NCBI GenBank assembly: GCA_016763075.1
Contig: JAESUM010000057.1
Coordinates: forward strand, 1-45,550
DNA from: Pseudomonadales bacterium
GTDB lineage: Bacteria > Pseudomonadota > Gammaproteobacteria > Pseudomonadales > JAHRWD01
Direction: 5' to 3'
DNA: 45,550 bases
Positions 1-45,550 of this stretch are shown piece by piece. Numbering within the stretch: position 1 is the stretch's first letter; each line of letters opens with the position of its first letter. The translations under genes and the position numbers were made by a program. The notes beneath the pieces were generated by a model. That model did not search any database. It saw only the letters and a list, made by a program, of their open reading frames with translations, and was not told the DNA's origin.

Positions 1-312
1 GACAGAGGAATGTTTGCAGATAGAGCAGATTACTTGCTACGCGTTCAAGGTATGAGCATGCGTGATGCAGGAATTTTAGACGGGGACTTACTGGCTATTC
101 AGCGCCGTGTAGATGTGTTTAACCGGCAAATCGTAGTGGCGCGAATCGAAGATGAGGTCACCGTAAAGAGATTCCGACAAAACGGCCACATCGTTTACCT
201 CGACCCGGAAAACCCCGAGTTCAATACCATCACAGTAGATTTAGAACATCAAGATTTATCTATTGAGGGTGTCGTGGTAGGAATTATTCGTAACCGCATT
301 CAAACACATTAA
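1..312 (+). CDS. lexA: LexA repressor, C-terminal part (cut by window start)
   Basis: The reading frame is open from base 1, so the N-terminal winged-helix DNA-binding domain lies outside the window. What remains is the S24 self-cleavage (latent protease) domain. The nucleophile is the Ser of GMSM (visible residue 19) and the general base is the Lys of EVTVKRF (visible residue 56). Their spacing of 37 equals that of Ser119 and Lys156 in E. coli LexA. The family represses SOS genes and cleaves itself when RecA is activated. The C-terminal end ([11 protein letters not shown]) matches the usual LexA terminus, so the gene is complete at this end. Its TAA stop overlaps the stop of the converging wzi gene. 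Confidence 0.95.
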
Positions 313-1811
313 GGGTAGTAATCAACGCTTGCATACAAACCAAAACGGTCAGCCCCTACTAGGTTTGTATTCGGTATTGTCGAACTCCACTGCAGGCCCA
401 AATTCAGCCTGGCCTTCAAGATATCAGCTTCCCAATTAATCGATACGTGTTGTAATTTGTGATGTGTTTTCGAAACTTGGTTGCTGCTAGCAACGTTATC
501 GGTGTTCAAATCCAACTGACTTATAGATGCCGTCCATACGCTACCAGCTTTATTGGTCAGCACGCCACCTAAGGTTACACTACGTGAGTCGTTATCGTAG
601 GTGCTACCTATCGCTCTATTGTTATACCGATATCCGCTTTGGTATACGCTATGCCCATAGGCAACGTTTGGACGCTCATTTTGTACGATCCGGCCCGACA
701 TCGTATCTGAGTATTCTAAAAACAAACCCAAAAAATTGTGATCGATAGCAATACCAAAAACCTCTAACCCTACCAAATAAATATACTTTGACGGTAATAA
801 CCCTGCTTCGTCTTCACCAATTAACTGACCATAGCCTGCCATCGCTAATGTATTCATCGCCCAAGAGTAGCGTGCATCAAAGCCTCCAAGTTGATTACCG
901 GGTCCTTCACCTCCAATCACGTTTTCATCTTTCCCGATGAGAACTTTACCCAATTCAACAAGGGATTCGGGACGCCCCACCCCACCCCATTGTGCGGCGC
1001 GAGAAAAGCCTAGCTCTAAACTCAGTAGCGGTTTAAAGCTAAATCGTAGGCCAAGCAATTTTGCCTCGGGAATAAATCGTGAACCCTCCAGCTGCCCCAA
1101 AAACGAACTAAAATGCCAAGGCCCGATCCAGCTAAACCATGCCGATTGTGGCGCATGAGAAACGATACGACTTAATGTGATAGCAGGAATTGGTCTCGCG
1201 TTGTTCGATAAAATCAAACTCGATTGCCATCCTGGACCCCACCATCGGTTAGTCGCGCCGAGCGACAAACCCCAATTATCGATTGTCATAGCCACGTAGG
1301 AGCCATCGAGTCGGAATCTTTTGTGATCTTCAGCGTTTGATAAATACTGAACGTTAATACCGATAGCAACCGTATCATTCTGCCAATGAGTCGATGCTTC
1401 GATTGTCGCATCTTGTTGCTGATTAGAATTATCGCCATATGATTTAAATAGACCAGTAGTACTTCCTAGCGCCAAACCAATCTGAGTATTTTCTTTTAGT
1501 GACCTGGAAGGAATCTTCCGAGTTTTTGCCAGTTCTGCATGTACATACCGTAAAGAAGTCTGCACTGATTGACTTAAATCACGAGCCGTCTTATCGATAT
1601 TAGGGCTCTTGAGGCTTCGTTCTACGTTAGCCCAATGAATGGGCCAACTAGTCATGGGTATGTTCGTGACGCCAGAATCGTTAAGTTGTTGCAGAGCAAG
1701 ACGTAAACGTACATCTTGCGTATTAGTCCACGGAGAAGCTAACCCAGAGTTGGTATTAACCAACAACAAAACAGCGATTAATCCGGATACTGCATATCGC
1801 AAAGAAGCCAT
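309..1811 (-). CDS. Capsule assembly Wzi-family outer-membrane protein
   Basis: This 500-residue protein begins with a hydrophobic signal peptide (about residues 1-25, ending near GLASPW). A helical N-terminal region follows, then a long stretch of alternating polar and aromatic strands typical of an outer-membrane beta-barrel. The segment [20 protein letters not shown] (about residues 188-207) is characteristic of the Wzi family, whose E. coli member is a lectin-like barrel that anchors group 1 capsule at the surface. The match is at family level only, and the polymer bound here is unknown. The gene lies 97 bases after pgi on the same strand and converges on lexA with overlapping stop codons. 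An ATG start is used but no clear Shine-Dalgarno is visible. Sugar-nucleotide genes at 40.4-43.7 kb make a capsule or exopolysaccharide role plausible. Confidence 0.85.
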
Positions 1812-1864
1812 ACTTTTTTATTTTCTACACATTCTGTACATCATAAAATTTTATTCGGAACACG

Positions 1865-1879
1865 GTTGCGACCCGCAAC
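1865..1879. other. Small perfect hairpin between pgi and wzi
   Basis: GTTGCG and CGCAAC are separated by three bases. The hairpin sits about 30 bases past the pgi stop and 54 bases before the wzi ATG. No T-run follows on the minus strand, so it is not a convincing terminator. It could be an operator or processing site. Confidence 0.3.
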
Positions 1880-1907
1880 GGGTATAAATGATCGCGTCCA
1901 AAACCAG

Positions 1908-3575
1908 CTAGAGAGTACCGCTACGAAAGCGCTGAATCAATGTATTAGTCGAGCCATCAAAATCAAGGTTTCGTTCTGTTTCTTCCATTTGATCCATAAT
2001 CGCCTGGCTTAACTGTTTACCCAATTCTACCCCCCACTGATCGAAGGCGTTGATATCCCACAAAACACTTTGCACGTATACTTTATGTTCATACAAAGCA
2101 ATTAACGACCCTATCGTTTCGGGATTCACGGAATCCATCAACAGCACGTTGCTAGGTCGATTCCCCAAAATAGTCTTATGCGGAGCTAATGCTTCGATGC
2201 GCTGCAAGTCAGCGCCTTGCTCGGTAATTTCAGCCTTCGCCTCTGTAAGGGTTTTTCCTACCATCAAAGCCCGGCTCTGAGCTACTGCATTAGAAAACAA
2301 CAGTGAATGATGGTTTGAAATTGGATTACTGCTTCTTAAAGGCACGATAAAATCTACTGGTATTAATTGTGTACCTTGATGCAATAGTTGATGAAACGAA
2401 TGCTGGCCATTGGTACCACTAGCACCCCAAATAACAGCTCCAGTACTGTACTCCAGCGCCTTCCCCGATCGGTTGACCGACTTACCGTTACTTTCCATAT
2501 CTAATTGCTGTAAGTACGCTGGTAGGCGCCGAAGATTGTCATCATACGGTAGTACCGCATGGCTGTTCGCGCCAAAATAGTTCTGATACCAAATTTCTAA
2601 CAAACCCATCATTACGGGCATGTTTTGCTCAAATTTTGCGGTCAAGAAATGTTGATCCATTTGGTGGGCACCGCAGCATAGCGCCTTGTAGTTCTCATAC
2701 CCCAACCCCAGGGCCAACGGCAAACCAATTGCAGACCAAAGTGAGTATCTGCCACCCACCCAATCCCACATTGAAAATACTTGCCGCTCGTTTATACCGA
2801 ATTCTACTGCAGCTTTTATATTGCTGCTGACCGCCACAAAATGCTGGGAGATATCAGATTCAGCCCCACCGCATGCCAAAAACCAAGCTCGTGCAGCTTC
2901 GGCATTTTTGCGGGTTTCAAGCGTTGTAAAACTTTTTGATGCGACTATAAATAGCGTGGTCTCTGGCGACAACCCATGCACGATATTTACAAAATCATTG
3001 CCATCGATATTGGCTAAAAAGTGGACTTTGATCTCTTGGCTTTGATACGGCCTCAAGGCTTCATACACCATTCGAGGGCCTAAATCAGAACCACCTACGC
3101 CGATATTAACGATATCCGTGATCGCCTTACCGGTATAACCAAGCCATGTTTTTTGTTTTATCTGGGTTACAAACGCCTGCATTCGAGCTTGTACATCTTG
3201 AATATCAGCGTTTATTTTAAGGTGTTGCTCACCTTTATAGCCGCCACGTAAGGCTACGTGAAGAGCAGCTCTATTCTCTGTGCAGTTAACCTCATCACCA
3301 TTGAACATCGCCTCAATGGCCGGTCGTAAACCGGCTTTTCTAGCAAGTTCAGCCAGTAAATTTCGCGTTGTTTCGGTGATAAGGTTTTTTGAGTAATCAA
3401 GCAGTAATCCGCTTGTTTTCAAACTAAATTGGGTGGCTCGCTGGGGGTCTTTTTCGAATAGCTCGGCAATAGTCGTACCGGCAAACACCTGCTTGTGATC
3501 AGCTAATTGCTGCCACAATGGGTTCGGGGAATCTTGCGGGATGGAGGGCTTAAAATGATCAGGGTCTAGCAGCAT
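1908..3575 (-). CDS. pgi: Glucose-6-phosphate isomerase
   Basis: This enzyme interconverts glucose 6-phosphate and fructose 6-phosphate in the cytoplasm, feeding glycolysis and the sugar-nucleotide pathways. Family marks are GVGGSDLGPRMVYEAL (about residue 155), the PGI signature around VGGRYSLWSAIGLP (about 270), the active-site stretch EYSTGAVIWGASGTNGQHSF, and the C-terminal FDQWGVELGKQL signature. The length of 555 aa is normal. An upstream in-frame TTG at 3578 exists, but the ATG at 3575 is the likelier start. The gene begins only 6 bases after the phoU stop with no room for a promoter, so it should be co-transcribed with, and probably translationally coupled to, the pst-phoU genes. That is not the usual place for pgi. 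Confidence 0.97.
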   Translation of the reverse strand: MLLDPDHFKPSIPQDSPNPLWQQLADHKQVFAGTTIAELFEKDPQRATQFSLKTSGLLLDYSKNLITETTRNLLAELARKAGLRPAIEAMFNGDEVNCTENRAALHVALRGGYKGEQHLKINADIQDVQARMQAFVTQIKQKTWLGYTGKAITDIVNIGVGGSDLGPRMVYEALRPYQSQEIKVHFLANIDGNDFVNIVHGLSPETTLFIVASKSFTTLETRKNAEAARAWFLACGGAESDISQHFVAVSSNIKAAVEFGINERQVFSMWDWVGGRYSLWSAIGLPLALGLGYENYKALCCGAHQMDQHFLTAKFEQNMPVMMGLLEIWYQNYFGANSHAVLPYDDNLRRLPAYLQQLDMESNGKSVNRSGKALEYSTGAVIWGASGTNGQHSFHQLLHQGTQLIPVDFIVPLRSSNPISNHHSLLFSNAVAQSRALMVGKTLTEAKAEITEQGADLQRIEALAPHKTILGNRPSNVLLMDSVNPETIGSLIALYEHKVYVQSVLWDINAFDQWGVELGKQLSQAIMDQMEETERNLDFDGSTNTLIQRFRSGTL

Positions 3576-3581
3576 CAAACT

Positions 3582-4280
3582 CTACTCTAAAGCGTTTTGG
3601 GTTTGAGCAAGAGTAGTATGACGGACATCCTTGCCTTTGACGTAATAAATTATATATTCGCATATATTGGTCGCGTGGTCACCGATTCTCTCCATTGCAC
3701 GAACTGCCCACATTGTATTGAGAGCACGACGAATAGCCCGCGGGTCTTCCATCATAAATGTAATGAGTTGGCGTAATATGGCTTCGTATTCTTCATCTAC
3801 CTGCGTATCTTCTTGAAGCACTTTAAAGGCGGCGTCAGGATCCATTCTCGCATAAGCATCGAGTGCATCATGTAACATCGAGCGAACATGCGTACCCAAG
3901 TGCCGAACTTCTGGGTATCTGTTATTTGATTGCTCAAGCCGAGTGTTTTCCATTCCTAAGCGAGCAATTTTTTCCGCCTCATCGCCAATGCGCTCCAAAT
4001 CAGTAATGGTTTTTATAGTCCCCGTTACGAGGCGCAAATCGCTTGCTGTTGGTTGACGACGAGCAATCACCTGAGTACACAGTTCATCAATTTCAATTTC
4101 CATTTTATTGACTAAAATCTCTGTCTCTAAAACCGTCTCGGCAAGCGTATCGGTACCGTGCGCAAGCACTTCGCAGGCATCCCTTAATTGCGTCTCAACT
4201 AACCCACCCATTGCCAGCACACGAGTTTGCACCGTTTCTAGGTCTGTATTGAACTGTTCAGAAATGTGAGTATGGTCCAT
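3582..4280 (-). CDS. phoU: Phosphate signalling protein PhoU
   Basis: The protein has 232 residues made of two tandem PhoU three-helix bundles. The repeated metal-binding-type motifs are seen at DLERIGDEAEKIARL (about residues 93-107) and AMERIGDHATNICEYI (about 197-212). PhoU connects the Pst transporter to the PhoR-PhoB two-component system and represses the Pho regulon when phosphate is plentiful. It lies directly downstream of pstB, as in the E. coli order. The 86-base gap before it holds a run of nine G (C9 on the coding strand). The start is ATG, with GGAG about 11 bases upstream. Confidence 0.96.
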   Translation of the reverse strand: MDHTHISEQFNTDLETVQTRVLAMGGLVETQLRDACEVLAHGTDTLAETVLETEILVNKMEIEIDELCTQVIARRQPTASDLRLVTGTIKTITDLERIGDEAEKIARLGMENTRLEQSNNRYPEVRHLGTHVRSMLHDALDAYARMDPDAAFKVLQEDTQVDEEYEAILRQLITFMMEDPRAIRRALNTMWAVRAMERIGDHATNICEYIIYYVKGKDVRHTTLAQTQNALE

Positions 4281-4311
4281 ACCTGCAGGGCTCCAAATAG
4301 CGGTTTAAAAC

Positions 4312-4320
4312 GGGGGGGGG
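4312..4320. repeat. Homopolymer tract of nine G (C9 in the transcript sense)
   Basis: A run of nine G follows GTTTAAAAC and precedes TTAAAC, so the tract sits in the loop of a 6-bp GTTTAA/TTAAAC inverted repeat. It is intergenic between pstB and phoU, 32 bases before the phoU ATG. Such tracts are prone to slippage. Confidence 0.9.
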
Positions 4321-4366
4321 TTAAACTGGTTCGAAATCTTCTAGCCATCTACTACAATTCAGCAAC

Positions 4367-5227
4367 TTAGCCGTAACGGCCAGTAATATAGTCTTCTGTT
4401 TGTTTCTTTTTGGGGTTAGTAAACACTCGATTAGTAGAATCAAACTCAACCAAATCACCCATATACATAAACGCGGTGTAATCCGAAACCCGGGCTGCCT
4501 GCTGCATGTTATGAGTAACAATTAAAATCGTATAATCGGATTTTAATTCATATATCAACTCTTCGATCTTTAGAGTTGATATCGGGTCAAGTGCTGATGC
4601 GGGTTCATCTAGCAATAATACTTCAGGTTTAATGGCTATGGCTCGCGCAATCACTAAGCGTTGCTGCTGACCACCGGATAAACCCATGGCATTATCATCA
4701 AGCCGATCCTTCACTTCGTCCCAAATAGCGGCGCTTTTAAGAGCCCATTCGACCCGCTCATCCAGTACATGCCTTTTTTTTATACCCTGTAATCTTAGTC
4801 CATAAGCGACATTTTCGTAGACTGATTTGGGGAAAGGGTTTGGTTTCTGGAAAACCATTCCGACTTGACGCCTAAGTTCAGCAACATCGACGGTTGACTC
4901 AAATATATCCTGCCCTGAAAGACGAATAGAGCCATCCATTCGAACGCTATCAACCAAGTCATTCATTCGATTAAAACAGCGCAACAAGGTGGATTTCCCA
5001 CAGCCGCTGGGGCCAATAAAAGCGGTGACCTTTTTTTCTGGCACATCCATGCTTACGCCATGTAATGCCTGCTTGTCGCTGTAATACAAATTGAGGTCTC
5101 GAACCTCAATTTTGATTGTTTCATTTGCAAGCATAGGCCCAGACACTCCTGCGTTTTCGAGCTTCACAGAAATATTTGCTGGTTTTGCAGCTACAGATGA
5201 GCGTTCTTCAACCGTTTTACCATTCAT
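4367..5227 (-). CDS. pstB: Phosphate ABC transporter ATP-binding protein PstB
   Basis: This is the ATPase subunit of the high-affinity phosphate importer, on the cytoplasmic face. Walker [10 protein letters not shown] is at about residues 72-80, followed by the Q-loop in [10 protein letters not shown]. The signature is LSGGQQQR, Walker B plus D-loop [13 protein letters not shown], and the switch His lies in VTHNMQQ. The core starting at [12 protein letters not shown] is preceded by about 38 residues rich in small and charged residues, longer than E. coli PstB. The true start could therefore be the internal ATG at residue 33; neither start has a strong ribosome site. It is 67 bases downstream of pstA and followed by phoU. 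Confidence 0.97.
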
Positions 5228-5294
5228 AACAATGTGTATAGTCCGTCTCTTTGATCTGAAGTAAGGGGTCGCTGTGCATCAGGTGATGATTCAC

Positions 5295-6992
5295 TCAATT
5301 TTCCATTGACCGGTAGCGTTCTCGCAGTTTATTGCGCATTAAAATCACGGCAAGATTAAGAAAAATAATCACCAGCACCAACAAAAAAGAGGTTGCGTAC
5401 ACCAGCGGCCGAGCCACTTCTACGTTAGGGCTTTGAAAGCCCACATCGTAAATATGAAACCCCAAATGCATAAATTTACGCTCTAGATGCACGAAGGGGA
5501 AGTTTGCGTCTATCGGTAAATCCGGTGCTAATTTTACAACGCCCACCAACATTAAGGGTGCTACTTCGCCAGCGGCACGTGCAATCGCCAATATCACACC
5601 GGTCATAATGGAAGGGCTTGCCATAGGCAAAATAACGTTGCGAAGGGTTTCGAATCGTGTTGCACCCAGCGCTAAGCTTCCTTCGCGAATAGACCGAGGT
5701 ATGCGCGTTAAACCCTCTTCTGTAGACACAATAACAACCGGAACCGTCATGATGGCCAAGGTTAAAGCTGCCCACATAATGCCTGGTGTGCCTACCGTCG
5801 GCGCAGGTTTAGCCGCAGTAAAAAATAAATCGTCAATGTTTCCGCCCAAAAAATACACGAAAAACCCCAAACCAAATACGCCATAAACAATGGAAGGAAC
5901 ACCTGCTAAGTTATTGACTGCAATTCGAATAATTCTAATCACAGGCCCCTGTTTTGCATACTCACGTAAATACACCGCGGCGATCACACCAAATGGCGTG
6001 ACTAAAACTGTCATCAATAACACCATCATGACGGTGCCAAAAATAGCTGGAAAAATACCCCCTTCGGTGTTGGCCTCCCGGGGGTCGTCCATAAAGAAGT
6101 GATAAAGGTTAATAAAATACTGAATCAACTTTTCGCCAGCATTCATAACGTTTGGCTTAATGGCCCCAACAATAACCGCAAAGGGTAGCTCAACAATCTG
6201 TGAGTGCCCTTCGTTAATGATTTCAAATTTCGCCTTGTCGCGCTTTATCTGCTGATTGAGCACCTCTAATTTGCGCTGAATAACTTTATATATTTCTTGT
6301 TGGTGCCGTTCTTTGGCAGCTATTTCTCTAAGGTTTTCGGCGGTCTCAGTTCCATCTAGTTCCAAAGTTCGGCGCTCAAGCCGCAGTTTTTCCAGAACGT
6401 AGTTAACCCGCCCTATCTCAGATTTTTCTAATTGACGAATGAGGTCCCGTAATTCAAGGGTTCTATCAAGACGGTGATGAAGCTCGGACCAAAGGTCAGT
6501 GTGTGACGCCATATCAACGCCGTTTTCAGAAATTGACTTTAACTCGCCAAACAACGTTCCCCACTCCATTCGCTCCACTGCGACCACTGACGAGGGCTTA
6601 CCAAGTTTTTGGATTTCAAATTTCGATACCCATTTGAAATCCGCACCGTTTTGGTCACGATTCCCAACTTTAATCATCCAGCGCTCAACTTCACGCAGCT
6701 CCTTAGGAAGCGTTTGACCGGTTGATTCTTCATATCTCAGTTTGGATATCACATCGGTATCAATTAATTCCCCAACGATTGTCGAAAGCTTGCCGTCAAT
6801 CGTTTTATATTCGATAGACAACACATCTTTAGGCCAAAAGTGACCGCCACCGCGTGCGGCAATAAGCCCCAACAGACCAAAAACCATAATCAAACTAATC
6901 GAAACCGCGCCAGCATTGATCCAGATCATTGGGTTACCACTTTTCCACCAATGGGCAAAAGCAGATTGCTGGTTGTTTGTCGTGAGACTCAT
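5295..6992 (-). CDS. pstA: Phosphate ABC transporter permease PstA (large form)
   Basis: The protein is 565 residues, against about 296 in E. coli. A transmembrane helix at about residues 25-47 is followed by a periplasmic region to about 300 that includes a strongly charged coiled coil (about 165-255, rich in Leu/Glu/Arg/Lys). The permease core with its transmembrane helices occupies about 310-560. The EAA loop that contacts PstB is EGSLALGATRFETLRNVILP. This extended form is known in Pseudomonas-type Pst systems. The ATG abuts the pstC stop exactly (TAAATG), indicating coupled translation. No pstS (phosphate-binding protein) lies in this cluster. Confidence 0.93.
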   Translation of the reverse strand: MSLTTNNQQSAFAHWWKSGNPMIWINAGAVSISLIMVFGLLGLIAARGGGHFWPKDVLSIEYKTIDGKLSTIVGELIDTDVISKLRYEESTGQTLPKELREVERWMIKVGNRDQNGADFKWVSKFEIQKLGKPSSVVAVERMEWGTLFGELKSISENGVDMASHTDLWSELHHRLDRTLELRDLIRQLEKSEIGRVNYVLEKLRLERRTLELDGTETAENLREIAAKERHQQEIYKVIQRKLEVLNQQIKRDKAKFEIINEGHSQIVELPFAVIVGAIKPNVMNAGEKLIQYFINLYHFFMDDPREANTEGGIFPAIFGTVMMVLLMTVLVTPFGVIAAVYLREYAKQGPVIRIIRIAVNNLAGVPSIVYGVFGLGFFVYFLGGNIDDLFFTAAKPAPTVGTPGIMWAALTLAIMTVPVVIVSTEEGLTRIPRSIREGSLALGATRFETLRNVILPMASPSIMTGVILAIARAAGEVAPLMLVGVVKLAPDLPIDANFPFVHLERKFMHLGFHIYDVGFQSPNVEVARPLVYATSFLLVLVIIFLNLAVILMRNKLRERYRSMEN

Positions 6993-9236
6993 TTACAAGT
7001 TTCCGTATTTTTTTCGAAGGTTTTGACGAACAACTTCTGCAATGGTGTTAAAGAAAAAGGTCACTGCAAACAGTACCAACGCAGCAAGGAACAGCACTCG
7101 ATAATGGCTACTGTCTACTTCTGTTTCGGGCAGCTCAACCGCAATATTTGCCGAAAGAGTACGCATCCCCTGAAACACACTGAAATCCATCAACGGCGTG
7201 TTCCCGGTTGCCATAAGCACGATCATGGTTTCACCCACGGCGCGGCCCAAGCCAATCATCACTGCAGAAAAAATACCGGGACTAGCGGTAAGAATTACCA
7301 CTCTTGTTAGGGTTTGCCATGGCGTGGCCCCTAACGCTAAAGAGCCTTGGGTCAAGTGTTTTGGCACACTAAATATGGCATCTTCAGTAATTGAAAATAT
7401 GGTTGGAATCACCGCCAGCCCCATAGCTAAACCCACCACAAGCGAGTTTCGTTGGTCGTAATTGATTCCAAGTGTGGTTCGCATCCAGCCTTTAAGGTCG
7501 CCACCAAAAATGGCCTGCTCAACCAAGGGAGAGACAGCAAATGCCACCCAAACAAACACAATAATGACTGGGATTAACACCGCAGCTTGCCACCCATCAG
7601 GGATTCGGCGGGTAAGCGAATGCGGTAAAATGTGCCAAAGCCAAGCAAAAAATATCAGTTCAAAAGGCATAATAAGAAACACGCTAACGACCGCCAGCAG
7701 ATTGTCTTCAACCAAAGGCGCAAGCCACAGACCTGCCAAAAAACCCAAAATCACAGTGGGTAAAGCTTCCATGATTTCAATGCTGGGTTTAACCCAGGCC
7801 CGCATGGCCGGAGCCATAAAGTACGCGGTAAAAATGGCCCCAAATATTGCCAGCGGTGTGGCGAACATCATGGCGTAAAACGCTGCTTTTAAGGTACCAA
7901 ACGATAGTGGTATTAAACTGAATTTTGGCTCGAAGTCGTTATCTGCCGAGGAAGATTGCCAAATATATTCTGGGCTTTCATAACCTTCGTACCAAACTTC
8001 GTTCCATAACGAAGACCAAGAAATCTCGGGGTGATGATTATCGATTTCATAAACCCTAATATTACCATTGGTTTCAAGTAACAACCGGTCAGAACGCGGT
8101 GAATAGGTGCTTAGAGCGTGCAGCTCGTTGTTATAACGCGCGTCAAAACCTAACGAAACCGAAAGTAAGTTTTGCTCTGCAGTGGTATGAAAAACCGAAA
8201 GCGTCCCTTGCTCACTAATCCCAATAAAACCTTTTCTTCGGTCTTCAGGCAGAATGACTTGAACGCTGGAATCTAACTCAAAACTTCGATACCGTGCCAA
8301 GCTGTACTGATTTTGCTTATCACGTGTTATTGAATATTGGTAAATATTGCCGAATTGATCGCCTATTAAGATTGAACTACCACCGAGCAATGGCTGCATA
8401 ACTACCGCTTCAGCGCCGCCATTTAATAGCGCGATATTTGCCACTTGTACCGGGTCTTCTGCATCGTTCAAGTCATATAAGGCGACCTGGCCAGACCGAT
8501 TCGCCAAATAAAGCCAGCGTGCTTGCCCATCTACCATTTGGTAATCAATATCAAATGGTGCTTCGAATTGCGATACTTGGTCGGGGTCAGCGAGTTCATC
8601 GCCTTCTTCGGCTTCAAAAAACGCCACAGATACGGTTCGGTTGTTGCGGTTTGATACCACAGCAACGACTGCATCTTCAGTGATCACCAAGTCTCGGTGG
8701 TCGCTTTGCTGGTTGTGTTCTATTGTGATGGGCTCTTCGCCGTAAGGAAATGAAAAGGTCGGCGTTAAAACCCGGCGCTCGTCATCAAAAGAAACTCGGT
8801 AGCCAATCTCTAAAATGATCATCGAGTCATCATCGAGTTTGACATTAAGAAAGCGCCCATCAACATCCGCTTGTGCGATTGAATCGACGGTTACTTGGGG
8901 TGGCAAATCAAGGTGATAGGTATAGGTAGGCGTTCCAGACGTCAGCTCAAAAAAGATAAACGTTCCGTTTGGAGTAGCCCGAACAGCCAGTTGTTTACTT
9001 TCTTCGATAGCAAGATAAACGCTGACGCCATGATGAATGGCGGGTGTGGAGTATTGCGCTTGTTGCGCCATACTGGCTGATTTGAAGATAGGCGCAACGA
9101 CAGCCAGTAAGTAAAAAAACAGCAGTACAATGATTAGGATGACCCAAATCCCACCGGCAGCAATGACGCCTGCAGCGAGACGATCTAGCAGGTTTCTGCG
9201 GCGCTGCTGAGCACTGGCTTCTACTGAATTTATCAT
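6993..9236 (-). CDS. pstC: Phosphate ABC transporter permease PstC (large form)
   Basis: The protein has 747 residues. A first membrane helix (about 22-46) is followed by a long periplasmic insertion (about 60-440) of repeated beta-strand blocks such as GQVALYDLND, GSSILIGDQFGNIYQYSI and GFIGISEQGTLSVFH. These resemble beta-propeller blades. The C-terminal permease domain (about 450-740) ends with a standard EAA loop, QGSLALGATPWQTLTRVVIL. The family imports phosphate. The insertion's role is unproven and might support binding-protein docking or sensing. It is the first gene of the block, and the 318-base upstream region holds PhoB-like half-sites. The next gene, pstA, starts immediately at its stop. 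Confidence 0.9.
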   Translation of the reverse strand: MINSVEASAQQRRRNLLDRLAAGVIAAGGIWVILIIVLLFFYLLAVVAPIFKSASMAQQAQYSTPAIHHGVSVYLAIEESKQLAVRATPNGTFIFFELTSGTPTYTYHLDLPPQVTVDSIAQADVDGRFLNVKLDDDSMIILEIGYRVSFDDERRVLTPTFSFPYGEEPITIEHNQQSDHRDLVITEDAVVAVVSNRNNRTVSVAFFEAEEGDELADPDQVSQFEAPFDIDYQMVDGQARWLYLANRSGQVALYDLNDAEDPVQVANIALLNGGAEAVVMQPLLGGSSILIGDQFGNIYQYSITRDKQNQYSLARYRSFELDSSVQVILPEDRRKGFIGISEQGTLSVFHTTAEQNLLSVSLGFDARYNNELHALSTYSPRSDRLLLETNGNIRVYEIDNHHPEISWSSLWNEVWYEGYESPEYIWQSSSADNDFEPKFSLIPLSFGTLKAAFYAMMFATPLAIFGAIFTAYFMAPAMRAWVKPSIEIMEALPTVILGFLAGLWLAPLVEDNLLAVVSVFLIMPFELIFFAWLWHILPHSLTRRIPDGWQAAVLIPVIIVFVWVAFAVSPLVEQAIFGGDLKGWMRTTLGINYDQRNSLVVGLAMGLAVIPTIFSITEDAIFSVPKHLTQGSLALGATPWQTLTRVVILTASPGIFSAVMIGLGRAVGETMIVLMATGNTPLMDFSVFQGMRTLSANIAVELPETEVDSSHYRVLFLAALVLFAVTFFFNTIAEVVRQNLRKKYGNL

Positions 9237-9259
9237 GCGATGCAGTCTAATCTGGGTTT

Positions 9260-9307
9260 GTTACAGTTTGGTTACACCTAACCGTACAAATTACACGCGT
9301 GGTTACA
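9260..9307 (-). promoter_or_regulatory. Candidate Pho box array upstream of pstC
   Basis: Read on the minus strand, the site GTGTAACCAAACTGTAAC (9277-9260) has two TGTAAC half-sites 11 bases apart. That is the PhoB direct-repeat spacing, and the second half (CTGTAAC) matches the consensus well. Three more TGTA-type half-sites lie just upstream, to 9307. The nearest box ends only 23 bases before the pstC ATG, so the transcript from it would be nearly leaderless. The operative box may be an upstream one. Confidence 0.55.
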
Positions 9308-9330
9308 TACCGTTCAAACAAATATAGACT

Positions 9331-9440
9331 TCTCTTGCCTTCTCTTGCCTTCTCTTGCCTTCCGTGGCATTGGCATTGGCAATCAATACTTGACGATGGT
9401 CGTCCTGACTTTCCATGACTGTTCATGACTGTTCATGACA
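9331..9440. repeat. Cluster of short tandem repeats (10-, 6- and 10-base units)
   Basis: Three different arrays lie side by side. TCTCTTGCCT is repeated three times exactly (9331-9360). TGGCAT is repeated about two and a half times (9366-9380). A 10-base unit of the type GTTCATGACT occurs four times with drift (9401-9440). On the minus strand the last array reads as CAGTCAT-like units every 10 bases, resembling PhoB half-sites (CTGTCAT) but one base short of the usual 11-base period. Confidence 0.85.
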
Positions 9441-9554
9441 TTCTAAGAAACAGACGCCCGACAAAAATATAGCCGCCGGTCTATTTGTCGTCAAAGAAAG
9501 CACCGGGAATTTTATGTTGCGTACTGCTCCAATGCCAACCCAGGGTACTTAGAT

Positions 9555-9974
9555 TCAAAATACCAAAAGCATCTTTTGGTGCATGATGCCCGCTTCTTCA
9601 AATTCTGGCCCATGGGCAACAAACCCCGCCCGTTGATAAAAACCAATAGCGTGGGATTGGGCATGTAAGTAAACCTGATCAAAATGCAACCTGGCTTCGT
9701 TAACCACCACCTGCAACAGATCAAAGCCAACCCCTTTGCTTCTGTGTGCCGCAAGCACTGCCATTCGGCCTATTTGGCCATTGGGTGTAAGCCGTGCGGT
9801 AGCAATAGTTTTTTGCTCTGGCTCATACACCAGCCAGTGCCGGCTTACTTCGTCCAAAGCATCCCATTCTTCATCGATAGGTACGCCCTGCTCATGCACA
9901 AACACTTCAACCCGGATAGTGGCTAATAGCGCCCTGCTGTCTTGCCACGTTACCTGCTCAGTTCGAAGTTTCAT
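9555..9974 (-). CDS. GNAT-family N-acetyltransferase
   Basis: The protein has about 139 residues. The N-terminal IRVEVFVHEQGVP motif (about 20-32) is typical of the YjcF/ElaA-like branch of GNAT proteins. The acetyl-CoA site lies around QIGRMAVLAAHRSKGVGFDLL, where the usual R/Q-x-x-G-x-G/A appears as R-S-K-G-V-G. The closing YLHAQSHAIGFYQRAGFVAHGPEFEEAGIMH is also typical. The acceptor substrate cannot be told from sequence. The ATG at 9974 is preferred over an in-frame TTG at 9980. Either start lies inside the end of roxA, so the two genes overlap by about 17 bases and are probably translationally coupled. Confidence 0.88.
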   Translation of the reverse strand: MKLRTEQVTWQDSRALLATIRVEVFVHEQGVPIDEEWDALDEVSRHWLVYEPEQKTIATARLTPNGQIGRMAVLAAHRSKGVGFDLLQVVVNEARLHFDQVYLHAQSHAIGFYQRAGFVAHGPEFEEAGIMHQKMLLVF

Positions 9975-11139
9975 CGGCAAAATAGATGGACCCTTGGTTA
10001 TAAAGCTCGATGAGCACGTTGGTCTGCGTTGCTGAGATCTGATCTGGCGGCACCGAAAAGGTACTTATTAAACGTTCACCGCAAAGCCACTGGGCAAAAT
10101 CCAAGCTAACATCGAAGCAGTCGCCATCTACAAACAAGGTGGCTTCTTCGAGAGCTACAAGCTCTGGCGTCGTACGTATATAGCTAAATTTACTATGGGT
10201 ACTACGTAAGATACCGCCGGCTTGGTCAAACTTAGTTTGCCACTGCGTAAAGGTATCCATGGGCTTTTCTGGCGCGTCACGTAACTGGGTTTGAGTCATG
10301 GTCGCGTAACCACCAAACCAGCGTGCAAATTGCGTGGGCGACTGCTGAAACTGCTTGAGCAGCAAGGCTTGAATATCTTTCAGGACGCAAGCGTCAATTT
10401 CGCCTGAATGACTTTGCAGCTTTAAGCCAGGGTCTTCATAGCGGTTGGACTCGCTCAAGCCGTCTATCCGGCTGTCGCTATAGCAGCTCAGCATATCGGC
10501 CACTGAAGGCGCACGAAACCCAATTGAAAAGGTCATGCAGTCGTCCTCTGCCACGCCGTGGTGGGCAATATGTGGTGGGATATACAACATATCCCCAGGC
10601 TCTAACACCCAGTCTTCCTGAGCGGTAAACTGCTCCATAATACGTAGGTCTAAGCCGTCAATGTAGTTGTCTTGAGTGACGTTTAAATCACTGATTTGCC
10701 AACGACGGTGCCCTCGCCCTCGCAACAAAAAGACATCGTAATTATCCCAATGCGGACCAACGGACCCTCCTTGCGGTGCATAACTCACCATTAAGTCATC
10801 CGCGCGCCAATCCGGTATAAAACGAAACTGATCCGTGATGGATGCCAGCTCCGGTAGGTGCTTTTCGATATCTGTAACCAGCAGTGTCCAGTGGGTTTTA
10901 GGTAAGGTTGAAAAAACTTCATCATTCAGCGGCCCGTACACAACTTGCCACGGGTGTTCGAAACCTTTTTCTACCACCAAACGACTTTGAACCTCTTCTT
11001 CGCAGGCAAGCCCTGCCAATTCGTCCGGTGTGATGGGTGATACAAACCCAGGTAAGGCTCCGCGGATCAATAACGGCTTTTTCTGCCAATATTGCTCAAG
11101 AAACTGCTGAGGGGGCATCGCGCCTAATACTGATTTCAT
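9958..11139 (-). CDS. roxA: Ribosomal protein uL16 3-hydroxylase (RoxA/YcfD family)
   Basis: This 393-residue JmjC/cupin 2-oxoglutarate- and Fe(II)-dependent oxygenase belongs to the YcfD family, which hydroxylates an arginine of ribosomal protein L16. The N-terminal FLEQYWQKKPLLIRGAL is a family hallmark. The iron triad is visible as H130 and D132 in GPHWDNYDVFLL, with the distal His in PPHIAHHGV (about 190-194). The C-terminal part should be the dimerisation and winged-helix region. The start at ATG 11139 could instead be the ATG seven codons in, which has AGG just upstream. The gene sits between a NYN-domain gene and an acetyltransferase in a compact minus-strand group. Confidence 0.92.
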   Translation of the reverse strand: MKSVLGAMPPQQFLEQYWQKKPLLIRGALPGFVSPITPDELAGLACEEEVQSRLVVEKGFEHPWQVVYGPLNDEVFSTLPKTHWTLLVTDIEKHLPELASITDQFRFIPDWRADDLMVSYAPQGGSVGPHWDNYDVFLLRGRGHRRWQISDLNVTQDNYIDGLDLRIMEQFTAQEDWVLEPGDMLYIPPHIAHHGVAEDDCMTFSIGFRAPSVADMLSCYSDSRIDGLSESNRYEDPGLKLQSHSGEIDACVLKDIQALLLKQFQQSPTQFARWFGGYATMTQTQLRDAPEKPMDTFTQWQTKFDQAGGILRSTHSKFSYIRTTPELVALEEATLFVDGDCFDVSLDFAQWLCGERLISTFSVPPDQISATQTNVLIELYNQGSIYFADETSN

Positions 11140-11207
11140 GGAAACAATTTCACTTTGTGAGGGGGATTACAGCGTGGTTGAAGCGGCTGCTATCTATGAA
11201 CAGCAGG

Positions 11208-11690
11208 TTAGAGCAGCAGGTCTTCAAGAATAGGGTTAAAGGTATCTGCGGCCTCTATAAGCGAATTGGCGGTTAACGCGGGAACACCGTATACCTGCGT
11301 ATGTACCGAATAATCATTGCTCACTTTGCTGAGCAACATATCGAAATCACCGTCGCCGGACAGCAACACCACCCTGTCTACATCACGCGCTATATCCATA
11401 ACATCAATGGCTATACCAACATCCCAGTCACCCTTTGCTGAACCATCACTGCGCTGAATATAAGGTTTAAGCTTTACCGTAAAACCAATGTGTTTTAACG
11501 CGTTTTGAAACTTCATCTGCCGGTCATCGCCTTTGTGAATGGCGTAGGCCAGCGCTGAAACTATTTCACCCTGCTGGCTGATCTGTTGCCAGCAACGCCG
11601 GTAATTAAACTGCCGAGCGTAAGCATGACGTGTCGTGTAATAGATGTTCTGTACATCAACAAAAATGGCTATGCGTTGTGATCCGCTCAT
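11208..11690 (-). CDS. NYN-domain protein (LabA/DUF88-like PIN-fold nuclease)
   Basis: The protein has 160 residues from the ATG at 11690, where the conserved domain begins (SQRIAIFVDVQNIYY). The frame stays open for 32 more codons upstream, but that stretch does not look like the family. The acidic residues expected of a PIN/NYN metal site are present: the Asp of FVDVQN, the Asp residues of KGDWDVGIAIDVM, and SGDGDFDMLL. The family contains RNases and LabA-type regulators, but this member's target is unknown. It precedes roxA by 68 bases and is divergent from the MBL-fold gene. No strong ribosome site is seen. Confidence 0.82.
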   Translation of the reverse strand: MSGSQRIAIFVDVQNIYYTTRHAYARQFNYRRCWQQISQQGEIVSALAYAIHKGDDRQMKFQNALKHIGFTVKLKPYIQRSDGSAKGDWDVGIAIDVMDIARDVDRVVLLSGDGDFDMLLSKVSNDYSVHTQVYGVPALTANSLIEAADTFNPILEDLLL

Positions 11691-11848
11691 TTGAAAGCAA
11701 TCATCCGAAATAAAAAACAGCATTTTACATGAATATTCATTCACCTCACCGCTGATAAATAATCCGTTGAATGCTAGTACTCCCAAAGTTTTAAATATAA
11801 CCTAAGTCTCCAAAATATCATCCTAGTCAATAATAATAAGGGCACACT

Positions 11849-12697
11849 ATGTCTAGTTGGAAAATCGGCGATATCACCATCGAGCGGGTACCAGAAATGG
11901 TAAGTCCCATGGACCCTACCATGCTGCTCCCAGAAGCCACACCGGAAAACATGGAACCCATGCATGACTGGCTTAAGCCTCATTTCTTAAATGATGACAA
12001 TACGATCCCGCTGTCGATTCACGCGTTTTTAATCACAACGCCAACCATGAAGATTTTGGTAGACACCTGCATCGGTAACGATAAGCCTCGCGCGATGCCC
12101 ATGTGGAACGAACTTCAAGGTGACTTTCTAGAGCAATTAACTGCTCGCGGTGCGCCAAAAGAAGCGATCAATACTGTGCTTTGCACCCACCTTCATGTCG
12201 ACCATGTTGGCTGGAACACCATGCTCGTTAACGGAAAATGGATACCCACCTTCGATAACGCACGCTACCTGTTTGCAAAAACAGAATGGGATTTCTGGAA
12301 AGATGAAGAAGACCCCTTCGGGCCCGAAGCTAAGAATGATTCAATATTACCGATTATCGAATCCGATCAAATTGACTTAGTAGACACCAACCACCAAGTG
12401 ACCGAAGGTGTTCAGTTAATACCGACTCCGGGTCACACACCAGGGCATGTAAGCGTACTCATTACCAGCGGCAACGAACGCGCTGTTATCACCGGCGATC
12501 TGTTTCACCACCCCGTGCAATTTGCACGGCCGTTTTGGCTCGATATTGCAGATACGGATGGTGATGTCGCGGCTCAGAGCCGGCTTAAATTCATGGCTGA
12601 CTTCAATGGGTCGACACTTGTTTTGGGCACGCATTTTGCGTTACCAACCGGCGGGCATCTGATTCGAGATGGCCAGCACTACCGTTTCAAAACATAA
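11849..12697 (+). CDS. MBL-fold metallo-hydrolase
   Basis: This 282-residue metallo-beta-lactamase-fold protein has the dinuclear metal motif HLHVDH (H114, H116, D118, H119). Further ligands are in GHTPGH (about 196-200), the bridging Asp in VITGDLFHH (D217) and a late His in LGTHF (H262). The full set suggests an active hydrolase. Enzymes of this type include lactonases, but the substrate cannot be assigned. No signal peptide is seen. The ATG has AAGGG about 9 bases upstream. The gene leads a plus-strand pair with the VOC protein, 62 bases apart. Confidence 0.88.
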   Translation: MSSWKIGDITIERVPEMVSPMDPTMLLPEATPENMEPMHDWLKPHFLNDDNTIPLSIHAFLITTPTMKILVDTCIGNDKPRAMPMWNELQGDFLEQLTARGAPKEAINTVLCTHLHVDHVGWNTMLVNGKWIPTFDNARYLFAKTEWDFWKDEEDPFGPEAKNDSILPIIESDQIDLVDTNHQVTEGVQLIPTPGHTPGHVSVLITSGNERAVITGDLFHHPVQFARPFWLDIADTDGDVAAQSRLKFMADFNGSTLVLGTHFALPTGGHLIRDGQHYRFKT

Positions 12698-12759
12698 TTC
12701 AAGCACTATCAATACAATGATAACCGACTGATAAACAACCATAATAAAGGCAATTTAAA

Positions 12760-13128
12760 ATGATTGGATACACAACTATAGGTACTAACGACCTCGAACG
12801 CGCTGGAAAATTCTACGATGCGCTGTTCGCAGAACTAGGTGCGCAGCGCGCAATGGCAACAGACCGTCTCATCATGTGGACCAACAAACCCGGCAACCCA
12901 ATGTTTGGCATCATCACACCCTTTGACGAGCAGCCATCTACCCCTGGTAATGGCGCGATGATCTCTCTGTCAGTTGAGAATCCAGAGGCGGTCACAAAGC
13001 TTCATGCCAAAGCAGTAGAACTTGGTGCAACCGATGAAGGCGCACCTGGTCCGCGAGGCGACGGCGGAGCCAACTTCGGATATGTCCGCGATTTAGACGG
13101 CAACAAATTGGCTTTTTATTGCATGTAA
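12760..13128 (+). CDS. VOC-family (glyoxalase/bleomycin-resistance fold) protein
   Basis: The protein has 122 residues with a single VOC module. It opens with IGYTTIGTNDLERAGKFYDALFAELG and closes with GYVRDLDGNKLAFYCM, the typical final strand carrying a possible metal-ligand position (the Asn-Lys-Leu turn). Members include glyoxalases, dioxygenases and binding proteins, so no reaction is claimed. The ATG is preceded by AAAGG. It lies 62 bases after the MBL-fold gene on the same strand, so the two are probably co-transcribed and could act on related small electrophiles, which is inference. A strong hairpin follows the stop. Confidence 0.87.
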   Translation: MIGYTTIGTNDLERAGKFYDALFAELGAQRAMATDRLIMWTNKPGNPMFGIITPFDEQPSTPGNGAMISLSVENPEAVTKLHAKAVELGATDEGAPGPRGDGGANFGYVRDLDGNKLAFYCM

Positions 13129-13140
13129 TGGATTTTTGGA

Positions 13141-13177
13141 ACCGGGCGATCATCCAACTTCGCGATGATCGCTCGGT
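13141..13177 (+). terminator. Strong hairpin after the VOC gene (terminator-like, no U-tract)
   Basis: ACCGGGCGATCAT (13141-13153) pairs with ATGATCGCTCGGT (13165-13177) over 13 positions with one G-U, leaving an 11-base loop. It begins 13 bases after the VOC stop. No T-run follows, so it may be a 3'-end stabiliser or a weak terminator. Confidence 0.5.
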
Positions 13178-13260
13178 TCATATTGAATCATTTACAACAC
13201 CGTTTATTCAGCTCACTCATGCAAAGCGCACAAGCGCATACGTCAGGCCGCACCTATATT

Positions 13261-13273
13261 GTGCGTCACGCAC
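13261..13273. promoter_or_regulatory. Operator-like palindrome upstream of glnN
   Basis: GTGCGTCACGCAC is a perfect 6+1+6 palindrome in non-coding DNA about 270 bases before the type III glutamine synthetase. It does not match the NtrC consensus half-site order. A DNA-binding site is a guess. Confidence 0.3.
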
Positions 13274-13543
13274 CAGCACGGCTCTAGCAGCTGGCATTTT
13301 GGCCTGCAATCGCTCTAAAGACCCCCTGCAATTATCATCAAACACCCCTGCGATAACGTTAGTAAGTTATTGCCACTAAACCGATAAGCGGTATGGTATT
13401 TGCTTATAAGAGCTGGACTGAATATCATTTTACAATTGTTTGATTGACGAAACGCGCGCAACTGCTCGTGGGGACCGCATTCAGCAAACGAATATCGATA
13501 CATCCAAACTAAAAAACGATCCTATTTATAGAGGGACACAGCA

Positions 13544-15718
13544 ATGACCGGAAGCGAATCTCGCGCCCAGGCGATATACCAAATAACAAACCGCACACCC
13601 ATTGAAACCGAAAAAACCGAGCCCCTCAGCAAGATTTGGGCAACCGACGTATTCAATCTGGATACAATGGAAGAAGCGCTCGCTAAAAACGCATTTAAAG
13701 CGGTTAAGAAGACAGTACAAACCGGTAAACCTCTAGATGCTGCCACTGCAGATATCATTGCTGCAGCCATGAAAGATTGGGCCATGGCAAAAGGCGCCAA
13801 GTTTTTCTCTCATATTTTCTTCCCTCTGACCAACGCAACGGCTGAAAAACATGATGGTTTCATCATCAGCAATACCGATGGCGGAGCGATCACAGAATTC
13901 ACCGGTAGCTTGCTGATCAAAGGCGAGCCAGATGGTTCTTCTTTCCCTAATGGCAGCATTCGAGCCACCAACGCTGCTCGTGGTTACACCGCATGGGATC
14001 CAACTAGCCCTGCGTATGTAATCCATACCGATAACGGCGCTACGTTAATGATCCCAAGTGTCTTCATGTCATGGACTGGCGAAGCACTCGATAAGAAAAT
14101 CCCTCTGTTGCGCTCTAATGACGCAATGAACAATGCAGCACAAAAAGTACTGTCTTTAATGGGCGAAACCGATATCGCCACTTTAAATTCAAGCTGTGGT
14201 GCAGAGCAAGAATACTTCCTGATTGATTCAAACTTCGCAAATGCGCGTCCTGACTTACTGTTGGCTGGCCGTACTTTGTTTGGTGCGCCATCTGCTAAAG
14301 GCCAAGAGTTTGACGATCACTACTTCGGTGCTATTCCAGCCCGAGTTCAAGTCTTCATGCAAGATTTCGAAGACCAGCTGTATCGCCTTGGCATTCCAGC
14401 AAAAACACACCACAACGAAGTAGCACCTGGCCAGTTTGAAATTGCGCCTTACTTCGAAAATGCCAACGTAGCAGCAGATCATCAACAACAAATGATGACA
14501 CTGCTAAAAAGTACAGCCAAACGTCATGGCTTTCTCTGCTTACTGCACGAAAAACCTTTTGCAGGTATTAACGGATCAGGCAAGCACGTAAACTGGTCGG
14601 TGGGCAACTCTACACAGGGTAACCTGCTAGATCCTGGTAAAACTCCACACGAAAACCTCAACTTCTTGTTGTTCTGTGGCGCGGTTATTCGTGGCGTTCA
14701 CAAATATGGGCCATTACTGCGTGCAGTTATCGCTTCTGCGGGTAACGACCACCGCCTTGGCGCTAACGAAGCACCACCAGCGATTCTTTCTGTATACCTT
14801 GGTGAGCAGCTTGAAAAAGTATTCGCCGATATCCAAACAGGACAAATCACTTCCTCTATTTCTGGTGGAAAAATGGATCTTGGTCTTGACCAAATCCTTA
14901 ATTTCGAACGTGATCCAGGCGATCGTAACCGGACGTCTCCTTTTGCTTTCACCGGCAACCGTTTTGAGTTCCGCGCCGTAGGTTCACAAGCTTCTGTTCA
15001 CGGGCCTTTAATCGCCATGAACACGATGCTGGCAGATTCTCTTGAGTGGATCGCTACCGATTTAGAGAAGCAACTATCCAGCGGAAAAGATCAAACCGCT
15101 GCAGTCATCGCGACGCTTAAATCATTAATGGACGATCACGGCCAAGCAGTATTTGGTGGTGACGGATACTCTGAAGAGTGGCATCGTGCTGCTGTTGAAG
15201 ATCGTGGTTTGAAGAATATCCCAACCACTGCCGATGCGCTTCCCGCATACCGCTCTCCAGAAGTTATTGAACTATTTGAGAGCACTGGCGTACTTAGCCC
15301 AACCGAGCTAAACAGCCGCTTTGAAGTTTATTCTGAGCAATATGTTCTTGCCATTGACGTTGAAGCCAAGCTAACCATTGACCTGGCTAAAACTGCAATC
15401 TACCCTGCTGCTATTCGTTACCTCAGCGATTTATCGATGACCAACACCGGCATGGCAGAACTTGGTATTGATATGGATAACTCTGTTGCAGTTAAAGTTG
15501 CGCAAGAAACTAACGCAATGATGGCTGCAGTTGCCGCACTGACTGCAGCACTGGAAACCGAAGGCTTTAGCTCTACTGAAGACCACTTACAACATTGCGC
15601 AAATAATATCTGCCCCGCAATGTTAGAAGTGCGTAGTCACGCAGATGCACTTGAAGCAGAAGTTGCTGATGAACTTTGGCCACTGCCTAAGTATCAAGAA
15701 ATGTTGTTCATTAAGTAA
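13544..15718 (+). CDS. glnN: Type III glutamine synthetase
   Basis: The 724-residue length and domain plan are those of GSIII, not the 470-residue GSI. It makes glutamine from glutamate, ammonia and ATP in the cytoplasm. Visible marks are the N-terminal [17 protein letters not shown], the catalytic-barrel start [11 protein letters not shown] (about 223), [20 protein letters not shown] (about 288), [12 protein letters not shown] (about 345) with the ammonia/glutamate-site residues, and [20 protein letters not shown] (about 403). A GAGGG ribosome site precedes the ATG. A rho-independent terminator follows 24 bases after the stop. The gene converges on the viaA-ravA-molybdoenzyme operon. GSIII often accompanies or backs up GSI, but regulation here is unknown. 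Confidence 0.95.
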
Positions 15719-15742
15719 TTTCACAATTACTGAACTAAAAAA

Positions 15743-15766
15743 GGCCGCTCATTAGCGGCCTTTTTT
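15743..15766. terminator. Bidirectional rho-independent terminator between glnN and viaA
   Basis: GGCCGCT pairs perfectly with AGCGGCC around a CATT loop. Six A precede the stem and six T follow it, so it should work for glnN (plus) and for the viaA operon (minus), whose stop is 48 bases away. Confidence 0.92.
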
Positions 15767-15813
15767 ATTGCCTGATATTTAATGGAGGCAAAACTGTTTA
15801 TTCCAAAAAAGGT

Positions 15814-17658
15814 TTAACTCCAATCAATAAACCGATGCATGGGGTCACAAAGTGCATCCATTGCTTTTCCACGCCAATTGCCTAGTAATATCCCATGGAT
15901 ACGTAATCCTTGAGTTTTTTTCAACGTCGAAATATGTTGAAACATTTCAAATTGAACCGGAAAACGACCATCACTGACAAGCAAAATATCTGCGTCTAGC
16001 CATCGCTGTTGTTGCTGCTTTTGCAACGCAATATTAAGTGGCTGACAAAGATCTGTACCGCCATGGAAGGAATATTTCAAGAACTCGAATAAATCAGATA
16101 AATTCTTCGAATTAGCGGTAAAGGAATATTCAATGAGCTCATCAGTACTGCCAAAAGAATAAATATGACAATCACGCTTTTCTATTCGAGCAATTCGTAC
16201 AGCCTCCAAACAAACAGCCTTGGCAATTTGTTCAGGCTCACCCTGCATTGAACCTGAAGTATCTAGGCAAACAATGACCGGCCCTGCTCCATCGGCACTT
16301 TTATTATTCTGAGTACTGTCATCAACTTTTGAAGCTAACGCCGCCTGGGTTTCATCAAGCATTAAACCGCTGTATTGATAACTTAATAACAAATGCTCAG
16401 CACGCTTTGCATGCCATAACATTTTTAGCCGGGGGTGCCCCAGCAACGCAGACTCTGCCGGCAGCATCCGCGTGAGTGAATCGCTTCGCTCAATACCACC
16501 GGCTTCCATCATGGCCAAAGGTGTCACTATTTCATCGTAACGTTTACCGCTACCGAGTTTTTGGTTTTGACTATTCGCTCGAGCAATTTCCGGCTTGTTG
16601 TTACGGCCTAAAGCATCTACTATTTTTTTTAACTCTGGAGTATCTTGAAGTCTTTTTTGGTACTCAAGGATAGAGCGCCATTCGCCAGATTGAAGCTGAC
16701 CAGCGGTGAGATCCCAACCCGAACCAAACAAACCAGGGAGGTCTTTATAAATTTTTGAAAGGTCGCGCCAGTTTTCAGCCAGATATTGCCAGTCGCTTTC
16801 AAGAGCCTTTTCAGTGCTGCTTTGCTGTACGCCAAGAGTCGCGTCAAGGTTTGCTGAGTCAGCTTCGGTAGCCTGTGGCAACTGCTGTTGAGCGGCCTCT
16901 AGTTCAAGCGCTTGGTTTTGGTCTAAAGAACTGCCCTGCCCCGAATATGCATCTGCACCGGTATGATCGCTCGGAATGGCTTCGCCGTTGCCAGCAGGTA
17001 GTGAAGCGGGTTCTCGTTGCGTGTTACCTACTTGCGTAGCTTGTACGCTACTCTCACCCTCACCCTCGCCCTCGGCTTCATTTATAGAAGAGCTTTGATC
17101 AGTTCCAAAGGACGCTGACTTAGAGCGAAGCTCTGAAGGATTATTCGAACCATTTTGATGGTTTTGATCTGCGCTTGAATCTTTATCTGGATTTTCATCT
17201 CGGTCTTGATCTCGGCCAATATCCGAGGCAGTATTTTCGACGTGATCGGCAATGCCTTCTTCATCTTTAAATGAAGAATTTTTATCGCGAATATTTTGGC
17301 GTTGTGCGAGCTTATCTACATCGCCATCGGGTTTATACGAATAAAATTCTTCGCCGGAGGTAATACCTTCGCAGATATCCAACAAAATACTGTCGGTTAA
17401 TTCGCTTTGCTGATAGCACAATGAAGCAAGCTCTAATGTCTCTAACCGCATGAGTAAACTTCTAGCGAGTTTTTTCGAAGGCCAATTGAGTGACTGCTCT
17501 TCGGGGAGTTCGCCCACTAACAACGCTTCACGCCACACCATGATGCCTTCAACCCGCGAGACTAGATCTCCATGATGATGAGTTACAATAGCGGCGTATA
17601 ACGCATCAGGGAGCTGATCAAGCAGTGAAAATTTTTGTTCGAATCGCGCTAGTGACAT
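15814..17658 (-). CDS. viaA: VWA-domain protein, ViaA homologue with long acidic linker
   Basis: This 614-residue protein is paired with a RavA-type ATPase. The C-terminal von Willebrand A domain has an intact MIDAS: DTSGSM (about residue 463), the Thr in GGTDLCQPL, and the Asp in ILLVSDGRF. The N-terminal helical part (1-120) and the middle (about 290-400) resemble ViaA. E. coli ViaA is about 480 residues, and the extra length is a low-complexity stretch at about 130-275 rich in Asp, Glu, Asn, Ser and Gln, including an EGEGEGE run. ViaA proteins act with RavA and have been linked to respiratory complexes and iron-sulfur assembly. Here the gene is last in the molybdoenzyme operon, 98 bases after ravA, and ends at the shared terminator. 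Confidence 0.85.
   Translation of the reverse strand: MSLARFEQKFSLLDQLPDALYAAIVTHHHGDLVSRVEGIMVWREALLVGELPEEQSLNWPSKKLARSLLMRLETLELASLCYQQSELTDSILLDICEGITSGEEFYSYKPDGDVDKLAQRQNIRDKNSSFKDEEGIADHVENTASDIGRDQDRDENPDKDSSADQNHQNGSNNPSELRSKSASFGTDQSSSINEAEGEGEGESSVQATQVGNTQREPASLPAGNGEAIPSDHTGADAYSGQGSSLDQNQALELEAAQQQLPQATEADSANLDATLGVQQSSTEKALESDWQYLAENWRDLSKIYKDLPGLFGSGWDLTAGQLQSGEWRSILEYQKRLQDTPELKKIVDALGRNNKPEIARANSQNQKLGSGKRYDEIVTPLAMMEAGGIERSDSLTRMLPAESALLGHPRLKMLWHAKRAEHLLLSYQYSGLMLDETQAALASKVDDSTQNNKSADGAGPVIVCLDTSGSMQGEPEQIAKAVCLEAVRIARIEKRDCHIYSFGSTDELIEYSFTANSKNLSDLFEFLKYSFHGGTDLCQPLNIALQKQQQQRWLDADILLVSDGRFPVQFEMFQHISTLKKTQGLRIHGILLGNWRGKAMDALCDPMHRFIDWS
17054..17077. repeat. In-frame hexamer repeat in viaA
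   Basis: Units TCACCC, TCACCC, TCGCCC and TCGGCT run in tandem and encode the EGEGEGE run in the acidic linker. Confidence 0.85.
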
Positions 17659-17756
17659 AGTGACGGATCGATCAGTGATTGGCTGAAATTAAACTAGGGG
17701 CTAATAAAAAATGGTGGGGTGTATTAAAAAAGGATATTTTAGTTCGTCAAGTCAAG

Positions 17757-19280
17757 CTAGTTAACGCGAGGTAAGTTTCCATAGCCTGCAATCACGGCAT
17801 CAATACGTGAAGCTAAATTACTAATTTGTTGCTGAGATTGTTCAAGGTTTTCAACGGCAGTTGTTTTGAATGATGAATCTATCCAAAGGTGTTCAACAAT
17901 GTGTAGCCGGGCAGAATCAAGAAATGCCTTCAAACTGGTTTTTTGTTCCTTAAGGTCAGCTTGAAGCAAAGACAATTCATTGACTCGGTTTTCGACAAAC
18001 CGGTCCGTATGTTTAGCTGGCTCCATATATTCTGGGTTCATTCGTTCTAACATCAGCCGGTTCTCAGGGTAACGAACGTATTCATCAATATGCTGCCAGC
18101 GCCCATCAATATGAGTTTGCTTGTAGTGCGAATCAAAAAATTGTTCCTGTAATTCCTTACGGCTATACCCTATTGCATCATCAGCAAGATCTTCTTGTCC
18201 TTGCGGGGCAACGTACAAATGCTCATTGTCTTTGCATTGCCATTCAACGAATTTTTTCTCTGTTGTGGCTTGTTGCTTTTGATCTAGATATAGTTTGTGT
18301 CCTCGGTTATCTACGCGCTGCACTTCGCTTTCTTTATCGGCTTTAAGTGAGGCTTCCCACGTTGAAATAAGTTTTTCTAAACGTTCTGGGTAAAAACCAG
18401 TTCCCAAACCCAAATGGGACTCATAGCATTCGTTCAGTGCTTGTTTTTGTTCTGGGCTATTCCACAGACAATGTTGAAGCAGTGAACAATCCCATATCGA
18501 TACCTGCTTCTGGCCATTGGTAAAGGCCGATACCTTTAACAGTTTGACAATTTTCCGCCAGCGTCGGTCTGAAATATATTGGTTATTCTGACTGAGATAA
18601 TCGCGTACTGCGTGTAACAGTTGAATGATGTCGGTTGGCAGCACAATAGCTTGGGCTTGGCACTGAATATCTTCTATTACCGCCGGGTTAAGTTTGTCGC
18701 CCTCAATGAGTTTTATTTTTGAGTTTGACGAAAGCGTAAGCAGGTTTTCAAACTGATGTTCTGAGACAGGTTGCACTTGGTAGCGCACCAAAAATCGATC
18801 GTACAGGGCTTCTAACTCACCCTCACTAGGCAGTTCATTACTAGCGGCTACCACTGAAATCAAAGGTACTTTGACGCGCTGGGTACCGTTATCAAATTCA
18901 CCTTCATTTAATATGGTAAGCAACGAATTAAGAATGGCACTGTTTGCCTTAAAAATTTCGTCGATAAAAGCAATGCTAGCAGCGGGTAAGTAGTGATCGG
19001 TTAAGCGGTGGTATTGGTCATCTTCCAAGGCCTTAATCGACAATGGCCCAAACAATTCTTCGGGTACCGAAAACCGAGTGAGCAATCTTTCGAAATACTC
19101 ACCACCGCTAAATACATTGTGTAATTTTCTAGCTAATACGCTTTTGGCGGTACCGGGCGGGCCTACCAATAACGTATGTTCACCGGCTAAAGCGGCTAAT
19201 AAAATTAGTCGCGATGGCGCATCGCGCTCAATTAAACCCTCAGTTAAGGATTGAATTAAACGCTCGAGTGATGGTTTCAA
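17757..19280 (-). CDS. ravA: MoxR-family AAA+ ATPase, RavA homologue
   Basis: This 507-residue ATPase has Walker A GPPGTAKS (40-47), Walker B IAFIDE (D107, E108), sensor-1 Asn in AASNE (149), and a likely arginine finger in LYDRFLVRY (R162). A winged-helix-like region and a LARA-type C-terminal part complete the RavA layout. MoxR ATPases work with VWA partners as chaperones that load metals or remodel cofactor enzymes. The start is a TTG overlapping the TGA of the DmsB-DmsC gene (TTGA), and no later Met fits the domain. This implies translational coupling to the molybdoenzyme subunit. In E. coli, ravA-viaA stands apart from any molybdoenzyme operon. Confidence 0.88.
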   Translation of the reverse strand: MKPSLERLIQSLTEGLIERDAPSRLILLAALAGEHTLLVGPPGTAKSVLARKLHNVFSGGEYFERLLTRFSVPEELFGPLSIKALEDDQYHRLTDHYLPAASIAFIDEIFKANSAILNSLLTILNEGEFDNGTQRVKVPLISVVAASNELPSEGELEALYDRFLVRYQVQPVSEHQFENLLTLSSNSKIKLIEGDKLNPAVIEDIQCQAQAIVLPTDIIQLLHAVRDYLSQNNQYISDRRWRKIVKLLKVSAFTNGQKQVSIWDCSLLQHCLWNSPEQKQALNECYESHLGLGTGFYPERLEKLISTWEASLKADKESEVQRVDNRGHKLYLDQKQQATTEKKFVEWQCKDNEHLYVAPQGQEDLADDAIGYSRKELQEQFFDSHYKQTHIDGRWQHIDEYVRYPENRLMLERMNPEYMEPAKHTDRFVENRVNELSLLQADLKEQKTSLKAFLDSARLHIVEHLWIDSSFKTTAVENLEQSQQQISNLASRIDAVIAGYGNLPRVN

Positions 19281-21199
19281 TCTACAGATTTCCAGACAAA
19301 AATATCTTTAATATGTCCAAACATTTGTTTAGGCGATGTGGTTTTAATAGTTTCAAGTAGCTCTCCTACTTTAAACGCATGGTGACCTTGACGAACCACA
19401 CCCATTTGCTCCATATCGGCTAAACCAGTTTCACGAGCATGTGCTTCGAAACCTTTGTTTTTCCAGAAGAATGCGCCGGGCATGGTGGTAGGAATAACCA
19501 ATACGAAAAACAGTGAGCGGCTAATGGTAACCGCAGCAATGGTGAGTACTAATAGTAAATACCAACCGGTCAGTGCCAGCGTGGTTCCAACATCAAAGCT
19601 CACCAATACGCCTGCTAATACAAGGCTGGTACCTAACAATACGTTTCGTGTAATCCAAGATTTACCGTAGGTGGTTGATTGCTCATAGAACGACCCTGCT
19701 CCTTCGCCACCTTGACGGTGCATATCGCGCCCATGAACTACGTGGCCAATTATTTCAAGCAGCAAGCCAGCAAACACCAAGCTGCCAAGAGTCATCACTG
19801 CCTGACGTGTAACCTCTGCAGATTCAACTAAAAACGGTAATGCAATCGCTCCAACCAATAACGCACCGAGGTTCATTGTATTGCCATAAAAGGCACTGCC
19901 ACTCTGCCAATGATCCCAAAAAGGGCGAGCTTTAATGCGGTAAATTTTGACCATGAAATACAACCCGAGGCTGCCACTGATCACACCTAAACCGGCAAAG
20001 CCATTGGCAAGTGTTGTAAAAAATGCGCCGTCGAATAACGAGAAAAATACATAACCAGAAAATCCTGCAAAGAAACCAGATACGCCTGCAATTTCTCGGC
20101 TTAGGTTTGAATATCTAAGGTTATTAAAACCACGGTAAAAGCGGTGCGGTTTTCCAAGGTGCATATTTAATTTAAACAAACCAAAAGCTTGAATCACAAA
20201 CATCACACCCAGCAGCGGTATGAATGCCATCGAAGTAGTGATGGATACTATGGTTGCAAGATCCAGCAAGCCACCCACTACCAACAATAAAAATGCGCCC
20301 AACACAGCTTGTGTACCTAGGGTAAACATCACGTGCGCACTTTCGTGAGAACCCAAAAGTTTTTCCCAATTCCAGTGACGCTCTTTGCCAAACTTTTCAT
20401 CTACTACTGGGGTGAAAATACCAACACTGTCGTCGCGGTGATATTTAATTGGCGTGGAATCGGTACGGGTCATTTCGCGGTGAGTAGACCGCGTTTGCTG
20501 AAAACGTATATTTGGGCGGGTGATTTCTGGATCAGGGAAGCCAGGAATGGATGTTTTGTTTTCAACATTACCTTCTGGCATATTTTCAATAACACCAAAA
20601 TCTAAAGCATTAGCCAAACAAGCGCTGACACAGGCGGGTTTAAGATTCACTTCAAGGCGATCAACGCACATATTACATTTGCTGACTTCACCTTTAATTG
20701 GGTCGAGCTGTGGCGCGTTATAGGGGCAAACCCATGTGCAGTAGCCACAACCAAAGCAAATATCAGGGTCTTGCAAGACTGCGCCGTACTCAGCGAATTT
20801 TGTATACGCTCCTGTAGGACAACCTTTTAAACAAACTGGATCTTCACAGTGGTTACAGGCCATCGAAATATTAAGGCGTTGATAATCTGGGTGTGTACCG
20901 CCCTCAACAAAACCAACCGAACGAAAAGCGATGTGTGCAGGGTTGTCGTTCTTTTCGCTACAGGCAGCTTCGCAGGCATGACAGCCAATGCAGTTGTCTG
21001 CATTAAGAACAAAGCCATGTTGCTTATAACGATTGGGGTTTTCACCAATACCAGCATCATTATTAATATTAAGGCTTTCATTGCGCAAACCTGAATCTAA
21101 TTGAGTCAGCTCAATTTTTGAACCGTAACGGGTTTCTTTTTTGGTTTCTTTATCCCAAAGAAACGAGTATTCCGGCTCATCACTTCTTACTTTAATCAT
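19277..21199 (-). CDS. Fused DmsB-like ferredoxin and DmsC-like membrane anchor
   Basis: This 640-residue fusion carries an N-terminal domain (about 60-200) with four complete [4Fe-4S] Cys sets: C70/73/76/80, C115/118/123/127, C148/151/154/158 and C175/178/190/194. This is the DmsB pattern for electron transfer. The C-terminal half (about 285-590) is a multi-helix membrane domain of the DmsC type (HESAHVMFTLGTQAVLGAF and following helices), expected to exchange electrons with the quinone pool. DmsB and DmsC are normally separate proteins. It lies 74 bases after the catalytic subunit and overlaps ravA by 4 bases. No Tat signal occurs in either subunit, so the iron-sulfur and catalytic parts should face the cytoplasm. 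Confidence 0.9.
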   Translation of the reverse strand: MIKVRSDEPEYSFLWDKETKKETRYGSKIELTQLDSGLRNESLNINNDAGIGENPNRYKQHGFVLNADNCIGCHACEAACSEKNDNPAHIAFRSVGFVEGGTHPDYQRLNISMACNHCEDPVCLKGCPTGAYTKFAEYGAVLQDPDICFGCGYCTWVCPYNAPQLDPIKGEVSKCNMCVDRLEVNLKPACVSACLANALDFGVIENMPEGNVENKTSIPGFPDPEITRPNIRFQQTRSTHREMTRTDSTPIKYHRDDSVGIFTPVVDEKFGKERHWNWEKLLGSHESAHVMFTLGTQAVLGAFLLLVVGGLLDLATIVSITTSMAFIPLLGVMFVIQAFGLFKLNMHLGKPHRFYRGFNNLRYSNLSREIAGVSGFFAGFSGYVFFSLFDGAFFTTLANGFAGLGVISGSLGLYFMVKIYRIKARPFWDHWQSGSAFYGNTMNLGALLVGAIALPFLVESAEVTRQAVMTLGSLVFAGLLLEIIGHVVHGRDMHRQGGEGAGSFYEQSTTYGKSWITRNVLLGTSLVLAGVLVSFDVGTTLALTGWYLLLVLTIAAVTISRSLFFVLVIPTTMPGAFFWKNKGFEAHARETGLADMEQMGVVRQGHHAFKVGELLETIKTTSPKQMFGHIKDIFVWKSVD

Positions 21200-21273
21200 G
21201 GTTTTTGTTCTGCCCTGTAACTGAATTTGAGACTACCGTGTGTGATAACACTGCTTTTAAACTTACTGCGTAC

Positions 21274-23478
21274 TTAGTACGTACGCCGTTCCATGCTCAT
21301 TTGAGCTGCGGCTTTTTGATCTTCAATCCGCTCTAGGCGAATTGCCGATTGTTTATAAGCGGGCTGACGCGAATGCGGGTCAAGTAGCCCTAGGGTTAAA
21401 CGGTTAACACAATCATGAAAATGAAACGGTACAAAAATCATATTCTTAGGTACACGCTGGGTTAACTGCGCCATGATGATGGCGTCACCGCGCTTGGAAA
21501 TCACTCGAACATATTCTTGTGAGCGAATGCCCAACTCCTTTGCCGCATCTGGGTTCAATTCCATGAAAGGAATCGGGCTATATTTGTTATTGTTACCCAC
21601 TTTTCCAGTTTTAGTACGGGTGTGGAAATGCTCAACCAGCCGGCCTGTGTTTAGCCAGAATGGGTATTTGTCATCCGGCACTTCGTTGTTATCGATAAAC
21701 GGAAGCGGTATGAGCTTGGCCATGCCGTCTGCGTACCGGAATGTACCTGGCTCTGTATACAAGCGTTTACCGCCTGCTTTTATTGGCTCGCCTTTGTCTG
21801 CGTCTTCTTTGGTGTAAGGCCATTGAATGCCTCTGTTCTCTTCAATTAGGTCATGAGTCATACCAGAGATGTCTACCAAACGTCCCTTCGATAGATGAGT
21901 CATTTCCTCAAATACTTCTGCAGGTTTTTCAGGGAAGTTTACTTTCTCTGCCTGTTTAAAACGCTTAGCTAACTCGTTAAAAATAGCAAGATCTGACTTA
22001 GAATTACCGTGTGGATCAGTCACTTGGCGCGTAATGTTCACACGGCGCTCGGTATTGGTGAAGACTCCTTCTTTCTCGGCCCATGTTGCTGCCGGCAAAT
22101 ATAGGTGCGCGTATTGCGTGGTTTCTACATCAACGTAAGAATCTTGAACCACGAGGAAATCGAGTTTTTCCAAGGTTTTTCGAATACGCGCAGTATTGGG
22201 CATAGAGGTCATCGGGTTGGTTGCAACCAACCACAAGCCTTTAATTTCACCGAGCTCAATGGCTGGGAAAATATCAGTCTGCGCTAAGCCACGTTTCTTG
22301 GGAAAAAACTCTGGGTCGACGTTCCAAAACTTGCCAATTTCTGCACGATCATCGGGATTTTCCAATGCACGATAACCTGGCAAGCCCGAGCACGAAGACC
22401 ACTCGCGTGTACCCATGGCATTACACTGGCCAGTAATTGAAAGACTAGTGCCGCCGGGCTTACCAATATTACCGGTCACCAAATTAAGGTTGTTGACTCC
22501 AACCACTCCATCGGAGCCATGGGTGCTTTGGTTAATGCCCATGGTCCAAATACTGGTTGCTGCACCGGCTTTTGCATAAATGCGCGCAACGTTACGAATG
22601 GTGTCTTCATCAATGCCGCAAATTTTAGACGCAGTCACTGGGTCATATTTGGCGACTTCAATTTCAAGCTGTTCAAAACCAACGGTGTTGGCTTTGATGT
22701 ACTCGCGGTCTTCTAGGCCTTCATCCAAAATCACGTGTATCAGTGCGTTTTGCAGCACTACATCGGTGCCTGGCGTAATGGCCAAATGCATATCAGCTTG
22801 CTGGGCAAACATGGTTACCCGAGGGTCCACCACAATGAGTGGGAAATGACGTTTGTCACGGGCTGCTTTAATACGCCAATAGATAATCGGGTGTTGTTCA
22901 GGCAGGTTTGAACCCCACGCGATCATACAATCGGTTTGTTCCAAGTCCTCGTAGCAACCCGGCGGCCCATCAGAGCCAAATGAGCGTTTGTAGCCCGATA
23001 CCGCAGAAGCCATGCAAAGCGTCGTATTGCCGTCGTAGTTATTGGTGCCAATAACACCGCGGGTTAACTTGCCAAGGGTATAAAACTCCTCAGTCATCAA
23101 CTGACCCGTAGAAACCACCGCAAACGAATCGCGGCCATAGGTTTCTTGAATGCGCGAGATTTCAGAAGCCATGTGATCCATTGCTGAATCCCAATCGGTT
23201 TCGCTATAGCCTTTCGATATATCGTCACGAATAAGCGGGTTGTTACCACGGCCTGGCGAGTCGAATAGCTCGTGCTCGAAAATACCTTTTACGCATAATT
23301 TGCCGCGGTTAACATCTGCGCCACCCACGCCACGTGAAGAAACAGGCTTGCCTTCAGCGTTGCTTCCTATTTCAATTGAACACCCAGTAGAGCAATACCC
23401 ACAGGTTGAATAAGTCCATTTGACCACTTCTTTGTCTACGATTTTGATCGGGTTCTTCTTATTTCGACCGAATAACAT
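21274..23478 (-). CDS. Molybdopterin oxidoreductase, assimilatory-nitrate-reductase-like
   Basis: This 734-residue catalytic subunit belongs to the DMSO-reductase superfamily. The N-terminal [4Fe-4S] site is C26, C29, C33 and C62. The probable Mo-ligand Cys is C155 in NTTLCMASAVSGYKRSFG, followed by DGPPGCYEDLEQTD. This stretch resembles NapA/NasA nitrate reductases and differs from DmsA, which uses Ser. The C-terminal WLNTGRLVEHFHTRTKTGKV is the usual cofactor-binding end domain. There is no Tat signal, so the enzyme is cytoplasmic. Length and motifs suggest nitrate reductase, but the DmsB-DmsC partner is not the usual one and another substrate is possible. The ATG has GGAG upstream. It is the first gene of the ravA-viaA operon. 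Confidence 0.88.
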   Translation of the reverse strand: MLFGRNKKNPIKIVDKEVVKWTYSTCGYCSTGCSIEIGSNAEGKPVSSRGVGGADVNRGKLCVKGIFEHELFDSPGRGNNPLIRDDISKGYSETDWDSAMDHMASEISRIQETYGRDSFAVVSTGQLMTEEFYTLGKLTRGVIGTNNYDGNTTLCMASAVSGYKRSFGSDGPPGCYEDLEQTDCMIAWGSNLPEQHPIIYWRIKAARDKRHFPLIVVDPRVTMFAQQADMHLAITPGTDVVLQNALIHVILDEGLEDREYIKANTVGFEQLEIEVAKYDPVTASKICGIDEDTIRNVARIYAKAGAATSIWTMGINQSTHGSDGVVGVNNLNLVTGNIGKPGGTSLSITGQCNAMGTREWSSCSGLPGYRALENPDDRAEIGKFWNVDPEFFPKKRGLAQTDIFPAIELGEIKGLWLVATNPMTSMPNTARIRKTLEKLDFLVVQDSYVDVETTQYAHLYLPAATWAEKEGVFTNTERRVNITRQVTDPHGNSKSDLAIFNELAKRFKQAEKVNFPEKPAEVFEEMTHLSKGRLVDISGMTHDLIEENRGIQWPYTKEDADKGEPIKAGGKRLYTEPGTFRYADGMAKLIPLPFIDNNEVPDDKYPFWLNTGRLVEHFHTRTKTGKVGNNNKYSPIPFMELNPDAAKELGIRSQEYVRVISKRGDAIIMAQLTQRVPKNMIFVPFHFHDCVNRLTLGLLDPHSRQPAYKQSAIRLERIEDQKAAAQMSMERRTY

Positions 23479-23928
23479 AGGGGCTCCATCGGTTAAGGCA
23501 ACACTCTGGTTGCAATCATATTACTTCTTTTTTACGCGGCTCTAAGCGAGCTAAAAAAGCTGGCTAAAAAGCTGTGCGGCATTCTAATACCGTTTCCAAA
23601 GCAAAAAACATGCCGCTTTGTCCATTCGTTGAACAACCGAACAAATTCAACGCCCTAATCATTACCGGCAACGCTGGCATGACCAAGCATGAAATTTCGC
23701 GCACAATTCTACCGCACTACGGCAAAAAAAGTGCTGTTATTGTGCGCTTTCAACATAGTGGCGACTCAGGAAAAGCAGGTTGGGTATGGGTTAAATCCAG
23801 ATAATCGAAACTTAGGTTAAAACTAACTACTGCGGACAGCCCGTATGAAAAAGTGATCCAGTTTTCGACAACCGACACTCCTTCTGCACAAAGCGGTCAT
23901 CGGCGAATGGTCGTATCAAGATGAAGTT
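23479..23928. other. Gene-free region upstream of the molybdoenzyme operon
   Basis: This 450-base gap must hold the operon promoter. Apart from the nested inverted repeat, a short direct repeat GCTAAAAA(A)GCTG occurs near 23549-23573. A 76-codon plus-strand frame (23574-23804, GTG start) has no ribosome site and no recognisable family, so I do not call it a gene. Confidence 0.55.
23699..23747. other. Nested inverted repeat upstream of the molybdoenzyme operon
   Basis: GCGCACAAT (23699-23707) pairs with ATTGTGCGC (23739-23747). Inside it, GCACT (23714-23718) pairs with AGTGC (23730-23734) around an A-rich loop (T-rich on the minus strand). It lies about 220 bases before the operon ATG and 180 bases after the upstream gene's stop. 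It could be a structured leader, a terminator of the upstream gene or a protein site. Confidence 0.5.
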
Positions 23929-24303
23929 TCATCTATCGAACCATTCACGGGCCTCCAACGCACTAGAAAAAAAGTCAACATCCCATGAGATTTCTTCAGT
24001 CAGGTGCTGATAAAACACGGCCAAAGACTGCCCCGCTTCATCTTTTGAAGTAACCGTGGCATTTTTGATGCGCTGATTGGTTTCTGCGATTGCAGCAATA
24101 TACGCTGCCAATTCTGTAACGTGACTGGTCGATATATTGGTTTTTTTGATTTCCGACCAGTCACTAAGAATGTAGCGCAGCTCTTCAAAGCGCCTGTCGC
24201 CGCTTAGCGCCAAGGTGGTATCTAGCAGTTCTTGGCCATACACCATATCTTGGTACTTAACCCAAAGTAGCTGTTTGGACTCCCAATTAAGCTCAATAGT
24301 CAT
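23929..24303 (-). CDS. Small STAS/SpoIIAA-like protein
   Basis: The protein has 124 residues. The pattern RYILSDWSEIKKTNISTSHVTELAAYIAAI resembles the STAS/SpoIIAA-like group often found as single-domain proteins in proteobacteria, but I recognise it by pattern only. There is no signal peptide or membrane segment. A strong ribosome site (AGGGAGAAG) precedes the ATG, which supports it as a real gene. It lies upstream of the molybdoenzyme operon on the same strand but 450 bases away, so it is probably a separate unit. Function unknown. Confidence 0.6.
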   Translation of the reverse strand: MTIELNWESKQLLWVKYQDMVYGQELLDTTLALSGDRRFEELRYILSDWSEIKKTNISTSHVTELAAYIAAIAETNQRIKNATVTSKDEAGQSLAVFYQHLTEEISWDVDFFSSALEAREWFDR

Positions 24304-24666
24304 GATACTTCTCCCTTTTCCGAGCGGCTCAAATTACAAGACTTGTGACAATGGTTTTAACTTCTAAAAGCGTAGACCAAGCATTGAAGATCACCAATAG
24401 AATCCTAATAAATACAGAGCTAAAAATGACTGCTGAAGCAATATCTAACTGATGATAAGTATGGTGAAGAAACGTAGAAGCACTAGGGAAAGCGCGAAAG
24501 AGATTTAGCGAGAAACACAACTACCGCCAGATAGTTGTTATTGGCAATACGCCAATTGGTGCTGCGCGCTGCCGATAGCTGTCAACCCGCGCAGAGATCA
24601 AACCAGTAGCTATAAACCAGGGCAGCGATACCCATGCAGAAAATCACGAACTCAAGCATACAGTGC
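24304..24666. other. Gene-free region
   Basis: In this 363-base gap I see no convincing gene. The 63-codon minus-strand frame (24329-24520) is hydrophobic by composition but lacks a ribosome site. A small inverted repeat ATTGGC-5-GCCAAT (24540-24556) could be a regulator site. The promoter for the STAS-like gene must be here. Confidence 0.5.
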
Positions 24667-25440
24667 TCAGTTAAGAGTGATCCAGTTACCGACTGCTTGA
24701 ACGGGTTGCTGGGCTTCACTTTCAACCCATGCTACCAATGCATATTTGCGTGCTGCCGGAAGGCCAGTTGAACTAAAAGGAATTTGCAATGCGTAGCCGT
24801 CATCGCTAGTTAGTTTGCTGGTCATCGAGCGTAAGATTACAAAATCATGCTTAAGAACATGACCACGGTTTTCGCCGCGTTTTACGTCGGTGGCAAGACC
24901 AATGCCCAGCCATGCAACGTTCACTACAAACGACTGTACCTGCTTAGCTTGGGGAGTAAAGGTTACAAGCGCGTCGCTACCGTTATATGACAAATGCAGG
25001 TTGCCGGGTTCGCTTGAAGAAGGGTTTGGCCACCTAAAACTGCTAAAGAAACCGCGCCATTCCTTTCCATCAACAACAAAACCCGGCGTGTACACACTAT
25101 TAATATTGCCAGCGCCTCTGTGCTTGGTCTGTCGTACGCTATGTTCGGGTTTTGCATAACGGTCTTTCCAGCCGATGTAATCCCAATAATCCACATGAAA
25201 AACAACGGGGATTCGAGAACTCCATAATTTGTCATCGGCCAATAATTTACTGATGCGTTTGTCAGCCGGCGGGCAGCTACTACAGCCCTGCGAGGTATAT
25301 AGTTCGATAAGCTGAACCTGCTTCTTACCGCTATTTTCATCAAATGATTCCACTGCAAAAGCATTCATTGCGAATGCCAATAAAATACCAGCGGTTAAAT
25401 ATTTGAACTTGAACCGAATTAATGTGACCTGTTTACTCAT
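24667..25440 (-). CDS. Exported DUF1223 thioredoxin-like protein
   Basis: The protein has 257 residues and an N-terminal signal segment (about 13-29, ending in NAFA). The family core follows: ELYTSQGCSSCPPADKR with a CxxC (C53, C56), then HVDYWDYIGWKDRYA and VYTPGFVVDGKEWRG. DUF1223 proteins have a thioredoxin-like fold and are predicted to be exported, but their reaction is not established. An AAAGG ribosome site precedes the ATG. It stands alone between gene-free stretches. The CxxC suggests a redox or metal role, which is inference. Confidence 0.85.
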   Translation of the reverse strand: MSKQVTLIRFKFKYLTAGILLAFAMNAFAVESFDENSGKKQVQLIELYTSQGCSSCPPADKRISKLLADDKLWSSRIPVVFHVDYWDYIGWKDRYAKPEHSVRQTKHRGAGNINSVYTPGFVVDGKEWRGFFSSFRWPNPSSSEPGNLHLSYNGSDALVTFTPQAKQVQSFVVNVAWLGIGLATDVKRGENRGHVLKHDFVILRSMTSKLTSDDGYALQIPFSSTGLPAARKYALVAWVESEAQQPVQAVGNWITLN

Positions 25441-25579
25441 CGGAAAAACCTTTGTGACTAAGCTGCATTGTGATCAGCCATTCTAGACACTCCCGGTTAG
25501 GGGGAAGTTCCTTGCTCATATTAATTAGGCAGTTAGGCTATCCTATCCACCTTGGGCCAAGTCATTGCATACGTTGCGA

Positions 25580-26965
25580 TTAACTAATTACCAATTTCAA
25601 CATATCTGCCTCAGCGTTTTTGTCGATAGCTGCCAACGCACAGGCCCCAGTACAAACTGTTAAGTGGTTAGCTCCGTTAAGATCAAACCAAAGGGTTATT
25701 AATGCACCGGGTTGATGAGTTAACGTTGGGCTTGCAGCACGAACAATCACCGCTGTAGATTTAAATATTTGTTGCTGAGTTTGCGCATTTTGACCTAAAC
25801 ATGCGTCAACAATACTGCGAAGGGTTTCGTTTGAATTTAGCTCGTAGCTAAGCTGGCTCCAAAATGGGATAGCAGCCCCGGGTAAACAATTAATAAAGGT
25901 AGCGTTAAGCTCGAACGTTTTGGCTGTATTTGTTGTTTCAGCGCAAACGAAGGCGTTATCAGAAGGTATGTTGGTTAATAGGTTCTGATAAAACTCAGCG
26001 GGAAATATATTATTGATAACTATATTGGTTGCAGCTTCGTCGCCTTGCTCCCTACTCACTTTGCTTACGTTAGTTGCCTTGGTTGCCTTGGTTATATTAG
26101 TTGCCTGCTCAAGGTTTTTAAGCATTTTGGCAACCGATTTTTGGACTCTCATCGGTCCAATTTGAGTCTTGTATAGTGTTTCATATTCAAACCAGGGTGC
26201 GCGGTAAAAAATTACGTTACCGATATCTTTAAAGGGGCCGTCTTCCAAGCAAGATTCGGCGCGCTGGTTTTCGAAATACTCAAAACCAAGCTCAGCCATT
26301 TGTTGAAACACTTTTTGATGTTCAACTAAATTTGGGTTTAGCTCGATCGCTACTGATTTTACTTTTTGGTTATGAATGGTATTCATCATTCCGTTAACGA
26401 CTTTATATTCGAAGCCATCAACATCCAATTTAATATGATCAGGTAGTGGAATGGTTCCCTCTTCTACCAGTTGGTCTAGTGTCATTAATACACAACCCTG
26501 CACAAACGGAGTGTTCAAAGGCTCTAGGTTGAAATCCAGCGCTTCGCCGGATGAATGAAATGCACCACCGGCATCCATATGCCCCAAATACAATTGGCTT
26601 AAGCCAGAGGTATCCGACAACGCCACACAATAACCAGACACTTTTTCAGAAACCTGGTTTAGATAAATGTTTTGATTAAGCAAACTGTGGTTTTGGCTTT
26701 CAGGCTCAAAGGCATACACCCTAAGGTTACGGCCCACTGCCGCCAAAGTAGAATACATGCCAACATTCGCGCCTATATCAATAAGCACCTCGCCTTCTTT
26801 CATGCAGGATATCCACCTTACGGTGTCGGGCTCTTCCAGAAAAAGAGTATCTACACGCCATTGGGTTAAACTGTTTGGAGTTTTATACCGCAGCTCTTTA
26901 CCTTCGTACATGGTAGTGCGAATAGGTATTTCGACTTCAACATTTTCTGTGGGTGCATCTGACAC
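25580..26965 (-). CDS. FkbM-family methyltransferase with extra C-terminal domain
   Basis: Residues 1-260 form an FkbM-type SAM-dependent methyltransferase: DIGANVGMYS (63-72) is the SAM loop, YAFEPESQNHSLLNQN carries the acidic ribose ligand, and LPDHIKLDVDGFEYKVVNGM is a family motif. FkbM enzymes O-methylate sugars or natural products. A tripeptide-repeat linker (ATNITKATKATNVSK, about 290-304) leads to a second domain (about 313-461). It begins INNIFPAEFYQNLLTNIPSDNAF, reminiscent of the start of some 2-oxoglutarate oxygenases, but I see no clear HxD...H iron site. The GTG start is supported by AGGAG 8 bases upstream. The acceptor is unknown and might be surface polysaccharide. Confidence 0.82.
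   Translation of the reverse strand: MSDAPTENVEVEIPIRTTMYEGKELRYKTPNSLTQWRVDTLFLEEPDTVRWISCMKEGEVLIDIGANVGMYSTLAAVGRNLRVYAFEPESQNHSLLNQNIYLNQVSEKVSGYCVALSDTSGLSQLYLGHMDAGGAFHSSGEALDFNLEPLNTPFVQGCVLMTLDQLVEEGTIPLPDHIKLDVDGFEYKVVNGMMNTIHNQKVKSVAIELNPNLVEHQKVFQQMAELGFEYFENQRAESCLEDGPFKDIGNVIFYRAPWFEYETLYKTQIGPMRVQKSVAKMLKNLEQATNITKATKATNVSKVSREQGDEAATNIVINNIFPAEFYQNLLTNIPSDNAFVCAETTNTAKTFELNATFINCLPGAAIPFWSQLSYELNSNETLRSIVDACLGQNAQTQQQIFKSTAVIVRAASPTLTHQPGALITLWFDLNGANHLTVCTGACALAAIDKNAEADMLKLVIS
26065..26109. repeat. In-frame 9-base repeats in the FkbM gene linker
   Basis: Five 9-base units occur in succession, of which two TTGCCTTGG copies are exact and the others drifted. They encode a run of related tripeptides (VSK, ATN, ATK, ITK, ATN). 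Confidence 0.8.
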
Positions 26966-27056
26966 GTAATACTCTCCTAAGGATTCAAACTACCACCGTA
27001 ACGTTTTAGCCGGTGATCAATACGCGGTGTATATTACCTACAATAGTTATCTTTTG

Positions 27057-27515
27057 CTAAAGCCGGCGCACTGCCAAAAACACCCCAATTGCCATTAAGC
27101 CAATACCCAAAACTCTTTGAATAGATAGGGTATAAACCGGCGCGCCCAAGAAACCAAAATGATCAATCACCGCCATAGAAATTAATTGCCCTAACAGCAC
27201 AAACGAAACTGCGTTACCGACTCCAAATTTTGGGGCAACCCATGTAATGCTCAAAATATAAAACGCGACAAAAAAACCACCAAAAAAGAAATAAAAGGGT
27301 ATTTTTTTTAAGCTGATGACCTCTGGGGTTCCGTCAGATAAAAACAGATATACCCATGCGACCAAGCCACCCACCACAAACAAAATGGCCGTAGCTAAAG
27401 CGGGGCTATTTAAACGCGTGCCTAGCCCACCGTTAAGCGTAGCCATTACGGGAATACCCAAACCAGCCACTAGCATCAGCAGCACGAAGAAAACAGGTGT
27501 TTGAAAGCTACTCAT
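27057..27515 (-). CDS. DMT-superfamily small membrane protein (YdcZ/DUF606)
   Basis: This 152-residue membrane protein has about five hydrophobic helices. Family features are the N-terminal GLGIPVMATLNGGLGTRLNSPALAT and the late VSFVLLGQLISMAVIDHFGFLG. The DUF606 group belongs to the drug/metabolite transporter superfamily, and such half-length members usually act as dimers. The substrate is unknown. Start is ATG; the gene lies 91 bases after the FkbM gene start (upstream of it on the minus strand). Whether these minus-strand genes form one operon is not clear from the spacing. Confidence 0.83.
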   Translation of the reverse strand: MSSFQTPVFFVLLMLVAGLGIPVMATLNGGLGTRLNSPALATAILFVVGGLVAWVYLFLSDGTPEVISLKKIPFYFFFGGFFVAFYILSITWVAPKFGVGNAVSFVLLGQLISMAVIDHFGFLGAPVYTLSIQRVLGIGLMAIGVFLAVRRL

Positions 27516-27631
27516 TGAACCGTCCTAATAAACCGACATTTAATATCACTGAAATTTTCCCTAGCTAAACTCGAATTCCGCCGTATTTCAGCTAAATATC
27601 TTAACTACAAACCAAATAACTTTATTGCGAC

Positions 27632-27832
27632 TTAACTACGTTTTCTTAATTCAGTGACCAGCTCGCCGCCAATTCCCCAGTTGTCGGCTTCTACTTCGTC
27701 AATCACCACAACGGTAGTGGCCGGATTCTTATTAAGCACCCTTGCAAGTAGCTCGGTCACTCCTGCAACTAACTCCAATTTCTGCGCTTTTGTAACGCCT
27801 TCGTTGGTAACTTTAATGTTTACGTACGGCAT
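27632..27832 (-). CDS. 4-oxalocrotonate tautomerase family protein
   Basis: The protein has 66 residues and starts MPYVNIKV. The Pro after the initiator Met is the catalytic base of the family once Met is removed. The rest (LVAGVTELLARVLNKNPATTVVVIDEVEADNWGIGG) follows the small tautomerase pattern, with the typical late NWGIGG. These enzymes act as hexamers on 2-oxo-dienoates or related compounds. No degradation pathway lies next to it, so the physiological substrate is open. Confidence 0.88.
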   Translation of the reverse strand: MPYVNIKVTNEGVTKAQKLELVAGVTELLARVLNKNPATTVVVIDEVEADNWGIGGELVTELRKRS

Positions 27833-27925
27833 AAAGTACTACTCCGGTAGAGTTAAATGACTTGTCTTACGCCTATTTCAGACTTGTTTTAAAAGGTTTT
27901 ATAACACTTACGGAAAAAAAATAGC

Positions 27926-27960
27926 AAAAAAAAGGGGCAGAATAAATCCACCCCTTTTTC
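27926..27960 (-). terminator. Terminator downstream of aceA
   Basis: On the minus strand AAAAAGGGG pairs with CCCCTTTTT(TTT) around a 13-base loop, followed by a run of T, about 70 bases past the aceA stop. The A/T-rich flanks could also allow weak function from the other side. Confidence 0.75.
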
Positions 27961-28028
27961 GGTATGACATGATTTTAATTCAATAACCAAGTCATCGAAT
28001 AGATCCCATCACTATTTTACAAGTTCAA

Positions 28029-29621
28029 TTAGAACTGGTTCATAGTGTTGTCTTTACCAGAGGCCTTAAGCGCTGCATCACCAGAGAAGTACTCTTTGTG
28101 ATCGTCGCCCATATCTGATCCAGCCATGTTTTGATGCTTAACGCATGCGATACCCTGACGGATCTCTTTACGTTGTACGCCAGCAACATAACCCAACATA
28201 CCTTGGTCACCAAAGTACTCTTTAGCAAGGTTGTCGGTAGACAATGCTGCAGTGTGGTAAGTAGGTAGTGTGATCAAGTGATGGAAGATTCCAGCTTCAC
28301 GAGCAGAATCCGCTTGGAAAGTACGGATCTTTTCATCAGCGGTTATAGCAAGCTCAGTCGCATCATATTTTTCGTTCATCAGATCAGCACGATCGTATGA
28401 AGAAACGTCTGTTCCAGCTTCCTTCATGCCGTCAAAAATTTGCTGACGGAAGTTCAACGTCCAGTTGAATGAAGGCGAGTTATTGTAAACAAGCTTGGCA
28501 TTCGGGATTACTTTACGGATAGCATCAACCATTCCGCCGATTTGAGAAACGTGAGGCTTCTCAGTTTCAATCCAAAGAAGGTCAGCACCATTTTGCAAAG
28601 AGGTAATTGAATCTAAGATGCAACGTGCTTCGCCGGTACCTTTTTTGAACTGGAACAAGTTGCTTGGCAGACGCTTAGGACGTACCAATTTGCCATTTTG
28701 TTTAATGACAACGTCGCCATTGCCCATGTTCTCAGGAGTGACTTCTTCGCAATCAAGGAATGCGTTGTATTGGTCGCCCAAATCGCCTGGCTCATTGGTC
28801 ACAGCAATTTGTTTGGTAAGCCCAGCACCCAAAGAGTCAGTACGAGAAACGATAACGCCGTCATCAATACCCAACTCAAGGAACGCGTAACGAACCGCGC
28901 GGATCTTCGCAAGGAAGTCTTCGTGGGGAACGGTGACTTTACCGTCCTGGTGTCCGCACTGCTTCTCGTCAGAAACCTGGTTTTCGATCTGAATACAGCA
29001 TGCGCCGGCTTCAATCATCTGCTTGGCCATTAGGTAAGTCGCTTCTGCGTTACCAAAACCAGCGTCGATGTCAGCAATAATAGGTACAACGTGAGTTATG
29101 TGACCGTCGATTTTCGCTTGAACTTCAGCTTCTTTAGCTGAATCGCCTGCTTCACGAGCAGAATCTAGCTCACGGAATAATCCGCCTAGCTCACGTGCGT
29201 CTGCTTGACGAAGGAATGTGTATAGCTCAGCAATAAGAGCCGCAACAGAAGTTTTTTCATGCATAGACTGGTCAGGAAGAGGACCAAAATCAGAACGCAA
29301 TGCCGCTACCATCCAACCTGAAAGGTAGAGGTATTTACGATCTGTGTTTTCAAAATGCTTCTTGATTGAGATCATTTTTTGTTGGCCGATAAAACCGTGC
29401 CAGCAACCTAAAGACTGCGTGTACTGCGAAGAATCTGCATCATATGCAGCCATATCTTTGCGCATAATTCCTGCAGTGTACTTAGCGATTTCAATACCGG
29501 TTTTAAAACGGTTTTGAGCGCGCATACGTGCTACAGATTCTGGATTGATTGCATCCCAGCTGCTGCCATTTTCTTTAATTACAGAACCGGCTGCTGCGAT
29601 ATCATCAGTGTATTGAGACAT
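28029..29621 (-). CDS. aceA: Isocitrate lyase
   Basis: This 530-residue enzyme is of the long class found in Pseudomonas and related bacteria, against about 434 in E. coli. It splits isocitrate into glyoxylate and succinate, the first step of the glyoxylate shunt that allows growth on acetate, fatty acids or alkanes. The catalytic loop KQCGHQ (220-225, nucleophile C222) is intact. The metal and substrate stretch PIIADIDAGFGNAEAT (180-195) and the later LVYNNSPSFNWT are also intact. A GAGGT ribosome site precedes the ATG. No malate synthase is next to it. A terminator follows. The gene is divergent from nfeD across 276 bases. Confidence 0.97.
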   Translation of the reverse strand: MSQYTDDIAAAGSVIKENGSSWDAINPESVARMRAQNRFKTGIEIAKYTAGIMRKDMAAYDADSSQYTQSLGCWHGFIGQQKMISIKKHFENTDRKYLYLSGWMVAALRSDFGPLPDQSMHEKTSVAALIAELYTFLRQADARELGGLFRELDSAREAGDSAKEAEVQAKIDGHITHVVPIIADIDAGFGNAEATYLMAKQMIEAGACCIQIENQVSDEKQCGHQDGKVTVPHEDFLAKIRAVRYAFLELGIDDGVIVSRTDSLGAGLTKQIAVTNEPGDLGDQYNAFLDCEEVTPENMGNGDVVIKQNGKLVRPKRLPSNLFQFKKGTGEARCILDSITSLQNGADLLWIETEKPHVSQIGGMVDAIRKVIPNAKLVYNNSPSFNWTLNFRQQIFDGMKEAGTDVSSYDRADLMNEKYDATELAITADEKIRTFQADSAREAGIFHHLITLPTYHTAALSTDNLAKEYFGDQGMLGYVAGVQRKEIRQGIACVKHQNMAGSDMGDDHKEYFSGDAALKASGKDNTMNQF

Positions 29622-29897
29622 GGTCTACCTCGTGATTATATAAAATTAGACACCATAGCTTCTTGGGTCATTAGAGTTGTAGTTACAACCAACTCCCCTA
29701 TTTACTACAGATGGCGCACAGTATAGTTATGCAAGCAGCATAAATAAAATAAATAGAAGGTATATTGAATATCATTCTTGTGAATAATGGTGGCGCTATT
29801 CAGGTTTAGCCCGCTAATGTTAGTATCACCACCTGTTTACTCAAGCAGCACGGCAACGCGCGGCTTAATCAACCCTCCCCTTTCTGCGAGTTACAAT

Positions 29898-30359
29898 ATG
29901 GAAGTTACGATTTTATGGTGGTACTGGATAGTATTGGGCATCGGCTTAATGCTGTCTGAAATCATCATGCCCAGCTTCACCATCCTCTGGTTTGGCGCAG
30001 CAGCGGTACTGGTTGGCATTGTGGTGGCTATCGCACCGGATATCTCGCTCGAATGGCAAGTGATCATCTGGACAGTTATTTCCATCGCCTTTACCATTTT
30101 ATGGTTCAAATACCTTAAGCCACTTTCGATAGATCGCACCAAAGCAGGCATGTCTAAAGAAGCGATGATAGGCGAAACCGGCCAGGTAACCGACTTGCCA
30201 ATAGGCGAAAAGCGCGGCGAAGTGCGCTTCTCTACCCCTTTACTTGGTGCAGAAGAATGGCCCTTTTTATACCCAGATGATCACTCAACCCTTCAACTTG
30301 GCGACAGAGTCATCGTTACCGACATTATGGGCAATACCCTGGTAGTACAAAAAAAGTAG
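29898..30359 (+). CDS. NfeD-family membrane protein
   Basis: The protein has about 153 residues from the ATG at 29898 (MEVTILWWYW). The frame extends 37 codons further upstream, but that part is not family-like. Two to three N-terminal helices (about 5-75) are followed by a soluble OB-fold domain (about 95-150) beginning IGETGQVTDLPIGEKRGEVRF. Short NfeD proteins partner with SPFH/stomatin proteins, and such a gene lies 96 bases downstream on the same strand. The pair is thought to organise membrane microdomains or membrane protein quality control. No protease domain is present. Confidence 0.88.
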   Translation: MEVTILWWYWIVLGIGLMLSEIIMPSFTILWFGAAAVLVGIVVAIAPDISLEWQVIIWTVISIAFTILWFKYLKPLSIDRTKAGMSKEAMIGETGQVTDLPIGEKRGEVRFSTPLLGAEEWPFLYPDDHSTLQLGDRVIVTDIMGNTLVVQKK

Positions 30360-30455
30360 CTCGGCATGCTGGGTAAGCCCCGCATCAACACGTTTAATAG
30401 ATAAAAAATAAAACTTTTTCGAACAAACACTTCAACTTAATTAAAAGGACTCATC

Positions 30456-31304
30456 ATGAGCGGAACTCTATACGTTGTCATAGCCATACTAGTCGGTGGA
30501 TTCGTCACCATTTTAAAAGGTGTACGGCTGGTACCCCAAGGGTACAAATGGGTGGTTCAGCGCCTCGGTAAATACCACGGCACCATCAACCCCGGCCTTA
30601 ACTTTCTTATACCATTTATCGATACCGTGGCCTATAAAGTCACCACAAAAGATATCGTGCTGGAGATTCCATCCCAGGAAGTAATCACCAAAGACAACGC
30701 GGTCATCCTTGCCAACGCGGTGGCCTACATTAATATTCTATCGCCAGAAAAGGCAGTATACGGAGTAGAGAACTTTACCATTGCATTACAAACCCTGGTG
30801 CAAACATCACTGCGGGCCATCATTGGCGAAATGTCACTTGATGATGCGCTGTCATCGCGAGATATGATCAAAACCAAATTGAAATCGATGATCTCCGATG
30901 ACATTGCAGATTGGGGCATCATTCTAAAAACCGTCGAAATTCAAGACATTAACCCATCTGGCACCATGCAATCCGCAATGGAAGAACAGGCTGCAGCAGA
31001 ACGAGCAAGGCGCGCCACCGTAACCCGCGCAAACGGTGAAAAAGAAGCCGCCATTCTAGAAGCCGAAGGCCGGTTAGAAGCATCCAAACGCGATGCCGAA
31101 GCGCAAATATTGCTGGCGAACGCTAGCCAACAGGCCATTGAAATGGTGAGCATCGCAATACAGGATAAAGAGCTACCGGTGATGTATCTGCTGGGCGAGC
31201 GTTATATCGACGCTATCAAAGATATGTCTACTTCCAACAACAGCAAAACCATATTGCTGCCTGGCGATATTCCCGCCACTATTAAAGGTCTAATAGGAAA
31301 ATAG
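30456..31304 (+). CDS. SPFH/Band 7 (stomatin-like) membrane protein
   Basis: The protein has 282 residues. An N-terminal membrane segment (about 2-20) is followed by the SPFH domain (VPQGYKWVVQRLGKYHGTINPGLNFLIPF and on to about 175). A charged Ala/Glu/Arg coiled coil follows (about 170-225, EEQAAAERARRATVTRANGE and following). It resembles QmcA and slipins. These proteins oligomerise on the inner membrane and regulate proteases or membrane organisation. AAGGAC lies 8 bases before the ATG. It is paired with the NfeD gene, a well-known partnership. Confidence 0.92.
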   Translation: MSGTLYVVIAILVGGFVTILKGVRLVPQGYKWVVQRLGKYHGTINPGLNFLIPFIDTVAYKVTTKDIVLEIPSQEVITKDNAVILANAVAYINILSPEKAVYGVENFTIALQTLVQTSLRAIIGEMSLDDALSSRDMIKTKLKSMISDDIADWGIILKTVEIQDINPSGTMQSAMEEQAAAERARRATVTRANGEKEAAILEAEGRLEASKRDAEAQILLANASQQAIEMVSIAIQDKELPVMYLLGERYIDAIKDMSTSNNSKTILLPGDIPATIKGLIGK

Positions 31305-31322
31305 CGTACTCTTCGTAATACA

Positions 31323-31360
31323 GGCTGCCGGTCAAACTCTTATGAAGATGACCAGCAGCC
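31323..31360. other. Hairpin between the SPFH and MATE genes
   Basis: GGCTGC and GGTCA pair with TGACC and GCAGCC, separated by one C-A mismatch, around a 14-base loop. It starts 19 bases after the SPFH stop. No T-run follows, so it would be a weak terminator or an RNA end-stabiliser. Confidence 0.45.
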
Positions 31361-31385
31361 ACTCCCTCCCCACAAACGCTTACTG

Positions 31386-32738
31386 ATGAAAAACAAAACT
31401 ACAGACCTTACGGTCGGCCCCGTCACGCCATTAATATTAGGCATGGCTATTCCCATGGTGTGGGGCATTGTTTCTATGATCGCCATCTCACTGGGCGATA
31501 TTTACTTCATAGGCCAGCTCGGCGCAAAAGAGCTAGCCGCCATCAGCTTTATATTCCCCATCACCATGATTTTTGGCCGCTTGAGCCGAGGCATGGGCAC
31601 AGGCGCAGGCTCGGTAATTGCCCGCAGCCTTGGCGCAGGCGACCAACAAAGCGTTGAGCGTCTATGCAGAGACAGTCTAATTTTATCCATCATCGTAATG
31701 GTTGTATTTGCCGCCATTGGTTTAGCCAGCATCGACATCGTGTTTAGCTTGATGGGCGCATCACCAGAAGTCTTAACCCTCATTCACCAATACATAGAAA
31801 TTTGGTATTTAGGTGCGGTATTTCTGGCCATCCCAATGGCCGGCAACGCCATATTTCGCGCAGCAGGCAATACCCGTACACCCAGCCGAATCATGGTATT
31901 TACATCCATCATTAATTTGGCAATAGCACCGGTTTTAATTTTTGGTTTATTCGGGTTTCCTGCACTGGGTTTAATGGGCGCAGCCGTCGCCACCATAACG
32001 GCCCGTGGGCTCAGCGTCATATATACGCTATATATACTGATCTATCGTGAATCACTTCTGACCCCAAGCATCCCTACCCCATACGAATTTTTGCAATCTA
32101 CCCGCAGTATTTTGCATGTGGGTTTACCTGCGGCTATTACCGCCATGATCATCCCGCTATCTGCAGCGATATTAATAGGCATTATCGCAAACTACGGCAG
32201 CGACGCCGTTGCGGCCTTCGGTATTGTCACCCGAATAGAAGCACTCGCCATGGTTCCACTCATGGCGTTGGCTGGTAGTATTGCTCCCTTTGTAGGCCAA
32301 AATTTTGGCGCACAAAAATATCAGCGAATAGGCCAAGGGCTTAAATCAGTTTCAATACTTACCGTCGGATGCGGGCTAATTTTAGCCACCATACTTTACT
32401 TGTTCGCAACGCCCATCATCTCGATATTCAATGACGACATTGCTGTGGTACGCGTCGCTACAGACTTTCTTATCATCGTACCTATATCGTTTATCGGCGC
32501 AGGATTGGTTATGGTCACAAGCGCCAGCTGCAATGCACTGGGTAAACCAAGAGCCGCAATCATTTTAGCCGTCGCACGTTTTATGGTTTTCTTGGTTCCA
32601 TTAGCATTTTTGTTGGGGCACTACTTTGGGTATGTCGGCATATTCTGGGCTACGTTTTTAGCAAATTTTATTGCTGCGGTGGTGGCTGTGATTATTCTGA
32701 GGGGGCTGCCTAGTGTTAATACCAAACGGCAGATTTGA
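31386..32738 (+). CDS. MATE-family efflux transporter
   Basis: This 450-residue inner-membrane protein is predicted to have 12 helices in two similar halves. The first half begins VGPVTPLILGMAIPMVWGIVSM and contains DIYFIGQLGAKELAAIS, a typical MATE segment. The second half contains GLPAAITAMIIPLSAAI and IAPFVGQNFGAQKYQRI, the counterpart motif. MATE proteins expel cationic drugs or metabolites in exchange for Na+ or H+. The substrate is unknown. The ATG has no strong ribosome site. The gene lies 81 bases after the SPFH gene and is followed by IS debris. Confidence 0.92.
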   Translation: MKNKTTDLTVGPVTPLILGMAIPMVWGIVSMIAISLGDIYFIGQLGAKELAAISFIFPITMIFGRLSRGMGTGAGSVIARSLGAGDQQSVERLCRDSLILSIIVMVVFAAIGLASIDIVFSLMGASPEVLTLIHQYIEIWYLGAVFLAIPMAGNAIFRAAGNTRTPSRIMVFTSIINLAIAPVLIFGLFGFPALGLMGAAVATITARGLSVIYTLYILIYRESLLTPSIPTPYEFLQSTRSILHVGLPAAITAMIIPLSAAILIGIIANYGSDAVAAFGIVTRIEALAMVPLMALAGSIAPFVGQNFGAQKYQRIGQGLKSVSILTVGCGLILATILYLFATPIISIFNDDIAVVRVATDFLIIVPISFIGAGLVMVTSASCNALGKPRAAIILAVARFMVFLVPLAFLLGHYFGYVGIFWATFLANFIAAVVAVIILRGLPSVNTKRQI

Positions 32739-33494
32739 AATATTCCATTGTAATCACCCCATTATTAACCGAAGTTAAAAGTAGGAAGTAACGCTGGATC
32801 TATAAGCTGTATCTAGCAACATTGTATGCGGCACACCGCCTATTGTCGCGTGAGGGCGGTCATTATTGTATGACCAAAGTCATTCGGTCGCTACATTTTG
32901 TGCATGTTCCACTGCATGAAAGAGGTGTAAATCTAACCATTCATGTCGAGCGGTACGGTCGAATCGTTCAATATAAGCGTTCTGTGTTGGTTTTCCGAGC
33001 GGGAATAGATAATCCTATTATTTGCTGTTGTGTTGCCCAACCTTTGAGTATTTCGCTGCCGTATTCAGGGCCATTATCACAGCTAATGGCTAAAGGCTTT
33101 CCACCCCATTCAATGACCTGTTCGAGTGACCGAATAACTTGAGCACTTGGCAGTGACGTACCGGCGTCAATGCCAAGACCTTCTCATCAATCACGTTAAA
33201 TGTACGCAGACTGCGTCCGTCTATAAGCAGCCACTCATAAAGCCCATCAACCAGACCTGATTGATCGCTTCCGGCACGCTAAGCGCTTCCGGCTTATCTC
33301 GTTTAATATGTCTTCTTGGTTTTATCCGTAAATTGAGTTCAGGTTCAGAGATATGCTAGTACGGGTAAGAAGCGTGCTGGATGATAAAATCTGAGTTTAT
33401 CTAACTCTTTGCGCCCTAAAGTCTGTGCGAAAAACAATGCAACGAATGGAATATCCCATTGGGTCGATGGGTGTTTTAGCTAATTTGAAAGCTT
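32739..33494. other. Region without intact genes (holds the IS remnant)
   Basis: Apart from the transposase fragment, I see no gene. The stretch 33353-33494 is not recognisable, and a 106-codon plus-strand frame (32822-33142) is an antisense shadow of the transposase remnant. Confidence 0.7.
32810..33352 (-). pseudogene. Decayed IS3-family transposase (OrfB) remnant
   Basis: Minus-strand translation gives consecutive conserved IS3 OrfB pieces in different frames: LNLRIKPRRHIKRDK with KPEALSVPEAINQVW, then a frame change to DGRSLRTFNVID, then SLPSAQVIRSLEQ through CDNGPEYGSEILKGW. After another frame change come NAYIERFDRTARHEW and YNNDRPHATIGG. The second Asp (DNGPEY) and the Glu (YIERF) of the DDE site are still readable. 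At least three frameshifts and an internal TGA (where the family has Trp) make it non-functional. OrfA and clear terminal repeats were not found. It separates the MATE gene from the chemoreceptor gene. Confidence 0.85.
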
Positions 33495-36400
33495 TTACCC
33501 ACCATTCAGATGGAAGAATCCCATCTTTCTTTGCATCTCTTCTGTTTGACCTGCCATTAAACCGCTAGAAGTAGCGGCTACTTTAAGAACGCTGGCACTT
33601 TGGTGGGAGAAGTCTTCTATTTGGCGGATTTCTGAATTAATGTTCTCAATGCTTGAACGTTGTTCGTTGCACATTACATTGATCGATTCCATTAACTCAC
33701 TGACATTCACAATCGATTCTACCAAGCTATTCAGAGTAACCCCGGACTGGTCGACTAACCGTGAACCATAATTCACTTTTTCAACCGAATTAGAAATTAG
33801 TGATTTAATCTCTTTTGCGGACTCGGCACTTCGCTGTGCAAGGTTTCTAACTTCTGCTGCGACTACTGCAAACCCGCGGCCTTCCTCCCCTGCTCTAGCG
33901 GCCTCTACCGCGGCGTTTAGCGCCAATAAATTGGTCTGAAAAGCAATATCATCAATAACCGAAATAATATTCAAAATACTATTACTGGCTTCTTGAATCT
34001 CTTCCATTGCAATCACGGCTTTTGCAATTACCTTGCCGCCCGCAATCGCTTCCTGAGTAACGTTCTTTGCTTTTAGGCTTGCGTCTTCAGTTTTATTACT
34101 GCTATCAAGGACTAATTCAGTCATCTCGCCCAAACTAAGCGTAGTCTTTTCGAGTGATTTACTTTGCATTTCTGCCTGAACGCGTAACTGCTCTGTTCCA
34201 TTTACAATTTCTTTCGCACCCGCAGTGAGCGAAACCGAAGATCTACGTAAATTACCGATGACATCGGTCAATTCTGTAACCGTAGTATTTACATCATTTT
34301 TCAGCAGATTAAATGCACCATCGTAGTCATCTAATATTTGGTCAGTTAGGTCTCCGGTTGCTACCGCGCTAAGCACTCTGTGAACATTGGTTAGCCCCGC
34401 ATCTGTGGTTTTTACCAATACATTCAGGTCTTCGCTGAGTATCTTGAAGAACCCAGTTTTTCCCTTAAGATTTATTTGCGAGCTAAAGTTCCCTTCGTTA
34501 CCGGCTAGAACCAAGCTACCAATTTCATCCATCACTGTTTGGATTTTAACAACGGTGTCATTTGAAAGATTCTTAAGCTCCAGAAAAGACCCACGATAGT
34601 CAGCTTCTATACTTTGAGAAAGATCTCCTTTTGAAATGGCTGCAAGCACCCTCTGTATATCATTCAAACCCGCATCAGTGGTTCTAACCAGAATATTTAG
34701 GTTTTCGCTTAAATCTTTGAAGAATCCTACCTTTCCATCAAGTGTTATTTGTGCTCTAAAATCCCCTTGGTTCCCCGCGGAAACTAAATCGCCAATCTCA
34801 CTCATGACTCCCTGCATTTTACTCACGGTGTCATTGGATACATTCTTCAACTCTAAGAAAGAACCTTTATAATTCGCTTTGATGGATTGCGAAAGATCCC
34901 CACCAGCCATAGCTGCAAGCACTCGCTGAATGTCAGTAAGGCCTGCATCTGTAGTTTTAACCAGTACATTGAGATTTTCACTCAGGGTTCTGAAGAACCC
35001 TGTTTTTCCTTCTAAATCTATTTGTGAAGAAAAGTCGCCTTCATTACCCGCTGAAACTAGCGCACCAATTTCATCCATCACGGTTTGAATTTTTACTACG
35101 GTTTCATTGGAAAGATTTTTCAGCTCAAGAAATTCGCCCTTATAATTCGCCTCAATCTTTTGAGACAGATCTCCTTTGGATATTGCAGCAAGGACTCGTT
35201 GAATATCCATCAGTCCGCCTTCGGTAGTGTTTACGAGTTCGTTAAGATTTTCGCTTAAAGTTTTGAAGAACCCTACCTTGCCATCAAGCTCGATCTGCGA
35301 GCCAAAATCGCCTTGGTTACCGGCGGAAACCAAATCACCAATTTCACTCATCACTCCCTGCATTTTACTTACAGTGTCATTAGAGAGGGTTTTTAACTCC
35401 AGGAAAGAGCCCCTGTAATTCGCTTCAATAGATTGTGACAAGTCACCAACCGACATGGCTGCAAGTACTCGCTGAATATCGGTAAGCCCTGCATCTGTGG
35501 TTTTAACCAAAACATTGAGGTTTTCACTCAAGGTTCTGAAGAACCCTGTTTTTTCTTCTAAATCTATTTGTGAAGAAAAATCACCTTCATTTCCTGCTGA
35601 AACTAACGCACCAATTTCATCCATCACCGTTTGAATTTTTACTACGGTTTCGTTGGAAAGGTTTTTTAGCTCAAGAAATTCGCCCTTATAATTTGCCTCA
35701 ATCTTTTGAGACAGGTCTCCTTTCGATATTGCAGCAAGTACGCGTTGTATATCCGTTAGTCCACCCTCGGTGGTTTTTACCAAAGTATTGAGGTTTTCAC
35801 TTAGAGTTTTAAAGAACCCTACCTTTCCATCAAGCTTAATTTGCGAGCTAAAATCGCCTTGGTTACCGGCGGAAACCAAATCGCCAATTTCGCTCATCAC
35901 GCCCTGCATTTTACTTACGGTGTCATTGGAGAGTGTTTTTAACTCTAGGAAAGAGCCCTTATAATTGGCTTCAATAGATTGTGACAAGTCACCAACCGAC
36001 ATGGCTGCAAGCACCCGCTGAATATCGGTAAGCCCTGCATCTGTGGTTTTAACCAGTACATTTAGGTTCTCACTCAATGTTCTGAAAAACCCAGTTTTGC
36101 CATTCAAGTCAATTTGCGAGCGGAAGTCACCTTCATTACCCGCCGAAACCAAACTGCCGATCTCTTCCATCACTTCTTGAATTTTGCTGACGCTCTCATT
36201 AGAGAGATTTTTTAACTCTAAAAACTCTCCTTTATAATTGGCTTCAATTTTTTGAGACAGATCCCCTTTTGATATTGCAGCCAGGACTCGTTGAATATCC
36301 GTCAGTCCATCTTCGGTAGTTTTTACAAGTTCGTTAAGGTTTTCACTTAACGTTTTAAAGAAACCTGTTTTTCCTTGTAGTGCTATCTGTGCGCTAAAGT

Positions 36401-38300
36401 CACCTTCGTTACCCGCAGAGACCAGATCGCCAATTTCATTCATGACGCTTTGTATTTTACTGACGGTATCGTTGGAGAGGTTCTTAAGTTCCAAAAAAGA
36501 GCCTTTATATTCAGCTTCAATGGTTTTTGATAGGTCACCCTGAGACATTGCAGTCAGTACTCGCAATACATCATTAATGCCTGAATCTACAGTGCCAAGC
36601 ATCCTGTTGAAGCCTTGACTGAGCCGTAGAAAGAAGCCTGATTTCCCTTCTTCGTTAATAGTTTTTGAATATTCCCCTTCCATGGCTGCACGAACCATTT
36701 GATCAATCTCTTCTTCGATACTGAGTTGATCGGTGCGATCTAGCCATTCGAGTACGGTACCAATTTTATGCCCATTGGCGACGATTCCACTGGCTGTAAT
36801 TTTAAAGGTACGATCTCCGATAGGCAGTTCAGTAACCTCATTTATATTTATATTTATCTTCTCTAATAACCCGGAAAAAACCGATTCAAACGAAGAAAAC
36901 AATAAGTCATCCGCGTTAAATTCAGGAATGCTTTGTTGGATCGATGACTGAGTCTTCAGCATTAATTGCGCCGCTGAATCATTGATATAAATTATCGTAT
37001 TACCGATATCTAGAATCATGGTCGAGGTGGCTACATTATCAAGCGCTTGCCGAACCCTATAATTTTCGTTCGCAATGTGCTTAAGTTGGTCAGCCGCCTC
37101 TTTTTCTTGCTCTGCAAGGAATCCGGCTTGTTCGCGCTCTCTTTTTTCTTCGAGTAACTGCTCGGTTAAATCATCCCATTCAACCACCACGCCGAGAGGT
37201 TCGCCTTCTTTATTAATGACCGGCGCCATATTTAGCTTATAAGTACGCGCACCCAATACCTCTGTGCGTACAGATACTTCGGTTACGTCCCGGAAATCAA
37301 AGGTAGAATCTACCAGCTGATCGATATCAGATCCGATTAAGTTTTGAAGCGAAAAATTTGGTCTAGCTTCTTTCAACTCAGATTCATTTTCTTCAAAGGA
37401 GGATAAAAACGAAGCATTCAAGAAAATAACGGTATTCTTGGTATTGAGTAGCATGACATTCGATGCCGCTTGCTCAAGTGCAATTCGAATCTGAAGGGCT
37501 TCATCAAATTTGACGTTGTTACTGGCAAATATTTCTAAGAAGTTATTGAATGTCTTCACTAAGGTTCCGATCTCATCCGCGCCTTTGGTCCTAAGCCGAT
37601 TTACAACATCAGCTCTACCTTCGGATAACGCAAACAACGATTTACCGACAACCGATACTTGTGACGCTAAGTTATTCGCTATCACCAATGCAATCGTCAA
37701 CAACACAAAGGTCACGATGCTTCCAACTAAAAGGCTAGTGTTAAGCATATTTTGAGTGGCTGACCCAGTATCTTCAAGGTTATCAACAAACGACGTTTGG
37801 TTGGATTGCTGAAATTCTTCGAGACCGACTTTCAATTCATTTAAAAGCTTTCCAACTTTTCCAGCTCGTGAGTAGCCCTCGTCGCTTGCCATATCGAAGG
37901 CGCCGCCGTTGATGCCTCGCGCAAATACGGTACAGGCTTTGAAGTAGACTTCGAGTTGGCTGCGAAACGCATCAACATGCGTGGCTAAAGAGGGGTCGAG
38001 CTCTATTAATTTATCAAATCCAAGGTTAGCATCCTCATACATGATTTCAGCGTCGTCTAACCGGTCGATATCGGTCGTCGCCAGAATGATGGTTTCTGAA
38101 ATACCTTCGATATATTGCAGTACTTCATTGGTTTGAAGGATGACCGGAAATTGAACACTAGAGATCGTATTCAAACGTTCATTCACCTCAACCGTGGTGA
38201 CAAAGCTATAACTTAAAATAGTACCTATGCCCAGTACACTTACCATAGCGATCGATAAAATTTTGTATCTTATCGACAGATCATTCCAAACAGTTAACAT
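33495..38300 (-). CDS. Giant poly-HAMP methyl-accepting chemotaxis protein
   Basis: This is a 1601-residue chemoreceptor. It has a TM helix (about 12-32), a periplasmic helical sensor (about 33-187), a second TM helix (about 188-210), a HAMP (about 210-262), and two PAS-like domains (about 270-395 and 425-550). A HAMP half-unit (about 553-580) leads into eight 91-residue repeats (581-1308) and a ninth partial unit from 1309. Each repeat holds two HAMP-like modules, one around GDLSQxIEANYKGxFLELKxLSN and the other around GNxGDFxxQIxLxGKxGFFxTLSENLN. The C-terminal signalling hairpin is intact (DDIAFQTNLLALNAAVEAAR and EEGRGFAVVAAEVRNLAQRS, about 1447-1490) and should bind CheA/CheW. Ordinary receptors are 500-700 residues. 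No che genes lie nearby. The ligand is unknown. Confidence 0.93.
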   Translation of the reverse strand: MLTVWNDLSIRYKILSIAMVSVLGIGTILSYSFVTTVEVNERLNTISSVQFPVILQTNEVLQYIEGISETIILATTDIDRLDDAEIMYEDANLGFDKLIELDPSLATHVDAFRSQLEVYFKACTVFARGINGGAFDMASDEGYSRAGKVGKLLNELKVGLEEFQQSNQTSFVDNLEDTGSATQNMLNTSLLVGSIVTFVLLTIALVIANNLASQVSVVGKSLFALSEGRADVVNRLRTKGADEIGTLVKTFNNFLEIFASNNVKFDEALQIRIALEQAASNVMLLNTKNTVIFLNASFLSSFEENESELKEARPNFSLQNLIGSDIDQLVDSTFDFRDVTEVSVRTEVLGARTYKLNMAPVINKEGEPLGVVVEWDDLTEQLLEEKREREQAGFLAEQEKEAADQLKHIANENYRVRQALDNVATSTMILDIGNTIIYINDSAAQLMLKTQSSIQQSIPEFNADDLLFSSFESVFSGLLEKINININEVTELPIGDRTFKITASGIVANGHKIGTVLEWLDRTDQLSIEEEIDQMVRAAMEGEYSKTINEEGKSGFFLRLSQGFNRMLGTVDSGINDVLRVLTAMSQGDLSKTIEAEYKGSFLELKNLSNDTVSKIQSVMNEIGDLVSAGNEGDFSAQIALQGKTGFFKTLSENLNELVKTTEDGLTDIQRVLAAISKGDLSQKIEANYKGEFLELKNLSNESVSKIQEVMEEIGSLVSAGNEGDFRSQIDLNGKTGFFRTLSENLNVLVKTTDAGLTDIQRVLAAMSVGDLSQSIEANYKGSFLELKTLSNDTVSKMQGVMSEIGDLVSAGNQGDFSSQIKLDGKVGFFKTLSENLNTLVKTTEGGLTDIQRVLAAISKGDLSQKIEANYKGEFLELKNLSNETVVKIQTVMDEIGALVSAGNEGDFSSQIDLEEKTGFFRTLSENLNVLVKTTDAGLTDIQRVLAAMSVGDLSQSIEANYRGSFLELKTLSNDTVSKMQGVMSEIGDLVSAGNQGDFGSQIELDGKVGFFKTLSENLNELVNTTEGGLMDIQRVLAAISKGDLSQKIEANYKGEFLELKNLSNETVVKIQTVMDEIGALVSAGNEGDFSSQIDLEGKTGFFRTLSENLNVLVKTTDAGLTDIQRVLAAMAGGDLSQSIKANYKGSFLELKNVSNDTVSKMQGVMSEIGDLVSAGNQGDFRAQITLDGKVGFFKDLSENLNILVRTTDAGLNDIQRVLAAISKGDLSQSIEADYRGSFLELKNLSNDTVVKIQTVMDEIGSLVLAGNEGNFSSQINLKGKTGFFKILSEDLNVLVKTTDAGLTNVHRVLSAVATGDLTDQILDDYDGAFNLLKNDVNTTVTELTDVIGNLRRSSVSLTAGAKEIVNGTEQLRVQAEMQSKSLEKTTLSLGEMTELVLDSSNKTEDASLKAKNVTQEAIAGGKVIAKAVIAMEEIQEASNSILNIISVIDDIAFQTNLLALNAAVEAARAGEEGRGFAVVAAEVRNLAQRSAESAKEIKSLISNSVEKVNYGSRLVDQSGVTLNSLVESIVNVSELMESINVMCNEQRSSIENINSEIRQIEDFSHQSASVLKVAATSSGLMAGQTEEMQRKMGFFHLNGG
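34377..36560 (-). repeat. Eight tandem 273-base repeats inside the chemoreceptor gene
   Basis: Units start (minus strand) at 36560, 36287, 36014, 35741, 35468, 35195, 34922 and 34649. Odd and even units alternate between an AAMS...MQGVMSEIGD type and an AAISKGD...IQTVMDEIGA type, giving a 546-base higher-order period. Units 4 and 6 differ at one of 91 residues, and units 3 and 5 at six. Confidence 0.95.
36841..36858. repeat. In-frame hexamer repeat in the chemoreceptor gene
   Basis: TTTATA occurs in three tandem copies, the last ending in C, and encodes an Ile-Asn-Ile-Asn run in the second PAS-like domain. Confidence 0.8.
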
Positions 38301-38541
38301 TAACGGCCTCGCTATTATTGCTAGTGCGGAAATACATTAGATACAAACGCCCAGAGGCAGTTCATCTTCCCGTCAAAGATTAGCAGTACATTTTTGGATG
38401 GTCGGCTTTTATTCAAAAAAGGCCAAAAGAATCTAAAATTGAATTCAAGCACCGCGGTATCGAACGATTCGGCGGATTTTTTTTAGGTGTCTACCGCCAG
38501 CAAGATAGTACGATGGCAAAACTAGTCTGTAGCGCCAATTT

Positions 38542-39627
38542 TTAACGTACAAGTGCAACAGACTTAACCTGAGCCCAAACCGACTGCCCGACCGTAACCG
38601 CCAATTTTTGTTGCGAACGGCATGTGATGCGTGCAACTAGTATGCTGCTTCCAACAGCAACTTGAACCAGACTAACTGCTGGGTCGCTATCGTCTGCTAT
38701 TTCAACAACGCTTCCCTGTAACAGGTTTTGAATACTTGTATCGTGATGGGCTTGCAGCGCAATGCTGACATCGCGCGCCAAAATACGAACCCGCACGAGC
38801 GTACCTACCGGGTCACCGCCATCACGCACCCATAATTCGCCACCTGGAAATTCTACTTTGGCAAGGTGCCACTGGGTATCTCGCTTAACGACGGTTGCAT
38901 CAAGCACCACTCCGGCATCTTCGCCAAGTTGAAACGGCAAATCTAATCGAGGTAAGACTTCATGTAATGGGCCAGAGGCTATCGCCCGGCCCTTATCTAA
39001 TATCACTAAATGATTGGAGAGCCGTGCAATTTCGTCCGCTGAATGACTGACATATAACACCGGTATATCTAACTCGGTTCGTAAGTTATCAAGGTATGGA
39101 AGAATTTCTTGTTTGCGTGGCTGGTCTAGCGCAGCTAACGGCTCATCCATTAGTAATAATCGTGGGTTAATTAATAATGCACGCGCAATCGCTACGCGCT
39201 GACGTTCGCCGCCGGATAACTGATCTGGGTATTGCTCAAGAAGCGTTTCGATACCCAGTAGCGATATCGCTTGCTCAAATGCAACACCGCTACCGCCACG
39301 TTGATCAGCGCGTTTCATCGCATATTGCAGATTACCTTTTGCGGTTAAATGAGGGAACAAACTGGCTTCTTGAAACACATAACCGACCGGGCGCTTATGT
39401 GGAGGCAAAAACCTACGGTTGTTTTGCCAGATTTCGCCATCAACACTAAGCGTCCCAATTTCTGGTTTTTGTAAACCCGCAATGCAGCGCAGCAACGTAG
39501 TTTTACCCGAACCCGAAGGGCCGAAAATGCCGGTAATGCCTCTGCTGGGTAACTCAAGGTTTACCTTTAAACAGAAGTTTAAATACTGGGTTTCAAATGC
39601 CAGCTGAATAGGTTGTGCAGAGTTCAT
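38542..39627 (-). CDS. modC: Molybdate ABC transporter ATP-binding protein ModC
   Basis: The protein has 361 residues. The ATPase domain (1-230) has Walker A GPSGSGKT (36-43), signature LSGGERQR, Walker [14 protein letters not shown] and switch His in YVSHSADE. The C-terminal part (about 285-361) is a TOBE/Mop domain that binds oxyanion, as in ModC. The line [20 protein letters not shown] is typical of ModC. It energises molybdate uptake for molybdenum-cofactor synthesis. The start overlaps the modB stop by 4 bases (ATGA). Its cargo would supply the molybdoenzyme at 21-23 kb among others. Confidence 0.95.
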
Positions 39628-40313
39628 GTGGAAAACGTTCTTTTAGCCGCGCTCGGATTCAAGGTATATAGAGCGAGTAATACCAAAAACGAGAACACCA
39701 TTAATGCACCTGCAAGCCAATGGGCTTGGCCATATTCTAGTGCTTCAACGTGGCCATAAAGCTGCATAGAAACCACTTGGGTTTCGCCAGGAATATTACC
39801 GCCAATCATTAACACCACACCGAATTCTCCAACGGTGTGAGCAAACCCCAAAATCGATGCTGTAATAAAACCCGGTTTGGCTAACGGTATAACCACACTG
39901 AAGAATCTGTCTAGTGGTCCTGCTCTTAAGGTAGCTGCAACTTCAAATGGCCGCTGGCCAATCGCTTCAATTGCATTTTGAATGGGTTGCACAACAAATG
40001 GCATGGAGTAAATAACCGATGCAACCACTAAACCCCAAAAGGTGAAGGGCAGTGTGCCCAAACCAGCTGCTTGTGTAAGCTGGCCAACCGGGCCATTTGG
40101 GCCCATCGCTATCAATAAATAGAAGCCTAAAACTACCGGTGGTAATACCAATGGCAGGGCAACAATGGCCGCGATCGGGCCTTTAAATTTAGATTGGGTT
40201 TGCGACAGCCACCAGGCGATGGGCGTGCCGATAAGCAATAAGAGAACGGTAACCGTGCTGGCCAACCTGAGGGTTAGCCATACTGCGGCAATATCAGCTG
40301 CGGAGAAAACCAT
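39624..40313 (-). CDS. modB: Molybdate ABC transporter permease ModB
   Basis: This 229-residue inner-membrane permease has about five to six helices. The ModB family signature is at the EAA-loop region ([30 protein letters not shown]) and in [33 protein letters not shown]. It forms the molybdate channel driven by ModC, with which it overlaps by 4 bases. The usual binding-protein gene modA is not upstream. Instead the gene begins 48 bases after a phosphomannomutase gene, so a promoter there would be short. Confidence 0.95.
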
Positions 40314-40361
40314 GTTGAATGTTCAGTGATTGATGGGCGAACGTACATTAACGCAAAGAGG

Positions 40362-41714
40362 TTAACACCCCATCAGTGTTAATAGTTCTTTAGTTTTTTG
40401 CTCCATCAATTTTTGATTGCCACGGCTTTCTACATTAAGACGAACCACAGGTTCGGTATTCGACATACGCAAGTTAAAACGCCAATCATCAAAGGTCATG
40501 CTAAGGCCATCGGTAAGGTCAACGTTGGCGCTATCGATGGTGTAATGGTTCTTCACTTTTTCAATCACTGCTTGCGGGTCTTCAATGGTTTTATTGATCT
40601 CACCACTGCATGGGTATTTCGCCATACGATCAGCAACCAGTGCCGAAAGCGGTTTGCCAGATGCAGTAATCAATTCGATCACCAACAACCAAGGAATCAT
40701 GCCGCTGTCGCAATATGAGAAATCGCGGAAATAATGATGCGCGCTCATCTCGCCGCCATATATGGCATCTTCAAGGCGCATACGTTCTTTGATAAAGGCA
40801 TGGCCGGTTTTACTTTGAACGGCCTGGCCATCATATTTTTCAACGATGTCGATAGTATTCCAAGTTAAGCGTGGGTCGTGCACCACTTTACTGCCAGGAT
40901 GTTTGGCTAAGAAAGCTTCTGCCAGTAACCCAACAATGTAGTAGCCCTCAATAAAATTACCGTTTTCATCAAAGAAGAAACAACGGTCAAAGTCGCCATC
41001 CCAGGCAATCCCGAGGTCAGCATTATTGGTTTTAATGGCCTCGATAGTAGCGGTACGGTTTTCGCTTAATAGTGGATTAGGAACACCGTGGGGGAAGTTG
41101 CCATCGGCTTCGTGGTGCAGCTTAATAAACTCGATGGGCAGCAGTGGTTCAAGCCGGTCAATCACCGCGCCAGCGCCACCGTTGCCTGCGTTCACTACAA
41201 TAGTCAGTGGCTTAATTTGTTTAATATCAACGTAGGAAAGAAGGTGAGGAATGTAACGGTCGCGGTGCTTAAGGGTGAAATACTCGCCTTCTCGCTCACT
41301 AGAGTCAAATTCACCTTTCTCAGCTAACTCTTTGATTTCATTCAACCCAGTATCGCCACTGATGGGTTTTGATAACTCTCGCACCAACTTCATGCCGTTG
41401 TAATCTTTTGGGTTATGGCTCGCGGTCACCACGATGCCACCATCGAATTCATAATCAAACGTAGCGAAGTAAACCTCTTCGGTTCCGCATTCGCCAATGT
41501 CGTACACATCGACCCCGGAATCCATTAACCCTTTCACCAAAGCATCGCAAATTGAGACACTTGTGAGACGAATATCATGCCCAACAATGACTTTTTTCGG
41601 CTTAAGAAATTGTGCATATGCGCGGCCAATTCGGTAAGCAATATCTTCATTTAACTGGTCTGGGACTCGACCACGAATATCGTAGGCTTTAAAGCAGGTC
41701 AATTCGTTACTCAT
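40362..41714 (-). CDS. Phosphomannomutase/phosphoglucomutase (CpsG/ManB type)
   Basis: This 450-residue alpha-D-phosphohexomutase interconverts hexose 6- and 1-phosphates, supplying mannose 1-phosphate for GDP-mannose. The phosphoserine loop is [11 protein letters not shown] (about 97), the metal loop is DGDFDRCFF (about 240), and the sugar-binding [13 protein letters not shown] and phosphate-binding [12 protein letters not shown] motifs are present. The N-terminal [12 protein letters not shown] is typical of the CpsG branch. A GGAG ribosome site precedes the ATG. It stands with galU and galE on the same strand, separated by about 95 and 43 bases, which suggests a sugar-nucleotide set for surface polysaccharide. 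Confidence 0.93.
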
Positions 41715-41808
41715 TTTGTTCGCTCCAGCAATCGGATGTATAGATGTATAAAGGGTGCAATGGTATTGCCCTTCTAAATGTCTGTGATGTTTCTAGCGTA
41801 TGCTTCGA

Positions 41809-42633
41809 TTACGACTTATAAACTGTGTCGTAGTAGAAATTGGTGGCTTCAACAAAGCCGTCCATACTACCGCAATCAAAACGTTTGCCTTTAAATTTGT
41901 ATGCCAGCACACCTTTACCTTTGGCTTGGGTTAGCAATGCATCGGTAATCTGAATTTCGTTGTTTTTACCCGGTGCAGTGTTTTCAATGATCTCGAAAAT
42001 ATCCGGTGTTAATAGGTAACGGCCAATAATCGCCAAGTTGCTAGGTGCATCTTCGGGGTTGGGCTTTTCAACCATATCGGTGATTTTATACAAACCGTCT
42101 TCAATTTCATCACCTGCAATCACACCGTATTTTTGGGTTTGATCCATGGGCACTTCTTCAATAGCTACGATACTGCACTGGTGTTTTTTGTAGAGTTCAA
42201 CCATTTGCGCAAGCACCGCCTGGTCCTGGTCGTAACAAAGATCATCTGCCAAAATCACTGCGAAGGGTTCGTTGCCTATAAGCGGCTTACCTTTGAGAAT
42301 AGCGTGGCCGAGGCCTTTCATCTCTATTTGACGCGTGTAGCTAAACGAGCAGCGCGCCATCACGTCTCTAATACCAGTTAAATAGTCTTCTTTATCGGTA
42401 CCGTTTATTTGGTCTTCAAGCTCATAGTTGCGGTCAAAATGGTTTTCAATCGCGCCTTTGCCTCGGCCTGTGACAAATACAATATCGCTAATACCTGCAT
42501 CAATGGCTTCTTCAACACCATATTGGATCAGTGGTTTATCCACAATCGGTAACATCTCTTTGGGTACTGCTTTGGTTGCGGGCAAAAAGCGTGTGCCATA
42601 TCCGGCAACCGGGAATAAACATTTGGTAATCAT
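41809..42633 (-). CDS. galU: UTP-glucose-1-phosphate uridylyltransferase
   Basis: The protein has 274 residues. The nucleotide-binding start GYGTRFLPATKAVPKEMLPIVDKP (11-34) is diagnostic for GalU. It is followed by FAVILADDLCYD (about 123) with the metal-binding Asp, MVEKPNPEDAPSNLAIIGRYLL and KGKRFDCGSMDGFVEA. It makes UDP-glucose from glucose 1-phosphate and UTP. The next gene on the strand, galE, converts that product to UDP-galactose. The ATG has GGAAAA upstream and lies 43 bases from galE. Confidence 0.96.
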   Translation of the reverse strand: MITKCLFPVAGYGTRFLPATKAVPKEMLPIVDKPLIQYGVEEAIDAGISDIVFVTGRGKGAIENHFDRNYELEDQINGTDKEDYLTGIRDVMARCSFSYTRQIEMKGLGHAILKGKPLIGNEPFAVILADDLCYDQDQAVLAQMVELYKKHQCSIVAIEEVPMDQTQKYGVIAGDEIEDGLYKITDMVEKPNPEDAPSNLAIIGRYLLTPDIFEIIENTAPGKNNEIQITDALLTQAKGKGVLAYKFKGKRFDCGSMDGFVEATNFYYDTVYKS

Positions 42634-42676
42634 TCAATTTTCCATTTGATTTAGGGGACGCTCGATGATGCGAAGG

Positions 42677-43660
42677 CTATTGATCAAGCTCTACACATTT
42701 TTGTTGCCACGCATACGCGGTCTTAACAATAAATTCGAGGTCGTCGTATTTTGGTTTCCAATCGAGTGTGGCTAGTATTTTCGAGTTATTTGCAATCAAC
42801 TGAGCAGGGTCCCCTGCACGTCGCGGCTCTAACTTGACTAAAAATTCAACACCGCTGATGCGTTTTACCGTTTCAATCACCTCGCTTACACTGGCACCGT
42901 GGCCGTATCCGCAATTAAGAACGGTCGAATCACCGCCGCTGTCTAAATAATTTAGCGCAGCTAAATGCGCACTAGCCAGATCTTCTACATGAATATAATC
43001 ACGAATACAGGTGCCATCAATGGTTGGGTAGTCTGTGCCAAAAACAGCCATGCCATCTCGCTGGCCGAGCGCTGTTTCGGTGGCCACTTTTATAAGGTGA
43101 GTCGCTTTAGGGGTAGACTGGCCAATACGTGCTTGCGGGTCGGCTCCTGCAACATTGAAGTAGCGCAGGATCACGTAATTTAGATCAGAGGCAGCGGCGT
43201 AATCCATGATCATCTGTTCGCTCATACGCTTGGAGGCACCGTATGGGTTGATCGGCACAAGCGGCGATTGCTCATTAACTACCGCAACATCTGGCTCGCC
43301 ATAGACTGCAGCGGTTGAGGAAAAGATAAGGTGTTTAGGCGGGTATTTGCTGCAAACCTCAAGTAGGTTCAGCACGTTTGCAGTGTTGTTGCGGTAATAC
43401 TTGAGTGGAAACTCAACCGATTCTGGCACCACGATATTCGCAGCAAAATGCAAAACCGCTTCAAATTGATGCTTTGCGAATAGCGCTTCAAGCAAAGCCT
43501 GGTCACCCAGGTCGCCAACTACTAGCTCGCCGTACAAAATAGCCCGTTCAAAGCCGGTAGAAAGATTATCCAGCACGATAATATCGTGCCCTTGCTCACC
43601 CAGTTGGCGGGTCACGTGGCTGCCAATATAGCCTGCACCACCGGTTACCAATACTCGCAT
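42677..43660 (-). CDS. galE: UDP-glucose 4-epimerase
   Basis: This 327-residue short-chain dehydrogenase-like epimerase interconverts UDP-glucose and UDP-galactose. The NAD-binding Rossmann motif is VTGGAGYIGSH (4-14). The catalytic residues are in FSSTAAVYG (Ser/Thr) and NPYGASKRMSEQM (Tyr-x-x-x-Lys). The GalE stretch YFNVAGADPQARIGQ and the late DGTCIRDYIHVEDLASAHL are intact. GGAG precedes the ATG. It is upstream of galU, and the products feed lipopolysaccharide or capsule synthesis. Confidence 0.96.
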   Translation of the reverse strand: MRVLVTGGAGYIGSHVTRQLGEQGHDIIVLDNLSTGFERAILYGELVVGDLGDQALLEALFAKHQFEAVLHFAANIVVPESVEFPLKYYRNNTANVLNLLEVCSKYPPKHLIFSSTAAVYGEPDVAVVNEQSPLVPINPYGASKRMSEQMIMDYAAASDLNYVILRYFNVAGADPQARIGQSTPKATHLIKVATETALGQRDGMAVFGTDYPTIDGTCIRDYIHVEDLASAHLAALNYLDSGGDSTVLNCGYGHGASVSEVIETVKRISGVEFLVKLEPRRAGDPAQLIANNSKILATLDWKPKYDDLEFIVKTAYAWQQKCVELDQ

Positions 43661-43762
43661 TTACATCTCCGTTGATAGGTCACGTATCACTCTTATCCGA
43701 GTATAAATAAGCCTAAAATACTGTCTAAAATAAAAAAATTTACCGCAATTGAGTATGGCAAA

Positions 43763-45550
<1,788 letters not shown>

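Follow-up and report, generated by a model that had tools for sequence, protein, structure and literature searches.

Does a conspicuous cluster of short tandem repeats next to a regulated operon take part in the regulation of that operon? The question is raised by three different repeat families that lie side by side upstream of the pst operon in the window, by which we mean the whole 45,550-nt stretch of DNA analyzed here. An earlier note on this DNA proposed that the repeats were either a slippage hotspot or a helically phased multi-site for a regulator. We consider it highly probable that they are slippage-born repeats in an unconstrained spacer that carry no function, and that pst expression is driven by PhoB at a separate box. 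Slippage origin, lack of function, and PhoB action are each the most likely reading when judged from the sequence.

The pst operon and its upstream spacer

The genes and the hairpin that frame this locus are listed below with the evidence for each.

6993 to 9236, minus strand: pstC-like permease of 747 amino acids, first gene of the operon (ORF; Pfam BPD_transp_1, at its cut-off; congener protein 78% identical)
5295 to 6992, minus strand: pstA-like permease (ORF; Pfam BPD_transp_1)
4367 to 5227, minus strand: pstB-like ATPase (ORF; Pfam ABC_tran)
3582 to 4280, minus strand: phoU-like protein (ORF)
9555 to 9980, minus strand: GNAT acetyltransferase gene, upstream of pst (Pfam)
9458 to 9479, minus strand: weak terminator-like hairpin 3′ of the acetyltransferase gene (consensus scan)

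Pfam itself gives only ABC permease or ATPase domains for the transporter genes. The names pstC, pstA, and pstB are presumed from operon context, and we likewise take the phoU-like gene to be such from its protein sequence and position. A gene for a JmjC-type protein also lies upstream of pst on the same strand. The spacer between the acetyltransferase gene and pstC is 318 bp long and holds all three arrays. A consensus scan of positions 9200 to 9600 found two terminator-like sites, compared with 0.2 (SD 0.5) in shuffled sequences, and an Rfam scan of the window gave no matches at gathering scores. Elsewhere in the genome, at C49:59573-60788 (L004, L007), two more permease genes match the PstC permease domain with 35% and 28% identity; this pair is possibly a second pst-type operon.

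Three short tandem arrays

The arrays have no assigned strand.

9329 to 9362: array 1, 10-base unit TTCTCTTGCC, three exact copies and a partial one (3.4 copies), 100% match, TRF score 68
9365 to 9381: array 2, 6-base unit TGGCAT, 2.8 copies (two full units and TGGCA), TRF score 34
9406 to 9439: array 3, 10-base unit TGTTCATGAC, 3.4 copies, 91% match, degrading leftwards, TRF score 54

Direct reading and TRF agree with the earlier note that three distinct short arrays lie upstream of the pst operon (9329 to 9439), and the exact triple 10-mer that it described is indeed present, together with a partial copy. The interval that it marked, 9331 to 9440, lies 95 to 204 bp upstream of the pstC start codon (9236). 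Counted by eye, array 3 is made up of two exact copies of TGTTCATGAC, a copy TTTCCATGAC that agrees at 8 of 10 positions, and a weaker fourth unit to the left that agrees at 7 of 10. Such grading is the usual look of stepwise duplication followed by decay.

When the sequence from 9237 to 9554 was shuffled 5000 times with dinucleotide composition preserved, the best TRF score reached at least 34 in 75 shuffles, at least 50 in two, and at least 68 in none. Neither 10-mer array is explained by chance, and array 2, taken alone, is marginal; the same division holds when the arrays are judged as slippage-type VNTRs, that is, as head-to-tail, near-identical units beyond chance. To have three arrays in 110 bp is unusual locally, and this counts against a plain slippage reading. 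Among 382,863 other bases of the same genome (20 stretches), no triple of non-overlapping arrays occurs within 120 bp, and pairs occur five times.

A recurrence search covered the two-copy forms of both 10-base units in two genomes, that of the window and that of one congener. The two-copy pattern of array 1, with up to three mismatches allowed, has no other site in either genome, and the two-copy pattern of array 3 also has no other site in either. Units that lack a second site in two genomes are unlike a regulon motif.

A predicted PhoB box in front of pstC

Two predicted promoter elements lie between the arrays and pstC.

9255 to 9277, minus strand: predicted PhoB box, TGTAACCAAAC-TGTAACAAACC, an 11-bp direct repeat in place of a −35 element (matrix; congener conservation)
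9244 to 9249, minus strand: predicted −10 element TAGACT, which is TACACT in the congener (from sequence)

The PhoB box is described as two 11-bp direct repeats, each with a CTGTCAT-like core (PMC2648988), and at Escherichia coli promoters the box is described as overlapping and replacing the −35 element (PMC3616915). The site at 9255 to 9277 fits the description of a PhoB box in its 11-bp register, in its position before a −10 element, and in lying upstream of pst, whereas the arrays at 9329 to 9439 do not. The site is an 11-bp direct repeat with TGTNA half-sites, and the hexamer of its second half-site lies 10 nt from TAGACT, matching a spacing of about 10 bp before the −10 element, itself a prediction. 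The predicted box sits 51 bases closer to pstC than the nearest array.

A PhoB-box matrix was built from 18 distinct sites in 21 loci of relatives, from which the window and its congener (L009) were excluded on purpose. The top-scoring site of the window is the box, at 9256 to 9277, with 16.6 bits against 7.0 for the runner-up anywhere in the window; scores of the training sites range from 18.6 to 34.6, slightly above that of the window's box. The pattern TGTNA-N6-TGTNA is present in 23 of 57 upstream regions (56 pstC relatives and the window), compared with 0.61 on average when mononucleotides were shuffled. Sixty relatives were available, and four of them (L056, L059, L066, and L067) were omitted from this count because their match stops short of the protein start. 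When the box pattern is written out at length from this site, it has a single match in the genome, namely 9255 to 9277 itself. A looser pattern has four matches in this genome and four in the congener, and its backward control has one in each. The genome also carries a PhoB gene (TIGR02154, 319.2 bits; cut-off 296.2), followed by a 504-amino-acid ORF that we take, from its sequence, to encode a putative PhoR-type histidine kinase. Just upstream of the box are two more TGTAA half-sites (9302 and 9290, minus strand), 12 bp apart; by eye, these are not present in the congener alignment.

The matrix also bears on array 3, whose units on the minus strand are GTCATGAACA and which the earlier note likened, as CAGTCAT-like elements, to PhoB half-sites spaced at 10 bp. 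The 10-bp register is real, CAGTCAT is present twice, and one unit has TGTCAT (9435, minus strand), which is the top single half-site hexamer within 9240 to 9450 and scores 9.94, compared with 9.25 for the box's own TGTAAC. The remaining units are not good half-sites, and the register is not the 11 bp of a PhoB box. The best full-site score in 9385 to 9450 is −24.5 against +16.6 at the box, on a matrix that was made from 11-bp sites and so penalizes a 10-bp register by construction; negative as it is, this score ranks 1897 among 91,058 positions. In 9325 to 9390 the best matrix score is −31.3.

Most likely, phosphorylated PhoB acting at 9255 to 9277 starts pst transcription with the −10 element at 9244 to 9249. 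The likely phosphate switch is a conserved PhoB box that lies outside the interval marked in the earlier note and was missed there.

Conservation of the promoter and turnover of the spacer

Conservation was examined in one congener (L009), whose PstC is 78% identical and which is too distant to show copy-number change; a search at the level of the family turned up no further genome. The congener retains the box, as TGTAACTAAACTGTAATAAAT, together with the −10 region and the distance to the ATG, and its spacer holds no tandem array that scores at least 30. It also has a 659-amino-acid ORF, running in the opposite direction between the GNAT gene and pstC, that is not in the window. With box and −10 element kept, arrays absent, and an extra ORF in place, the picture is one of a conserved promoter and a spacer that turns over. 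The earlier note had named a lack of conservation in close relatives as a refutation of its reading, and the absence of the arrays from this one congener counts against the helically phased multi-site. By eye, the additional ORF (L009 1276-3255) looks like an EAL/GGDEF-type signaling protein.

When the 318-bp spacer was used as a DNA query against 293 genomes of the order (E ≤ 1), no credible second copy appeared among the matches listed. At least 200 genomes match, and besides the spacer's own copy the matches listed are short pieces, the best with an E value of 0.005, many of which pile up on simple sequence around array 2. These short order-wide matches may be read as chance or simple sequence.

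Short arrays elsewhere in the genome

For a census of arrays, TRF output was filtered for perfect arrays with at least 2.8 copies of units of 5 to 15 bases. This genome has 12 such arrays in 382,863 bases (20 stretches), nine of which score at least 50. The counts are four, with two scoring at least 50, in an order control of 367,908 bases (one stretch from each of 20 genomes); four, with three scoring at least 50, in 361,372 bases of the congener (20 stretches); and one, scoring below 50, in 500,584 bases from the pst regions of relatives (59 loci, L010-L068). The excess over the order control (12 versus 4) is modest, and it comes from a non-random sample of contigs with response-regulator matches, some contig ends included; eight of the 12 arrays remain when those at contig ends are set aside.

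No two of these arrays have an identical unit, as judged by eye, and their unit lengths are 5, 6, 8, 9, and 10 bases. A genome that holds many unrelated short arrays fits repeated slippage rather than a dedicated control element. When the window is added to the 20 stretches, nine of 17 perfect arrays lie outside crude ORFs and eight lie inside, while ORFs cover 89% of the bases. Thus, the arrays lean towards spacers and are not confined there.

Arrays are also found where contigs stop. The right end of the window (45531 to 45550) is itself GATTGG in 3.3 copies (TRF), and this end and four other array-bearing contig ends suggested that arrays might break contigs. The idea was tested on both ends of 40 further contigs, and 9 of these 80 ends lie in, or at most 30 bp from, an array that scores at least 40. 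When the 15 ends that had prompted the idea are included, the count is 14 of 95, compared with 17 of 3000 interior pseudo-ends. Among contig starts of the congener, one of 13 is at an array. Four pairs of contig ends in this genome have a common unit up to rotation (C5/C9, C10/C26, C29/C87, and C45/C63), as expected if arrays too long for reads to span break contigs. Long arrays probably do break this assembly.

Origin and role of the arrays

According to the reading that we favor, replication slippage or local tandem duplication would have given rise to three arrays of the micro- or minisatellite type. Their host site would be a poorly constrained spacer that runs from the acetyltransferase gene to the pst promoter, and the phosphate switching would be done by the PhoB box and −10 element, nearer pstC and outside the arrays.

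Short tandem repeats of the slippage type, or VNTR loci, are a general class in bacterial genomes. The pst arrays are like them in having short, near-perfect, head-to-tail units that are unrelated from locus to locus and that decay in a graded manner. VNTR loci vary in copy number between strains, whereas the pst arrays are known here from one genome and are short (2.8 to 3.4 copies). A further likeness, an abundance of short direct repeats in the genome of a gammaproteobacterium, is to the TAACTGA heptamer repeats of Beggiatoaceae (PMC4679880). In that system a single unit, TAACTGA, makes up 169 sets, most of which immediately precede start codons (PMC4679880). In the present sample, by contrast, every perfect array is built on a different unit, and each of the two 10-base pst units is confined to a single place.

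Alternatively, pst might have a second transcript that is independent of PhoB (promoter candidate TTGACG-17-TATATT, 9494 to 9466, minus strand), with the arrays in its 5′ leader, where their copy number would tune it. In the consensus scan of 9200 to 9600, two sites resemble sigma-70 promoters, each of them upstream of the arrays on the minus strand, compared with 0.6 (SD 0.8) in shuffles. However, consensus matches are weak evidence for an upstream promoter, and the candidate is overlapped by the weak terminator-like hairpin and is not kept in the congener. Furthermore, the minus-strand fold of 9320 to 9520 is unremarkable (z −1.19; 21 of 200 shuffles equally or more stable), and so no structured RNA is claimed. 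We regard such a transcript as distinctly unlikely.

Helically phased sites for some other regulator would be consistent with the unusual clustering of the arrays and with the 10-base period of two of them, which the earlier note had matched to a helical turn. That match weighs little, because the period is common to only two of the three arrays and because unit lengths of 5 to 10 bases in perfect arrays elsewhere make 10 bases nothing special. The two units of 10 bases are unrelated to each other, the units differ among all three arrays so that there is no common motif, and neither 10-base unit recurs in its own genome or in the congener. Sites of this kind are very improbable. An equally low probability attaches to the idea that this lineage makes arrays at a raised rate and that the newborn cluster varies among cells, shifting the upstream spacing and basal phosphate uptake in the manner of a contingency-type locus. 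Least probable of all is that array 3 serves PhoB, or a regulator like it, as a platform of several sites, since the existing PhoB gene and the one good half-site are set against the 10-bp spacing, the negative full-site score, the absence of the array upstream of the orthologous operon in the one congener (L009), and the lack of a second copy of its unit in either genome.

Between the two possibilities offered in the earlier note, slippage is the better-supported half and the likeliest, and the helically phased multi-site of the PhoB type finds no support.

A predicted leaderless pstC mRNA

The predicted −10 element of the window, TAGACT, ends 7 nt before the pstC ATG, a spacing that places the predicted transcription start at the A of the ATG or about 1 nt before it. 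This layout was compared in 37 regions, namely those of the window and 36 of the 56 relatives; the other 20, most of them Rheinheimera, lack a strict box. To choose the −10 element, ten start positions were scored with a weight table of our own making and the highest was kept, and the first in-frame start codon that follows the box was used, which makes the leader lengths predictions.

A box is present in 23 of the 37 regions, and in 11 of these 23 the predicted start falls 0 to 1 nt from the start codon (window, L009, L012, L013, L016, L017, L023, L026, L029, L031, and L048), although some of these loci are closely related to each other and the 11 are not independent cases. At L030 the ATG is about 2 nt from the predicted start, as read from the printed sequence, the script having chosen a TTG. 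At the remaining 11 box-bearing loci the predicted leader is 7 to 192 nt long; ten of these loci presumably belong to Alteromonadales-type bacteria and one to Hahella. It is possible that a PhoB-dependent pstC mRNA is leaderless in several gammaproteobacterial groups. A literature search of titles and abstract openings found no description of leaderless pstC in Gammaproteobacteria among the matches listed.

Implications

A striking repeat cluster may stand beside a regulated operon without being the element that regulates it. If their copy number did vary, the arrays upstream of pst would be a strain marker and possibly a tuning device.
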